Below are positions 1-64,000 of a stretch of 64,000 nucleotides of DNA, piece by piece. A program made the position numbers and the translations under genes. This DNA comes from Caryophanales bacterium. GTDB taxonomy: Bacteria > Bacillota > Bacilli > Bacillales > Amphibacillaceae. The notes below the pieces were generated by a model. That model did no database searches. It saw only the letters and a program-made list of their open reading frames with translations, and had not been told where the DNA came from. The stretch lies in NCBI GenBank assembly GCA_029257405.1, contig JARIBO010000017.1, positions 48,065-112,064 on the forward strand, written 5' to 3'. Positions within the stretch are counted from its first letter, which is position 1; each line of letters starts with the position of its first letter.

Positions 1-903
1 TCAGGATTTACAGGAGCAACAACTGCTTTAATGGTTGCTCAAAAAGAACTAGGAGATATTGTTTTGGTAGATATTCCTAAAATGGAAAATTCGACTAAAG
101 GTAAAGCATTAGATATGCTTGAAGCCTCTCCAGTTCAGGGTTTTGATGCTAATATAAAAGGTACATCTAATTATGAAGACATTAAAGATTCTGATATAGT
201 TATTGTAACTGCAGGTATTGCACGTAAGCCCGGCATGAGTCGTGACGATCTTGTAAAGACAAATGCTGATATAATGAAATCTGTTGCAGGTGAAATTAAA
301 AAACATGCTCCAGAAACAATTATTATTGTTCTATCTAACCCTGTTGACGCAATGACTTACACGATTCTAAAAGAAACTGGGTTCCCGAAAGAAAGAGTTA
401 TTGGACAATCTGGTGTATTAGACAGTGCACGTTTCCGTACTTTTGTTTCACAAGAATTAAATATATCCGTTAAAGATATTACAGGATTTGTTCTTGGAGG
501 GCATGGAGATGATATGGTTCCTTTAATTCGTTATTCTTATGCTGGTGGTATACCACTTGAAAAATTAATTTCTAAAGAAAAGTTAGATGCGATTGTTGAA
601 CGTACACGTAAAGGTGGCGGAGAAATTGTTGAGTTATTAGGAGATGGTAGTGCGTATTACGCACCAGCTGCCTCAATTACTGAAATGACAGAAGCAATTT
701 TAAAAGATCAACGTCGCGTTATACCGACAATTGCTTACTTAGAAGGTGAGTACGGCTATAATGATTTATGTTTAGGCGTACCCACGATTATTGGTGGCAA
801 TGGCATTGAAGAAGTTATAGAACTAGATTTAACAGAAGAGGAAAAATCAGCACTTGATAAGTCTGTAGAATCAGTTGAAAATGTGATGAAAATATTAAAG
901 TAA
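1..903 (+). CDS. mdh: Malate dehydrogenase (5' truncated by window edge)
   Basis: Frame 1 is open from base 1; protein has MDH/LDH motifs ([36 protein letters not shown]). Confidence 0.93.
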
Positions 904-911
904 ATATAAGT

Positions 912-951
912 AAAAACTCTTGCTAATGTTTTATTTAGCAAGAGTTTTTTT
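912..951 (+). terminator. Rho-independent terminator after mdh
   Basis: aaaactcttgctaa-N7-ttagcaagagttttttt stem-loop plus T-run. Confidence 0.85.
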
Positions 952-1078
952 AATGTTACTGATATTTAAAGAGTAATGTAAAGTTTATGTAAATAAATAT
1001 TTAAATTTGGTAAGTTGTTAATTCTAATGATATGATAGCTTTATAGATAAAATTTTAATTAGAAATGAGGATAAAAAT

Positions 1079-1768
1079 TTGCAGCAAACAATTTTAATTG
1101 TTGAAGATGAACCTTCAATTGTTATGCTATTAAAATATAATATTGAAAAGTCAGGTTTTTTAACAGATGTTGCTGATAATGGTGAAGAAGCAGTTAAAAA
1201 ATCACGTGAAAAAAAATATGATTTAATTGTTTTAGATCTCATGTTACCTAAAATGGATGGGATGACTGTTTGTAAAACAATCCGTAAAGATGAAAATAAA
1301 GTGCCAATCTTAATGTTAACAGCAAAAGATGAAGAGTATGATAAAATATCTGGCTTAGAGATGGGTGCAGATGATTATTTAACTAAACCTTTTAGTCCGC
1401 GCGAACTTATCGCTCGAATTCATGCGATACTCAGGAGAACAGGTGCAAAAGAATCCTCATCTGATTTAATTGAAATCGGCGACGTTAAAATTAATTTGGA
1501 GCAATATACTGTTTATTTACGAGATGAAGAAATAGAATTGACACGAAAAGAATATGAATTACTTGTTTATTTAGCAAAAAATCAAAACAAGACATTATCA
1601 CGCGAACAATTACTTTCTTCTGTATGGGATTTTGATTTTGTCGGAGATACTCGTATAGTAGATGTTCAAATTGGTCATTTAAGAGAAAAGTTAGAGAAAA
1701 ACACTAAAAACCCAGAATATATAAAAACTATTCGTGGCTTTGGATACAAACTGGAGGACCCTAAATGA
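1079..1768 (+). CDS. phoP: PhoP-type (OmpR family) response regulator, TTG start
   Basis: Receiver domain (VEDEPS, LDLMLP, TAKDEE) and winged-helix output; overlaps the downstream kinase by 4 bp. Confidence 0.88.
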   Translation: MQQTILIVEDEPSIVMLLKYNIEKSGFLTDVADNGEEAVKKSREKKYDLIVLDLMLPKMDGMTVCKTIRKDENKVPILMLTAKDEEYDKISGLEMGADDYLTKPFSPRELIARIHAILRRTGAKESSSDLIEIGDVKINLEQYTVYLRDEEIELTRKEYELLVYLAKNQNKTLSREQLLSSVWDFDFVGDTRIVDVQIGHLREKLEKNTKNPEYIKTIRGFGYKLEDPK

Positions 1769-3132
1769 AAGATTTCATATCAAAAACACTTTTAGCATAT
1801 ACATTTATTATTTTTATAGTTACAGTAATCAGTGGACTTATATTAAGTCCTATTGTAACAAATTATTATGTACTTGCTGCAGTATTAATTAGTATGTTTA
1901 TTATCTTTACTTTATTATTATTTTATATTTTCGATAAATATTTTAGACCGATTGAAAAAGTATCACAAACAATGGATAAATTACTTAAAGGTAATTATAG
2001 AGCAAGAATCCATTATTCAATGAATGGGACTTTAGCAGATTTGAGCAGTAAAGTTAATGCATTAGCACGTAATTTAAGTGAATTAACGATTCATGAACAA
2101 ATTCAAGCAGAGCAATTATCTACAGTCATTGATAATTCAGAGAGTGCACTTGTTCTAATCGATGAAAAAGGTTACATACATATCGTTAATCGTAAATTTT
2201 TATCAATGTTTGGTGGTAAAGCTTCAGACTATATTGGTTTTTTATATTATGATGTTTTAGAAAACGAACAAATTCATCATACAGTACAAGAAACATTTCT
2301 TTATGAAAAAAATATTAAACATTTATTTTCACTTGGCGAAGAAAATAAAAAATATTTAGAAATCGTTGGAGCGCCTATTTTTAACGATCCTGGTCTTCTC
2401 CGCGGGGCAGTACTTGCTATTTATGATATTACTGAATTTAAAAATTTAGAAGTGATGCGAAAAGATTTTGTTGCTAATGTATCTCATGAATTAAAAACAC
2501 CCATTACTTCAATTAAAGGTTTTTCAGAAACATTACTTGATGTAGCTGCAGACGATACTGAAACACGGAATCAATTTTTACAAATTATTAATAATGAAAG
2601 TCAAAGAATAAAATTATTAATTGATGATTTATTAATTTTATCTAAATTAGAAAAAGATGAAATGACAATAGATACAGATCAAATATCAACAACTCGATTA
2701 TTTAAAGATATATATCCAATTATCGATCAAAAAGCAGAACTAAAAAATATTCATTTTGATTGTGTTTATTCTGATGAAATCCACTTTGTAGCAGATCTTG
2801 AAAAAATAAAACAAATTTTAATTAATTTATTAACAAATGCAATTAATTACACGCCTGAATCAGGTACAATTACATTAAGAGCGACTGAGTCAGATGAAGA
2901 AGTTTGTTTATCAATTAGTGATACTGGAATCGGAATGTCTAAAGAAGCTTTGTCACGTATATTTGAACGTTTTTACCGAGTAGATAAGGCACGTAGTCGT
3001 GATACAGGTGGGACAGGACTTGGACTTGCAATTGTTAAACATATTGTTGAAGTTCATAATGGAAGAATTGAAGTAGAAAGTGAAATAGGGGAAGGGACGA
3101 CGTTTAATATATATTTACCTAAAGAACAATAA
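1765..3132 (+). CDS. phoR: PhoR-type sensor histidine kinase
   Basis: TM region, HAMP/PAS, H-box NVSHELKTPITSIKGF, N/G boxes (DTGIGMS, GGTGLGLAIV). Confidence 0.88.
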   Translation: MKDFISKTLLAYTFIIFIVTVISGLILSPIVTNYYVLAAVLISMFIIFTLLLFYIFDKYFRPIEKVSQTMDKLLKGNYRARIHYSMNGTLADLSSKVNALARNLSELTIHEQIQAEQLSTVIDNSESALVLIDEKGYIHIVNRKFLSMFGGKASDYIGFLYYDVLENEQIHHTVQETFLYEKNIKHLFSLGEENKKYLEIVGAPIFNDPGLLRGAVLAIYDITEFKNLEVMRKDFVANVSHELKTPITSIKGFSETLLDVAADDTETRNQFLQIINNESQRIKLLIDDLLILSKLEKDEMTIDTDQISTTRLFKDIYPIIDQKAELKNIHFDCVYSDEIHFVADLEKIKQILINLLTNAINYTPESGTITLRATESDEEVCLSISDTGIGMSKEALSRIFERFYRVDKARSRDTGGTGLGLAIVKHIVEVHNGRIEVESEIGEGTTFNIYLPKEQ

Positions 3133-3162
3133 ACACTTGCTATTTAAAAAGTAAGTGTTTTT
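3132..3162 (+). terminator. Terminator after phoR
   Basis: aacacttgc...gtaagtgttttt stem and T-run. Confidence 0.65.
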
Positions 3163-3193
3163 CATTTATAATGGATAAGAAGGGGCGAGTGAA

Positions 3194-5818
3194 ATGTCAA
3201 AAAAACTAGTATTAATAGATGGAAACAGTTTATTATTTAGAGCTTATTATGCATTACCTTTACTACATAATGATTCGGGTGTTTATACAAATGCTGTTTA
3301 TGGCTTTACAAATATATTACTAAGAATTCTTGAAGAAGAAAAACCAACGCATATGTTAGTAGCATTTGATGCAGGGAAAACAACATTTAGACATTCATCA
3401 TATCAAGAATATAAAGGTGGCAGACAAAAAACACCACCTGAATTGTCTGAACAATTTCCGTTAACAAGAGAACTACTTAAAGCATTTAATATTCCACAAT
3501 ATGAATTAGATCTTTATGAAGCTGATGACATTATTGGTACTTTAGCTTTAGAAGGAGATAAAAAAGATTGGGAAGTTAAAGTAATTTCAGGAGACCAAGA
3601 TCTACTTCAATTAGTATCTAATCATGTCACAGTAGATTTAACTAAAAAAGGGGTTAGTGAAGTTGTTTCTTATACACCTGAGTCACTTACTGAAGAAATG
3701 GAATTAACACCAGAACAAATCATAGATTTAAAAGCATTAATGGGAGATAGTTCTGATAATATTCCAGGAGTACCAGGTGTAGGTATTAAAACAGCGATTA
3801 AATTATTAAAGGATTATGGCTCGCTCGACAATGTGTATGAGAATTTAGATAAAATCACAGCGAAAAAATTAAATGAAAATCTGACTAAGTACAAAGAAGA
3901 CGCATATTTAAGCTATCAACTTGCAACGATTAAACGTGACACACCGATTGAGATATCACTTGAAGATGTAAGTTACACTGGGTACGAAGATGAAGATGTT
4001 ATAAAATTATTCCAAACACTAGAATTTCGTTCATTGATTGAAAGAATGGGCGGAGAACAAAAAGTAGAAGAAGAAATAAATGTGCCATTTGAAATAATCG
4101 AAGAAATTAAAGCAGAATATCTTGTTAGTGGGTCAATTTTAAATGTCGAAATGATTGATGAAAATTATCATGATGCTAACATAGAAGCAATAAGTCTTGT
4201 AAACGAAACAGGAAACTATGTTATTCATACTGATGACGCTTTAGGTTCAAAAATATTCATTGATTGGTTAGAAGACGATACAGAAGAAAAATCAATCTTT
4301 GATGTTAAAGCGACAACTGTTGCTTTGTTAAATCAAGGTATTCATTTAAAAGGAGTTAATTTTGATTTATTATTAGCAGCTTACGTAATTGATCCGGCAC
4401 AAAAAAATGAAGATATTCCATCGATTGCTAGGCGTCTAGGTCACAGATATGTGCAAATGGATGAAGAAGTTTATGGTAAAGGTGCTAAGCGACATGTACC
4501 TGAATTTGAAATCATTGCAGAACATGTAGCAAAACAGGGCCATGCATTGCATGAATTAAAACCAGAATTAATTGAAGGTCTTAAAGACAATGAACAATAT
4601 GATTTATTTATGAATCTTGAATTACCACTTGCCCAGGTATTAGCAGAAATGGAACATGAAGGAATTAAAGTGGACGTATCTAAACTTAAAGAAATGGATA
4701 AAGAAATAAATGGGCGTATTCGAATAATCGAAAAGCGAATACATGAATTAGCAGGCGAGGAATTTAATGTTAACTCACCAAAGCAATTGTCTGTTATTTT
4801 ATTTGAAAAATTAGAACTGCCCGTTATTAAAAAAACAAAAACCGGTTACTCTACAGCTGCTGATGTTTTGGAAAAGTTAGAACAAGAGCATGAAATTATT
4901 CCAGAAATTTTCATGTATCGTCAATTAAAAAAGTTGCATTCAACTTATATTGAAGGATTATTAAAAGTTGTTTATAAAGATACAAGTAAAATTCATACAC
5001 GCTTTAACCAGGCGCTTACGCAAACAGGGCGCTTAAGCTCAACTGAACCAAACATGCAAAATATACCTGTACGTTTGGAAGAAGGCAGAAAAATTAGGCA
5101 GGCGTTTATTCCATCAACAGCCGATTCTGTGATTTTTGCAGCGGACTACTCACAAATTGAATTACGCGTGCTTGCTCACATCTCAGGAGATGAAAATTTA
5201 AGTGATGCATTTAGACATGATAAAGATATTCATACGCAAACAGCAATGGATGTATTTCATGTTGACAGAGATGCAATTGACGATAATATGAGAGATCAAG
5301 CTAAAGCGGTAAACTTTGGAATTATATATGGTATTAGTGATTATGGTTTATCACAAAACTTAAAAATTTCGAGAAAAGAAGCAGGAGAGTTTATTGAAAG
5401 ATATTTAGCAATTTATCCAAAAGTTAAAGAGTACATGGAAGAGATTGTTAAAGATGCAAAACATAAAGGCTATGTAACAACAATTATGAATAGACGTCGT
5501 TATTTACCAGATATTACGAGTCGTAACTTTAATCAAAGAAGTTTCGCTGAAAGAACAGCAATGAATACACCGATTCAAGGTAGTGCGGCTGATATTATTA
5601 AAAAAGCAATGATTGATTTACAAGAAGAATTAAAAACTAAAAACTTTAAATCAAAAGTATTACTCCAAGTTCATGATGAGCTAATCTTAGAAGTGCCAAA
5701 TGAAGAATTAGATGCAATTATAAAATTAGTGCCAGAAGTGATGGAGAATACAGTTAAATTAAATGTGCCATTAAAAGTAGATTACTCGTATGGAGCGAGT
5801 TGGTTTGATGCTAAATAA
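3194..5818 (+). CDS. polA: DNA polymerase I
   Basis: 5' nuclease domain (LIDGNSLLFRAYYALP) and family A polymerase motifs (DYSQIELRVLAH, AVNFGIIYGIS, QVHDELILEVP). Confidence 0.97.
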   Translation: MSKKLVLIDGNSLLFRAYYALPLLHNDSGVYTNAVYGFTNILLRILEEEKPTHMLVAFDAGKTTFRHSSYQEYKGGRQKTPPELSEQFPLTRELLKAFNIPQYELDLYEADDIIGTLALEGDKKDWEVKVISGDQDLLQLVSNHVTVDLTKKGVSEVVSYTPESLTEEMELTPEQIIDLKALMGDSSDNIPGVPGVGIKTAIKLLKDYGSLDNVYENLDKITAKKLNENLTKYKEDAYLSYQLATIKRDTPIEISLEDVSYTGYEDEDVIKLFQTLEFRSLIERMGGEQKVEEEINVPFEIIEEIKAEYLVSGSILNVEMIDENYHDANIEAISLVNETGNYVIHTDDALGSKIFIDWLEDDTEEKSIFDVKATTVALLNQGIHLKGVNFDLLLAAYVIDPAQKNEDIPSIARRLGHRYVQMDEEVYGKGAKRHVPEFEIIAEHVAKQGHALHELKPELIEGLKDNEQYDLFMNLELPLAQVLAEMEHEGIKVDVSKLKEMDKEINGRIRIIEKRIHELAGEEFNVNSPKQLSVILFEKLELPVIKKTKTGYSTAADVLEKLEQEHEIIPEIFMYRQLKKLHSTYIEGLLKVVYKDTSKIHTRFNQALTQTGRLSSTEPNMQNIPVRLEEGRKIRQAFIPSTADSVIFAADYSQIELRVLAHISGDENLSDAFRHDKDIHTQTAMDVFHVDRDAIDDNMRDQAKAVNFGIIYGISDYGLSQNLKISRKEAGEFIERYLAIYPKVKEYMEEIVKDAKHKGYVTTIMNRRRYLPDITSRNFNQRSFAERTAMNTPIQGSAADIIKKAMIDLQEELKTKNFKSKVLLQVHDELILEVPNEELDAIIKLVPEVMENTVKLNVPLKVDYSYGASWFDAK

Positions 5819-5835
5819 AAAGTAGGGGTATAAAG

Positions 5836-6666
5836 ATGCCAGAATTACCAGAAGTTGAAACAATTAGAAAAACACTGAAAAAACTTGTATTAAATAAAGA
5901 AATTAAAGATATAGAGGTTTATTGGGGGAAAATAATCAAACATCCTGATGACGTTGAACACTTTAAACAAATTATAATTGGACAAAAAATCCGTGATGTA
6001 AAGCGTAAAGGTAAGTTTCTAATATTTGAATTAGATACAGAGATGCTTGTTTCGCATTTACGCATGGAAGGTAAATATTCGGTTGATCAAACGGGTATTG
6101 AACGCGATAAACATACACATGTTATTTTTGATTTTACAGATGGTACTTCACTTCAGTATAATGATGTTCGAAAATTTGGAACTATGCATGTTTTTAGAAA
6201 AGAAGAATATTTGTCTGTTAAGCCACTCAATCAGTTAGGTCCTGATCCGTTTGAAGCGGATTATAATTTAACTTATTTAAAAGAAAGGTTACTTAAAACG
6301 ACAAGACATATAAAATCTGCCCTTCTTGATCAAACAATTATAGCTGGTCTTGGTAATATTTATGTTGATGAAGTATTATTTAAATCGAATATTCACCCTA
6401 AAAAAAGAGCCAATACATTAAGTGATGAAGAAATTGAATTAATATTTAAATATACTTATGAAGTTTTAAATGAAGCAGTAAAGCAAGGTGGCACGACAAT
6501 TAGATCGTATGTAAATGGTGAAGGAGAAATGGGACTCTTTCAGCAAGAATTGTACGTTTACGGTCAAGAAAATAAATCATGTAAAATTTGTGGGGATGTT
6601 ATCCAAAAATTTAAACTCTCAGGACGAGGCACACATATATGCCCAACATGTCAAATTGAAAAGTAA
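5836..6666 (+). CDS. mutM: Formamidopyrimidine-DNA glycosylase
   Basis: N-terminal MPELPEVETIR and C-terminal zinc finger CKIC...CPTC. Confidence 0.97.
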   Translation: MPELPEVETIRKTLKKLVLNKEIKDIEVYWGKIIKHPDDVEHFKQIIIGQKIRDVKRKGKFLIFELDTEMLVSHLRMEGKYSVDQTGIERDKHTHVIFDFTDGTSLQYNDVRKFGTMHVFRKEEYLSVKPLNQLGPDPFEADYNLTYLKERLLKTTRHIKSALLDQTIIAGLGNIYVDEVLFKSNIHPKKRANTLSDEEIELIFKYTYEVLNEAVKQGGTTIRSYVNGEGEMGLFQQELYVYGQENKSCKICGDVIQKFKLSGRGTHICPTCQIEK

Positions 6667-6677
6667 GGAGCAGATAA

Positions 6678-7280
6678 ATGACTCTTGTAATTGGTTTAAC
6701 AGGTAGTATTGGAACAGGTAAAAGTACAGTTTCAAAAATGTTTAAAGAGCTTAATATAGCAGTAATTGATGCAGATTTAATAGCTAAAGAAGTCGTAGAA
6801 GTGAATAAACCTGCATATTTGGAAATAGTAAAAGAATTTGGTGAAAAAGTACTTTATGAAAATAAAGAGCTGAATCGCAAAGCTTTAGGTAATATTGTTT
6901 TTAATGATGAAAAAAGTCGTAAGAAATTGAACAGTATTGTGCATCCAGCAATTAGACAAGAAATGCTAAAACAAAAAGAAGCACTAATGAAACAAAAACC
7001 AAAAGCAATTGTTATGGATATACCACTTATTTATGAAAGTGGACTCGAAAATTATGTAGACAAAATACTTGTTGTTTACGTAACTGAAGAGACACAATTA
7101 AAACGTTTAATGGAACGTGATGAGTCTACAAAAGAAGAAGCATTAAGTAGAATGAACTCCCAAATAAGTATTGAAGAAAAAGCTAAAAGAGCAGATGCAA
7201 TTATAAATAACAATGGAACAGTTAATGAATCTTACGCTCAGTTATTAAATGTTTTAGCAAAATGGAATATAAAAGTATAA
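6678..7280 (+). CDS. coaE: Dephospho-CoA kinase
   Basis: P-loop GLTGSIGTGKSTV and CoaE motifs (DADLIAKEVV, VMDIPLIYESGL). Confidence 0.95.
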   Translation: MTLVIGLTGSIGTGKSTVSKMFKELNIAVIDADLIAKEVVEVNKPAYLEIVKEFGEKVLYENKELNRKALGNIVFNDEKSRKKLNSIVHPAIRQEMLKQKEALMKQKPKAIVMDIPLIYESGLENYVDKILVVYVTEETQLKRLMERDESTKEEALSRMNSQISIEEKAKRADAIINNNGTVNESYAQLLNVLAKWNIKV

Positions 7281-7296
7281 TATATAATTGAAAATT

Positions 7297-7386
7297 AAAC
7301 TTATAAATTGTTCATTTGTGGGTTGTTATTATCCCGGTGGGCGAGTCCGCCTTTATCTAGTAAGGCATTTGAGAATAAGTTTTTTT
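7297..7386 (+). ncRNA. Candidate structured RNA / leader element between coaE and gapB
   Basis: Perfect 8-bp closing stem AAACTTAT(7297-7304)/ATAAGTTT(7375-7382) ending in a T-run, enclosing GGG...CCC and GGTGG...CCGCC hairpins; a competing GCCTT/AAGGC pairing is also possible. Family not recognised. Confidence 0.35.
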
Positions 7387-7423
7387 AACAAATTAGTACT
7401 TTTATAGTGTTTTTATTTTATAT

Positions 7424-7466
7424 TATGTTATACTAATTAAGAAGAAAAACGAAATAGTATAACACA
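7424..7466 (+). promoter_or_regulatory. gapB promoter (extended -10 TGtTATACT) with two inverted CcpN-like sites
   Basis: TATGTTATACT (7424-7434) and, inverted, AGTATAACACA (7456-7466); both fit the B. subtilis CcpN consensus TRTGHYATAYW as recalled. Confidence 0.55.
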
Positions 7467-7486
7467 TATTTATGGGAGGACTATAA

Positions 7487-8509
7487 ATGAGTAGAACCCG
7501 AATTGCAATTAATGGATTTGGTCGTATTGGACGAATGGTATTTCGCCAAGCGATATTAAACAAAGATTTAGACGTCATAGCAATTAATGCAAGTTATCCA
7601 GAGGAAACATTAGCACATTTAATTAAATATGACAGTGTGCATGGCATTTTCGAGAAAGACGTTAAAGTCGTCAAAGATGGATTTGAAATTAATGGTGAAA
7701 AAATTCGTCATGTGAATTCACGTAAACCTGAAGAACTTCCTTGGGAAGAACTAGGAATAGATGTTGTAATTGAAGCTACAGGTAAATTCAATAGTCAAGA
7801 AGGAGCAAGCCGTCATTTAAAAGCAGGAGCTAAAAAAGTTATTATAACTGCTCCAGGTAAAGGCGTAGATAAGACAATTGTTTTAGGTGTTAACGAAGAA
7901 GAGTATGATCCTAATACAGATAATGTTATTTCTAATGCTTCTTGTACAACAAATTGTTTAGCACCAGTTGTAAAAGTGCTTGATGATCATTTTGGTATTG
8001 TTAATGGTTTAATGACAACTGTTCATGCTTATACAACAGATCAACCTAATTTAGATAATCCGCATAGTGATTTACGTAGAGCGCGTGCATGTGCACAGTC
8101 AATAATTCCAACATCAACAGGAGCAGCAAAAGCACTTGGTGAAGTTATGCCGCATTTAAATGGTAAATTACATGGTATGGCATTACGTGTACCAACACCA
8201 AACGTATCACTTGTTGATTTAGTAGTTGATTTAAAGACAGACGTTACAGTAGAAGATGTAAACAACGCATTTAAAACAGAATCAGGAGACAAACTTGAAG
8301 GTATTATGAGATATACTGAAGAGCCATTAGTTTCAATTGATTTTGCTTCAACACAAGAGTCAGCAATAATAGATGCTCTTTCAACAATGGTTATTGAAGA
8401 TAATAAAGTTAAAGTACTCGCATGGTATGATAACGAATGGGGTTACTCAGCACGTGTAGTCGATTTAGCACTTTATGTAGGAGCTTCAATTCCTTCAAAA
8501 GTAAAATAA
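7487..8509 (+). CDS. gapB: Glyceraldehyde-3-phosphate dehydrogenase (gluconeogenic GapB type)
   Basis: INGFGRIGRMVFR, SNASCTTNCLAPV catalytic Cys motif; next to coaE and nrdR. Confidence 0.92.
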   Translation: MSRTRIAINGFGRIGRMVFRQAILNKDLDVIAINASYPEETLAHLIKYDSVHGIFEKDVKVVKDGFEINGEKIRHVNSRKPEELPWEELGIDVVIEATGKFNSQEGASRHLKAGAKKVIITAPGKGVDKTIVLGVNEEEYDPNTDNVISNASCTTNCLAPVVKVLDDHFGIVNGLMTTVHAYTTDQPNLDNPHSDLRRARACAQSIIPTSTGAAKALGEVMPHLNGKLHGMALRVPTPNVSLVDLVVDLKTDVTVEDVNNAFKTESGDKLEGIMRYTEEPLVSIDFASTQESAIIDALSTMVIEDNKVKVLAWYDNEWGYSARVVDLALYVGASIPSKVK

Positions 8510-8523
8510 ATAGTGTAATTAGG

Positions 8524-8593
8524 AAGGTTACTTCTGATAAAGTAATTTCTAAATTAAATTTTAGAGATAACTTTATCAAGTAGCCTTTTTTTT
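8524..8593 (+). terminator. Long-stem terminator after gapB
   Basis: aaggttact...gataaagt...actttatc...agtagcctttttttt extended inverted repeat and T-run. Confidence 0.8.
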
Positions 8594-8671
8594 AATTAGT
8601 GAAATAAGTGTAAACATGATAAAATATACATTAGAGAGTGTTATATACATGAAAAAATAGGAGTTGAAGAT

Positions 8672-9124
8672 GTGAAGTGTGCTAAATGTCACCATAAAAA
8701 TTCACGTGTTTTAGATTCTAGACCAATAGAAGATGGTGAAACAATTAGAAGAAGAAGAGAGTGTGAACAATGTGGTTTTAGATTCACTACTTTTGAGCGA
8801 CTTGAAGAAGTCCCACTTATAATTGTTAAAAAAGATGGAACAAGACAAGAATTTGAACGTGATAAATTAATTAGAGGATTAATGCGAGCATGTGAAAAAC
8901 GCCCGGTAACGATTGAAGAAATAGAGCAATTGGCATTTGATGTTGAACAAGCGATTAGAAATTCTGAAGAGCCAGAAATAAGCAGTGAATATATTGGAGA
9001 AATGGTCCTTGAAAGATTACTTGATATAGACGAAGTAGCGTATGTTCGTTTTGCATCAGTATATCGCCAATACAAAAATGTTAATGTATTTTTAGATGAA
9101 CTTAAAGATTTGTTAAATAAATAA
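8672..9124 (+). CDS. nrdR: Transcriptional repressor NrdR (GTG start)
   Basis: Zinc ribbon [18 protein letters not shown]...[17 protein letters not shown] plus ATP-cone. Confidence 0.97.
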
Positions 9125-9143
9125 GTAAGAAAGGGTTAGATGT

Positions 9144-10457
9144 ATGAGTAATATAGGAAAAATATTACCTGTTGAAGGTTATAAAGTGATATTTTCAGGA
9201 ACATTACATGTCGATTATACAAAATCATTAACTCATCTTTATCAACCTTTAATTGGTATTAGTGCAATTGCCTTATATTATACATTAGTCCATGAAATTG
9301 AACTCCAAACACTAACAGATAAGCAAACACATCATACTTTAATGGGTGCATTAAACTTACCCTTAGATGAAATATATGAAGCAAGAATTAAACTAGAAGG
9401 CATAGGTTTATTAAAGACTTATAAACAAAAAAACGATTCAGATGTCGTTTACACATATGAATTAATTAGCCCTTTTACACCAAATGAATTTTTTAATGAT
9501 TTGATGCTTTCAGAATTATTATATAGGCATGTTGGAAAAACTAAGTACCTTTTACTTGAAAAAAATTATCTCAAAAAAGAAGATGTGAGTGAAGGTGAGC
9601 AATTAACAGTATCATTTACAGATGTGTTTCAAACATTTGAGCCTGCTACTAGTGAATTTAAACATATTAAAAGAGTGATTACCCCACCAAACATACCACT
9701 AGACACGATTGATTTTAGTTGGATTGAACAGGCATTAATAAAACAAATGATACCTGTTGAAAAAGTATTAACAAAGGAAAATAAATCACATATTACCCAA
9801 GTTATGCATTTATATGATCTTGATATAACTGAAGTTGAAAAATCTGTTCTCTGGGCACTGACAGATGAAAATGAATTAGATGTAGATGAATTCCAAGCAG
9901 CTTGCCACGATTTATTTAAAGTGAAACATAATGATGTTACTATTGAATTAACTAAAAAAGAACAAGTAATACCTCAAGTTGAAACAAGCAAACCAACAAC
10001 AAAAGAAGAAATGTTGATTAAGACATTAGAAACAATTTCACCAAAAGATTTGCTTGAAGATTTATCAAGAGGAAGTAACGCCTCAGAGTCAGATATGAAA
10101 TTAGTGCGAGATATTATGTTAAATCAGGGTTTACCAACTCCCGTGATGAATGTGTTAATTCATTACGTATTATTACAGTCAAACATGCAATTATCGCGCG
10201 CTTATTTAGAAAAGATAGCGAGTCACTGGTCGCGTGCTAACTTAAAAAATGCTAAAGAAGCAATGGAATTTGCTAAACAACAAAACAAACCATTTTATGA
10301 AAGAAAAGGTCAGCAAAAAAAATCTACAGAAGTTATTCCTGATTGGTTTAAAGACCGTGATAAAAAAGATTCCACCACTAATAAACAAGATACTAAAGAA
10401 GTGAGTGAAAAAGAACGAGCGGCATTACTTGAACGATTCAAGAAAACGCTAGAGTAA
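9144..10457 (+). CDS. dnaB: Replication initiation/helicase-loading protein DnaB (DnaD-like)
   Basis: Position between nrdR and dnaI; C-terminal DnaD-like segment (YLEKIASHWSRANLKNAKEAMEFAKQ). Confidence 0.9.
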   Translation: MSNIGKILPVEGYKVIFSGTLHVDYTKSLTHLYQPLIGISAIALYYTLVHEIELQTLTDKQTHHTLMGALNLPLDEIYEARIKLEGIGLLKTYKQKNDSDVVYTYELISPFTPNEFFNDLMLSELLYRHVGKTKYLLLEKNYLKKEDVSEGEQLTVSFTDVFQTFEPATSEFKHIKRVITPPNIPLDTIDFSWIEQALIKQMIPVEKVLTKENKSHITQVMHLYDLDITEVEKSVLWALTDENELDVDEFQAACHDLFKVKHNDVTIELTKKEQVIPQVETSKPTTKEEMLIKTLETISPKDLLEDLSRGSNASESDMKLVRDIMLNQGLPTPVMNVLIHYVLLQSNMQLSRAYLEKIASHWSRANLKNAKEAMEFAKQQNKPFYERKGQQKKSTEVIPDWFKDRDKKDSTTNKQDTKEVSEKERAALLERFKKTLE

Positions 10458-10472
10458 AGGAGATGAGTGAAG

Positions 10473-11408
10473 ATGAAACCAATTAAAACATCATTAAATA
10501 AATGGATGAAAGAAAACGAAGACTTTAACTCACGTCATGTGAAATTAAAAAATGAAGTTTTAAATCATCCAAAAATAGCTCAGTTTTTAAAAGCTCATCC
10601 TGAAATTACGGATAAAGAAATAGATAAACGATTAAATAAATTGTATGAATTTACTACCCAATCCGTTCAATGTGAAAAATGTGCGTCGTTTAATAATTGT
10701 AAAAATATATTGCAAGGATATTCACCTATTTTAAGATTTGAAAACGAAGAAATACATGTTGCCTATGAAAAATGCAAAAATCGAATTAAACACGAAAGTA
10801 TGCAACAAGAACAGAAATTAATTCAGAGCCTTTATATGCCAAAAGAAATTATGAATGCTTCGATAGCAGATTTACATAAAACAGATAATCGAAGGCTAGA
10901 AGCAATATTAGCTACAGAGGCATTTTTAGATAAAGCAAAAAAATCACTACCTAAAAAAGGATTCTTTTTTAGTGGACCATTTGGAGTTGGAAAAACATAT
11001 TTATTAGGTGCTATTGCCAATACACTTCAAGAATTAAATATCTCTTCGACACTTATTTATATGCCTGAATTTGTCCGTGAAATTAGAGAAGCGATTAAAG
11101 ATGATTCAGTCGAAGAAAAAGTTGAAGTCTTTAAACATGCTGATGTTCTCATGTTAGATGATATTGGTGCTGAGACTCAGTCTGCTTGGTTTAGAGATGA
11201 AATATTAGGGTCAATCTTACAATATCGAATGATGGAACAATTGCCTGTTTTCTTTACTTCAAATTATACAATGAAACAATTAGAAGAACGTTTAGCAGAA
11301 ACAACACGTGGTGGCATTGAAAAAGTAAAAGCTGGAAGAATTATGGAACGAATCAAACAAGTGAGTACAGAAGTGTCAATGTCAGGTGAAAATTATCGTA
11401 ATAAATAA
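10473..11408 (+). CDS. dnaI: Primosomal protein DnaI, AAA+ helicase loader
   Basis: Zn-binding N-domain, Walker A GPFGVGKTYLL, Walker B VLMLDDIGAE. ATG at 10473 has better SD spacing than the GTG at 10467. Confidence 0.92.
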   Translation: MKPIKTSLNKWMKENEDFNSRHVKLKNEVLNHPKIAQFLKAHPEITDKEIDKRLNKLYEFTTQSVQCEKCASFNNCKNILQGYSPILRFENEEIHVAYEKCKNRIKHESMQQEQKLIQSLYMPKEIMNASIADLHKTDNRRLEAILATEAFLDKAKKSLPKKGFFFSGPFGVGKTYLLGAIANTLQELNISSTLIYMPEFVREIREAIKDDSVEEKVEVFKHADVLMLDDIGAETQSAWFRDEILGSILQYRMMEQLPVFFTSNYTMKQLEERLAETTRGGIEKVKAGRIMERIKQVSTEVSMSGENYRNK

Positions 11409-11459
11409 ATTAATTGATTTTTAAATAAATATTGCTATACTTTAAATAGAAGAAGTTAT

Positions 11460-11715
11460 CAATTAAATAATTAAGTTGAGATAAGGACAAAATTATTCAT
11501 AACCTTTTATCCAGGAAAAAGAGTCTAGACTGAGAACTCTTATATAAAAGGCGAATAATTACCACCTTTGAACTCTATTATTGAAACTAAGTAAATAATA
11601 GCGAGTGCCTTACGATACCAAGGTCTAATTTAAGCTAATTAATTTTAGAAATTAGGGTGGAACCACGTGTATAACACTCGTCCCTTGCGATTGCAGGACA
11701 TGAGTGTTTTTTGTT
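11460..11715 (+). promoter_or_regulatory. T-box leader of thrS (probable Thr ACC specifier)
   Basis: T-box core AGGGTGGAACCACG (11654-11667), downstream terminator ACACTC...GAGTGTTTTTT, candidate specifier ACC at 11571-11573; directly upstream of thrS. Confidence 0.92.
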
Positions 11716-11740
11716 TTTAAAAAGTAAAGGGGTAATAATA

Positions 11741-13681
11741 ATGATTAAAATGACATTTCCAGATGATAGCGTAAAAGAATTTCCTAATGGAACAACGGGT
11801 GAAGAAATTGCTCAATCAATTTCTCCAGGTTTAAGAAGACAAGCTTTAGGTATAAAATTAAATGATGAACTATATGATTTAACACGTCCAATTGAAGAAG
11901 ACGGCACAATATCGATTATTACGTATCGTGATAAAGAAGGCATTGAAATTATGCGTCATTCAACTGCACATACAATGGCTCAAGCGATTAAACGTTTATA
12001 CAAAGATGTTAATTTTGGTGTTGGTCCAACAATTGAAGAAGGATTTTACTATGATATTGATATGGAAAAATCACTTACGCCAGAAGATCTTGTTGATATA
12101 GAACGTGAAATGAAGCGAATTGTGGATGCAAATTTAAATATTGAAAGAATTGAAGTATCACGTGATGAAGCAATTAAAATGTTTGAAGAAATCGGTGATG
12201 ATTTAAAAATTGAATTAATCGCCGATATTCCAGCAGATGAGCAAGTGACTGTTTATAAGCAAGGAGAATTTTTTGATCTTTGTCGTGGTGTACATGTGCC
12301 ATCAACAAGTAAAATAAAAGTATTCAAGTTGCTTAATATTTCAGGTGCTTATTGGCGCGGGGATAGTGACAATAAACAGTTGCAGAGAATTTACGGTACA
12401 GTTTTTGAAAAGCAAGGAGAACTTGACGATTACTTGCAGTTACTTGAAGAAAGAAAAGAACGTGATCACCGTAAGTTAGGTAAAGAATTAGAAATATTTA
12501 CTATCTCTCAAAAAGTTGGTCAAGGTCTTCCAATGTGGTTACCTAAAGGCTCGACAATTCGCCGTATCGTGGAACGTTATATTGTCGATTTAGAAGAAAA
12601 GCTAGGCTATGATCATGTGTATACACCTGTTTTAGGAAGTACAGAATTATATAAAACGAGTGGACATTTAGAACATTATGAAGAAGATATGTTCCCAAGA
12701 ATGAAAATGGATAATGAAGAGTTAATTCTTCGTCCGATGAACTGTCCGCATCATATGATGATTTATAAAAATAATTTATACAGTTATCGTAATTTACCAG
12801 TTAGAATTGCAGAACTTGGCATGATGCACCGCTATGAAATGAGTGGGGCTCTTGCAGGACTTCAACGTGTTCGAGCAATGACTTTAAATGACGCGCATAT
12901 ATTTGCAAGACCAAATCAATTAAAAGAAGAGTTTATCCGAGTCGTTGAACTTATTAGAGAGGTCTATAATGACTTTGGAATTGAGGATTTCTATTTCAGA
13001 CTGTCTTATCGTGATCCAGAGGATAAAGAAAAATATATTGACAATGATGAGATGTGGGACATGGCTGAGGCAATGTTAAAAGAAACATTAGATGAAATGG
13101 GACTAGAGTATGTGGAAGCAATAGGTGAAGCAGCGTTTTATGGTCCTAAATTAGATGTTCAAGTAAAAACAGCATTAGGTCATGATGAAACTCTCTCTAC
13201 TGTTCAACTCGATTATGAAGCTGCAGAGCGTTTTGACTTAACATATATAGGAGAAGACGGAAAGAATCATCGTCCAGTCATTATTCACCGCGGAGTAGTT
13301 GGAACAATGGAACGTTTTGTAGCATTCTTAATTGAAGAGTATAAAGGGGCATTCCCAGTTTGGTTAGCACCAGTCCAAGCACAAATTATCCCAGTATCTT
13401 TAGATGCACACGGTGATGAAGCAGAAAAACTAGCTGATACATTAAGACGAGCAGGAATTAGAGTAGAAATTGATAAACGTGAAGAAAAGATTGGTTATAA
13501 AATTCGTGAAGCTCAAACAAAAAAAATACCATTCGCACTTGTAATAGGCGATAAAGAAATTGAAAGTAATTCAGTTAATATTCGTCGTTACGGTGAAAAA
13601 GAAACAGAGACAATGACAATCGATGCTTTCTTAACTTTAATTAATGAAGAAGTAGCTAACAAAACAATTCATCACAGATAG
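11741..13681 (+). CDS. thrS: Threonine--tRNA ligase
   Basis: TGS domain, [12 protein letters not shown], class II motifs, RPMNCPHH. Start moved from 11711 to the ATG at 11741 behind aaaggggtaata. Confidence 0.97.
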
Positions 13682-13714
13682 ATTTGACATATAAAGTTTA
13701 ATATGTTATTCTTT

Positions 13715-13866
13715 ATAGGTTGAGTAAAGTAATTCAATATGATCTAATAGACAAGTAGGAGCACCCGCTTCTCACCTGACTGACACAAAATTTGTCGTTG
13801 GCTGGTTAAATTGTAAATTCTAATTATGAGAATACATGTGGGTGCATTTATGCGCCCACTTTTTAT
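13715..13866 (+). promoter_or_regulatory. Ribosomal protein L20-type leader upstream of infC-rpmI-rplT
   Basis: Terminator GTGGGTGC-atttat-GCGCCCACttttt (13838-13864) with upstream GCACCC (about 13760) complementary to the terminator 5' arm; position matches the known L20 leader. Confidence 0.85.
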
Positions 13867-13923
13867 TATGTAATTTTCGAAACTTGTCATGTAAAGATCA
13901 AAAAATTTCGGAGGTGGCTCAAT

Positions 13924-14442
13924 ATTAGCAAAGATATGAACGTTAATGAAAAAATTCGTGCACGTGAAGTCCGTTTAATTGACTCAAATGGTGATCAACT
14001 CGGTGTGAAAACAAAAAAAGAAGCACTAGAGATTGCCGAAACACGTAATTTAGATTTAGTTTTAGTCGCACCAGGTGCAAAACCACCTGTATGTCGTATT
14101 ATGGACTATGGTAAATTCCGTTATGAGCAACAGAAAAAAGACCAGGAAGCACGCAGAAAGCAACGAAAAATTAGCGTTAAAGAAGTTCGTTTTTCACCAG
14201 GAATTGGTGACCATGACTTTGATACAAAACTAAGAAATGCTAGACGCTTTTTAGAAAATGGCGATAAAGTAAAAGCCGCAATTCGTTTCCGTGGAAGAGC
14301 AATCACTCATAAAGATTTAGGTCGTGAAGTGTTAGAGCGATTCGCGGAAGAAGTAAAAGATATAGCAGTAGTTGAATCAAGACCTAAAATGGAAGGTCGT
14401 CATATGTTTATGATGGTCGGTCCAATTAGCGAAAAACAATAA
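13924..14442 (+). CDS. infC: Translation initiation factor IF-3, probable AUU start
   Basis: IF-3 sequence [22 protein letters not shown] ggaggtg (13910-13916) is placed correctly for ATT at 13924 and too far from the ATG at 13936. Confidence 0.9.
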
Positions 14443-14476
14443 ACTAAGTAGTTTCTAAGTAAGGGAGGCTTTTACA

Positions 14477-14671
14477 ATGGGAAAAATGAAGACACATAAA
14501 GGATCACAAAAGCGTTTCAAAAGAACAGCATCTGGTAAACTAAAGAGATCACACGCTTATACAAGTCATTTATTTGCTAATAAATCACAAAAACAAAAGC
14601 GTAAACTTCGTAAATCAGGCATGGTTTCTAAAGGTGACCAAAGACGTATTGACGCAATGTTACCTAGATAA
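14477..14671 (+). CDS. rpmI: 50S ribosomal protein L35
   Basis: [31 protein letters not shown]. Confidence 0.98.
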
Positions 14672-14725
14672 TTCGTTACACATAAAATATAAAGAAATAT
14701 AAAGAAACATTAGGAGGTTATTATA

Positions 14726-15082
14726 ATGCCACGAGTAAAAGGTGGAACAGTTACACGTAAGCGCCGTAAACGTGTATTAAAATTAGCAAAAGGGTATTAT
14801 GGTTCGAAACATACATTATTTAAAACAGCAAAACAACAGGTTATGAAATCAGGTAACTATGCTTACCGTGACCGTCGTCAGAAAAAACGTGATTTCCGTA
14901 GATTATGGATTACGCGTATTAGTGCAGCAGCACGTCTAAACGATATTTCATACAGTAAGTTAATGCACGGTTTAAAAGTAGCAAATGTTGATATTAATCG
15001 TAAAATGCTTGCAGATCTTGCAATTCATGATGAACAAGCATTTACACAATTAGTTGATCAAGCAAAAACTGCTTTAAACTAA
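14726..15082 (+). CDS. rplT: 50S ribosomal protein L20
   Basis: [38 protein letters not shown]. Confidence 0.98.
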
Positions 15083-15093
15083 ATATATATGAT

Positions 15094-15128
15094 AAGACTA
15101 AATCGTTTACTTAGATTTAGTCTTTTTT
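15094..15128 (+). terminator. Terminator after rplT
   Basis: agactaaatc-N9-gatttagtcttttttc. Confidence 0.85.
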
Positions 15129-15202
15129 CATTAATAAATAGAATTTCTAAATTACCAAACATACCCATGTGTGATAGAATTAATTAAAAGCGAGGTAGAA
15201 AA

Positions 15203-15688
15203 ATGAACTGGAAATTATTGTTTGAAAAACAAGTAAAACTTGATGAATACATAAGTCGCAACCATAATTTAAATGAATCAGATTTATTTGAGCAAAAAAT
15301 ACTAGCTCTTCTTGTTGAATTAGGAGAACTAGCTAATGAGACACGTTGTTTTAAATTTTGGAGTACAAAAAAACGAAATAATGATAAGATTATTATTGAA
15401 GAGTACGTTGATAATATTCATTTTCTGTTATCTCTCGGTTTAAATAAAGGTCTTGAATTTTCTGAGATTGATTATGCTAAATCTAATCACGATGAAACAA
15501 CTCAATTTAATCTAATCTTTCAGTATGTCACTATATTTAAACAAGCACCAACAAGAGCTAATTATTTAACGCTTTTTGAAGCATACCTCCAATTGGCAGA
15601 TATTTTAGGTTTTTCAGACGAAGCGATAATGCAAGCTTATGATGAAAAGAATGAAGTTAATTTTGAAAGACAAGACGCAGGATATTAA
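15203..15688 (+). CDS. Dimeric (all-alpha NTP-PPase) dUTPase family protein
   Basis: LLVELGELANETRCFKFWS...EEYVDNIHFLLSLGL, typical dUTPase_2 signature. Confidence 0.8.
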   Translation: MNWKLLFEKQVKLDEYISRNHNLNESDLFEQKILALLVELGELANETRCFKFWSTKKRNNDKIIIEEYVDNIHFLLSLGLNKGLEFSEIDYAKSNHDETTQFNLIFQYVTIFKQAPTRANYLTLFEAYLQLADILGFSDEAIMQAYDEKNEVNFERQDAGY

Positions 15689-15706
15689 TTTAAGGAGGAA
15701 TTATTA

Positions 15707-16792
15707 ATGACAAAATTAGATGAAACGTTAACCATGTTAAAAGATTTAACTGATGCAAAAGGTGTTGCAGGACATGAAAAAGAAGTGCGTGATGTGATGG
15801 AAAAATATATTACACCATACGCTGATGAGGTTTACACAGATAATTTAGGGAGTTTAATTGCTAGTAAAGTAGGAAAATCAGACGGCCCTAAAGTAATGGT
15901 TGCAGGACATTTAGATGAAGTAGGTTTTATGGTAACGCGTATTGATGCAAAAGGATTTATTTATTTCCAGACCATTGGTGGTTGGTGGAGCCAGGTAATG
16001 CTTGCACAACGTGTGACAATTATGTCAAATGACGGTGATGTTACAGGAATTATTGGTTCTAAACCACCTCATATCTTATCACCTGAAGCACGTAAAAAGC
16101 CGGTTGATATTAAAGAAATGTTTATTGATATTGGTGCAACTAGTAAAGAAGAGGCTGAAGGATTTGGCGTGAAGCCAGGCGATTCAGTTGTACCTTATTT
16201 TGAATTTACGCAAATGAAAAATGAAAAAATGTTACTAGCAAAAGCGTTTGATAACCGAATTGGTTGTGCAATTGCAATTGATGTTTTAAAAGGACTAAAA
16301 GACTCAGAACATCCGAATACTGTTTATGGAGTAGGAACTGTTCAAGAAGAAGTTGGTTTAAGAGGTGCGCGTACTTCAACACATATGATCGAACCAGATA
16401 TAGGTTTTGCAGTTGATGTTGGGATTGCTGGTGACACACCAGGAATATCTGATAACGAAGCAGATAGTAAACTAGGTGACGGACCACAAATTATTCTTTA
16501 TGATGCATCAATGGTATCACATAAAGGTTTACGTGACCTTGTTGTTAAAACAGCAGAAGAAAATGACATTCCCTTCCAATATTCAACAATGGCTGGCGGT
16601 GGTACAGATTCAGGAGCAATTCATTTAACTCACGATGGTGTACCAGCATTATCAATTACAATTGCAACGCGTTATATTCATTCGAATGCTGCAATGTTAC
16701 ACCGCGATGATTTTGAAAATGCTGTTAAATTAATTGTTGAAGTGATTAAAAACTTTGATAATGATCAATTAGAAAAAATACGTAAAGCATAA
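15707..16792 (+). CDS. M42 family glutamyl aminopeptidase/cellulase-like metallopeptidase
   Basis: [41 protein letters not shown] motifs. Confidence 0.92.
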
Positions 16793-16800
16793 GGTGAGAT

Positions 16801-17550
16801 ATGATTACTTCAGTACAAAATTCAGTGATTAAAGAAATAAAAAAACTTCACCAAAAGAAATTTCGTGAACAAACAGCTCAATTTTTAGTTGAAGGCCATC
16901 ATTTAGTAAATGAAGCTCATCTGAGTGAATTTATAATTGATAAACTAATTATCCGAGAAGACACTGATCTACCCGGTTGGGTGGAAAAGCATAATGTACT
17001 TTATGTAACCGATGAAGTGTTCGAGGTAATTACGCAGACAGAAACACCTCAAGGGATTGCAGCTGTTGTAAATAAACATAAATTTACAAATAAAAATAAA
17101 GGACATGTTCTTTTACTTGATGCCATCCAGGATCCTGGTAACCTCGGCACCATTATTAGAACTGCAGAAGCAGCTGGATTTACTAAGGTTGTTTTAGGTA
17201 AAGGAACAGTGGATCCTTACAATGATAAAGTATTAAGAGCAACTCAAGGATCGATTTTTTATCTGCCGATTATTCAAGCCGATTTAACTGAAGAAATCAG
17301 TAAATTAAAAGACAATGATTATGAAATTTGGGCAGCAACTTTAGAAGAATCTACTGTTTATCATAAAGAAGAAGTAACTTCTTTTGTTGGATTAATTATC
17401 GGTAATGAAGGGGCAGGTATTGCGCCTGAATTTATTGAAAAAGCAGACAAAAATATTAAAATCCCAATTTATGGTCGAACAGAATCACTTAATGCAGGTA
17501 TTGCTTCAGGCGTTTTAATGTATTATTTACAGACTTCATTTGCAAGATAA
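16801..17550 (+). CDS. TrmH/SpoU family RNA 2'-O-methyltransferase
   Basis: SPOUT motifs DAIQDPGNLGTIIRTAEAAG, IGNEGAGI, IPIYGRTESLNAGIASGVLMY. Confidence 0.93.
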   Translation: MITSVQNSVIKEIKKLHQKKFREQTAQFLVEGHHLVNEAHLSEFIIDKLIIREDTDLPGWVEKHNVLYVTDEVFEVITQTETPQGIAAVVNKHKFTNKNKGHVLLLDAIQDPGNLGTIIRTAEAAGFTKVVLGKGTVDPYNDKVLRATQGSIFYLPIIQADLTEEISKLKDNDYEIWAATLEESTVYHKEEVTSFVGLIIGNEGAGIAPEFIEKADKNIKIPIYGRTESLNAGIASGVLMYYLQTSFAR

Positions 17551-17579
17551 GAAAAATATGCTTATAATAGTAATAGTTG

Positions 17580-17882
17580 AATAATAAACGATGACAAGAG
17601 CCAAGTAATTAATTCCATTTGTAACAGGAAGGAATCTATGACTGAGAAGATTCTAACAAATCTAATTACCCTTCACTCTTAGAGTAGTTATGAGGACCTT
17701 TAGAATTTTGTTAAACATTCAAAATTCATTTAGAATTTTGTTAAACATTCAAAATTCTTTAGTAAACATAACCGGAAGCTAATCCGTTACACACACTTTG
17801 AGTTGGACGCGATTTTTGCGTCAACAAGGGTGGTACCGCGAATCTAAGCCTCGTCCCTTTTACAGGGATAAGGCTTTTTTAT
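17580..17882 (+). promoter_or_regulatory. T-box leader of pheST (Phe TTC specifier candidate) with duplicated hairpin
   Basis: T-box core AGGGTGGTACCGCG (17827-17840), terminator AAGCCT...AGGCTTTTTT, candidate specifier TTC at 17672-17674. Confidence 0.92.
17699..17757 (+). repeat. Tandem duplication of a 29-nt hairpin unit (period 30) inside the pheS T-box leader
   Basis: tttagaattttgttaaacattcaaaattc at 17699-17727 and again, identically, at 17729-17757; each copy folds GAATTTTG/CAAAATTC. Confidence 0.97.
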
Positions 17883-17921
17883 TTTGTCTAAAATAAGTAA
17901 TTACCTTAGGAGGTAAACAAT

Positions 17922-18956
17922 ATGCAAGAACAATTAAAATCATTAAAAAGTGAAGCAATTGAAAAAATTAAGGCAACTGATTCATTAGATGACTTACAAG
18001 CTATTCAAGTTGAATATATTGGTCGAAAAGGATCAATTACAACTGTTTTACGTGGAATGGGTAAATTATCTGCAGAAGAAAGACCGGTTGTTGGTCAGCT
18101 TGCAAACGAAGTAAGACAAGCGATTCAAGAAGCATTAGGAACTAAAAAAGAAACATTAGAAAAAATTGAACTTGATAAGCAATTAGCAGAAGAAACAATA
18201 GACGTGACGTTACCAGGTCGTAAAATTTCAGTAGGTCAGCCACATATTTTAACGTCAGTAATTGAAGAAATTGAAGATTTATTTATTGGTTTAGGTTATG
18301 AAATTAAAGAAGGTCCAGAAGTAGAAACAGATTATTACAATTTTGAAGCATTAAACTTACCAAAAGGGCATCCAGCTCGTGAAATGCAAGATTCATTTTA
18401 TATTACAAACGAACTGCTCTTAAGAACACATACATCACCCGTACAAGCAAGAACAATGCGCGCATTAAATGGTAACGAACCAATACGAATGATTTGTCCT
18501 GGAAAAGTGTATCGTCGTGATAGTGATGATGCAACACATTCTCATCAATTCACACAAATAGAAGGGCTTTACGTTGATAAACACGTTCGTATGAGTGATT
18601 TAAAAGGAACACTTGATGTATTTGCAAAGAAAATGTTTGGAGAAGATAGAGAGATACGTTTGCGTCCAAGCTTTTTCCCGTTCACTGAGCCATCAGCAGA
18701 AATGGACATATCATGTAAATCTTGTGATGGAAAAGGTTGTTCAGTCTGTAAAAATTCTGGTTGGATTGAAATACTTGGTAGTGGAATGATTCATCCGCGC
18801 GTTCTTGAAATGGCAGGTTATGATCCTTCGGTATATAGTGGATTTGCTTTTGGAATGGGACCAGATAGAATCGCCATGTTAAAATATGGCATTGACGATA
18901 TTCGTCGTTTTTATGCAAATGATGTTCGCTTTTTAAAACAGTTTAATAAAGCTTAA
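17922..18956 (+). CDS. pheS: Phenylalanine--tRNA ligase alpha subunit
   Basis: Class II aaRS motifs; [39 protein letters not shown]. Confidence 0.98.
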
Positions 18957-18970
18957 GAGGAGGCTAAAAA

Positions 18971-21403
18971 ATGTTAGTATCATTAAAATGGTTACGAGAT
19001 TACGTCGATTACGGCGAAAAATCAGTAGAAGAAATGAGTACATTATTAACTAAATTAGGTCTTGAAGTTGATGGTGTTGAATATATAGCAAAAGAAAAAA
19101 GTGAAAATATTGTTGCAGGTTATGTAAAAGAAAGTGAACAACACCCCAATGCAGATAAATTAAGCCTATGTCAGGTTGATGTGGGTGAAGAAGAAGACTT
19201 ACAAATTATTTGTGGTGCACCAAATGTAGCTAAAGGACAGAAAGTTGTAGTTGCAAAACCAGGTGCAGTATTACCAGGAAATTTTAAAATTAAAAAAGTT
19301 AAATTACGTGGAATTGAGTCAAATGGAATGATCTGTTCACTTCAAGAACTGAGTGTAGATGAAAAGTTTGTAGCACCTGAATTTGCAGAAGGAATCGTTG
19401 TCTTACCAGAAGATACTGAAATTGGTTCATCAGTTGAAGCATTACTCAATTTAGATGACGTCGTGTTAGATATTGATTTAACACCGAACCGTGCTGATGC
19501 ACTTAATATGTTAGGTGTAGCATATGATGTTTCAACAATGGTTAATTCTCCGGTAAAGTATCCAAATATCAATTTAAATCGGATAGATGAATCTGCAAAG
19601 GATTATATTAATGTATCTGTTGCTGAAGAATCACTTGCACCTTATTATGGTGCGATGATTATTAAAAATGTAAAAATAGCTCCATCACCAATTTGGATGC
19701 AAAATCGTTTACTTGCAGCTGGTATTCGTCCAATTAATAACGTTGTAGATATTACAAACTATGTGTTAATTGAATACGGTCAGCCGTTACATGCGTTTGA
19801 TTATGATTTACTCGGTTCAAAAGAGATTGTGGTAAGACGTGCCAAAAAAGATGAAGTGATAAAAACGTTAGATGGTAAAGAGCGCGTGATGAACGAAGAG
19901 CACATGTTAATTACGAATGGAAAAGAACCAATCGCAATTGCAGGTGTGATGGGTGGTGCGGATTCTGAAGTAAATGATGAAACAACCACTATCTTACTTG
20001 AATCAGCTTATTTTGACCGTAATGTGATTAGAAAAACAGTAAATCACACAGGTTTACGCAGTGAAGCGAGTAACCGGTTTGAAAAAGGTGTTGATCCTAG
20101 CCGTGTACAAGCAGCAGGAGACAGAGCAGCTGCGTTACTTACCGAATATGCAAACGGCGACGTATTAAAAGATACGATAACTTATGATAAATTAGATCTT
20201 TCAGAAGCTGAATTAATGTTAAATACAGAAAAATTAAATTCACGCCTAGGTACAGAAATTAGTAATACAGAAATTGAAGAGATTTTAACAAAACTTGGCT
20301 TTAAGTATACAGCTACAGGTGATGACTATACAGTAAGTATTCCTACAAGACGTTTAGATGTTGTTATATTTGAAGATATGGTTGAAGAAATTGCGCGTAT
20401 TTATGGTTATGATAATATACCTTATACATTACCAGCAAACGCATCTAAACCAGGTCGTCTGTCAGATGCACAACTGTTAAAACGCCAGATTGAAAAATAT
20501 TTAGAAAGTGCTGGTTTAACTGAAACAATTACGTATTCGTTAGTGAATAAAAAACAAACGGAGACACTTTTAAGTCCGGAAGTTAGAGCGGCTGAATATA
20601 TTCCAGTTCCACTTGCGATGCCACTAAGTGAAGATCATCACTACTTAAGATTGAGTCAATTACCAGAACTTTTAAATCGCCTAACACATAATGTCGCACG
20701 TAAACAAGCTGATGTTGCACTTTATGAAACGGGCTCAATATTTTTAAATAAAGAAAAAGATATTCATACCCAACCAGAAGAACAAACAAGAGTTTCTGGT
20801 GCATTAACTGGTATGTGGGTTAATCACAAATGGCAAAGTGAACAAAAAGTAGTCGATTTTTATTTAGTTAAAGGTATTATTGAAGGATTGGCTAACTACT
20901 TATCTATTAACATTGAATTTAAACAAGCAGTAATTGAAGATATGCATCCCGGACGTGCTGCAACCTTGCATGTTAATGGAGATTTAATTGGTTTTCTAGG
21001 TCAAGTCCACCCAAGCTTAGCTAAAGAAAAAGATTTAAAAGAAACATTTGTGTTTGATTTAAATCTATCTTACCTTTTAGAAAATAAACGTCCAGAATTA
21101 CTTTATACGCCAATTCCTAAGTACCCATCAATCCTGCGTGATATTGCTATTGTCGTAGATGAATCAGTGCAGGCAGGGGATATTCAACGAACGATAAAAG
21201 ACGTAGGTGATTCACTTGTTAAACAAGTCGAAGCGTTTGACGTTTATACGGGAGAAGGTTTAGAAGCAAATGAAAAATCAATTGCATTTAATTTACATTA
21301 CCAAGATCCTGAAAAGACTTTAACTGACGCAGAAGTCGATGCATCATTTGAAAAAGTTATTGAAGCGGTAAAAACAAACCATAAGGCAAAGGTAAGAAGT
21401 TAA
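18971..21403 (+). CDS. pheT: Phenylalanine--tRNA ligase beta subunit
   Basis: tRNA-binding domain, B3/B5, C-terminal ferredoxin anticodon-binding domain. Confidence 0.98.
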   Translation: MLVSLKWLRDYVDYGEKSVEEMSTLLTKLGLEVDGVEYIAKEKSENIVAGYVKESEQHPNADKLSLCQVDVGEEEDLQIICGAPNVAKGQKVVVAKPGAVLPGNFKIKKVKLRGIESNGMICSLQELSVDEKFVAPEFAEGIVVLPEDTEIGSSVEALLNLDDVVLDIDLTPNRADALNMLGVAYDVSTMVNSPVKYPNINLNRIDESAKDYINVSVAEESLAPYYGAMIIKNVKIAPSPIWMQNRLLAAGIRPINNVVDITNYVLIEYGQPLHAFDYDLLGSKEIVVRRAKKDEVIKTLDGKERVMNEEHMLITNGKEPIAIAGVMGGADSEVNDETTTILLESAYFDRNVIRKTVNHTGLRSEASNRFEKGVDPSRVQAAGDRAAALLTEYANGDVLKDTITYDKLDLSEAELMLNTEKLNSRLGTEISNTEIEEILTKLGFKYTATGDDYTVSIPTRRLDVVIFEDMVEEIARIYGYDNIPYTLPANASKPGRLSDAQLLKRQIEKYLESAGLTETITYSLVNKKQTETLLSPEVRAAEYIPVPLAMPLSEDHHYLRLSQLPELLNRLTHNVARKQADVALYETGSIFLNKEKDIHTQPEEQTRVSGALTGMWVNHKWQSEQKVVDFYLVKGIIEGLANYLSINIEFKQAVIEDMHPGRAATLHVNGDLIGFLGQVHPSLAKEKDLKETFVFDLNLSYLLENKRPELLYTPIPKYPSILRDIAIVVDESVQAGDIQRTIKDVGDSLVKQVEAFDVYTGEGLEANEKSIAFNLHYQDPEKTLTDAEVDASFEKVIEAVKTNHKAKVRS

Positions 21404-21416
21404 ATAGCTAGAAAGT

Positions 21417-21455
21417 AAGGTAACTAAATCAATTTTGATTTAGTTACCTTATTTT
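21417..21455 (+). terminator. Terminator after pheT
   Basis: aaggtaactaaatcaattttgatttagttacctta. Confidence 0.8.
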
Positions 21456-21599
21456 AATTAAATTATAATGAATTTTAGCATATAAAAAGCAGGTTTAAAT
21501 AAGTTGTAAATTATGCTAACATTAAACTAATAGAATGTGTAAAAAACATACGGATTAACTTCACTAACATTATAAATAAAGAAAAGAGGTGAATAATTC

Positions 21600-22121
21600 A
21601 TGAAAAAATATATTATATGGATTAGTCTGTTTTCAATCTTTTTAGTAGTTAGTGCGTGTAGTAATAATACAAATGAAAATACTGAAAAAACAGAACCTAC
21701 TAATGGTTATTCAGTAGAAGAAAAAGAGGATTCCTTAACAGAAGATGAAGCTGAAAATTGGATAGGCGCAGGTGTTCATCATAAAAAAATAGATTCTGAA
21801 ACAATTGAAATTGAAACAACTGATAATAAAGAATTGTATGGACTATCTGAATCTGCAAAAGAAGACTTGAATAAAATTGAAGAAGATTCTGAAATTTCAT
21901 ATTTATATCAGCATCATACAGAAAAGAAACATCCAGTCATCCAATCTATAAAAGATGTGGATTATGATTGGGACTCTCATCACGATCAAAAACATAAGTT
22001 TGATGAACATTACCATAATCATATTCAAGAACATCACAAAGAAGATCAAAATCATCATAAAGAAAATAAAAAACAAGAGCATCACAAAGAAGATGGCGAA
22101 AAACACCATCACAATAACTAG
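21600..22121 (+). CDS. Putative lipoprotein with His/Glu/Lys-rich C-terminus
   Basis: Signal peptide and lipobox (LVVSAC), acidic middle, C-terminus HHDQKHKFDEHYHNHIQEHHKEDQNHHKENKKQEHHKEDGEKHHHNN. Confidence 0.75.
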   Translation: MKKYIIWISLFSIFLVVSACSNNTNENTEKTEPTNGYSVEEKEDSLTEDEAENWIGAGVHHKKIDSETIEIETTDNKELYGLSESAKEDLNKIEEDSEISYLYQHHTEKKHPVIQSIKDVDYDWDSHHDQKHKFDEHYHNHIQEHHKEDQNHHKENKKQEHHKEDGEKHHHNN

Positions 22122-22133
22122 GAGCTAAAACTT

Positions 22134-22171
22134 AAATACCCAATATTTTTTATGAAATATTGGGTATTTTT
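22134..22171 (+). terminator. Terminator after lipoprotein gene
   Basis: aaatacccaatattttttatgaaatattgggtattttt. Confidence 0.85.
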
Positions 22172-22217
22172 ATCTTAAAAATGTAATATAGAAATAAAAA
22201 GAAAAGTAGGTGTTATA

Positions 22218-22367
22218 ATGAAGTTTGTTTCTTTTAATGCAATGACAAATAAAGGCTTAGATAAAAAAGTGAATAATTTTCTTAGTAATCATTCAGATAT
22301 AGAAGTAATAGATATTAAATATGCAGCAAGTATTGGTTTTATGTATGCGGCAATTTTATATCGCTAA
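22218..22367 (+). CDS. 49-aa small protein, Cse60-like
   Basis: MKFVSFNAMTNKGLDKKVNNFLSNHSDIEVIDIKYAASIGFMYAAILYR; sits between two terminators; the KKVNxFLxxxxxIEVIDIK pattern resembles Cse60-type small proteins. Not in the ORF track (too short). Confidence 0.6.
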   Translation: MKFVSFNAMTNKGLDKKVNNFLSNHSDIEVIDIKYAASIGFMYAAILYR

Positions 22368-22386
22368 AATAAGTATAATTCATAAG

Positions 22387-22416
22387 AAAGCACCTCTAAA
22401 ATTTAGAGGTGCTTTT
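22387..22416. terminator. Bidirectional terminator
   Basis: aaagcacctctaaaatttagaggtgctttt between convergent genes. Confidence 0.85.
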
Positions 22417-22428
22417 ATATATAGAATT

Positions 22429-22878
22429 TTAAATGTCAGAAGGTTCTCTGGTTTTTAATTTTTGTTTTAAGTCGTTTAATCGGATCATAAGCTCTTCATA
22501 CTCAGTTAAACTAATATTACATCGTTCAATTTCTTTTAATACTTTTTGTGTAATAATGCTTTTTTCATTATAAGCTTTTTCTTCAAGTAAAATATAAACT
22601 TTACGCTCATCCTCTTTAGAACGTTCTTTACGCAACCAGCCATTTTCTTGCATCCGGTTAATCATCGGTGTAAGTGTCCCTGTACCGAGATTGACTTGTT
22701 CGCCTAACTCTTTCATCGTGATTTCGTCACGCTCCCATAATGCTAATAAAACTAAGTATTGAGGGTAAGTTAGACCGAACGGTTTTAAAACACTTTTATA
22801 TAGTTTTGTGAACTCAGCTGACGTTTCATAAACAGCAAAACAAAGTTGTTTATCAAGCGTGAGAAAATCTTTCATCAC
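22429..22878 (-). CDS. ohrR: MarR family regulator, OhrR-like
   Basis: LDKQLCFAVYETSAEFTKLYKSVLKPFGLTYPQYLVLLALWE with the N-terminal peroxide-sensing Cys position; adjacent to ohr and gpx. Confidence 0.85.
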   Translation of the reverse strand: MMKDFLTLDKQLCFAVYETSAEFTKLYKSVLKPFGLTYPQYLVLLALWERDEITMKELGEQVNLGTGTLTPMINRMQENGWLRKERSKEDERKVYILLEEKAYNEKSIITQKVLKEIERCNISLTEYEELMIRLNDLKQKLKTREPSDI

Positions 22879-23348
22879 ATAAGCTCTTCCAAATCTTTTT
22901 TCATTTTTTCTGGATTAGTTTGAGGTGCGTAACGTTTTACGACTTCACCATGACGATCTACTAGAAACTTTGTGAAATTCCATTTAATTTTATTAGATAA
23001 CATACCTTGCTTTTCAGATACTAAATGCTCAAATAACGGTTCTGCATTATCTCCATTGACATCAACTTTTGCAAGCATTGGGAATGTCACACCATAGTTG
23101 ATTTGACAAAATTCTGTTGTTTCACCAGCATCATCGAACTCTTGGTTAAATTGATCGCTCGGAAAACCAAGAATCACCAGTCCTTTATCACTATACTCTT
23201 CATATAATGCTTGTAAATCTCCAAATTGTGATGCAAATCCACATTTGCTTGCTGTATTAACAATAATAAGCGGTTGTCCTTTATATTCGTTTAAAGATAA
23301 CGTATCCCCATTAGTTTTTTTTACTTCAAAATCATAAACAGATACCAT
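22875..23348 (-). CDS. Glutathione peroxidase-like thiol peroxidase (BsaA type)
   Basis: IVNTASKCGFASQFGDLQALYEEY, WNFTKFLVDRHGEVV. Confidence 0.92.
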   Translation of the reverse strand: MVSVYDFEVKKTNGDTLSLNEYKGQPLIIVNTASKCGFASQFGDLQALYEEYSDKGLVILGFPSDQFNQEFDDAGETTEFCQINYGVTFPMLAKVDVNGDNAEPLFEHLVSEKQGMLSNKIKWNFTKFLVDRHGEVVKRYAPQTNPEKMKKDLEELM

Positions 23349-23362
23349 TTTAATTCCTCCTT

Positions 23363-23782
23363 TTAATTTGTAATAACTTCAACTTCAACATTTCCATTAA
23401 TTGCTTTAGAATAAGGACAGTAATTATGTGCCTTATGTGCATATTCTAAAGCGACTTCTTGTTCAACACCTTCAATTGTTACTTCAAGTTTAACACCTAA
23501 TTTAACACCACCGTCTTCTTTATCAGAATAAAGTGATACCGTTGCAATGACTTCGCTACTCTTATATTCAATTTTATCCTTATCTAAAATTAATTCAAGT
23601 GCACTATTAAAACAAGCGCTATATCCTGCTGCAAATAATTGTTCAGGATTTGATGCTGTTGTAGTTTCACCGCCAAGAGCTTTGGGTTTTGCTACGTCTA
23701 AATAAAAAATATTATCTGGTGATGAAACAGATCCATCACGTCCACCTGTATTAGTAATTGTAGTTTCAAAAAGAGCTTTCAT
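23363..23782 (-). CDS. ohr: Organic hydroperoxide resistance protein
   Basis: OsmC/Ohr family; NPEQLFAAGYSACFNSAL and AHNYCPYSKAINGNVEV reactive cysteines. Confidence 0.94.
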   Translation of the reverse strand: MKALFETTITNTGGRDGSVSSPDNIFYLDVAKPKALGGETTTASNPEQLFAAGYSACFNSALELILDKDKIEYKSSEVIATVSLYSDKEDGGVKLGVKLEVTIEGVEQEVALEYAHKAHNYCPYSKAINGNVEVEVITN

Positions 23783-23830
23783 TTAAATTCCCCATTTCTT
23801 TTAAGTTGTGCATGATTTAATCTTACACGA

Positions 23831-23847
23831 TGTAATTGGTAATTACA
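23831..23847. promoter_or_regulatory. Candidate OhrR operator upstream of ohr
   Basis: Perfect inverted repeat TGTAATT-ggt-AATTACA just upstream of the ohr-gpx-ohrR operon. Confidence 0.6.
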
Positions 23848-23908
23848 ATTTTAAAGCATTTATAATTCAGTTTTATATTAATTAATTCTTAAGTATTAGA
23901 TAATAAAA

Positions 23909-23946
23909 CAAAAAAGCATAGAATTATTTTCTATGCTTTTTTTATT
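23909..23946 (-). terminator. Terminator after selO
   Basis: aaaaaagcatagaattattttctatgcttttttt. Confidence 0.8.
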
Positions 23947-25373
23947 TAAGTTCCACAATAGGTTTTATAAGAATCATCGCGTCTATCATCAGGAAATATA
24001 TATGCAAGTTGTTTTTCATTATATTCATATGGATTTTTAATTAGTGATAATAACTCATTTAGTTTTGTTTTATCACCGGTAGTTTCAACTTCTTCAATCG
24101 CTTCTTCCACAAGGTAATTTCTTGGTATCATAGCGGGATTAACTTGTTTCATTCGTTTAATTGAGCTGTCTAAATTAGGCGTAATTATTTCAATCCATTG
24201 TTCATACCATGCATTTAATTTGATTGAAGTAGTTAAATTTAAAGCTAGTTTGTCTTGAAGAGTAAGGGCTCTAAAAGTTTCTGTGAAATCGCGTTTTTCT
24301 TCTTCCATAATTGCAAACAAGTCACTGACAAGGTCTAAATTTTTAGGACTTCGTTCAGTTAAACCAATTTTTTTGAGTAAACCTTCTTGAAAATAATGTT
24401 CAAATAAATCTTTATACTTATTAAGTTCTGTTTTAGCGAGAGTTAAAGCTTCATCTTCGTCTTGTGAAAAAAGGGGAAGTATCGCTTCAGCAAAACGGGT
24501 TAAGTTCCAAGCGCCAATATTTGGTTGTTGATTATAAGCATAACGTCCTTGTTGGTCGATTGAACTAAAGACTTGATTACTTTTATACGTATCAAGAAAT
24601 GCACATGGTCCATAATCAATTGTTTCACCACTAATTGTCATATTATCTGTATTCATAACACCATGAATAAAACCAATAATTTGCCATTTAGCAATTAGCT
24701 TAGCTTGATTTTTAATGACAGTTTTAAATAAACTAAGGTAAGGTGACGCTGTCTGAAGTAAATGAGGATAATGTTTGTTAATTGCATAATCAGCAAGTGC
24801 TTGCACGTCTTTTAATTTACCGTAGTAACTAGCATATTGAAAAGTACCAACGCGTAAATGGCTCGAAGCGACTCTTACAACTAGTGCACCACGTTCCATT
24901 CTCGTTCTTAAAACACGCTTACCTGTTTCAATAACAGCAAGACTCCTTGTAGTCGGAATATTTAATTGGTGCATGGCTTCACTTATAATATATTCACGCA
25001 ACATTGGCCCAAGAGTAGCCATACCATCACCACCACGTGAAAATGGGGTAGGTCCACTTCCTTTCAACTGTAAATCTGATCCATTAGGAAGCTCACCTAA
25101 TAATATAGCACGACCGTCTCCAAGCATGGTTAAATGTCCAAATTGATGACCCATATAACTCTGGGCAATCGGAGTTAACCCGCTAGTGTCAGTACCTGAA
25201 AGAAGATTAAGGCCTTCAGGGGATAAAAGATAATCTGTATCTAAATTCAACTGTTTAGCATATTCTTTATTAAAGATTGTATATTTTGGTTCAATGGTAG
25301 ATGTAGGAAAAACACTTTTATAAAAAAGAGTAGGTAAGGTTAAATAATCACTTTTAGAGAGAAATGTATACAT
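23946..25373 (-). CDS. selO: SelO/YdiU family protein adenylyltransferase (pseudokinase fold)
   Basis: YMGHQFGHLTMLGDGRAILLGE, LQLKGSGPTPFSRGGDGMATLGPMLREYIISEAMH, GVMNTDNM; C-terminal Cys (TYCGT). Start moved to MYTFLSK. Confidence 0.95.
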   Translation of the reverse strand: MYTFLSKSDYLTLPTLFYKSVFPTSTIEPKYTIFNKEYAKQLNLDTDYLLSPEGLNLLSGTDTSGLTPIAQSYMGHQFGHLTMLGDGRAILLGELPNGSDLQLKGSGPTPFSRGGDGMATLGPMLREYIISEAMHQLNIPTTRSLAVIETGKRVLRTRMERGALVVRVASSHLRVGTFQYASYYGKLKDVQALADYAINKHYPHLLQTASPYLSLFKTVIKNQAKLIAKWQIIGFIHGVMNTDNMTISGETIDYGPCAFLDTYKSNQVFSSIDQQGRYAYNQQPNIGAWNLTRFAEAILPLFSQDEDEALTLAKTELNKYKDLFEHYFQEGLLKKIGLTERSPKNLDLVSDLFAIMEEEKRDFTETFRALTLQDKLALNLTTSIKLNAWYEQWIEIITPNLDSSIKRMKQVNPAMIPRNYLVEEAIEEVETTGDKTKLNELLSLIKNPYEYNEKQLAYIFPDDRRDDSYKTYCGT

Positions 25374-25448
25374 ACAATCATTCCTTTTTAAATTATTTGT
25401 TAGTCCAATTTTAACATACAATGTTTATGAAAATTTAATATTTGAATT

Positions 25449-25489
25449 AAAAAAACCTATCAATTAGGTTTGATCCTAAAAGATAGGTT
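25449..25489 (-). terminator. Terminator after acetate symporter gene
   Basis: aaaaaacctatc...gataggtt inverted repeat; T-run on the minus strand. Confidence 0.7.
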
Positions 25490-25499
25490 AAATATAAAC

Positions 25500-27053
25500 T
25501 TAATGTGATGAATCTTGAACAGATATTCCTGTATGAGCTTTAACTCTAATTTCATTATAAATAACATTATTTTGAGCAACGTTATGTTTCTTAGCAGAAA
25601 GGACTGATGCTAAGTAACCGACTAAAAATCCAAGTGGAATTGTAATAATTGCTGGTACAGCTAAGTTAACAAGTGGATCACCAACAAAGATTGCAGCACC
25701 TTCAACCGGACTCCAGAAGTTTGGTCCCATTACTCCTAAAATTAATGATGAAATAACACCAGTTAAAATAACAGCAACAGCTCCTGTAGAGTTAAATCCT
25801 CTCCAGTAAATTGTATAAAGAATAACCGGTAAGTTAGCAGATGCACCGATACTAAACGCAAATGAAACTAAAAATGAAACGTTTAAACTTTGAGCAAATA
25901 AAGCTAAAAATATTGAAATAACAGCAATCGAGATGGATCCAATTCGTGCAGCTAATACTTGTTGTTTTTGTGTTAGTTTACCATCTTTTATAATTTCACC
26001 ATAAATATCATGTGAAATAGCAGAAGCACCCGTTAAAACAAGTCCTGAAACAACCGCTAGAATCGTAGCAAATGCAACAGCTGAGATGAATGACATTAAG
26101 ACGTCACCACCTAAAAATTCAGCAAGTAATGGAGCTGCTGTATTACCTGCAGAACTTTCTGCCATTATACTATCAACACCAACTAAATGTAATGCACCTA
26201 ACCCTAAGAAAATTGTCATTGAAAAGAATATAGTTGTAATCCAAGTCGTCCATTTAATTGAAGAACGAGCTGTTTTTGCGTCTTTTACTGTAAAGAATCG
26301 CATTAAAATATGTGGCAAACCGGATGTACCTAAGACGAGTGCCATCATCATGGAGACGGAGTCGAGTGTACTTGTGTATTTCATCCCTGGAACTAAGTAT
26401 TCTTCACCATGATCGTTTGCAATTGTGTCAAACATATTCATAATGGAAAAATCAAACTGAGCAAATACTAGAACAGCAAGTAATCCTGTACCAAAGAGTA
26501 ATAATCCAGCTTTAATAATTTGAACCCATGAAGTTGCTGTCATACCCCCGAATAAAACATATGTAGTCATCATAATTCCAACAATTAAAACAGCTAACCA
26601 ATAATCAATTCCGAATAATAATTTAATAAGTGCGCCTGCTCCAACTAACTGTGCAATCATGTATAAAATAACGATGACAATTGTTCCAAATGCAGCTGCA
26701 CCACGTACACGTTTTTCATTGAAACGTGCAGTTAACATGTCTGCAAGTGTATATCTACCAAGATTACGCATTGGTTCAGCAATAATATAAAGTAAAACTA
26801 AATTTGCAACAACATACCCAACAGAGAAGAAAAATCCGTCAAATCCTGTAAGAGCTATTGCACCTGAAACTCCAAGGAATGCAGCAGCTGATAAATAGTC
26901 ACCAGCAATAGCAAATCCGTTTTGCCATCCTTTGAGCCCACCACCTGCAGTATAAAAATCACTTGCTGAAGATGTTCTTTTAGAAGCAATATAAGTTACA
27001 ACTAAAGTTAAACCAACAATACCTAAGAAAAAACTAACTGTAACAAAGCTCAT
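25500..27053 (-). CDS. Sodium/solute symporter, cation acetate symporter (ActP-like)
   Basis: SSSF family; DFYTAGGGLKGWQNGFAIAGDYLSAAAFLG; paired with a DUF485 gene. Confidence 0.93.
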   Translation of the reverse strand: MSFVTVSFFLGIVGLTLVVTYIASKRTSSASDFYTAGGGLKGWQNGFAIAGDYLSAAAFLGVSGAIALTGFDGFFFSVGYVVANLVLLYIIAEPMRNLGRYTLADMLTARFNEKRVRGAAAFGTIVIVILYMIAQLVGAGALIKLLFGIDYWLAVLIVGIMMTTYVLFGGMTATSWVQIIKAGLLLFGTGLLAVLVFAQFDFSIMNMFDTIANDHGEEYLVPGMKYTSTLDSVSMMMALVLGTSGLPHILMRFFTVKDAKTARSSIKWTTWITTIFFSMTIFLGLGALHLVGVDSIMAESSAGNTAAPLLAEFLGGDVLMSFISAVAFATILAVVSGLVLTGASAISHDIYGEIIKDGKLTQKQQVLAARIGSISIAVISIFLALFAQSLNVSFLVSFAFSIGASANLPVILYTIYWRGFNSTGAVAVILTGVISSLILGVMGPNFWSPVEGAAIFVGDPLVNLAVPAIITIPLGFLVGYLASVLSAKKHNVAQNNVIYNEIRVKAHTGISVQDSSH

Positions 27054-27397
27054 TTATTTTCACCTCTAGATTCATATTCTGCTATAACTTGTGCAGCTTG
27101 TTTATCAAATGAATTTGCTTTTCTAATATAGATTGTGCAAAGTACAACTGTCATAATAAATAGAGCAGCAGAATATATCCAAACACCTGTTATATTACCA
27201 ATAACTTTTTGTTCTAGAACAGGAGTAAACGCAAGGATAGGTAAAAGAATATAAAAGATTAAAAATGCGCCTGTTACTGAGAAAAGAAACCGATTCTTTT
27301 TTCTTACAAAATGATTAAATTTTTCCATTTGTTCTATTTCTGAATAATTCTTACTTGTCCATTCCTTTGGTTTGAAACTGTCGTTATCATTTTTCAT
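27050..27397 (-). CDS. DUF485 family membrane protein
   Basis: FVRKKNRFLFSVTGAFLIFYILLPILAFTP...; 4-bp overlap with the symporter gene, as is typical of actP pairs. Confidence 0.88.
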   Translation of the reverse strand: MKNDNDSFKPKEWTSKNYSEIEQMEKFNHFVRKKNRFLFSVTGAFLIFYILLPILAFTPVLEQKVIGNITGVWIYSAALFIMTVVLCTIYIRKANSFDKQAAQVIAEYESRGENK

Positions 27398-27653
27398 TTG
27401 AAAATTCCTTCCTCAATTTAAGCTATAATAAGAATGCATCTCGTATTCTATATGAAAAAAATAATAATACAGAATAATAATATACAATGACTAAAAACAG
27501 GTTTTAAATGTCGTTATTTTCGCTTTAAGAAAGCGTTTTAATAAATTGTTATAGAACATGATTTAATAAAAGATTTAAATAAGTTGTTTATTGAATCTTT
27601 TTTTATAAAATTAAAATGTTATGATGAATATATGAAGGAAAGGAGAGGGTATT

Positions 27654-28490
27654 ATGTTAATGAAAAAATTAAGTAATGGAGAAAAAATACCAAAAGTTGG
27701 TTTAGGCGTTTATAAAATGACAGATAAAGAAGAAGCAATTAATGCAATTACCACTGCTCTTGAAGTTGGTTATCGTGCAATTGATACAGCAACTTTATAT
27801 AATAATGAATCAGTTGTCGGAGAAGCAATTAAAGTCTCTAACGTACCAAGAGAAGATATATTTATAACGACAAAAGTATGGAATAGCGATCAAGGGTACG
27901 ATGAAACTTTACGTGCATTTGAAAAATCATTGGAGTTATTACAACTAGACTATTTGGATTCTTATTTAACCCATTGGCCTGTTCCAGGTAAATTTACTGA
28001 AACATACCGTGCGATAGAACGTCTTTATGAAGAAAAACTTATTCGTGTGCCTGGTGTTTCTAATCACCATGAAGAACATTTACGCGAGTTAGAAAAAAGC
28101 TCGAATATTAAACCAGTCATTAATCAAATCGAATGTCATCCATTATTACAACAAAATGAGCTCATTGCATTTTGTAAGGAAAGAGATATATCAGTGATGG
28201 CATGGGGGCCACTTGGACGTGGTAGAGTCTTACCAGATGAAGTGTTATCAGAAATTGGTAAAAAATATAATAAAACTGCAGCTCAAGTAATCTTGAGATG
28301 GCATCTTGAACGCGATACAATTATTATTCCAAAATCAGTCACTCCGTCACGGATTAAAGAAAACTTCGAAGTGTTTGATTTTTCACTTGACCAAGCAGAT
28401 ATGAAAAAGCTAGAAGAATATGATTGTAATGGACGTACGGGAGCAAATTCAAGTGAACCAGATTTTATGCGACATTTTGAAGGCATGTAA
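27654..28490 (+). CDS. Aldo/keto reductase
   Basis: VGLGVYKM, GYRAIDTATLYNNE, LDYLDSYLTHWPVPGK, IPKSVTPSRIKENFEVFDF. Confidence 0.95.
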   Translation: MLMKKLSNGEKIPKVGLGVYKMTDKEEAINAITTALEVGYRAIDTATLYNNESVVGEAIKVSNVPREDIFITTKVWNSDQGYDETLRAFEKSLELLQLDYLDSYLTHWPVPGKFTETYRAIERLYEEKLIRVPGVSNHHEEHLRELEKSSNIKPVINQIECHPLLQQNELIAFCKERDISVMAWGPLGRGRVLPDEVLSEIGKKYNKTAAQVILRWHLERDTIIIPKSVTPSRIKENFEVFDFSLDQADMKKLEEYDCNGRTGANSSEPDFMRHFEGM

Positions 28491-28518
28491 TAAAAATTTT
28501 AAAAGGAGATAGATTATA

Positions 28519-28740
28519 ATGAATTTTGAAGCAGCATTAAAAGAATTGAAATCAGGTGGCCGAGTCATTCGTAATGGTTGGGGCGGAGCAGAAAAGTACA
28601 TTAAAATTGTTAAAGAAGGCGTGCATGATGGTCAAATTTTAAATCCCTACTTTGTAATTAATGTTGAAGGTGAAGGATATACAATATTTACCCCAACAGT
28701 GTGTGATTTACTAGCAGAAGACTGGGAAAAAGTTGAGTAA
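28519..28740 (+). CDS. DUF2829 family protein (Tad2 family)
   Basis: 73 aa; MNFEAALKELKSGGRVIRNGWGG...KYIKI...LNPYFVI...FTPTVCDLLAEDWEKVE fits the DUF2829 pattern. Confidence 0.82.
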   Translation: MNFEAALKELKSGGRVIRNGWGGAEKYIKIVKEGVHDGQILNPYFVINVEGEGYTIFTPTVCDLLAEDWEKVE

Positions 28741-29512
28741 GATAAATAAGGAAACGATAAAGTTAAGAGAGTATGAAAATCAAACTGTATTTATTACTGG
28801 TGCTGCATCAGGAATAGGACGGGCACAAGCGCTTGCTTTTTTAGAAAATGGAGCGAAAGTATTCGGATTTGATATTAATGAAACTGGTTTAACTGAGTTA
28901 GCAAAAAAATATCCGAATCATTTTGCTTATTATATTGGTAGTGTAACTGATCGTAAGCTTATAGAAGAAGCGGTTAATTTTGCGCTTAAATGTTATCATA
29001 AAATTGATATATTACTCAATACAGCAGGTGTTTTAGATGGTTTTAAAGAAACACTAGAAACAGATGAAGCCTTATGGGATAAAGTGATGAATACAAATGT
29101 TAAAGGGACTTATCTCGTAACTAACGCAATTTTACCTTCTATGCTTGAGTATGAAAATGGTGTGATAGTTAATATGGCTTCAATTGCTGGATTTGTTGGA
29201 GGTGGGGGAGGAGCAGCATATACCGCTTCAAAACATGCAATTATCGGTTACACTAAGCAACTTGATTTGGATTATTGTAGGCATGGTATTAGAGCTAATG
29301 CTATAGCTCCAGGCGCTATCCAAACACCTATGAATCAAGCAGACTTTGAAGGTGACGGAGAGATAGCAAACTGGGTAAAAGAAGAAACACCAGCTCATCG
29401 CTGGGCTGAACCAGAAGAAGTAGCTAATTTAACGCTTTATTTAGCAAGTCAATTTTCAAGTTATATACATGGAACTGTGATACCAATTGATGGTGGTTGG
29501 TTAGCCAAGTAA
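28733..29512 (+). CDS. Short-chain dehydrogenase/reductase (TTG start)
   Basis: Rossmann TGAASGIGRAQA, NTAGVL, YTASKHA, C-terminal IPIDGGW; overlaps the DUF2829 stop by 8 bp. Confidence 0.93.
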   Translation: MSKINKETIKLREYENQTVFITGAASGIGRAQALAFLENGAKVFGFDINETGLTELAKKYPNHFAYYIGSVTDRKLIEEAVNFALKCYHKIDILLNTAGVLDGFKETLETDEALWDKVMNTNVKGTYLVTNAILPSMLEYENGVIVNMASIAGFVGGGGGAAYTASKHAIIGYTKQLDLDYCRHGIRANAIAPGAIQTPMNQADFEGDGEIANWVKEETPAHRWAEPEEVANLTLYLASQFSSYIHGTVIPIDGGWLAK

Positions 29513-29542
29513 TTATTTTATTTAGTTAATTTTTAGAAATTA

Positions 29543-29609
29543 ACACTACGGCACTTGTATCCTTTGGTCGTAGTTATGAGTAGTGTAATTTATTATGCTA
29601 CAAAGGAGC
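29543..29609 (+). promoter_or_regulatory. preQ1-II-type riboswitch controlling queT translation
   Basis: P1 ACTACG(29545-29550)/CGTAGT(29569-29574); P1-loop CCTTTG (29561-29566) complementary to CAAAGG (29601-29606), which overlaps the SD; P4 hairpin GTAGTGTAA-ttta-TTATGCTAC (29580-29601) abuts the SD. Confidence 0.82.
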
Positions 29610-29618
29610 TTAATTCAA

Positions 29619-30134
29619 TTGTATAGTTTAACAAGAAAAAAATCTGAGCCACATAAATCGGTCGCTCTAGAATTAACAAAAATTTCACTGGTTACCTCAC
29701 TCTATGTTGTTGTGACCATTATGTTTGCCGTTTTAAGTTTTGGCGTTATTCAAATTCGCATTTCAGAAATGTTTAATTATTTAGCTTTATATCATAAACG
29801 GTATGTAGTTGCAGTAACGTTAGGCGTTATATTTGCTAACTTTTTATCACCAACTTGGATGCTTGATGTTCCAATTGGTGGAATAGCAACTTTCTTAATG
29901 TTGATTTTAAGTCGTTTTATAACTAAAAACATAGCTAATGACATCTTAAAAATAGTTATTACAGCTATTTTATTTTCACTTTCTATGTTTACAGTTGCAG
30001 CTCAATTAACTTTATTACTTCATTTACCGTTTTTATCGACTTGGTTGATAGTAGGTCTTGGTGAACTCGTTTCAATGACAATAGGAGGTATCGTTATATA
30101 TTTACTAAGTAAAAAAATTAATTTGAAAAGTTAA
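29619..30134 (+). CDS. queT: QueT family queuosine-precursor transporter (TTG start)
   Basis: QueT-like membrane protein (SFGVIQIRISEMFNYLALYHKRYVVAVTLGVIFANFLSP...DVPIGGIATF). The SD aaaggag lies at 29602-29608, so the ORF-track ATG at 29595 is upstream of it. Confidence 0.88.
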   Translation: MYSLTRKKSEPHKSVALELTKISLVTSLYVVVTIMFAVLSFGVIQIRISEMFNYLALYHKRYVVAVTLGVIFANFLSPTWMLDVPIGGIATFLMLILSRFITKNIANDILKIVITAILFSLSMFTVAAQLTLLLHLPFLSTWLIVGLGELVSMTIGGIVIYLLSKKINLKS

Positions 30135-30165
30135 ACATATCTTTATTTCAATAAAGATATGTTTA
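30132..30165 (+). terminator. Stem-loop after queT
   Basis: taaacatatctttatttcaataaagatatgttta. Confidence 0.6.
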
Positions 30166-30240
30166 ACAAGATAAATTAAGTTATATATATTATGCAAAAC
30201 ATATACTTGGGGGGGTACTTAAAAATTGTGAGCATAGATT

Positions 30241-30269
30241 TTGACTCTATGTAGGAAAGCTTGTATATT
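30241..30269 (+). promoter_or_regulatory. Sigma-A promoter TTGACT-N17-TATATT
   Basis: -35 at 30241-30246 and -10 at 30264-30269, upstream of the TTG start at 30352. Confidence 0.6.
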
Positions 30270-30307
30270 GAATATAATAAAAGTTTTATTTTTTTTAGCA
30301 CAATTTT

Positions 30308-30323
30308 ATACCCCTACCCGTAT
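30308..30323. promoter_or_regulatory. Candidate CsoR/CstR-family operator
   Basis: ATACCCCTACCCGTAT in the 5' UTR; ATAC/GTAT ends with C-tract core resemble CsoR-family operators. A G7 tract TACTTGGGGGGGTAC lies at 30204-30218. Confidence 0.4.
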
Positions 30324-30351
30324 GAGTAGGAAAACTAAGGAGGAATTTAAA

Positions 30352-31569
30352 TTGATAAAAGAATTAAAAAGTAATTACAACCCGCTTTATTTTTTAGCAG
30401 CACTAGGTAATGGAGGTTTAGCCGTTTCGTTCTTTATGTATTTTATGTTTATGGTACCTCATCCAGAAACAGCAATGCCAACATTTCATGATATTACAGC
30501 TTACTTAACAGGTGGATCACTATTAATTGCTAGTTTGGTTATCGTTGCTTATGCAGGTGTTATATATTTTGCTTACCGTCATTTTTATATGTTATTTTGG
30601 AATGTTCGTGAATTTAATTTATTTAAACAGACACAAGCTTATACAGATTTAAAAGCGTCAAATAATGCTTCAGCTTTTATGGCAATACCATTAACTTTTT
30701 CAATGACAATTAATGCATTTTTCGTTTTAGGTGCAATTTTTATTCCCAATTTATTTAATGTCATTGAATATTTATTACCATTCGCTCTTATAGGTTTTTT
30801 AATAGTTGGCTATTATGCTATTAAAATATATTTGTCTTACTTTACACAATTTTTACAGGGTAAATTTAAAGTAGACCAAAATAACCATTTAGGTCAAATG
30901 CTTGCAGTATTCACATTTGCTATGGTAGCTGTTGGACTCGCTGCACCTGCTGGAATTAGTCGCGTTGTAGCTACTAGTTCAATAGCAACGTTTTTCTCAC
31001 TCTTCTTTGCTACAGTTGCAGTCTCACTTGCTTTAGTTATTATGGTTTTAGGTGTCCGTGGTATGCTTGAAAAAGGAGTCGCGATGGAGGCTGCACCAAG
31101 TCTTTGGTTAAGTGTTCCAATTACAACGTTACTTGGAATTACATTTGTTAGACTTTATTCTGGCGTGAGTCATAACTTATTTGATACAACACCTTCACCT
31201 GGTGTATTATTTATTGTATTATCTATTTTAGTTTCAATTCAAATTGCATTTTTAGGTGTCGGTTATTTCGTCTTAAAACAAATTGGTTATTTTAAAAATT
31301 ATACACATTTAGAAGGTCCAAATAAGAGTGCGGGTAGTTTTACATTAATTTGTCCAGGTGTCGCATTCTTTGTATTAGGAATGTTCTTTGTTGGAGATGG
31401 ACTAATTAAATCAGGAATTGTTGAACAATTTAGCGTGTGGCATTTCCTTGTCTTACTACCATTTGTATTTAGCCAGTTTAAAACAATTCAAGTTTTAGCA
31501 CGTATTAATAAAAAGAACTTTAATAAAGAAACGGTAAAAGAATTAGATGCAAAAGTTAAAGCAGCATAA
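30352..31569 (+). CDS. TsoY/TDT-like multi-TM membrane protein (TTG start)
   Basis: About 10 hydrophobic segments, single Cys in LICPGVAFFVLGMFFV. SD aaggagg directly precedes TTG 30352; ORF-track start 30241 overlaps the promoter. Confidence 0.6.
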   Translation: MIKELKSNYNPLYFLAALGNGGLAVSFFMYFMFMVPHPETAMPTFHDITAYLTGGSLLIASLVIVAYAGVIYFAYRHFYMLFWNVREFNLFKQTQAYTDLKASNNASAFMAIPLTFSMTINAFFVLGAIFIPNLFNVIEYLLPFALIGFLIVGYYAIKIYLSYFTQFLQGKFKVDQNNHLGQMLAVFTFAMVAVGLAAPAGISRVVATSSIATFFSLFFATVAVSLALVIMVLGVRGMLEKGVAMEAAPSLWLSVPITTLLGITFVRLYSGVSHNLFDTTPSPGVLFIVLSILVSIQIAFLGVGYFVLKQIGYFKNYTHLEGPNKSAGSFTLICPGVAFFVLGMFFVGDGLIKSGIVEQFSVWHFLVLLPFVFSQFKTIQVLARINKKNFNKETVKELDAKVKAA

Positions 31570-31572
31570 ATG

Positions 31573-31628
31573 AAAATACCCTGATGATTTGATGTGATAA
31601 ATCGCATCTCCTTCATCAGGGTATTTTT
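31573..31628. terminator. Bidirectional terminator
   Basis: aaaataccctgatga...tcatcagggtatttttat. Confidence 0.8.
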
Positions 31629-31632
31629 ATTA

Positions 31633-32763
31633 TTATTTAAATAAAAATGTCAAACGCTTAAATAATAGAGACGTAGGAATAAGGGGAAAAACAGTATCTC
31701 TAAAGTTAATTAAAAAACGTTTATCCCATTGTGCAGCCCAACCTATTTGTCGGGAAATATTGATTACTTGTTTTGTTTTAGGTACTCGTTTAGCGTTATA
31801 AATTATCAATGCATCTTTCATCTGAGATGTATTTTTTAATGCATTCATTAGTTCATAAGCATCTTCGATTGATTGTCCGGCACCTTGTCCCATATTAGGT
31901 GTAGTCGCATGAGCTGCGTCACCAAGTAAACAAATCCGGTTAAAAACAAAATTATTAAGTGGTTTAATATCGTAAATATCATGATGTAAAAAATATTCAT
32001 CTGGGGTTTCACTAATTAATCGTTCAACAACTGGTGAATAGTGAGAGAAATAATTAGCCACACTTGATTGATCAAATGATTTATAATATTCATCATTTTT
32101 CTTTGAATTAATACAAGCGAACCAATAAGCATATCCATTATAGAGTGGAGCCCAACCAAAACGACCATCTTTTGACCATGCCTCAGATGAAATGTGTGCT
32201 TCGACATCACCTTTAATTTTAACAATGCCGCGCCAACAAGTATAACCTGCATATCTTGGTGGACTATTATGAATGAGTGTCTGCCTAAAAGTGGAATGAA
32301 TCCCATCTGCTGCAATAACATAATCAGCTGTAATTGATGTTGCATCAGAAAAATTAACAGTGACACTTGTATCAGTTTGATTAAAATGAGTAACCTTTTT
32401 ATTAAAGTGTACGTACTTTGAATCAATCGCTGCAAGGAGAGCGTGATGTAAATCAGAACGTTCAATTGCTATATTTTCTTCTCCAAATTTTTCTTTTAAG
32501 AGTGTAAAGTCGATTGTATTCATAATTTCTGATTGACCATTTAAAAAGCGTTGTTCATAAAGTGGCATTCCCGTTTTTAAAATATCTTTTGCAACGCCTA
32601 ATTCATTTAACGCAAGCATAGCATTACTGCCAATTCCAATTCCGGTACCAAGAGGTTTAAAACGAGAAGCGCGTTCATAAACATGTGCTTTTATTCCTAA
32701 TTTATGTAAACCAACTGCTGTAGCTAATCCACCAATTCCGCCGCCAATAATAATTACATCCAT
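31633..32763 (-). CDS. FAD-dependent monooxygenase (PHBH/salicylate hydroxylase-like)
   Basis: MDVIIIGGGIGGLATAVGL, ADGIHSTFRQ, LLGDAAHATTPNMGQGAGQSIEDA. Confidence 0.93.
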   Translation of the reverse strand: MDVIIIGGGIGGLATAVGLHKLGIKAHVYERASRFKPLGTGIGIGSNAMLALNELGVAKDILKTGMPLYEQRFLNGQSEIMNTIDFTLLKEKFGEENIAIERSDLHHALLAAIDSKYVHFNKKVTHFNQTDTSVTVNFSDATSITADYVIAADGIHSTFRQTLIHNSPPRYAGYTCWRGIVKIKGDVEAHISSEAWSKDGRFGWAPLYNGYAYWFACINSKKNDEYYKSFDQSSVANYFSHYSPVVERLISETPDEYFLHHDIYDIKPLNNFVFNRICLLGDAAHATTPNMGQGAGQSIEDAYELMNALKNTSQMKDALIIYNAKRVPKTKQVINISRQIGWAAQWDKRFLINFRDTVFPLIPTSLLFKRLTFLFK

Positions 32764-32907
32764 AAAATCACCTCTACTGTCTATTATACACAAATCATTC
32801 CTTTAAAAACTTATATTAATTCATAAAAAGATATAAAACTGATAAAATAAATAAGAATCTATTAATTTATAAGCTTTTAATTCAATTTTAAAGGAGTTAA
32901 TCCACTT

Positions 32908-33927
32908 ATGAGAAAAAAAGTAGCAGATTTAATTGAAGAAAATGCAATTTTACAAGCGCCGATGGCAGGCATAACTACTCCTGAATTAGTAAGTGAAGTG
33001 TCTAATCAAGGTGGAATTGGAAATATTGGAGCAGGATATTTAAATACTCCCGAATTAAATCAATTCATTGACGAAGTTAACAAAAGTACAAATGATATAT
33101 ATGGTATAAATCTATTTGTTCCAGAAAAAACATCAATGAGTTTAAAAGAACTAGAGGAAACAAAAGAAGCATTAAAAGAATTTATCCCTAAATATAGTGA
33201 ACATTTACCTAAAGAAATAAAAAATGAAAATCTATTTAATGAACAAATTGATTTAATTATTAGCAAACGTGTACCAATCGTTTCATTTACGTTTGGTTTA
33301 CCGAATAAAGAAATAATTAAGCGTCTAAAAACAGAAGAAATTTATGTGATTGGTACAGCAACAACTGTTGAAGAAGCAATTGCAGTTGAAAGATTAGGTT
33401 GTGACGCAGTAGTGGCCCAGGGGAGTGAAGCGGGAGGACATAGAGGTACATTTCTTGGTGAAGATCATTTAATTGGGCTTATGTCGCTTGTTCCACAAAT
33501 TGCAGATCACGTTAAGATACCCATTATTGCAGCAGGTGGTATAATAGATAACCGAGGCGTAAAAGCAGCTCTTTGTTTAGGTGCTTCGAGTGTTCAAGTA
33601 GGGAGTGCTTTTTTAATGACAGAAGAAAGTAGTGCTCATGAGCTACATAAAGATGCTTTGTTAAATAGTATTGAAACAGATACTGTCTTAACTAAAGCTT
33701 TTTCTGGAAAACTCGCGCGTGGTATAAAAAATGAATTTACTCAGTTATATGCAAAACAAAATTTAAGTTTGCTAGCTTATCCGTATCAAAATAGCTTAAC
33801 AAAGAATATGCGTAAGCAAGCGGCAAAAAACAATGATTCAGACTACATGTCTTTATGGGCTGGTCAATCTGTGCGTTTATGTAAAAAAACAAATGTAAAA
33901 GAGTTATTAAAAGAATTAAAAAGGTGA
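32908..33927 (+). CDS. Nitronate monooxygenase family protein
   Basis: ILQAPMAGITTPELVSEVSNQGGIGNIGAGY, AQGSEAGGHRG, IIAAGGIIDNRGVKAALCLGASSVQVGSAFL. Confidence 0.92.
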   Translation: MRKKVADLIEENAILQAPMAGITTPELVSEVSNQGGIGNIGAGYLNTPELNQFIDEVNKSTNDIYGINLFVPEKTSMSLKELEETKEALKEFIPKYSEHLPKEIKNENLFNEQIDLIISKRVPIVSFTFGLPNKEIIKRLKTEEIYVIGTATTVEEAIAVERLGCDAVVAQGSEAGGHRGTFLGEDHLIGLMSLVPQIADHVKIPIIAAGGIIDNRGVKAALCLGASSVQVGSAFLMTEESSAHELHKDALLNSIETDTVLTKAFSGKLARGIKNEFTQLYAKQNLSLLAYPYQNSLTKNMRKQAAKNNDSDYMSLWAGQSVRLCKKTNVKELLKELKR

Positions 33928-33934
33928 GATTGTC

Positions 33935-34657
33935 ATGACTAAAAAAGAGACCTATTCAGAAATGGATTTATATATCCCCGTACAAACATATTTTGAAAAA
34001 TTAGGTTACAAGGTACAAGCCGAAGTAAATGATTGCGATGTCGTTGCTTATAAAGATGATTCAATTACGATAATTGAGCTTAAATTAAATTTAAATATAA
34101 CCTTACTTATGCAAGCTGCTAAACGTCAAAAAATAACACCTGATGTTTATATAGCGATAATAAGGCCAAAGACAAGTTTAAGAAGACGGAGATGGCGTGA
34201 TTTAGTTCATCTTGTTAGACGACTCGAGTTAGGCTTAATTTTAGTTTCGTTTGAAGGAAAAAAGCCAAGTCTGCAAGTTGTTCATGAACCGGGTTTTTTT
34301 GACCGGAAAAGAAGTGTCAATCGAAGTAAAAAGATTCGTAAAAAATTAATTCATGAAGTTGAAAATAGACGCAGTAATCATAATATCGGTGGAAGCAGTA
34401 ATCTTTTAATGATGACTGCTTATAAAGAAATGGCGATTCAAATTGCTTATTATTTAGATCACCTCGGTCCAATGTCAGCTAAACAATTGCAGAAGCTAAG
34501 TACAGGAGATAAAACATATAGTATTTTATATAATAACTATTATAAATGGTTTGAACGAGTAGATAGAGGTATTTATGGATTAACCGAAAAAGGAAGAAAA
34601 GATTATCAAACTTTTCCAGAAGTAATAAAGTTATATAAAGAAACACAACTTAAGTAG
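33935..34657 (+). CDS. DUF2161 family putative PD-(D/E)XK-type nuclease
   Basis: DVVAYKDDSITIIELKLNLN matches a D-(X)n-ExK core; C-terminal winged-helix-like region. Confidence 0.7.
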   Translation: MTKKETYSEMDLYIPVQTYFEKLGYKVQAEVNDCDVVAYKDDSITIIELKLNLNITLLMQAAKRQKITPDVYIAIIRPKTSLRRRRWRDLVHLVRRLELGLILVSFEGKKPSLQVVHEPGFFDRKRSVNRSKKIRKKLIHEVENRRSNHNIGGSSNLLMMTAYKEMAIQIAYYLDHLGPMSAKQLQKLSTGDKTYSILYNNYYKWFERVDRGIYGLTEKGRKDYQTFPEVIKLYKETQLK

Positions 34658-34751
34658 GTATTAATCTATAAATAGAACTGTTAATTTTAACCAACTTATG
34701 TATACTAAATGAAAATCAATTTTTAATGAATATTAATTGGAGGTCAGATAA

Positions 34752-35735
34752 ATGAAAGCGATTTTAGTAAAAGAACCAGGTGGAACAGAACAATTGCAAT
34801 TAGTTGATGTAAAAAAACCAATTCCAACTGAAGAGGAAGTATTAATAAAAGTAAAAGCATCCGCTGTTAACCGAGCAGATATTGTTAAACGACTAGGAAA
34901 ATATCCGAACCAACCAAAAGAAAATATAAGTTTAGGTCTAGAAGCTTCAGGCATTATTGAAGCGGTAGGTTCAAGCAATAGTAAATACAAAGTAGGTGAC
35001 GAGGTATGCGGATTAATGGCTGAAGGTGGTTATGCTGAATACGCTATTATACGCGAGGATTTAATTATTCCTAAACCAGATAATTTATCATTTATAGAAG
35101 CGGCTGCTATACCAGAGGTATTTATGACCGCTTACCAGACGTTATTTTGGTTAGGTAAATTGAAAAAAGGCGAACATGTTTTAATCCATGCAGGTGGAAG
35201 CGGTGTGGGTACTGCCGCAATTCAATTAGCTAAACAAGCAGGAGCAATAGTTACAGTCACTGCAGGAAGTAAGGAAAAGCTAGATTTTTGTAAGACATTA
35301 GGTGCAGATAATTTAATTAACTATAAAGAAGAAACTTTTTCAGATGTAATCTTAGAAAAGACTGAAAATCAAGGTGTTGATTTAATTTTAGACTTTATCG
35401 GTGCTTCTTACTGGGAGATGAATATGAAAAGTATTGCTGTAGATGGCCGAATTGTATTAATTGGCTTACTTGGTGGTGCGCGTGTAGAAAACTTCAATTT
35501 AAATCATATTTTAGCTAAACGTGTTCAAATAACAGGAACGCTTTTAAATCCAAGAAGTAATCAATATAAAGCAGATTTAGTGAAAGATTTAGTTGCTAGT
35601 TCTTTAAACTTATTTATTTCAGGTGAATTAAGACCAATTGTTGATTCAACGTATCAATTAAATGAAGTTGGTAAAGCACACGATTATATGCAAGCAAGTA
35701 AAAATATTGGAAAAATTGTATTAAAAGTTAATTAA
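34752..35735 (+). CDS. Zinc-less MDR, NAD(P)H:quinone oxidoreductase family
   Basis: HVLIHAGGSGVGTAAIQLAKQAGA, VNRADIVKRLGKYP. Confidence 0.93.
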   Translation: MKAILVKEPGGTEQLQLVDVKKPIPTEEEVLIKVKASAVNRADIVKRLGKYPNQPKENISLGLEASGIIEAVGSSNSKYKVGDEVCGLMAEGGYAEYAIIREDLIIPKPDNLSFIEAAAIPEVFMTAYQTLFWLGKLKKGEHVLIHAGGSGVGTAAIQLAKQAGAIVTVTAGSKEKLDFCKTLGADNLINYKEETFSDVILEKTENQGVDLILDFIGASYWEMNMKSIAVDGRIVLIGLLGGARVENFNLNHILAKRVQITGTLLNPRSNQYKADLVKDLVASSLNLFISGELRPIVDSTYQLNEVGKAHDYMQASKNIGKIVLKVN

Positions 35736-35739
35736 CAAA

Positions 35740-35778
35740 AGATCCCCCCCTACAAGTTTAATTGTAGGGGGGATTTCT
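35740..35778. terminator. Bidirectional terminator
   Basis: agatccccccctacaagtttaattgtaggggggatttcttt. Confidence 0.85.
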
Positions 35779-36696
35779 TTATAAAAACTTATTTGCTTTT
35801 TCTGTATTCGCAAAATGCACCTTTGCTATTTTGTCTAAGTATGCTTTACCATTATCTTGGATAATTTTAGCAATTAAGTGGTCTACTTTATTTGAAGCGC
35901 CCTTTAATAAAGTATAACCACTTGAACTGGAAAGGGCATCCATTTCTTTTAAAAAGCTTGCTCTAGCAATCACACTTGCTGTAGCAACAGCAACGGAATG
36001 ATGCTCAGCTTTTGTCATAAAGTGCGTTTTAGGGTGGACATATTCATTTTCTGAAGCGAGATATTTTTTATAAACATTAGGCAAACAAAATTGATCTATA
36101 ACAATACCTGCATAAGATTGTGGCGTTGTTTTTTGGATAACATTATTAATGACATGATGATGCAACATCGCTTTCATTTTGCCTTGTGACCAACCTGAAC
36201 GCTGTAATTGATTGTATTTTTCATTATGTAATACAAGGAGAGAGTAAGGAATCTTCATTTCAACAATTTTTTTACTCAACAATAAAATAACATCATCTTT
36301 TATAAGTTTAGAATCTTGGATTCCCAACTTTTTTAAAGCATCAATTTGTGGTTTGGTTATATAAACAGCAGCTGCTGTAACTGGTCCAAAGTAGTCTCCT
36401 GTTCCAGATTCATCTGATCCAATATGAGAACTAACCAGGACTTTATTTAAATTTTCATTTTGAATCGCACTATCCTCTACATTACTCTGTTTTATCCATT
36501 TATTTATTTCAATATCAGGATTAGCACCCTGAAAAAGAACTTTACCTGAATTATAAGCAGTAATAACTGCATGCGGTGTGCGTGCTCTAAATAAAGCACC
36601 TTTTGGATTGTTATCTAAAAAATCATGATAATATTTTTTCATAAGGGTTAATTTATCTGGTGTAAAAGTATGTACATTCTGTGACAATTGGCTCAC
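35779..36696 (-). CDS. rnhC: Ribonuclease HIII
   Basis: HIGSDESGTGDYFGPVTAAAVYI; rnhC-type N-terminal domain; divergent from the zapA-like gene. Confidence 0.96.
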   Translation of the reverse strand: MSQLSQNVHTFTPDKLTLMKKYYHDFLDNNPKGALFRARTPHAVITAYNSGKVLFQGANPDIEINKWIKQSNVEDSAIQNENLNKVLVSSHIGSDESGTGDYFGPVTAAAVYITKPQIDALKKLGIQDSKLIKDDVILLLSKKIVEMKIPYSLLVLHNEKYNQLQRSGWSQGKMKAMLHHHVINNVIQKTTPQSYAGIVIDQFCLPNVYKKYLASENEYVHPKTHFMTKAEHHSVAVATASVIARASFLKEMDALSSSSGYTLLKGASNKVDHLIAKIIQDNGKAYLDKIAKVHFANTEKANKFL

Positions 36697-36793
36697 TCCA
36701 TTTTAAATAATAATAATTTAACTAGAACGTTTCCTAAAACTACTTATTCATGTTAAAATTAATTGTATCACTTTAACTGAGAGGATCGTTAGC

Positions 36794-38299
36794 ATGAAGA
36801 ATAATAATAAAACAAAAATCAATGTAGAGATCGGAAATACAATATATACAATCGTGGGTACAGAATCTGAAGAGCACGTAAAAGATGTGGCTAAAAGAGT
36901 AAATGACAAAATGGACGAAATACATAATGCAAATAAATCTTTAGATGTAACGGATTTATCTGTTTTGACAGCTATTAACTCAATGAATGATTATGTGAAA
37001 ACTGAAGAAATAAGAGAAGAGAACAAAGAATTAAAAGAAAAATTAGAAAAAGAATTAGCTAACCAAGCAAAACTTGAAGAAAAACTCGAGAACTACAATA
37101 AGCTGGAAAATGAATTAAAAGAAAAATCAGCTCACATAACAAATTTACGTTCTGATATGGAAAATTATGACGAACTTAAAAAGAAAGCAACAAATTATGA
37201 TCGCATGAAAGAAAGAACGAATGATTATGATCGGATTAAAAAAGAATTACAAGAAAAATCATCAGAAGTAAATAAATTACGTTCTAATACAAAAGAAAAA
37301 GCTAATCAAAATGATAAAATTCAAAAAGAACTACAAGAAAAATCATCAGAAGTAAATAAATTACGTTCACGTATGGAAGATTATAATAAGCTTAAAAATC
37401 AAGCAGATAATTACACACGCTTGAAAGAAAAAACGAACGATTATGACGCAATTAAAGAAAAAGCAGATCAATATGAAAGCTTAAAGAGCGAATTAGTGGA
37501 TCAAGCGAAATTAGAAAAGAAAATGCAAGATTATGAAAAAATACAAAAAGAGTTACAAGAAAAAACGTCTGAAGTAAATAAATTACGCACGAATCTAGAA
37601 GATTACAACGAGCTTAAAATCCAAGCAGAAAATTATGCACGCTTAAAAGAAAGAACGAGCGATTATTACGACATTAAAGAAAAAGTGAAAGATTATGATG
37701 CTATCAAAGAAAAAGCAGATCAATATGAAAGCCTAAAGAGCGAGTTAGTTGATCAAGCAAAATTAGAAAAGAAAGTACAAGACTATGACGAAATCCAAAA
37801 AGATCTCCAAGAAAAAACGTCAGAAATTAATAAGTTACGTTCAAGCCTGGAAGATTATAATGAGCTTAAAATTCAAGCAGGAAATTACGCACGCTTAAAA
37901 GAAAGAACGAGCGATTACTACGAGATTAAAGAAAAAGTAAAAGATTACGACGCAATAAAAGAAAAAGCAGATCAATACGAAGAATTGAAAGAAAAACTAT
38001 GGGATCAAATGGCACTTGAAAAGAAAATGCAAGACTATGAAAATGTTCAAAAAGAACTAGAAATCAAACATTCTGAAGTAGATCATTTACGTAATATGAT
38101 GGAAGATTATAATGAAATTAAAAACCAAGCTGCGAATTATGATCGATTAAAAGAACAAACAAAGGATTATAATGATTTAAAAGAAGAATTAAATAAAAAA
38201 TCAGAGCAATTGAAAGCACTCGAAAGTACTACGAGAGACTATGAAAAGTTAAAAGAAGAGTACGATGTTTTAATAGCTCTGTTTGAAGAGGAAAAATAA
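36794..38299 (+). CDS. ZapA-like protein with long repetitive coiled-coil extension (501 aa)
   Basis: N-terminus KINVEIGNTIYTIVGTESEEHVKDVAKRVNDKMDEI...LSVLTAINSMND is ZapA-like; then about 400 aa of repeats ([DN]Yxx[LI]K). Position between rnhC and cvpA matches zapA. Confidence 0.85.
   Translation: MKNNNKTKINVEIGNTIYTIVGTESEEHVKDVAKRVNDKMDEIHNANKSLDVTDLSVLTAINSMNDYVKTEEIREENKELKEKLEKELANQAKLEEKLENYNKLENELKEKSAHITNLRSDMENYDELKKKATNYDRMKERTNDYDRIKKELQEKSSEVNKLRSNTKEKANQNDKIQKELQEKSSEVNKLRSRMEDYNKLKNQADNYTRLKEKTNDYDAIKEKADQYESLKSELVDQAKLEKKMQDYEKIQKELQEKTSEVNKLRTNLEDYNELKIQAENYARLKERTSDYYDIKEKVKDYDAIKEKADQYESLKSELVDQAKLEKKVQDYDEIQKDLQEKTSEINKLRSSLEDYNELKIQAGNYARLKERTSDYYEIKEKVKDYDAIKEKADQYEELKEKLWDQMALEKKMQDYENVQKELEIKHSEVDHLRNMMEDYNEIKNQAANYDRLKEQTKDYNDLKEELNKKSEQLKALESTTRDYEKLKEEYDVLIALFEEEK
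37496..38251 (+). repeat. Three in-frame 252-bp (84-aa) tandem repeats, third degenerate
   Basis: Units begin at 37496 (VDQAKLEKKMQDY), 37748 (VDQAKLEKKVQDY) and 38000 (WDQMALEKKMQDY), exactly 252 bp apart. Confidence 0.9.
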
Positions 38300-38788
38300 A
38301 TGATTGTAGACATTATCGTATTAATTATTTTATTATACGGTTTGTTCAGTGGATTAATGCGTGGTGGCGTTTTACAGTTTTTTTCCTTAGTTGGTTTTAT
38401 AATTGCGATAATCGTAGCGCGTTTGTTTTCATCAGATTTAGCCGATATAATTAATTCAATCATTTCAACAGATAATGGAGCATGGTTAATACTTTATAAT
38501 GTCATCAGTTTTATGATTATTTATATTATTGTGAGACTTATTATAAGAAAAATAGCTAGTGTGTTAAATATAGTTACTAAATTACCTGTTATTGGTTTTT
38601 TAAATCGAATAATAGGAGCTTTATTAGGGTTTGTTCAAATGTATTTAGTTTCCTTTATTATTATAATTATTTTATTCTTAATACCAATGGAAAATGTAAA
38701 AGGATTAATAGAAGGATCACGAGTAGCAATGTATATGGTTAATTCTACACCTGTTATATCAGATATAATTAAAACGTGGTTTAACTAA
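38300..38788 (+). CDS. CvpA family membrane protein
   Basis: Four hydrophobic segments, MIVDIIVLIILLYGLFSGLMRGGVLQFFSLVGFI; directly after the zapA-like gene. Confidence 0.88.
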   Translation: MIVDIIVLIILLYGLFSGLMRGGVLQFFSLVGFIIAIIVARLFSSDLADIINSIISTDNGAWLILYNVISFMIIYIIVRLIIRKIASVLNIVTKLPVIGFLNRIIGALLGFVQMYLVSFIIIIILFLIPMENVKGLIEGSRVAMYMVNSTPVISDIIKTWFN

Positions 38789-38795
38789 TCATGAG

Positions 38796-38848
38796 GCTGT
38801 ATCAACGTAACATGGGCTATAGCTTATGTTACGTTGGACAGTCTTTTT
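38796..38848 (+). terminator. Long-stem terminator after cvpA
   Basis: ctgtatcaacgtaacat-gggctatagctt-atgttacgttggacagtcttttt. Confidence 0.8.
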
Positions 38849-38873
38849 AAATGTATAGAGAAGGTGAATTTAA

Positions 38874-40595
38874 ATGGAGTTAACAAAAAAAGATGTTGTT
38901 CAGCATCTAGAGAATATAGCTGTTTATTTAGAATTAAAAGGTGAAAATCCATTTAGAATTTCAGCTTATCGAACAGCAGCTCAAAATATAGAAACAGATA
39001 TTAGATCGTTAAAAGAGATTGAAGACTTTAAATCAATTAAAGGTATTGGTGATGGAACAAATGGAATTATAAAAGAATTTATCAAGACTGGAACGTCTGA
39101 GGAATTAAAAAAATTAAAAAAAGACGTACCAGAAGGTTTAATCCCTTTATTAAAACTTCCTGGAATCGGCGGTAAGCGTTTAGCTACACTATATGAAGAA
39201 TTAGATGTAACAGATATGGAAAGTTTAAAACATGTGTGCGAAACAGGTGCTGTCGAAAAAATAAAAGGATTTGGAAAAAAGACGACTGAAAATATATTAA
39301 ATGCAATTTCTGAGTATAGTACGCAACCAGAAAGATTACCCATTTCAATTATGCTACCTATAGCAGAAAAAATACATGACTATGTGACATCCATAGATGA
39401 AGTCGAGAAAAGCTCAATTGCTGGAAGTATTAGAAGAATGAATGAGACAATTAAAGATATTGATTTTATTATCGCAACGGATAATCCAAAAGCAGTGACT
39501 GAGAAATTACTATTGCTTGATAATGTAATTGATGTTATAGCAAGTGGAGAAACAAAAACTAGCGTAACAATAAACGAAAAAGATTATTCAATTAATATTG
39601 ATTTTAGGCTTGTTGCAAGCAAGGAATATGCAACTACTCTGCATCATTTTACAGGTTCAAAAAATCATAATATCGCTATGAGACAACGTGCAAAAAAGCG
39701 CGGTGAAAAAATAAACGAATATGGAGTAGAAGTAGAAGCAACAGGTGAATTAATTCAGTTTAAAACAGAAAATAATTTCTTTAAACATTTTAACCTTGAA
39801 TTTATTCCTCCAGAAATGCGTGAAGATGGTACTGAAGTAAAAGCATTTGAGTCACAGGTTAATTTAATTCAAAATGATATGATTAAAGGCGATCTTCATA
39901 TGCATACAACTTGGAGTGATGGTGCCGAATCAATTGAAGATATGGTTAACGCTGCACGAAATTTAGGCTATGCATATATTGCTATAACAGATCATTCTAA
40001 ATTTTTACGTGTTGCAAATGGGTTAAATGAAAAAAGATTACGTAAGCAGCGAGAAGAAATTGACCGATTAAATGAAAAATATAATGATATATTAATTCTC
40101 GCAGGTGTTGAAATGGATATTCTTCCAAATGGGGAGCTTGATTTTGAAACAGAGTTTTTAGCTGAAATGGATCTTGTTATTGCAGCGATTCATTCTAGTT
40201 TCTCACAATCTGAAACAGAAATAATGAAACGTTTAGAAACAGCTTGTAGAAACCCTTATGTCGATATTATCGCTCATCCAACAGGACGATTAATTGGAAA
40301 ACGTGAGCCTTATGCGGTTAATATGGAAAAGTTAATTCAGCTGGCAAAAGAAACAAATACTGTACTTGAAATAAATGCACATCCACAACGTTTTGATTTA
40401 TCAGCCAAATGGGCAAAAGAAGCACAAAAACAAGGGGTTAGCATCGCAATCAATACAGATGCTCATCAAACTGAAACTTTGAAATACATGGATTATGGCA
40501 TAAGCGTAGGAAAAAAAGCTTGGTTAAAGCCTGAAACAGTTATTAATACATGGGATAAAAATAAATTACTTGAATTTATTAATCGTAATAGATAG
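38874..40595 (+). CDS. polX: DNA polymerase/3'-5' exonuclease PolX
   Basis: Pol beta core (HhH, GSIRR) and PHP domain (GDLHMHTTWSDG). Confidence 0.96.
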   Translation: MELTKKDVVQHLENIAVYLELKGENPFRISAYRTAAQNIETDIRSLKEIEDFKSIKGIGDGTNGIIKEFIKTGTSEELKKLKKDVPEGLIPLLKLPGIGGKRLATLYEELDVTDMESLKHVCETGAVEKIKGFGKKTTENILNAISEYSTQPERLPISIMLPIAEKIHDYVTSIDEVEKSSIAGSIRRMNETIKDIDFIIATDNPKAVTEKLLLLDNVIDVIASGETKTSVTINEKDYSINIDFRLVASKEYATTLHHFTGSKNHNIAMRQRAKKRGEKINEYGVEVEATGELIQFKTENNFFKHFNLEFIPPEMREDGTEVKAFESQVNLIQNDMIKGDLHMHTTWSDGAESIEDMVNAARNLGYAYIAITDHSKFLRVANGLNEKRLRKQREEIDRLNEKYNDILILAGVEMDILPNGELDFETEFLAEMDLVIAAIHSSFSQSETEIMKRLETACRNPYVDIIAHPTGRLIGKREPYAVNMEKLIQLAKETNTVLEINAHPQRFDLSAKWAKEAQKQGVSIAINTDAHQTETLKYMDYGISVGKKAWLKPETVINTWDKNKLLEFINRNR

Positions 40596-40606
40596 GGGAT
40601 TAGCGA

Positions 40607-42946
40607 ATGAATGAAAAAACACTTCGTGTACTTGAATATGATAAAGTAATTAAAATATTAATTAACGAATCAGAGACGAGTATTGGGAAAGAGCTGAGTT
40701 TAAATATTAAGCCTAAAACAGCACTAGAAGATGTTCAGCGGCTCCAAGATGAGACAGATGAAGCGGTCTCTGTTATTAGACTTGATAAAACAATCCCGCT
40801 CGGAGGCATTACAAATATTCATGAATCTGTAAAACGAGCATTAATTGGAAGTACCTTGAGTGCTTCGGAATGTTTAAATGTTGCGACGACAATTTATGGC
40901 GGTAGACAAACTAAAAACTTTATAGATAATTTAGAAGAAGAAATGCCGCTTTTAGAAAATTATGCAACTAGAATTGATCCTTTATATGAATTAGAAAAAG
41001 AAATAACAGCTGCAATAGATGAACATGGACATGTTTTAGACACAGCATCTACTAAGCTACGTAGCATAAGGTCTTCAATTAGGGATTTAGAAGCACGTGT
41101 GAGAGAAAGGCTTAATAATTTTACACGTTCAAAAAGTAACATGCTTTCTGATTCAATTATTACAATTCGTAATGATCGTTTTGTATTACCAGTAAAAAGT
41201 GAATATCGTGGGGCTATAGGTGGGATTGTTCATGATCAATCATCATCTGGACAAACTGTTTTTATGGAACCACAAGCAGTTGTTGAGATAAATAATCGAC
41301 TTCAGCAAGCTATATTAAATGAAAACGATGAAGTAGAACGTATTTTGAATGCTTTAACGATAAAAATCGCAGGTTATCACATCGAACTAACAACAAATTT
41401 ATCTACTCTTGCAGAAATTGACCATATCTTTGCAAGAGCACGTTTAGGACAAAAAATGAAAGCTTCAATGCCTAAATTAAACAATCAAGGATTTATAGAA
41501 ATGAAACAAGCAAGACACCCTCTTATTCCAGCAGATGAAGTTGTTGCAAGTGACATTATACTCGGTAAAGAACATACAGCAATTGTTATTACAGGACCTA
41601 ATACAGGAGGAAAAACAGTCACGTTAAAAATGGTTGGTTTATGTACATTAATGGCTCAATCAGGTTTACAAATTCCTGCCCAAGACGGTTGTGAATTATC
41701 TGTATTTGATTATGTATTTGCAGATATAGGGGATGAACAGTCGATTGAACAAAATTTAAGTACTTTTTCTTCTCATATGACTAACATTGTTGACATTATG
41801 TCTAAAGTCGACGATAAAACACTTGTTTTATTTGATGAATTAGGTGCCGGAACAGATCCTGAAGAAGGTGCTGCTTTAGCAATGGCAATTTTAGATGAAG
41901 TTATTAAACGTGATGCACGCGTTATTGCAACTACACATTACCCAGAACTTAAAGCGTATGGATTTAATCGTGATCGTGTAATGAATGCATCTGTTGAATT
42001 TGACGTAGAAACATTAAGGCCTACTTATCGTCTCCTACTAGGTGTTCCAGGACGAAGTAATGCTTTTGATATTTCAAAACGTCTCGGTTTAAGTCAATCA
42101 TTGATTGATGATGCACAAAATCATATAGGTGTAGATTCACAAACAGTAAATACGATGATTACATCATTAGAAGACGCTAAATATCGTGCAGAAAAAGATT
42201 ATGAATTAGCAAAAGAACATTTACTTGAAACAGAATCATTAAAAGCAAATTTAGAAAAAGAATTAACCGAAATCAATAAACAAAAAGAATCAATATACAA
42301 AAAAGCAGAAGAGCGTGCTGAAAAAGTATTGCAAAAAGCACGTGAAGAAGCTGAATTTGTTGTTTCTGAAATTAAGAGTATGAAAAATCAAGGAAACTGG
42401 AAGGAACATGAATGGATTGATGCAAGAAGAATGCTAGATGAAGCTCAACCTAATTTAACTCAATCAGAAAAACAAACAAAAAAGCAAAAAAAAGTTGATG
42501 ATGTAACACTCGAAATAGGTGATGATATTAAACATTTGTCTATTAATCAAGAAGGAACAGTCATCGAAAAAACTGGTAAAAATGAGTATTTAGTACAAAT
42601 AGGAATGATTAAATTAAAAGCAAAAAGAAAAGATTTACAAAAAATTAAAAATAAAGAAATAGAAGTTGAACAAGTTACACGAATTAAACGCACGAGTCCA
42701 TCAGTAAAACCAGAATTAGATTTAAGAGGAATAAGATATGAAGATGCGATGATAAAAATAGAAAATTACTTAGATAGTGCTATACTATCAGGCTTTCCTC
42801 AAGTATCCATTATTCACGGTAAAGGGACTGGCGCACTTAGAAAAGGTGCCACTGAATATTTAAAAAACCATCCAAATGTTAAGAGTTATCGCTTAGGTGG
42901 ACAAAATGAAGGTGGAAGTGGTGTTACAATTGTAGAATTGAATTAG
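40607..42946 (+). CDS. mutS2: Endonuclease MutS2
   Basis: MutS ATPase ([30 protein letters not shown]) and C-terminal Smr domain ([11 protein letters not shown]...[11 protein letters not shown]). Confidence 0.97.
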
Positions 42947-42989
42947 TATTCATTTTCTGTTAAGATGAATCTAATCTATAAAAATAACA

Positions 42990-43016
42990 TTACTTCCGCT
43001 AATTAATCGGAGGTAA
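42990..43016 (+). promoter_or_regulatory. SD-sequestering hairpin upstream of a 28-aa ORF
   Basis: TTACTTCCG(42990-42998)/CGGAGGTAA(43008-43016), 9 pairs with one G-U, burying the GGAGG. Confidence 0.6.
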
Positions 43017-43022
43017 GCATTC

Positions 43023-43109
43023 ATGGTTTTAGACAGATTAGCAAAAATATTAATTGTTGTTGCAACAGCTTTTATTGTTGTTGGTATTATTTATTGGTTA
43101 ATGAATTAA
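43023..43109 (+). CDS. 28-aa single-TM hydrophobic peptide
   Basis: MVLDRLAKILIVVATAFIVVGIIYWLMN; strong GGAGG SD 9 nt upstream; terminator overlaps its stop. Too short for the ORF track. Confidence 0.6.
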   Translation: MVLDRLAKILIVVATAFIVVGIIYWLMN

Positions 43110-43128
43110 TATTCATTAACCAGTTTTT
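43096..43128 (+). terminator. Terminator overlapping the small-ORF stop
   Basis: GGTTAATGAAT-taat-ATTCATTAACC-agttttt, 11-bp perfect stem. Confidence 0.75.
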
Positions 43129-43170
43129 CTAAACTTCAACATAAAAGAAATTAAAAGGGGGAAAATTAAA

Positions 43171-44859
43171 ATGAATGAAGTTAAACCTTGGTTAAAACAT
43201 TATCCTAAAGAAATACCAGAGAGTATTGAATATGATAAAAAGCCTTTACACGATTTCTTAATTGAGAATGGTTTAAAATACTCTGAAAAGAAAGCGCTTC
43301 ACTTTCAAGGAAAGGAATTTACCTTTGCTGAAGTTTTATTAGAAGCAAAGAAAACAGCACATTACTTACAAAAGAATGGACTAAAAAAAGGTGACAGAGT
43401 AGCAAGTATGCTTCCAAACTGTCCACAAGCAGTTATTACTTACTATGGTACGTTAATGGCAGGTGGCATTGTTGTTCAAGTAAATCCACTCTATACAGAG
43501 AGAGAATTAGAATACCAATTAAAAGATTCAGGCGCAACATTTATAGTTTGTTTAGACATTTTACTTCCACGCGTTAATAAAGTAAGAAATAAAACGAATT
43601 TAAAGCACGTAATTGTAAGCGCTATTAAAGATTACTTGCCATTCCCTAAAAAAATCGTTTATCCGTTTATCCAAAAGCGTCAGTATAAAATGTCAGTTAA
43701 TGTAGTTGAAACAGAATCAACTCATATTTGGAGGAATATGATCACAAATACAACTGAAGATTACAAAGAGGTAGAAATAAACTCAACTGAAGATCTCGCA
43801 CTTATTCAATATACAGGCGGTACGACAGGTTATCCAAAAGGCGTTATGTTAACACATTCTAATTTAGTTACTAATGTTAATATGGCTACAGCTTGGATGT
43901 ACAAAATAAAAGAAAATGAAGAAATAGTTTTAGGAGTATTACCATTTTTCCACGTATACGGTATGACTACTGTAATGAATTTATCAATCATGTTTGGTGC
44001 AAAAATGATTTTAATTCCGCAGTTTAATGCAGCAGAAATTCTAAAAACAATTGAAAAATTAAAGCCAACATTATTCCCAGGAGCACCAACAATTTATATT
44101 GGCCTACTAAATCATCCAGATATTAATAAATATGATTTATCATCAATTAAAGCGTGTATAAGTGGATCAGCTCCTCTCCCGCTTGATGTACAAAATAAAT
44201 TTGAAGAGATAACAGGTGGTAAACTAGTTGAAGGATATGGTTTAACTGAATCATCACCCGTAACTCATGCAAATTTAGTCTGGGAAAAACGAATTAATGG
44301 AAGCATAGGATTGCCATGGCCAGATACAGATGCTAAAATATTTGATAGTGAGACACATACCGAAGTGCCAGTTGGCAAATCAGGCGAACTAGTTGTTAAA
44401 GGGCCTCAAATTATGAAAGGCTATTGGAATAACCAAGAAGCAACAGACAAAGTTTTAAAAGATGGTTGGTTATATACAGGGGATATAGGTTATATGACTG
44501 AAGATGGATTTTTCTATGTTATTGATCGTCAAGATGATATGATAATAGCAGGTGGATATAATATTTATCCTAGAGAAGTAGAAGAAGTACTTTATGAACA
44601 TGATAGTATTCAAGAAGTAGCTATTGTAGGTGTTTCAGATCCTTATCGTGGTGAAACAGTTTTAGCTTCTATTGTGCTTAAAGAAGGTCACGAAGTAACT
44701 GAAAAAGAACTGAACAAGCATTGTAGAAAATCTTTAGCAGCATATAAAGTACCAAGACTTTATAAGTTTGTTGAAGAACTACCGAAAACAACAGTAGGTA
44801 AAATATTGAAAAAAGATATAATTGCAACTCATGAGTCACAAAATAAAGCGGTAAATTAA
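43171..44859 (+). CDS. fadD: Long-chain fatty-acid--CoA ligase
   Basis: AMP-binding IQYTGGTTGYPKGVMLTHSN, YGLTESSPVTH, GWLYTGDIG; upstream of TetR/ECH/etfBA. Confidence 0.92.
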   Translation: MNEVKPWLKHYPKEIPESIEYDKKPLHDFLIENGLKYSEKKALHFQGKEFTFAEVLLEAKKTAHYLQKNGLKKGDRVASMLPNCPQAVITYYGTLMAGGIVVQVNPLYTERELEYQLKDSGATFIVCLDILLPRVNKVRNKTNLKHVIVSAIKDYLPFPKKIVYPFIQKRQYKMSVNVVETESTHIWRNMITNTTEDYKEVEINSTEDLALIQYTGGTTGYPKGVMLTHSNLVTNVNMATAWMYKIKENEEIVLGVLPFFHVYGMTTVMNLSIMFGAKMILIPQFNAAEILKTIEKLKPTLFPGAPTIYIGLLNHPDINKYDLSSIKACISGSAPLPLDVQNKFEEITGGKLVEGYGLTESSPVTHANLVWEKRINGSIGLPWPDTDAKIFDSETHTEVPVGKSGELVVKGPQIMKGYWNNQEATDKVLKDGWLYTGDIGYMTEDGFFYVIDRQDDMIIAGGYNIYPREVEEVLYEHDSIQEVAIVGVSDPYRGETVLASIVLKEGHEVTEKELNKHCRKSLAAYKVPRLYKFVEELPKTTVGKILKKDIIATHESQNKAVN

Positions 44860-44870
44860 CTAAGTTTAAA

Positions 44871-44899
44871 TTGACAAAAATTTAAAAAAACGATAGAAT
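44871..44899 (+). promoter_or_regulatory. Sigma-A promoter TTGACA-N17-TAGAAT of fadR operon
   Basis: -35 at 44871-44876 and -10 at 44894-44899. Confidence 0.75.
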
Positions 44900-44902
44900 A
44901 CA

Positions 44903-44924
44903 AATGAATGATTAATCATTCATT
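44903..44924. promoter_or_regulatory. FadR (TetR-type) operator
   Basis: Perfect palindrome AATGAATGATTAATCATTCATT; core TGAATGA-N4-TCATTCA matches the B. subtilis FadR box; covers the predicted start site. Confidence 0.85.
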
Positions 44925-44950
44925 CTGTTTATTGTCAGGGGGAAAAATTT

Positions 44951-45538
44951 ATGAAGAAATCTCGCCCTAAGTATGGCCAAATAATTGAAGCGGCTTTGCA
45001 AGTTATTGCTGAAAACGGTTACCATGCGTCTCAAGTATCTAAGATTGCTAAACAAGCAGATGTAGCTGATGGTACGATATACTTGTATTTTAAGAATAAA
45101 GAAGATATATTAATCTCAGTGTTTAAAGAAAGAATGGGATCATTTATAAAGCAAATTGAACAAAAAATAAAGAAGGAAACAACTGCTGATAAACAACTTT
45201 TAGCTTTGATTGAAAGTCACTTTACTCAATTAAGTGAAAATAAATACTTAGCAATCGTTACTCAATTAGAACTGAGACAATCAAAACCTAAGTTACGTGA
45301 AGAAATTAATAATGTATTAAAGGCCTACCTGGACATAATTGATTTAGTCATTCAAAAAGGTATTGACGAAAAATTCTTTAGAGAAGACGTTGATATTCGT
45401 TTAATGCGACAAATGATTTTTGGCACAATGGATGAGACTGTAACAAGTTGGGTTATGAAAACTCATCGTTATAATTTAGTTGCGCAAGCACCCATTGTTC
45501 ATGATTTAATTACAAAAGGGTTTCTTTTACAAAAATAA
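44951..45538 (+). CDS. fadR: TetR family fatty-acid degradation regulator FadR
   Basis: TetR N-terminal HTH (IIEAALQVIAENGYHASQVSKIAKQADVADGTIYLYFKNKEDIL) in a fad/etf operon. Confidence 0.9.
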   Translation: MKKSRPKYGQIIEAALQVIAENGYHASQVSKIAKQADVADGTIYLYFKNKEDILISVFKERMGSFIKQIEQKIKKETTADKQLLALIESHFTQLSENKYLAIVTQLELRQSKPKLREEINNVLKAYLDIIDLVIQKGIDEKFFREDVDIRLMRQMIFGTMDETVTSWVMKTHRYNLVAQAPIVHDLITKGFLLQK

Positions 45539-45556
45539 TGTATTAGGAGGAATTAA

Positions 45557-46330
45557 ATGTCACTATTAAAGTTAGATATAGAAGATAATATTGCTATTTT
45601 GACAATAGAAAGTCCGCCGGCAAACGCATTATCAACAAAACTACTTAGTTCTTTAGACGAACAATTTGAAGTCATTAATAAAAATGAAAATGTAAAGGCT
45701 ATCATTTTAAAAGGGGAAGGGAAATTCTTTTCAGCAGGAGCTGATATTAAGGAATTTACTTCATTACAGAATGCATCTGATACAACATCATTAGCAGAAA
45801 ATGGCCAAAAAGTATTTAAGAAAATAGAAAATAATCCAATTCCAGTTATTGCTTCGATTCATGGTGCAGCTCTTGGTGGTGGATTGGAATTAGCATTATC
45901 ATGTCATATAAGAATTGTCACGAAAACAGCAATACTTGGTTTACCAGAAACCACACTTGGTATTATTCCAGGATTTGCTGGTACACAACGACTACCAAAT
46001 GTTGTAGGCCAAGCAAAAGCTACTGAAATGATGTTAACAGGAGATCCTATAAGTGGTGTAGAAGCTGGTAAATATGGTTTAGCTAACCATGTTGTTGAAG
46101 AAGAAGAATTAGAAGATGTAACGAAAAAAATAGCTCGAAAAATTGCAAGTAAGAGTAAATTAACAATTAACCATGTAATGGAATTAGTAAGTTATGCTAC
46201 GCGAGAAAACTTTGAAGAAGGTGTTGCTAAAGAAGCAGAATTATTTACTGATGTTTTTCAAACTGAAGACGCGTCAGAAGGAATTCAAGCATTTATAGAA
46301 AAAAGAAAACCAAGCTTCAAAGATAAATAA
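45557..46330 (+). CDS. Enoyl-CoA hydratase
   Basis: Crotonase fold: GEGKFFSAGADIKEF, HGAALGGGLELALSCHIRI. Confidence 0.93.
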   Translation: MSLLKLDIEDNIAILTIESPPANALSTKLLSSLDEQFEVINKNENVKAIILKGEGKFFSAGADIKEFTSLQNASDTTSLAENGQKVFKKIENNPIPVIASIHGAALGGGLELALSCHIRIVTKTAILGLPETTLGIIPGFAGTQRLPNVVGQAKATEMMLTGDPISGVEAGKYGLANHVVEEEELEDVTKKIARKIASKSKLTINHVMELVSYATRENFEEGVAKEAELFTDVFQTEDASEGIQAFIEKRKPSFKDK

Positions 46331-46347
46331 TTAAGGGAGGAATTAAG

Positions 46348-47121
46348 ATGAATATATATGTACTTTTAAAAAGAACGTTTGATACAGAAGACAAGATTGT
46401 GATAGAAAATGGAGAAATTGCAGAAGATGATGCTGAATTCATCATCAATCCTTACGATGAGTATGCTGTTGAAGAGGCAATTGTTCAACGTGACGCACAT
46501 GGTGGGGAAGTAACGGTTGTAACAATTGGTGAAGAAGATGCTGAAAAACAACTGCGTACAGCTCTTGCAATGGGTGCAGATAAAGCCGTGTTAATTAATA
46601 CTGAAGAAGACCTTGAAGAAGGGGATCAGTATACAACAGCAAAAATTTTAGAAGCTTACTTTGAAGATAAAGAGCCTGATTTAATTTTAGCAGGTAATGT
46701 GGCGATTGATGAAGCGAGCGGACAAGTTGGACCAAGACTTGCAGAGCGACTCGATATTCCGTTTATTACGACAATTGTCAGTTTAGAAATTGACGGAACA
46801 GATGTAAAAGTAGATAAAGATATCGAAGGGGATATTGAAAAAATTGAAACAACATTACCGTTAATTGTGACGTGTCAACAAGGATTAAATGAGCCGCGTT
46901 ATCCGTCATTACCAGGTATTATGCAAGCTAAAAGAAAGCCTTTAGAAGAATTAGAAATTGATGATTTAGATTTAGACGAAGACGATTTAGAGCCAAAAAC
47001 TGAAACAATTGAACGCTTTTTACCAGCTGAAAAAGCAGCAGGGCGTATCTTAGAAGGCGAAATCGACGACCAAGTAAAAGAACTTGTATCTTTATTAAAA
47101 ACAGAAGCGAAAGTCCTATAA
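46348..47121 (+). CDS. etfB: Electron transfer flavoprotein beta subunit
   Basis: MNIYVLLKRTFDTEDK..., RTALAMGADKAVLI, ILAGNVAIDEASGQVGPRLAERL. Confidence 0.95.
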   Translation: MNIYVLLKRTFDTEDKIVIENGEIAEDDAEFIINPYDEYAVEEAIVQRDAHGGEVTVVTIGEEDAEKQLRTALAMGADKAVLINTEEDLEEGDQYTTAKILEAYFEDKEPDLILAGNVAIDEASGQVGPRLAERLDIPFITTIVSLEIDGTDVKVDKDIEGDIEKIETTLPLIVTCQQGLNEPRYPSLPGIMQAKRKPLEELEIDDLDLDEDDLEPKTETIERFLPAEKAAGRILEGEIDDQVKELVSLLKTEAKVL

Positions 47122-47145
47122 AAGCGTATAGAAAGGAGAATAATA

Positions 47146-48114
47146 ATGAGTAAAAAAATATTAGTAATAGGTGAAGCAGCAGATGGTACTTTAAGAAATG
47201 TGAGTTTTGAAACGATTGCAACAGCACGTAAAATGGCGTCAGACGCCGAAGTCGTCGCGGTTGTACTAGGAAAAGAAGGCACACAAGCACAAGCAGAAGA
47301 AATGATTCACTATGGCGCTGATCGTGCGATTACGGTTGAACATGATAATCTAGAAAATTATACATCTGAAGGTTATGGTCAAGCATTACTTGAAATTATC
47401 GAAGACGAGTCACCGTATGGTGTGGTGATGGGTCATACAGCAATTGGAAAAGACGTCACACCTAAAATCGCAAGCCGTCTAGAAGCAGGTTTGATTTCGG
47501 ATGCGGTTGATGTTGAATTAGACGGGGAAACAGAAGTCTTTACACGTCCGATTTATTCAGGTAAAGCATTTGAAAAGAAAAAAATAAAAGAAGGCCTTAT
47601 CTTTGCGACGATTCGCCCTAATAACATTCCGATGTTAGAAAAAGATGAAAGTCGAACAGGTGAAGTCACAGCAAAAGAAGTTGATATTAAAGATTTACGT
47701 ACGATTATTAAAGAAATTATTCGTAAAAAATCTGAAGGAATCGATATGTCTGAAGCAAATATCGTGATTGCAGGTGGACGTGGTGTGAAGAGTAAAGAAG
47801 GCTTTGATTCATTAAATGAATTAGCAGACGTACTCGGTGCAGCAGTAGGTGCTTCGCGTGGTGCATGTGACGCTGAATACTGTGATTATTCATTACAAAT
47901 TGGTCAAACAGGTAAAGTCATTACACCTGACCTCTATATTGCAATAGGTATCTCAGGTGCGATTCAACATTTAGCAGGCATGTCGAACTCAAAAGTCATT
48001 GTTGCGATTAACCAAGATCCAGAAGCAAACATCTTTAACGTTGCAGATTATGGTATTGTCGGTGACTTGTTTGAAATCTTACCTAAGTTAGTTGACGAAT
48101 TAAAGGCAATGTAA
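47146..48114 (+). CDS. etfA: Electron transfer flavoprotein alpha subunit
   Basis: FAD-domain motifs VIAGGRGVKSKEGF, GASRGACDAEY, QIGQTGKVITPDLYIAIGISGAIQHLAGM. Confidence 0.96.
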   Translation: MSKKILVIGEAADGTLRNVSFETIATARKMASDAEVVAVVLGKEGTQAQAEEMIHYGADRAITVEHDNLENYTSEGYGQALLEIIEDESPYGVVMGHTAIGKDVTPKIASRLEAGLISDAVDVELDGETEVFTRPIYSGKAFEKKKIKEGLIFATIRPNNIPMLEKDESRTGEVTAKEVDIKDLRTIIKEIIRKKSEGIDMSEANIVIAGGRGVKSKEGFDSLNELADVLGAAVGASRGACDAEYCDYSLQIGQTGKVITPDLYIAIGISGAIQHLAGMSNSKVIVAINQDPEANIFNVADYGIVGDLFEILPKLVDELKAM

Positions 48115-48119
48115 GGATT

Positions 48120-48157
48120 AATAAATGTCTAGCTACCATTGAGCTAGACATTTATTT
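48120..48157 (+). terminator. Terminator after etfA
   Basis: aataaatgtctagctaccattgagctagacatttattt. Confidence 0.75.
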
Positions 48158-48253
48158 AATTGTTGTATAAGCAAAGAATTAGCAAGCTAATTCTAACGAT
48201 GTTATAATACTAATTAGATTGATAAAGTTATTATTTGAATGGAGGAATATTAA

Positions 48254-48568
48254 ATGGCAATTTTAGATGTAAAAGATAGTGATTTCGCAGAAAAAACAGG
48301 CGAAGGTTTAGTATTAGTAGATTTTTGGGCACCTTGGTGTGGACCTTGTAAAATGATTGCACCAGTTCTAGAAGAATTAGATGGTGAATTAAGCGATAAA
48401 GTACAAATCGTTAAATTAAACGTAGATGATAATCAAGAAACAGCTTCAAAATATGGTGTAATGAGTATTCCAACACTTCTTTTAATGAAGGACGGAAACG
48501 TTGTTGACCAAGTAGTAGGTTTTCAACCTAAAGAAGCGTTAGCAGAATTAGTTAATAAACACGCTTAA
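48254..48568 (+). CDS. trxA: Thioredoxin
   Basis: [20 protein letters not shown]. Confidence 0.97.
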
Positions 48569-48579
48569 TATAATATGAA

Positions 48580-48627
48580 AATTAATAATCCCCTGTTACT
48601 CTAGTAACAGGGGATTATTAATTTTTT
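48580..48627 (+). terminator. Terminator after trxA
   Basis: aataatcccctgttactctagtaacaggggattattaatttttt. Confidence 0.88.
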
Positions 48628-48644
48628 ATATAGGAGAAGGTAGT

Positions 48645-50417
48645 ATGGATGAAAAAATAAAAGAGAAACTAGCAGTCTTACCTAGTAATCCGGGTTGCTA
48701 TTTGATGAAAGATAAAAATGATACGGTTATTTATGTAGGTAAATCAAAATCATTAAAAAATAGAGTTAGATCATATTTTATTGGAGCAAATGACAAGAAA
48801 ACCCAAAGACTCGTTATGGAAATAGTAGATTTTGAATACATTGTTACTAATACTGAAGTAGAAGCACTCATATTAGAATTAAACTTAATAAAAAAATACG
48901 ATCCAAAATATAATATAATGTTAAAAGATGATAAAAGTTATCCTTATTTAAAAATAACGAATGAACGTCATCCACGTTTGTTAATTACACGAAAAATAAA
49001 AAAAGATAAAGGGAAGTATTTCGGGCCTTATCCTAATGCTATTGCAGCTAGAGAAACAAAACGTTTATTAGATCGATTATACCCTTTGCGAAAATGTAAT
49101 AATAAACCAGGAGATTATTGTTTATATTATCATTTAGGTCAATGTTTAGCATGTGCTAAAGAGCCGGGCACTAAAGAACAATATAAAAAAGTGGTTTCTG
49201 AAATAACAGATTTTCTACAAGGTAGATATCAAGGAATAAAAAAAGATTTAATTGTTAAAATGAATCAAGCAAGTGAGCATATGGATTATGAAAGAGCAAT
49301 GGAATTACGAGATAATATCACCCATATCGAAGCGCTTATGGAGCAACAAAAAGTAGTTTTAAATGAAAATATAAATATAGATATTTTTGGATATAGTTAT
49401 AATCAAGGTTGGATGTGTGTTCAAGTATTCTTTGTCAGACAAGGTAAATTAATAGAAAGAGACGTTTCAATATTTCCATTTTATAAAGATAGCAAAGAAA
49501 CATTTATTAGTTTTATAGGTCAATTTTATTTGAATAAAAACAACTTAATGCCTAAACAAATATTATTGCCTATCGGTTCTGAAGCTGAGCTTGTAAAAAA
49601 CTTATTAGACGTTGAAGTGTATACACCCTTAAGAGGCAAGAAAAAAGATTTAGTAGAGCTTGCCATAAAAAATGCTGATATTGCACTCTTAGAACAGTTT
49701 ACTTTAATTGAACGTGATGAAGAAAGAACAATTGTGGCGGTTGAAAAATTAGGAGAGAAATTAAACATCGAAACTCCTCACCATATTGATGCGTTTGATA
49801 ACTCCAATATACAAGGTATTGATCCAGTATCAGCAATGGTTACATTTATCGATGGTAAAGCTGATAAAAATGCTTACAGAAAATATAAAATTCAAACCGT
49901 CACCGGACCAGATGATTATGAAACGATGCGTGAAGTAGTTAGGAGACGCTATTCAAGAGTGTTAAAGGAAAACCTTCCTTTACCTGATTTAATCATTGTT
50001 GATGGAGGAAAAGGTCAAATGAGTGCAGCTCTTGAAGTGTTAGAGTTGGAATTAGGTTTAGATATACCCGTATGTGGTTTGATAAAAGACGAAAGACATA
50101 ACACGAGCGAATTACTATATGGAAATCCACCAGAATTAATTTCTCTTAAGCGAGATTCTAATGAATTTTATTTAGTACAACGGATTCAAGATGAGGTTCA
50201 TAGGTTTGCAATCACATTTCACAGGAATTTAAGAAGTAAAGGTTTAATTCAGTCAGAACTTGATAAAATTCCAGGAGTTGGGAAGAAAAGAAGAACTTTA
50301 TTACTTACACACTTTAAATCAATTAAAGCGATAAAAGAAGCTGAGTTATCTGATATCACGAGATTAGGTATACCAACAAATGTTGCAAAACTGATACTAG
50401 AAAAATTAAATGAGTGA
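48645..50417 (+). CDS. uvrC: Excinuclease ABC subunit C
   Basis: GIY-YIG domain ([34 protein letters not shown]), UVR, RNase H-like domain and HhH. Confidence 0.97.
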
Positions 50418-50450
50418 TAAAAACTAATTAGTTCTTATCATTCATTTTTT
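50408..50450 (+). terminator. Terminator overlapping the uvrC stop
   Basis: aaatgagtgataa-N14-ttatcattcatttttt, one G-U pair. Confidence 0.65.
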
Positions 50451-50709
50451 AATTGTAGAATTAAAATTTAATAAATGTTTAATAAAAATTATTTAGAAGT
50501 ATCATCAAAAAGAAAGTGCTATTTAACAATACTAATAGACAAATTATTTTTGTTAAAACAAACCGTCTTATTGTAGATTATATCGAATTTAAAATTTATT
50601 ACAGTCCAAACAAATAAACGCATTGTATAAATAGCTGTTTAAAACTATTAAATACATGTTTTAGATAACAATAATCTAAATTAATGGAATAAAAAATTAA
50701 TTCCTTTTC

Positions 50710-50738
50710 TTGACGGTTTAGATAGATACAAGTACAAT
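50710..50738 (+). promoter_or_regulatory. Sigma-A promoter TTGACG-N17-TACAAT for sdhCAB
   Basis: -35 at 50710-50715 and -10 at 50733-50738, about 140 nt upstream of sdhC. Confidence 0.65.
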
Positions 50739-50875
50739 AATAGAGGATGAGAGAAGTACATATATAACTAAATTCTCATTAGAGAATTTGAAGAAGATAA
50801 CTATGTTATTTTCTTGTAATTAAGTTGTGCAATTTTATATTTATATATCAATTTAGATTAAGGAGGGAGTAACAC

Positions 50876-51496
50876 ATGGTGAAGCAACGTGAGTTTTTTA
50901 ACAGAAGATTACATTCACTTTTAGGTGTTGTTCCAATAGGTCTCTTTGTTGTACAACACTTAATAATTAACCACTTCGCTGTATACGGTGAAGAGAGCTT
51001 TAATCAGGCGGCCGGATTTATGGGTTCGCTACCATTTGTAATAGTCTTAGAAGTATTCGTAATTTATTTACCGATATTATTCCACGCAGTATTAGGGGTT
51101 TATATCGTATTTGTAACTAAGAACAATACAAGGAAATATGGCTTTTTCCGCAACTGGATGTTCTTATTGCAAAGAATTACTGGAGTAGTAACACTTGTAT
51201 TTATTGCCTTCCACGTATGGCAAACAAGAGTTCAAGTATTCCTATCTGATGCAGAGGTAAACTATCAAATGATGGAAGAAATTCTAACAAATCCATTCTG
51301 GTTTACATTGTATACAATTGGTGTACTTTCAACGATCTTCCACTTTGCTAACGGGTTATGGAGCTTCTTTGTAACTTGGGGACTTGCACAATCTCCGCGT
51401 TCACAAAAACTTGTAACGTATTTCTCAATTGCTGTATTTTTCATAGTAAGTTATATCGGTGTTAGAACACTTATTCAGTTTGGTTTTGGAGTTTAA
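50876..51496 (+). CDS. sdhC: Succinate dehydrogenase cytochrome b558 subunit
   Basis: Heme-binding His TM helices; followed by sdhA and sdhB. Confidence 0.95.
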   Translation: MVKQREFFNRRLHSLLGVVPIGLFVVQHLIINHFAVYGEESFNQAAGFMGSLPFVIVLEVFVIYLPILFHAVLGVYIVFVTKNNTRKYGFFRNWMFLLQRITGVVTLVFIAFHVWQTRVQVFLSDAEVNYQMMEEILTNPFWFTLYTIGVLSTIFHFANGLWSFFVTWGLAQSPRSQKLVTYFSIAVFFIVSYIGVRTLIQFGFGV

Positions 51497-51526
51497 TATT
51501 TATTTTTAGAGGAGGGAGTATTTAAT

Positions 51527-53296
51527 ATGAGTAAACGTAAAGTCGCTATTGTTGGCGGTGGTCTTGCTGGTTTAATGGCAACGATTAAAGCTGCTGAAGA
51601 AGGCGTAAATGTAGATTTGTTTTCAATTGTTCCTGTAAAACGCTCTCACTCTGTATGTGCTCAAGGTGGTATCAATGGTGCCGTTAATACAATGGGTGAA
51701 GGAGATTCACCTGCTTGGCATTTTGATGATAGTGTATATGGTGGAGACTTTTTAGCTAACCAACCTCCAGTTAAAGCTATGACTGAAGCAGCACCAGGGA
51801 TTATATATATGTTAGATCGTATGGGTGTTATGTTTAACCGTACGCCAGAAGGTCTTTTACATTTCCGTCGTTTTGGTGGAACTGAAGTTCATAGAACTGC
51901 ATATGCCGGAGCTACAACAGGCCAACAATTATTATATGCTCTAGATGAACAAGTTCGTAAATTCGAAGTAGAAGGTTTAGTTACTAAATATGAAAGTTGG
52001 GAATTCTTAGGAGCAATAATTGATGATGAAGGTGTTGGTCGTGGGATTGTCGCTCAAGACATTAAGTCACACGAAATTAAATCATTTGCATCTGATGCAA
52101 CAATTATCGCAACAGGTGGACCAGGAATCATCTTTGGTAAGTCTACTAACTCAATTATTAATACTGGTTCAGCTGCAAGTATCTTGTATCAACAGGGTGT
52201 AAAATATGCAAACGGTGAATTTATTCAGATTCACCCAACAGCAATCCCAGGAGATGACAAACTACGCTTAATGAGTGAATCTGCTCGTGGTGAAGGTGGT
52301 CGAATTTGGACTTATAAAGATGGTGAACCATGGTATTTCCTAGAAGAGAAATATCCTGCATATGGTAACCTTGTCCCACGTGATATTGCAACACGTGAAA
52401 TATTTGATGTCTGTGTAAACCAAAAGCTAGGTATTAATGGGGAAAATATGGTTTATCTAGATTTATCACATAAAGATCCTAAAGAATTAGATCTTAAATT
52501 AGGCGGAATCATTGAAATATACGAGAAATTTGTTGGAGAAGATCCGCGTAAAGTTCCAATGAAAATATTCCCAGCTGTTCATTATTCAATGGGTGGTTTA
52601 TGGGTAGATTATGACCAAATGACAAATATTCCAGGTATTTTCGCTGCTGGAGAATGTGATTATTCTCAGCATGGTGGAAATCGTTTAGGAGCAAACTCAT
52701 TACTATCTGCTATTTATGGTGGAATGGTTGCAGGGCCTAATGCAATTAAATATATTGATGGCTTAGAAAAACATGTTTCCGATATGTCACCTGAGTTATT
52801 TGAAAGTCGTCAAAAGGAAGAACAAGAAAAGTTTGATGAATTACTTAAGATGGACGGCGAAGAAAACGCTTATCAACTGCACCAAGAACTTGGTGAGTGG
52901 ATGACAGATAACGTAACAGTTGTTCGTGAAAACGCACGTTTACTTAAAACAGATGAAAAATTACAAGAATTACTAGAGCGCTGGAATAATATTAATATTA
53001 CAGATACATCTAGTTGGAGTAACCAAGCAGTTATGTTTACACGTCAGTTGAAAAATATGATTCATTTAGCTCGTGTTATAACGCAAGGTGCTTATAAACG
53101 TGATGAGAGCCGTGGAGCTCACTATAAACCAGAATTCCCTGAGCGTAATGATGAAGATTTCTTAAAAACAACAATCGCAGAATTTGATAAGGTTAAAGAA
53201 GAACCGATCATTTCATATGAAGATGTTGATACTTCATTAATACCTCCAAGAAAACGAGATTATTCAAAATCATCAAGTGAAGGGAGCAAAAAATAA
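51527..53296 (+). CDS. sdhA: Succinate dehydrogenase flavoprotein subunit
   Basis: VGGGLAGLMATIKAAEEG, SHSVCAQGGINGAVNTMGEGDS, FAAGECDYSQHGGNRLGANSLL. Confidence 0.97.
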   Translation: MSKRKVAIVGGGLAGLMATIKAAEEGVNVDLFSIVPVKRSHSVCAQGGINGAVNTMGEGDSPAWHFDDSVYGGDFLANQPPVKAMTEAAPGIIYMLDRMGVMFNRTPEGLLHFRRFGGTEVHRTAYAGATTGQQLLYALDEQVRKFEVEGLVTKYESWEFLGAIIDDEGVGRGIVAQDIKSHEIKSFASDATIIATGGPGIIFGKSTNSIINTGSAASILYQQGVKYANGEFIQIHPTAIPGDDKLRLMSESARGEGGRIWTYKDGEPWYFLEEKYPAYGNLVPRDIATREIFDVCVNQKLGINGENMVYLDLSHKDPKELDLKLGGIIEIYEKFVGEDPRKVPMKIFPAVHYSMGGLWVDYDQMTNIPGIFAAGECDYSQHGGNRLGANSLLSAIYGGMVAGPNAIKYIDGLEKHVSDMSPELFESRQKEEQEKFDELLKMDGEENAYQLHQELGEWMTDNVTVVRENARLLKTDEKLQELLERWNNINITDTSSWSNQAVMFTRQLKNMIHLARVITQGAYKRDESRGAHYKPEFPERNDEDFLKTTIAEFDKVKEEPIISYEDVDTSLIPPRKRDYSKSSSEGSKK

Positions 53297-54060
53297 TGGC
53301 TGACCAAAAAACAGTTACTTTCATTATAACAAGACAAGATAACCCAGATTCAGCACCATATGAAGAAAAATTTGATATTCCATATCGTAAAAATATGAAC
53401 GTTATTTCTGGATTAATGGAAATTCAAAAAAATCCAGTTACTGCTGATGGTAAGACAACAACACCAGTTAAATGGGATATGAACTGTCTAGAAGAAGTTT
53501 GTGGTGCATGTTCAATGGTTATTAACGGTAAAGCACGTCAATCATGTGCTGCTTTAGTTGATCAATTAGAGCAACCTGTTCGTTTAGAGCCAATGTCAAC
53601 ATTCCCTGTTGTACGTGATTTAATCATTGATCGTGAACGTATGTTTGATGCATTAAAACAAATTAAAGCATGGATTCCAATTGATGGAACACATGATTTA
53701 GGACCTGGTCCACGTATGCCAGAGAAAAAACGTCAATGGGCATATGAATTATCTAAATGTATGACTTGTGGAGTTTGTTTAGAAGCTTGTCCAAATGTAA
53801 ACTCTAAAAATGACTTTATCGGACCAGCTGCTCTTTCACAAGCTAGATTATTTAACGCACATCCAACTGGAGATATGAATAAAAGTGAACGTCTCGGTGG
53901 GCTTATGGAAGACAATGGTTTAGCAAGTTGTGGTAACGCACAAAACTGTGTTGAAGTATGTCCAAAGGGTATTCCACTTACGACGTCAATTGCTGCTATG
54001 AATAGAGCAACATCAATACAATCATTCAAAAACTTCTTTGGAAGTGACAACTCTTATTAA
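53296..54060 (+). CDS. sdhB: Succinate dehydrogenase iron-sulfur subunit
   Basis: CLEEVCGACSMVINGKARQSC and CMTCGVCLEACP...CGNAQNCVEVCPKGIPL. Confidence 0.97.
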   Translation: MADQKTVTFIITRQDNPDSAPYEEKFDIPYRKNMNVISGLMEIQKNPVTADGKTTTPVKWDMNCLEEVCGACSMVINGKARQSCAALVDQLEQPVRLEPMSTFPVVRDLIIDRERMFDALKQIKAWIPIDGTHDLGPGPRMPEKKRQWAYELSKCMTCGVCLEACPNVNSKNDFIGPAALSQARLFNAHPTGDMNKSERLGGLMEDNGLASCGNAQNCVEVCPKGIPLTTSIAAMNRATSIQSFKNFFGSDNSY

Positions 54061-54064
54061 TTTA

Positions 54065-54096
54065 AATATCCACTGTTTAACAGTGGATATTTTTTT
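54065..54096 (+). terminator. Terminator after sdhB
   Basis: aatatccactgtttaacagtggatattttttt. Confidence 0.88.
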
Positions 54097-54106
54097 AACA
54101 TAGAGT

Positions 54107-54148
54107 GTATAGACAGTTTACAACAATAGTATAAACGTATAGACAGTT
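54107..54148 (+). promoter_or_regulatory. Direct-repeat candidate enhancer (UAS) for the sigma-54 activator
   Basis: GTATAGACAGTT at 54107-54118 and 54137-54148, 30 bp apart, 47-88 bp upstream of the -24 element. Confidence 0.65.
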
Positions 54149-54194
54149 GTACAATTATTTTTTTAACAACCAATGTAAACGCTCACTTTATGAG

Positions 54195-54211
54195 TTGGCA
54201 CGGAAATTGCA
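54195..54211 (+). promoter_or_regulatory. Sigma-54 (SigL/RpoN) -24/-12 promoter
   Basis: TTGGCACG-gaaa-TTGCA fits YTGGCACG-N4-TTGCW at every position; GG and GC correctly phased. Confidence 0.9.
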
Positions 54212-54249
54212 ATGAGAATAAGAGTAATAATTATAGGAGGTTTTGTATT

Positions 54250-55035
54250 GTGACTAACCAATATATAAATTTAACTTATGAAAAAAATCTTGCAATTATA
54301 GAAATTGATAACGCGCCAGCAAATGCATTATCAACTGCTGTATTAGAAAGTCTGAGTAATGTTTTAAAAGAGGTAAATCAAAATGAGAATGTACATGCGG
54401 TTATTCTAACAGGAAAAGGAAAGTTTTTTGTTGCAGGTGCTGATATAAAAGAATTCATTCCAAATATGGGTGATAAAGAAGCTGGAAGAAAAATGTCTCA
54501 AGCTGGTCAATCTGTTTGTGATGATATTGAATCAATGAAGAAACCTGTTATCGCAGCTATAAATGGTTTGGCTTTAGGTGGTGGTCTAGAAATCGCACTT
54601 GCATGTCACATTAGACTCATAAGTGAGACTGCTGAAGTAGGATTACCAGAACTAAAGTTAGGTTTGTTACCTAGTTTTGGTGGGACTCAGCGTCTAACTA
54701 AAATCGTTGGCTTAGCAGAAGCGATGGATATTATATTAAGTAGTAAGCAATTAACTGCAAAAGAAACCAAAGAATTAAAAATCACTAAAGAAATAGTACC
54801 AAAAGATCAACTTTTAATACGAGCTAAAGAATTAGCTACTACATATACAGAAAATAAAAGTTTTGAATCTGTTACACGAGTAGTTGAAGCTTTAGTTTCT
54901 GGATATAACAGTAATATAAATGAAGGCTTAAAAATAGAAAATGAAAAATTTGCTGAATTATTTTTAACAAATGATGCAAAAGAAGGTGTAGAAGCATTTA
55001 ATGAAAAAAGAGTTGCTAGCTTTAAACATTCTTAA
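54250..55035 (+). CDS. Enoyl-CoA hydratase/isomerase (GTG start)
   Basis: Crotonase motifs GKGKFFVAGADIKEF, NGLALGGGLEIALACHIRL. SD aggagg before GTG 54250; ORF-track start 54190 overlaps the promoter. Confidence 0.93.
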   Translation: MTNQYINLTYEKNLAIIEIDNAPANALSTAVLESLSNVLKEVNQNENVHAVILTGKGKFFVAGADIKEFIPNMGDKEAGRKMSQAGQSVCDDIESMKKPVIAAINGLALGGGLEIALACHIRLISETAEVGLPELKLGLLPSFGGTQRLTKIVGLAEAMDIILSSKQLTAKETKELKITKEIVPKDQLLIRAKELATTYTENKSFESVTRVVEALVSGYNSNINEGLKIENEKFAELFLTNDAKEGVEAFNEKRVASFKHS

Positions 55036-55055
55036 TAATATAAGGAGATAAAGTA

Positions 55056-56816
55056 ATGCATTTTGAAAAATATCGAGTATCTAATTGGATGAATAAAATG
55101 TATTTAACAATTGATTATCAAGCAATTGTTTCAGAAGCTCTTGATTTGATGATGCAAGTCGAATCAAATGAATTACCTATATTAAAAGATAATAAAGTAA
55201 TTGGTGTATTTAATTTTAAATATTACCTTCATGCTTTAAGTAATGAAAATATATCTGGAAATGATCAAATAACTAATTGGATGACTCGCACATACTCTTT
55301 TACTTCTGATAAAAGTTTAATGACACAGATAGAAACAACACCAACCTATATTTCAAATGAAGGTGGCGAATTAATTGGCATCGTAGATAAAAAAAGTCAA
55401 ATCAATTTCTATCAATCTTTTTATAATGAAAATAAAGAATTAAAAAGACTTATAAAATGGTATGAATTAAGCTTCTCAGAAGCATATGAAGGATTAACCG
55501 TTGTTGATAAAAATGGGATTATACAAATTTTTAATGAAGCATATAGTCGTTACGTTGGTGTATCAAAAGAAGAAGCTATTGGAAAACGAGCTTCAGATAT
55601 TATTGAGAACACACGTTTACCTATTGTATTAAAAACAGGTATACCTGAACGAAGCCAAGCTCATAAATTAAAAGGACAAAACTTAGTGGTTCACCGACTT
55701 CCTATTTGGGAAAATAATGAAGTAATCGGAGCAATAGGTATGTTAGTTTATGAGGGGATTTCAGAAATCTATCAAACAATTGAAAGAATGGAAACTTTAG
55801 AAAATCCTTTTAAACAAAAAAGTACAAATCTTACTCTAAATCCACAAAAATTAAAAAAACAAGTGCGATTTGAAGATATATTGGGAAATAGTCAAGCTAT
55901 ATCAGAACCAAAACAAATGGCAATTAAAGCAAGCAAGACGAAAGCAACTGTATTAATAACGGGAGAAAGTGGCGTAGGAAAAGAACAATTTGCTCATGCG
56001 ATTCATGATAAAAAATTGACCAAGGAAGAAAATTTCGTGAGCGTTAATTGTGCCGCTATTCCCAAAGATTTAATAGAATCTGAATTATTTGGCTATGAAG
56101 AAGGATCGTTTACAGGTGCTAAACAAGGCGGATCAGTAGGTAAGTTTGAACAAGCAGAAGGTGGAACTTTATTTTTAGATGAAATAGGAGAGATGCCATT
56201 AGATGTTCAAGCCAAAATATTACGGGTTATTCAAGAAAGAGAGTTAGTTAAGGTAGGTGGGCGCACATCAATACCCATAGATATCAGAGTAATTGCAGCA
56301 ACAAATCAAGATTTAGAGAAACGAGTAATAACTGGAGAATTTAGAGAAGATTTATATTACCGATTAAATGTAATACCGTTAAAAATACCAAGTCTCAGAG
56401 AAAGAAAAGAAGATATTCCATTAATTGTTTCATATAAATTAAAAGAATTAGCAAAGATACACCAGATGGATAATAAAACAATTGATGAAAAGATAATTCG
56501 AGAATTTTATTTCTATCACTGGCCAGGAAATATTAGAGAGTTATCTAATATTTTAGAAAGATTATTTGTTTTAACTTCAAGTAACCATATTTATTACGAT
56601 GATTATTTAAATTTAGTAGATTTAAAAGTAGGTAAGAAAAAAATCATATCTTTCGACTCTCAACATGTAAATAAAAATGAGGAAGAAAATAATGAAATAA
56701 CAACAATAAAAACAGTATTATCTCATGCAAAAGGTAATAAAACAGAAGCTGCTAAAAGGCTAGGTGTCTCACGTGCAACACTTTATAATAAATTAAATCG
56801 ATATGGTTTAAATTAA
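55056..56816 (+). CDS. Sigma-54-dependent transcriptional activator (CBS + PAS + AAA+ + Fis-type HTH)
   Basis: Walker A GESGVGKE, GSFTGA loop, Walker B GGTLFLDEIGEM, REDLYYRLNVIPLKIPSLRERKEDIP, C-terminal HTH KGNKTEAAKRLGVSRATLYNKL. Confidence 0.95.
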   Translation: MHFEKYRVSNWMNKMYLTIDYQAIVSEALDLMMQVESNELPILKDNKVIGVFNFKYYLHALSNENISGNDQITNWMTRTYSFTSDKSLMTQIETTPTYISNEGGELIGIVDKKSQINFYQSFYNENKELKRLIKWYELSFSEAYEGLTVVDKNGIIQIFNEAYSRYVGVSKEEAIGKRASDIIENTRLPIVLKTGIPERSQAHKLKGQNLVVHRLPIWENNEVIGAIGMLVYEGISEIYQTIERMETLENPFKQKSTNLTLNPQKLKKQVRFEDILGNSQAISEPKQMAIKASKTKATVLITGESGVGKEQFAHAIHDKKLTKEENFVSVNCAAIPKDLIESELFGYEEGSFTGAKQGGSVGKFEQAEGGTLFLDEIGEMPLDVQAKILRVIQERELVKVGGRTSIPIDIRVIAATNQDLEKRVITGEFREDLYYRLNVIPLKIPSLRERKEDIPLIVSYKLKELAKIHQMDNKTIDEKIIREFYFYHWPGNIRELSNILERLFVLTSSNHIYYDDYLNLVDLKVGKKKIISFDSQHVNKNEEENNEITTIKTVLSHAKGNKTEAAKRLGVSRATLYNKLNRYGLN

Positions 56817-56852
56817 TTGATTTTATAAATATAAATCTTAGGAGTGATAATA

Positions 56853-58505
56853 ATGAGTAAGCCAATCAGAAATTTATTTTCAGAAGAAATGAATCAATTT
56901 AGTCCTAATCATTTTACCGAAGAAGAAAAAATGATTAAATCAACAGTAAAAATGTTTGTTGAAGAACAAGTATATCCTAAATTAACTGAAATGGAAGCGC
57001 ATAATTATGATGTTATTCGTTCATTATTTAAAGAAGCAGGTAGTTTAGGTTTACTTGGAGCTGATGTGAAAGAAGAATACGACGGAATAAATATGGGTAA
57101 GAAAATATCAGGTTTGATTGCAGAAGAAATGGGACATGGAAGTAGCTTTGGTGTTTCATTTAATATTCATACAGGCGTTGGAGTATCACCCTACGCTTAT
57201 TTTGGGACAGAAGAACAAAAGAAAATGTATTTACCTAAATTAGTATCTGGTGAATATATAGGGGCATATGCTTTAACTGAACCAGGAGCTGGATCTGATG
57301 CTTTAGCTACAAAAACTCAAGCGATAGAAAAAGATGACGGATACATTTTAAATGGAGAAAAGCAATGGATTACGAATGCACATGTTGCAGCTGTATATGT
57401 TGTATTTGCTAAGACTAAAGAAGGAATGACTGCTTTTATAGTTGATCGTGATATTGATGGTGTTTCAATTGGTGTAGAAGAAAACAAGTTAGGTATTCAA
57501 GGATCTTCAACTGCGACATTAATCTTAGAAGATGTTTATGTAAACAAAGATAAAATTTTAGGTGAGCCTGGTAAAGGTCATTATGTTGCACTAAACATTT
57601 TAAATTTAGCACGTCTTAAATTATCTTTTTCGAATCTAGGTGCTGGAAAACAAGCCCTTAATACATCCATAAAGTATGGATTGGAAAGAAAACAATTCAA
57701 TAAATCGATACTTGAATTTCCAATGATAAAAGAAAAAATAGCTAGTATGGCAATTGAAATTTATCAAAGTGAAAGCACAACTTATTATACAGCTAATTTA
57801 CTCGATGAAACAGATATAACGAGTGAAAATATTTATCAAGTATTACCAAACTTTGCAATGGATTGTGCGTTAAATAAAGTCTCGGCTTCAGAAACATTAG
57901 ACTATGTTGTAGATGAAGGCTTACAGATTCATGGTGGATATGGTTATATGAAAGATTATGATATTGAAAGAATGTATAGAGATGCTCGTATTAATCGGAT
58001 TTTTGAAGGAACAAATGAAATAAACCGGTTAACTATAACGCGAAGTTTCTTGAAAATGTTAAGAAATAATCCTGACTTATTGTCAGAAGAAGATCAAGTG
58101 TCAGATATTTATTATGATAAAGTTAAAGGTGTTTTAAAATTAATAATGAGAGCCTTCTCTGAATCAGAAAAAATATCATTAGCTGAAATTGAAGAAGAAC
58201 AAGAGCTCATGCGTTTATTATCAGATATGATTATGGCTATTTATACAATGCGAACAGTTATTTTAAGAGGTTCAGAAGTAAACAGTGACATTCATGAAGA
58301 TATAAAAAATATCGTTTGTGAAGAAAAATTAAGAGAAGTAAGAAATATTGCTGGTAACATTCTAAGTCGATTATTCTCACATGATAAGCATTTAGAATAT
58401 GTAAATGAATTAAAAGACATGAGTACGCTACAAAGAATTGATATTATTGAACTCAAAAGAAATGTAGCAGATTATTTAATTAAAAAACAAGAATATATTT
58501 TGTAA
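56853..58505 (+). CDS. Acyl-CoA dehydrogenase family protein
   Basis: YALTEPGAGSDALATKT, WITNAHVAAVYVVFAKT, QIHGGYGYMKDYDIERMYRDARINRIFEGTNEI. Start moved to ATG 56853. Confidence 0.95.
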   Translation: MSKPIRNLFSEEMNQFSPNHFTEEEKMIKSTVKMFVEEQVYPKLTEMEAHNYDVIRSLFKEAGSLGLLGADVKEEYDGINMGKKISGLIAEEMGHGSSFGVSFNIHTGVGVSPYAYFGTEEQKKMYLPKLVSGEYIGAYALTEPGAGSDALATKTQAIEKDDGYILNGEKQWITNAHVAAVYVVFAKTKEGMTAFIVDRDIDGVSIGVEENKLGIQGSSTATLILEDVYVNKDKILGEPGKGHYVALNILNLARLKLSFSNLGAGKQALNTSIKYGLERKQFNKSILEFPMIKEKIASMAIEIYQSESTTYYTANLLDETDITSENIYQVLPNFAMDCALNKVSASETLDYVVDEGLQIHGGYGYMKDYDIERMYRDARINRIFEGTNEINRLTITRSFLKMLRNNPDLLSEEDQVSDIYYDKVKGVLKLIMRAFSESEKISLAEIEEEQELMRLLSDMIMAIYTMRTVILRGSEVNSDIHEDIKNIVCEEKLREVRNIAGNILSRLFSHDKHLEYVNELKDMSTLQRIDIIELKRNVADYLIKKQEYIL

Positions 58506-58518
58506 AGGAGGACTTTAT

Positions 58519-59412
58519 ATGAAGAAAATAGGTTTTATTGGATTAGGAAATATGGGCTTTCCCATGGTTAAAAATTTACTTGCAGATGGATATATTGTAA
58601 AAGTTTTTGATATTAATGAGGACGTACTAAAAAAATGCGAAGATTTAAATGCTGTTATAATAGATAGTCCAGAAAAGTTAGTAGATGATGTCGATGTATT
58701 ATTTACAAGTTTACCTTCTGAAGAAATTGTTCAAAATGTTTACTTTGGTCCTAAGGGGTTATTTAACGAAAAGTCAAAATCAAAAACTATTATGGTTGAT
58801 ACAAGTACTGTATCGCCAACATTAAATGATAAACTGAAAAAAGAAGCAGAAGCGAGTAATAATCATTTTCTAGCAGCTCCTGTTAGTGGGGGTGTTGTTG
58901 GCGCTGAAAACCGTACACTAACGTTTATGGTTGGAGGTAGTGAAGAAACCTTTCATCAAATTGAAGATGTACTAAATCATCTTGGAGAAAATATATTTCA
59001 TGTTGGTGAAGCGATAGATAGTGGGACAACTGTTAAATTAATTAATAATTTATTAATTGGATTTTATACTGCAGGGGTTTCAGAAGCACTTCATATAGCT
59101 AATAAACAAGGAATTGATTTAGATGTACTTTTTGAAATGTTAAATGTAAGTTACGGACAAAGTAGAATTTATGATCGAAATTACAATACATTTATTAGAG
59201 AAGATAATTATGAACCAGGATTTAGTTTAGACTTACTAGTAAAAGATTTAAATTTTGCAGTTGATTTAGCAGATGAATTAGACTTAGAATTGCCAATAAG
59301 TAAAGATTTGTTAAATTTATATAAAAATGTATCAACTGAAGGTTATGGAAAAAAAGATATGTCAGTTTTATATGAACGCGTTAGAGACCAGTCGAATAAA
59401 AAAAATAAATAA
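58519..59412 (+). CDS. 3-hydroxyisobutyrate dehydrogenase family protein
   Basis: IGFIGLGNMGFPMVKNLLADGY, DTSTVSPTLN, APVSGGVVGAENRTLTFMVGG, KLINNLL. Confidence 0.9.
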   Translation: MKKIGFIGLGNMGFPMVKNLLADGYIVKVFDINEDVLKKCEDLNAVIIDSPEKLVDDVDVLFTSLPSEEIVQNVYFGPKGLFNEKSKSKTIMVDTSTVSPTLNDKLKKEAEASNNHFLAAPVSGGVVGAENRTLTFMVGGSEETFHQIEDVLNHLGENIFHVGEAIDSGTTVKLINNLLIGFYTAGVSEALHIANKQGIDLDVLFEMLNVSYGQSRIYDRNYNTFIREDNYEPGFSLDLLVKDLNFAVDLADELDLELPISKDLLNLYKNVSTEGYGKKDMSVLYERVRDQSNKKNK

Positions 59413-59466
59413 ATATGACAAACGTAATTTTAAAATGGAATTAATCTACTAGAGGAGGGTTTATAA

Positions 59467-61038
59467 ATGAATAAAAATGAATTAATTGCTCCAAAGGAAT
59501 ATAATATGGTGTCTGAATTTGAAAAGTACGCGGATGATCCAGAAAAATTAGCGTTAATTTGGGAAGATGAGGCTAATAATAAACTTGAAATTACGTATGC
59601 AGATTTAATGAAAAATGCAAATAAGATAGGTCATATATTTAAAGATGCTGGTTTGAAAAAAGGTGATGCAGTTTTAGTAATGAGTCCTCGTTTAATAGAT
59701 ACTTATCAAGTTTATATTGCAGCATTAAAATTAGGTTTAATTATTACACCAACTTCAGATATGTTAAGAACATCTGATTTGGAATATCGAATGGAACATG
59801 GAGATGTTAAAGCAGTTGTTGTTTATCATCCATTTATTGATAAATTTGAAAAGTTGACTAAAATTGATGAATTAGAAAAATTTGTGATAGGTAAAGATAT
59901 TAATAATTGGAAAAACATAACAGAATTAAAAAAATCGCAATCAGATGAATTAGAGACATTAAAAACACAAAGTGATGATACAGCATTTCTGTCCTATACA
60001 TCTGGTACAACAGGTAACCCCAAGGGAGCAGTTCATACGCATGGATGGGCATTTGCTCATTTAAATTTAGCAGCTCGTAATTGGTTATCGATTCAAGAAG
60101 GAGATAAGGTATGGGCAACAGCAGGCCCAGGTTGGCAAAAATGGGTGTGGAGTCCTTTTGTAGCAGTTTTAGGCTTAGGAGCGACAGGGTATGTTTATTA
60201 TGGGAGTTTTAATCCAGAACGTTATTTAGAAATTTTAGAAGAACAAGAAATTAATGTGCTTTGTTGTACGCCAACCGAATATCGGTTGATGTCTCTTGCA
60301 GAAAATCTTGCAGATTATGATTTTAGTCATTTAAGAAGTGCTGTTTCAGCTGGTGAACCTTTAAACCGAGAAGTGATTGATACGTTTATCAAACATTTTG
60401 ATGTTAAAGTAAGAGATGGATACGGTCAAACTGAAAACACTTTATTAATCGGTGTTACTGAATCAATGGAATTAAGACCAGGCTCGATGGGAAAACCAAT
60501 GCTACCCGAGTATATTGATATAATTGATGAAGATGGTAAGTCAACAAAAGTAGGCGAAGTAGGGGATATTGCAATCCATCGTGATACGCCTGCATTATTC
60601 TCTGAATATTATAAAGAACCTGAACGAACAGCACAACAATTCAGAGGAGATTATTATATAACTGGTGACCGAGCTGCAAAAGATGAAGATGGTTACTATT
60701 GGTTCGAAGGAAGAGCAGATGATATTATTGTTAGTTCTGGTTATACAATTGGACCCTTTGAGGTTGAAGATGCTTTATTAAAACATCCAGCAGTTAAAGA
60801 GTGCGCAGTTGTAGCAGAGCCACATGATGTTAGAGGTAGTATTGTAAAAGCATTTATTGTGCTTAGGTCAGGTGATTTCATACCAGATGACCAATTAATA
60901 AAAGATTTACAAAATCACGTAAAAGAAGTGACAGCACCATATAAATATCCAAGAAGTGTTGTATTTGTAGATGATTTACCTAAAACAATATCAGGCAAAA
61001 TTAGACGAATTGAATTAAGAGAAGCTTCGAAAAAATAA
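59467..61038 (+). CDS. AMP-dependent acyl-CoA synthetase (short/branched chain; AcsM/MbcS-like)
   Basis: LSYTSGTTGNPKGAVHTHGW, ATAGPGWQKWVWSPFVAVLGLGATGYVYYG, DGYGQTENTLLIGV. Confidence 0.88.
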   Translation: MNKNELIAPKEYNMVSEFEKYADDPEKLALIWEDEANNKLEITYADLMKNANKIGHIFKDAGLKKGDAVLVMSPRLIDTYQVYIAALKLGLIITPTSDMLRTSDLEYRMEHGDVKAVVVYHPFIDKFEKLTKIDELEKFVIGKDINNWKNITELKKSQSDELETLKTQSDDTAFLSYTSGTTGNPKGAVHTHGWAFAHLNLAARNWLSIQEGDKVWATAGPGWQKWVWSPFVAVLGLGATGYVYYGSFNPERYLEILEEQEINVLCCTPTEYRLMSLAENLADYDFSHLRSAVSAGEPLNREVIDTFIKHFDVKVRDGYGQTENTLLIGVTESMELRPGSMGKPMLPEYIDIIDEDGKSTKVGEVGDIAIHRDTPALFSEYYKEPERTAQQFRGDYYITGDRAAKDEDGYYWFEGRADDIIVSSGYTIGPFEVEDALLKHPAVKECAVVAEPHDVRGSIVKAFIVLRSGDFIPDDQLIKDLQNHVKEVTAPYKYPRSVVFVDDLPKTISGKIRRIELREASKK

Positions 61039-61043
61039 AAAAA

Positions 61044-61068
61044 TCCCACACAATGTATTTGTGTGGGA
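61044..61068. terminator. Bidirectional terminator
   Basis: TCCCACACAatgtatTTGTGTGGGA flanked by A-run and T-poor sequence. Confidence 0.7.
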
Positions 61069-61083
61069 AAAGATCTTAGTTTA

Positions 61084-61455
61084 TTAGTTTAATTGTAATG
61101 TTTTTTTAGCGTTCATCAGTGCATCAACAACATAATCTGCAGTGATAACTTTTGAACCTTCAATTAAGTTTTCTTCTTTAACACCATTGTGTACCATGCA
61201 TGAATAACATACATGCACTTTACCGCCATTTTCCATAAAGCGTGGTAAAATATCTTTAATTGGTTCAAAAGGTTCTCCAATGTCAATTTTGTCTGCGTAA
61301 TCTTTCTCAGCTAAATGGACAGAGTCAGACATTAACATAATTTCTACAGAATGACCTTTTTCTAAAGCTTTGAGTCCCATTGTAAAAGCAATTGTAACGT
61401 TGTTTGAATCTCTTTCGTGTGCAGTAAGTGTAATTAATAAATCTGATACATTCAT
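61084..61455 (-). CDS. DsrE/DsrF-like family protein
   Basis: FTMGLKALEKGHSVEIMLMSDSVHLA..., VHVCYSCMVHNGV, about 120 aa. Confidence 0.78.
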   Translation of the reverse strand: MNVSDLLITLTAHERDSNNVTIAFTMGLKALEKGHSVEIMLMSDSVHLAEKDYADKIDIGEPFEPIKDILPRFMENGGKVHVCYSCMVHNGVKEENLIEGSKVITADYVVDALMNAKKTLQLN

Positions 61456-61531
61456 ATTTATTCCTCCTAAGTTTTAATACCCTTATAGGTATCATTATAA
61501 CCAATTAGTTAGGGAATAAGCAAGTAACTAG

Positions 61532-61561
61532 TTTACAAAAGAGATAATTAAGTCCTATACT
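61532..61561 (+). promoter_or_regulatory. Sigma-A promoter TTTACA-N18-TATACT
   Basis: Upstream of the 61603 gene; suggests transcription separate from the sigma-54 operon. Confidence 0.45.
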
Positions 61562-61602
61562 AGTAAGTAAGCGGATGCAAGAATTTTATTATATAGAAGG
61601 AT

Positions 61603-62649
61603 GTGTTGTATTTGTTAGAAGTTTATTCGGAAGTAAATGAAAATGGTGTAGCAACATTAACATTAAATAACCCTAAAGCACTTAATTCAATTAATTTAAA
61701 TATGGTTCAGTTAATAAAACAACAATTAAAACAGTGGGAAAATAATGAAGATATATTATTAATTATCATGGAAGGTGAAGGAGAGCGTGCTTTTTGTGCA
61801 GGAGGCGATATAAAATCTCTTTATAAAGCAAATGTAGATGACGAAGTAAAAGCAGGCGCAGTTCAATTCTTTGAAGAAGAGTATGAGTTAGATGCTTATA
61901 TATACGAATATCCTAAGCCAATTATTGCTGATTTAAGTGGAATCGTTATGGGAGGTGGCGTGGGTCTTTCATATCACGCAGATTATCGTATTGTTTCTGA
62001 AAAAACAATGTGGGCAATGCCAGAAATGAATTTAGGTTTCTTTCCAGATGTTGGAGCAGGGTATTTTCTAAATAAAGCACCGGGTCATTATGGACGTTAC
62101 TTAGCATTAACGGGGGAAACAATTAATGGTAAAGATGCTAAGTTTATTAATGCAGCAGATTATTTGATTGCTTCTGACGAAGTGAATGATGTTTTGCAAA
62201 CGGTTAAAGAAACAAGATGGACTAAATCTAATTTAAAAGATAAGCTAGCTGCTATTTTAGTTAATAAATCAAAGAGCGATCTTATTGAAAGTAAAATTAG
62301 TCAGTATGAAGAAGCAATTAATCAGCATTTTTCATTTAATACTGTTGAAGAAATAGTAGATTCACTTGAAGCGGATGAAACTGAATTTGCGAATGAAACT
62401 AAAAAAGCAATCTTAAGTAAATCACCAGTCTCTTTAAAAGTCGCTTTAGAGCAAGCAATTAGATGTGAAAATAAAACGCTACAAGAGGCTTTGCATAAAG
62501 ATAAGATCATTGCAGAAAATTTCTTAAATCACGCTGATTTTTATGAAGGAATACGTTCAGTTTTAATTGATAAAGATAGAATGCCAGATTATGAATATAA
62601 AAAACTATCAGAAGTAGATAAAGATTTAGTAGAATCGTTTTTTAAATAA
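61603..62649 (+). CDS. 3-hydroxyisobutyryl-CoA hydrolase / enoyl-CoA hydratase family
   Basis: ERAFCAGGDIKSLY, MGGGVGLSYHADYRIVSEKTMWAMPEMNLGFFPDVGAGYFLNKAPG. Start among GTG 61603 / TTG 61606 / TTG 61612 is uncertain. Confidence 0.9.
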   Translation: MLYLLEVYSEVNENGVATLTLNNPKALNSINLNMVQLIKQQLKQWENNEDILLIIMEGEGERAFCAGGDIKSLYKANVDDEVKAGAVQFFEEEYELDAYIYEYPKPIIADLSGIVMGGGVGLSYHADYRIVSEKTMWAMPEMNLGFFPDVGAGYFLNKAPGHYGRYLALTGETINGKDAKFINAADYLIASDEVNDVLQTVKETRWTKSNLKDKLAAILVNKSKSDLIESKISQYEEAINQHFSFNTVEEIVDSLEADETEFANETKKAILSKSPVSLKVALEQAIRCENKTLQEALHKDKIIAENFLNHADFYEGIRSVLIDKDRMPDYEYKKLSEVDKDLVESFFK

Positions 62650-62681
62650 GTTAGATTTAATTATATAAGGGGATGAATAGA

Positions 62682-64000
62682 ATGAAAGCAAATAAATATG
62701 TAGCAGAATTAATTGAACGTTCGAGTAAAGCACAAAAAGAATATTCTAATTACACTCAAGAACAAATCGATGAAATAACTGGAGCTATTGCGTGGCACGC
62801 AGTAAATCAAGAATTCAGAGAAAAAGCTGCTAATATGATGGTTGACGAATCAGGCATAGGGTCAGTACCAGATAAAATTAGTAAAGTACAAGTTAAAACA
62901 AAAGGACTTTATCATCAAATGAGAGATGAGAAATCTGTCGGAATTGTAGAGGAGAATAAAGAAAAAGGTTTAGTTAAATATATAAAACCAATGGGTGTGA
63001 TAGCTGCACTAGTTCCAATTACGCAAGGTGAAGGAATCCCAATTTTTAAAACGCTTATGGCGTTAAAAGGCGGTAATTCTGTTATCTTCTCACCACATCC
63101 AAGAGGAAAAGAAACTTGTTTATTTATTACAAATTACTTACGAAAAGTATTAAAAGAATACGGAGCACCTGAAGATTTAATTATCTCAGTAGACCCAGAT
63201 GAAGTTTCAATGGAAACGTCAAATGAACTCATGAAGCAAGCAGACTTTATTTTAGCAACAGGTGGAACGCCTATGGTTCGTGTTGCATATAGTTCAGGTA
63301 CTCCAGCTATTGGGGTTGGTACAGGTAATACACCAACATACATTGATAAAACGGCGGACTTAAAAGAAACGGCTGATAAAATCAAACGATCAAAAATATT
63401 TGATAACTCTACAAGTTGTTCATCTGAAAATAATATCGTTATAGATGCGACTATCTACGAAAATATGATAGAAGAATTAAAACAACAAGGTGCACATTTA
63501 ATTAAAGAAGGTAGCGAAGAAAAAGAAAAGTTACAAAAAGCAATTTGGCCAGACTTTCCTGAAAAAAATGCATTACACCCAGATGTTCCTGGTAGTAGTG
63601 TAGAAGCATTAGCAGAAATGGCAGATATTGATGTACCAGAAGGAGTTGAATTCCTTCTAGTAGAAGAAACGCGCGGAGTCGGTGCAGATTATCCATTTAC
63701 AGGGGAAAAACTTTCACCAATATCAACAATAATTAAAGTAGATTCATTTGATGAAGCATTAGATAAAATGGATGGGATTTTGCATTATCAAGGACTCGGA
63801 CATAGTTGTGGGATTCATACAACTGTTGATGAACAAATAGAACAAATGGCCCAACGAATGAAAGTAGGACGCATGCTTGTAAATCAACCACAATCACTTG
63901 GAAATAGTGGTGCATGGTTTAATGGTATGCCAGTAACAATGACTTTAGGTTGTGGAACATGGGGCCATAACAGCACAAGCGACAATATTACTTGGAAAAA
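62682..64000 (+). CDS. Acylating aldehyde dehydrogenase (AdhE-N/sulfoacetaldehyde dehydrogenase-like), truncated at window end
   Basis: Open frame from ATG 62682 to the edge: [64 protein letters not shown]. Confidence 0.85.

Follow-up and report, generated by a model that had tools for sequence, protein, structure and literature searches.

ZapA is among the most widespread proteins of the Z ring, and the cross-linking of FtsZ filaments is believed to depend on its rod. Short ZapA is known to form an antiparallel, dumbbell-shaped tetramer in which the C-terminal helices make up the rod, and tetramerisation is required for FtsZ bundling (PMC12216130, PMC12754632, PMC7246612). In E. coli and K. 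pneumoniae, the N-terminal tail of FtsZ is the ZapA-binding motif, which is gripped by the dimer heads (PMC12754632, PMC12216130). Canonical structures are available from G. stearothermophilus (2mmv), P. aeruginosa (1w2e/1t3u), E. coli (4p1m) and K. pneumoniae (9isj/9isk). In several lineages ZapA acts through a partner, of which ZapB is a coiled coil, and ZapB-MatP or ZauP-ZapT together with ZapA reaches the chromosome terminus (PMC7188993, PMC8687745).

The zapA gene described here lies in a 64,000-nucleotide stretch of DNA (the window). Its product shares the head fold and HMM, the locus, the C-terminal helix, the tip and the single copy with canonical ZapA of the B. subtilis type, but it has about 410 further residues that separate the head helix from the tip.

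Results

The zapA reading frame and its surroundings are arranged as follows:

35779..36696, minus strand: rnhC (RNase HIII), conserved neighbour (TIGR00716, E 7e-75)
36779..36784, plus strand: ribosome-binding-site-like motif GAGAGG 5' of the zapA ATG, read directly
36794-38299, plus strand: zapA ORF with ATG start and TAA stop, intact, 501 aa
36794..37003, plus strand: ZapA head, residues 1-70, beta-beta-alpha and the start of the long helix (HMMs, fold match to 2mmv/1t3u/1w2e)
37007..38236, plus strand: inserted coil, residues 72-481, with decad and 84-aa repeats, almost all predicted helix (congener comparison, repeats, AF2)
37424..38155, plus strand: 252-bp (84-aa) tandem array of about 2.9 copies (Tandem Repeats Finder, 79% matches, no indels)
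38237..38299, plus strand: ancestral ZapA C-terminal tip, residues 482-501 (DYEKLKEEYDVLIALFEEEK), and stop (tip profile, cvpA junction)
38300..38788, plus strand: cvpA (Colicin_V, PF02674)
38874..40595, plus strand: polX (NF006375)
40607..42946, plus strand: mutS2 (TIGR01069)

The gene order rnhC-zapA-cvpA-polX-mutS2 is the same as in the congeners and marks the orthologous position. Pfam and NCBIfam models of rnhC, cvpA, polX and mutS2 confirmed the zapA position that an earlier, sequence-only reading of this DNA had proposed. That reading had also considered a separate short zapA elsewhere; none was found in the 2.26-Mb, 97%-complete genome, in which the 501-aa ORF is the sole ZapA detected. 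The cvpA ATG at 38300 starts directly after the zapA TAA stop. CvpA itself is 162-163 aa long in the two species with a long ZapA (38300-38788 in the window; 4364-4855 in locus L042) versus 181-184 aa in the other congeners read, and the approximately 20 aa absent from it correspond to a ...HLSLWIPYPE... loop.

To assign the N-terminus, residues 1-86 were scored alone and reached 65.4 bits against Pfam ZapA PF05164 (cut-off 23.8) and 80.9 bits against NCBIfam NF010724 'cell division protein ZapA' (cut-off 80), so the possible failure of the ZapA HMMs raised earlier did not occur. The full-length protein scores below both cut-offs because the correction for the compositional bias of the coil depresses the values. 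The best Foldseek match of the AF2 model was ZapA 2mmv (E 2.2e-4). In a head tree built on only 70 columns, the window ZapA is nested within the clade of its genus (starred fork 98/92). Its end branch measures 0.45 compared to 0.08-0.26 in the congeners, and head evolution may therefore have accelerated once the coil had been acquired. The window ZapA may bind FtsZ and bundle its filaments; the FtsZ N-terminal tail is conserved in the window species, an indirect indication.

The short ZapAs of the genus end in a conserved helix, DY(I/L)KLKEE(Y/F/H)xELLxLxEEE, and in most congeners the zapA stop abuts the cvpA start. The same junction is present in the window. Scored with a profile of short-ZapA tips, the window tip ranked 1st of 408 positions with 30 bits, and a congener-only profile gave 32 bits, with 7 bits for the next best site. 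With the ancestral tip as the very end of the protein and cvpA following directly, the coil is an internal insertion: about 410 residues (72-481) have entered ZapA's own coiled-coil helix and separate its head part from the tip. The proposed fusion thus stands for the ZapA head with its long coil and fails for a foreign coil joined at the C-terminus, the ancestral tip being kept at the end.

The tail contains no Pro, a single Gly and 17% each of K and E. Its coil is built from a 10-aa sub-unit with a hydrophobic spacing of 3-4-3, and the repeat units differ among themselves. A regular heptad coiled coil with a period near 3.5 was not found in the window coil: power was 41 at a period of 3.37 and 0.1 at 3.50, with 99.9% of shuffles below 9.4, and the period stayed at 3.33-3.42 along the whole tail in 70-residue windows. 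The AF2 monomer shows the ZapA head and a nearly continuous helix in which residues 207-218 and 361-377 are low-confidence breaks. A period of 3.33, that is 10 residues over 3 turns (a stammer), is taken as the lower limit for coiled coils and described with local 3-10 distortion (PMC4786415). Since 3.37 is near this limit for continuous coiled coils, the window coil possibly departs from a regular, straight rod of two strands. Such a period over about 400 residues would be structurally unusual regardless of the function of the protein and an oddity worth solving. The unit of the insert, DYxxLKxxxx, resembles the start of the ZapA tip, which suggests, short of proof, an origin of the repeat in the helix of ZapA itself. 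Pfam matches of the tail to HIP1 clathrin-binding and Occludin were read as coiled-coil bias and rejected.

A homologous tail was found in a second species, the MAG CALZEK01 (G006, 'uncultured Bacillaceae bacterium'). Here, contig CALZEK010000097 carries at least 361 open tail codons followed by cvpA-polX-mutS2; the contig ends inside the repeat and leaves the 5' end off, and the ZapA head is presumed from the position. The two tails share 67% amino acid identity over 294 aligned codons, with a pS of 0.588, a pN of 0.173 and a pN/pS of 0.295. This ratio and the frame kept open in a second species indicate that the tail is translated and under purifying selection, which speaks against the untranslated tail that had been considered earlier. 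Constraint is only moderate, as the tail ratio is somewhat above that of cvpA (0.217), polX (0.195) and mutS2 (0.147) and tops all genes compared. A hydrophobic period of 3.37 holds for this species as well, and its tip matches the short-ZapA tip profile with 20 bits (next site 11). The two arrays are not equally long: towards the C-terminus, G006 carries about 60 residues more, and a few are missing from it at other places.

The sequence-only reading had called the length abnormal and asked for a comparison with related genera, in which the length indeed proved abnormal. ZapA measures 83-86 aa, and lacks the coil, in the 5 other congeners with a readable ZapA, and 83-93 aa in named relatives (Pseudogracilibacillus auburnensis, Oceanobacillus, Virgibacillus, Halobacillus, Thermoactinomyces and others). 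The 501 aa of the window ZapA also lie outside the typical short length of about 85-110 aa, which does not define ZapA. One ZapA each was found in 160 of the 161 genomes of the family (the window's included), and among the matches listed all open frames except the window's were at most 206 aa long and without the inserted coil. In a class sample of 156 genomes, the matches listed exceeded 300 aa only in the window and in one further family (f48). Several apparent long ZapAs in other members of the phylum were rejected: those of G557 and G677 measure 92 aa and have a long open frame upstream of them, L112 encodes 78 aa, and L106-L108 encode 169-173 aa with Gly/Ala/Pro-rich tails. These last three come from a phylum group with 76% G+C, and their C-terminal tails of 80-100 residues are probably disordered and take the place of coils. 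A scan of genome contigs with the window protein itself as query gave no matches.

A survey of the phylum yielded three further giant ZapAs, all from f48, a large family of the same class (Bacilli) that is probably Paenibacillaceae, as judged from gene order among other features. ZapA is present in 150 of its 151 genomes, spread over 19 genera, and the open frames among the matches listed span 275-1616 aa, none of them short. We read 23 copies, 22 of which are complete (267-1612 aa) and one of which runs off its contig. With gene names assigned by eye, pheT lies upstream in both loci whose neighbours were read and mutS2 downstream in one of them. The coil between head and tip varies from about 180 to 1500 aa, whereas the tip, E-Y-x-K-L-Q-x-E-Y-N-E-W-I-E-L-I-E, is near-invariant across genera. 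The short-ZapA tip profile placed its rank-1 site within the last 26 residues in 20 of the 22 complete giants. Reading this tip as the ancestral C-terminus is supported by the short ZapAs of Thermoactinomycetaceae, which end in a EYDEIMHLIEDE-like sequence. The f48 coils (L109, L117, L121, L130 and others) are without the decads of the window and split by hydrophobic period, never 3.37, into a heptad class at about 3.5 and a near-straight class at about 3.64, to which the longer proteins tend.

In the 70-column head tree, f48 forms one clade, separate from the window's genus. As judged from this separation and the position of the window head inside its own genus, the two giant forms arose independently, both by insertion between head and tip. 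Horizontal transfer from f48 was rejected, given the nesting of the head in the genus clade and the differing coil periods. The statement that known ZapA proteins have about 85-100 aa does not hold for f48, where giants are the rule, and for the same reason the architecture, earlier taken as new, is recurrent and not unique. Long or giant ZapA was not described in the open-access subset of the literature that was searched, and the family-wide giant ZapA of f48 appears to be undescribed.

Discussion

The window ZapA belongs to a known family, as a variant whose architecture recurs, and is not a unique fusion. The best explanation, to which we give about an even chance, is an elongated FtsZ cross-linker with a reach of roughly 60-120 nm. 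It is favoured by the single ZapA detected in the genome, the nesting of its head among the congeners, the conserved FtsZ tail, the tip retained in the window protein, in G006 and in 20 of the 22 complete f48 giants, and the purifying selection on the tail. In this reading, the short C-terminal coiled-coil helix has been lengthened from inside by tandem duplication of a helical unit of about 10 aa/84 aa; the head that binds FtsZ remains on one side of it and the original C-terminal tip on the other. Most likely, the ZapA dimer would still form through the head and the two-stranded coil, and two dimers would still be joined through their tips. This would turn the short rung between FtsZ filaments into a very long dumbbell cross-link. 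With a coil length of 61 nm (410 residues x 0.1485 nm), the reach would be about 61 nm with overlapping arms and about 120 nm tip to tip. By analogy with the short tetramer, a stretched rod with head and tip kept is what would be expected if the tip still joins dimers. Against tip-mediated tetramerisation stands the solved Bacillus-type ZapA (2mmv), which is described as a mutant dimer. The breaks in the single-chain AF2 model and the period near the limit speak against a regular long rod, and the tail pN/pS above that of the neighbours against strong constraint.

Two other mechanisms start from the same architecture. In the main rival, the long ZapA would be a tether whose head binds FtsZ and whose tip, at least 60 nm away, binds a different partner, be it the nucleoid, the membrane or a septal synthesis factor; one chain would then do the job of ZapA and a partner such as ZapB in E. 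coli, ZauP in Caulobacter or ZapJ in pneumococcus. The partner systems described above, with their coiled-coil ZapB and their link to the chromosome terminus, favour this idea, as does f48, where a near-invariant tip with a fixed NEW motif behind a variable coil looks like a binding peptide carried by a spacer. We nevertheless consider it rather unlikely, as the tip already exists in the short ZapAs of the window's and other families as a piece of their coiled-coil helix, and no partner gene has been noticed so far. Alternatively, slippage-prone repeats could have lengthened an insertion-tolerant helix in a near-neutral way, leaving an ordinary ZapA function in which coil length plays little role. 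We give this a low but real probability because length varies, both between the two species and several-fold within f48, and constraint is moderate; the divergence of the repeat units and the tail pN/pS point the same way. Near-neutral growth fits poorly with the purifying selection over 294 aligned codons, with a coil that has kept its period and decad register in both species and is devoid of stops and Pro, with the absence of short reversions among the f48 matches listed, and with a tip retained in two independent origins.

Explanations that question the architecture itself fare worse. A gene fusion, with a foreign coiled-coil gene joined behind ZapA, could draw on the long coil and its weak SMC/Rad50-like matches, yet these are generic to coiled coils. 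A second copy of the tail is absent from the genome, and a search of 398 other genomes of the order (E <= 1e-10) gave no tail homologue. With the genuine ZapA C-terminus placed last in the protein, next to cvpA as in the congeners, we regard a fusion as highly improbable. An assembly artefact, in the form of a collapsed or chimeric repeat, comes to mind since both long-ZapA genomes are drafts and the G006 contig stops within the repeat. It is hardly credible for a continuous reading frame on a 112-kb contig with the locus complete on either side, all the more as a separate second assembly shares the tail-cvpA-polX-mutS2 order; the exact repeat copy number in the window zapA could still be wrong.

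Returning to the elongated cross-linker, the length of the division-ring linker looks repeatedly stretched by evolution, as a separate family evolved giant ZapA independently. A bolder and more doubtful version, which we put forward tentatively, would make ZapA a nanometre-scale ruler in at least two independent lineages, with hundreds of residues inserted at the same place of the rod, head and tip fixed and the distance between filaments evolvable; the window rod would then be a new kind of coiled coil with sustained decads at 3.37 residues per turn. Natural rods of about 20 to more than 1500 residues with both ends conserved offer a ready series to test filament spacing in division.

Among the systems that resemble the window ZapA, the giants of f48 share the ZapA head, a long coil and a retained ZapA-like tip; they differ in origin, period, length and the lack of decads. 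ZapB, ZauP and ZapJ would likewise add an extension to ZapA at the Z ring, but they are separate proteins, unlike the window coil, which is part of the ZapA chain. EzrA is a long helical Z-ring protein too, although separate and membrane-anchored. Its replacement by the long ZapA was rejected because an intact EzrA gene is present in both long-ZapA species, and the EzrA model PF06160 gave no match in the window protein. A lengthened C-terminal coil is also seen in the ZapA-like proteins L113 (182 aa), L114 (173 aa) and 3hnw (138 aa), the last of which we take to be from E. eligens. In contrast to the window ZapA, they have gained only tens of residues, and they are not close relatives. L113 and L114 come from the phylum survey and have moderately long coils; L114 ends in a tip of the Y-x-x-L-x-x-E-Y-E-x-F-L type.
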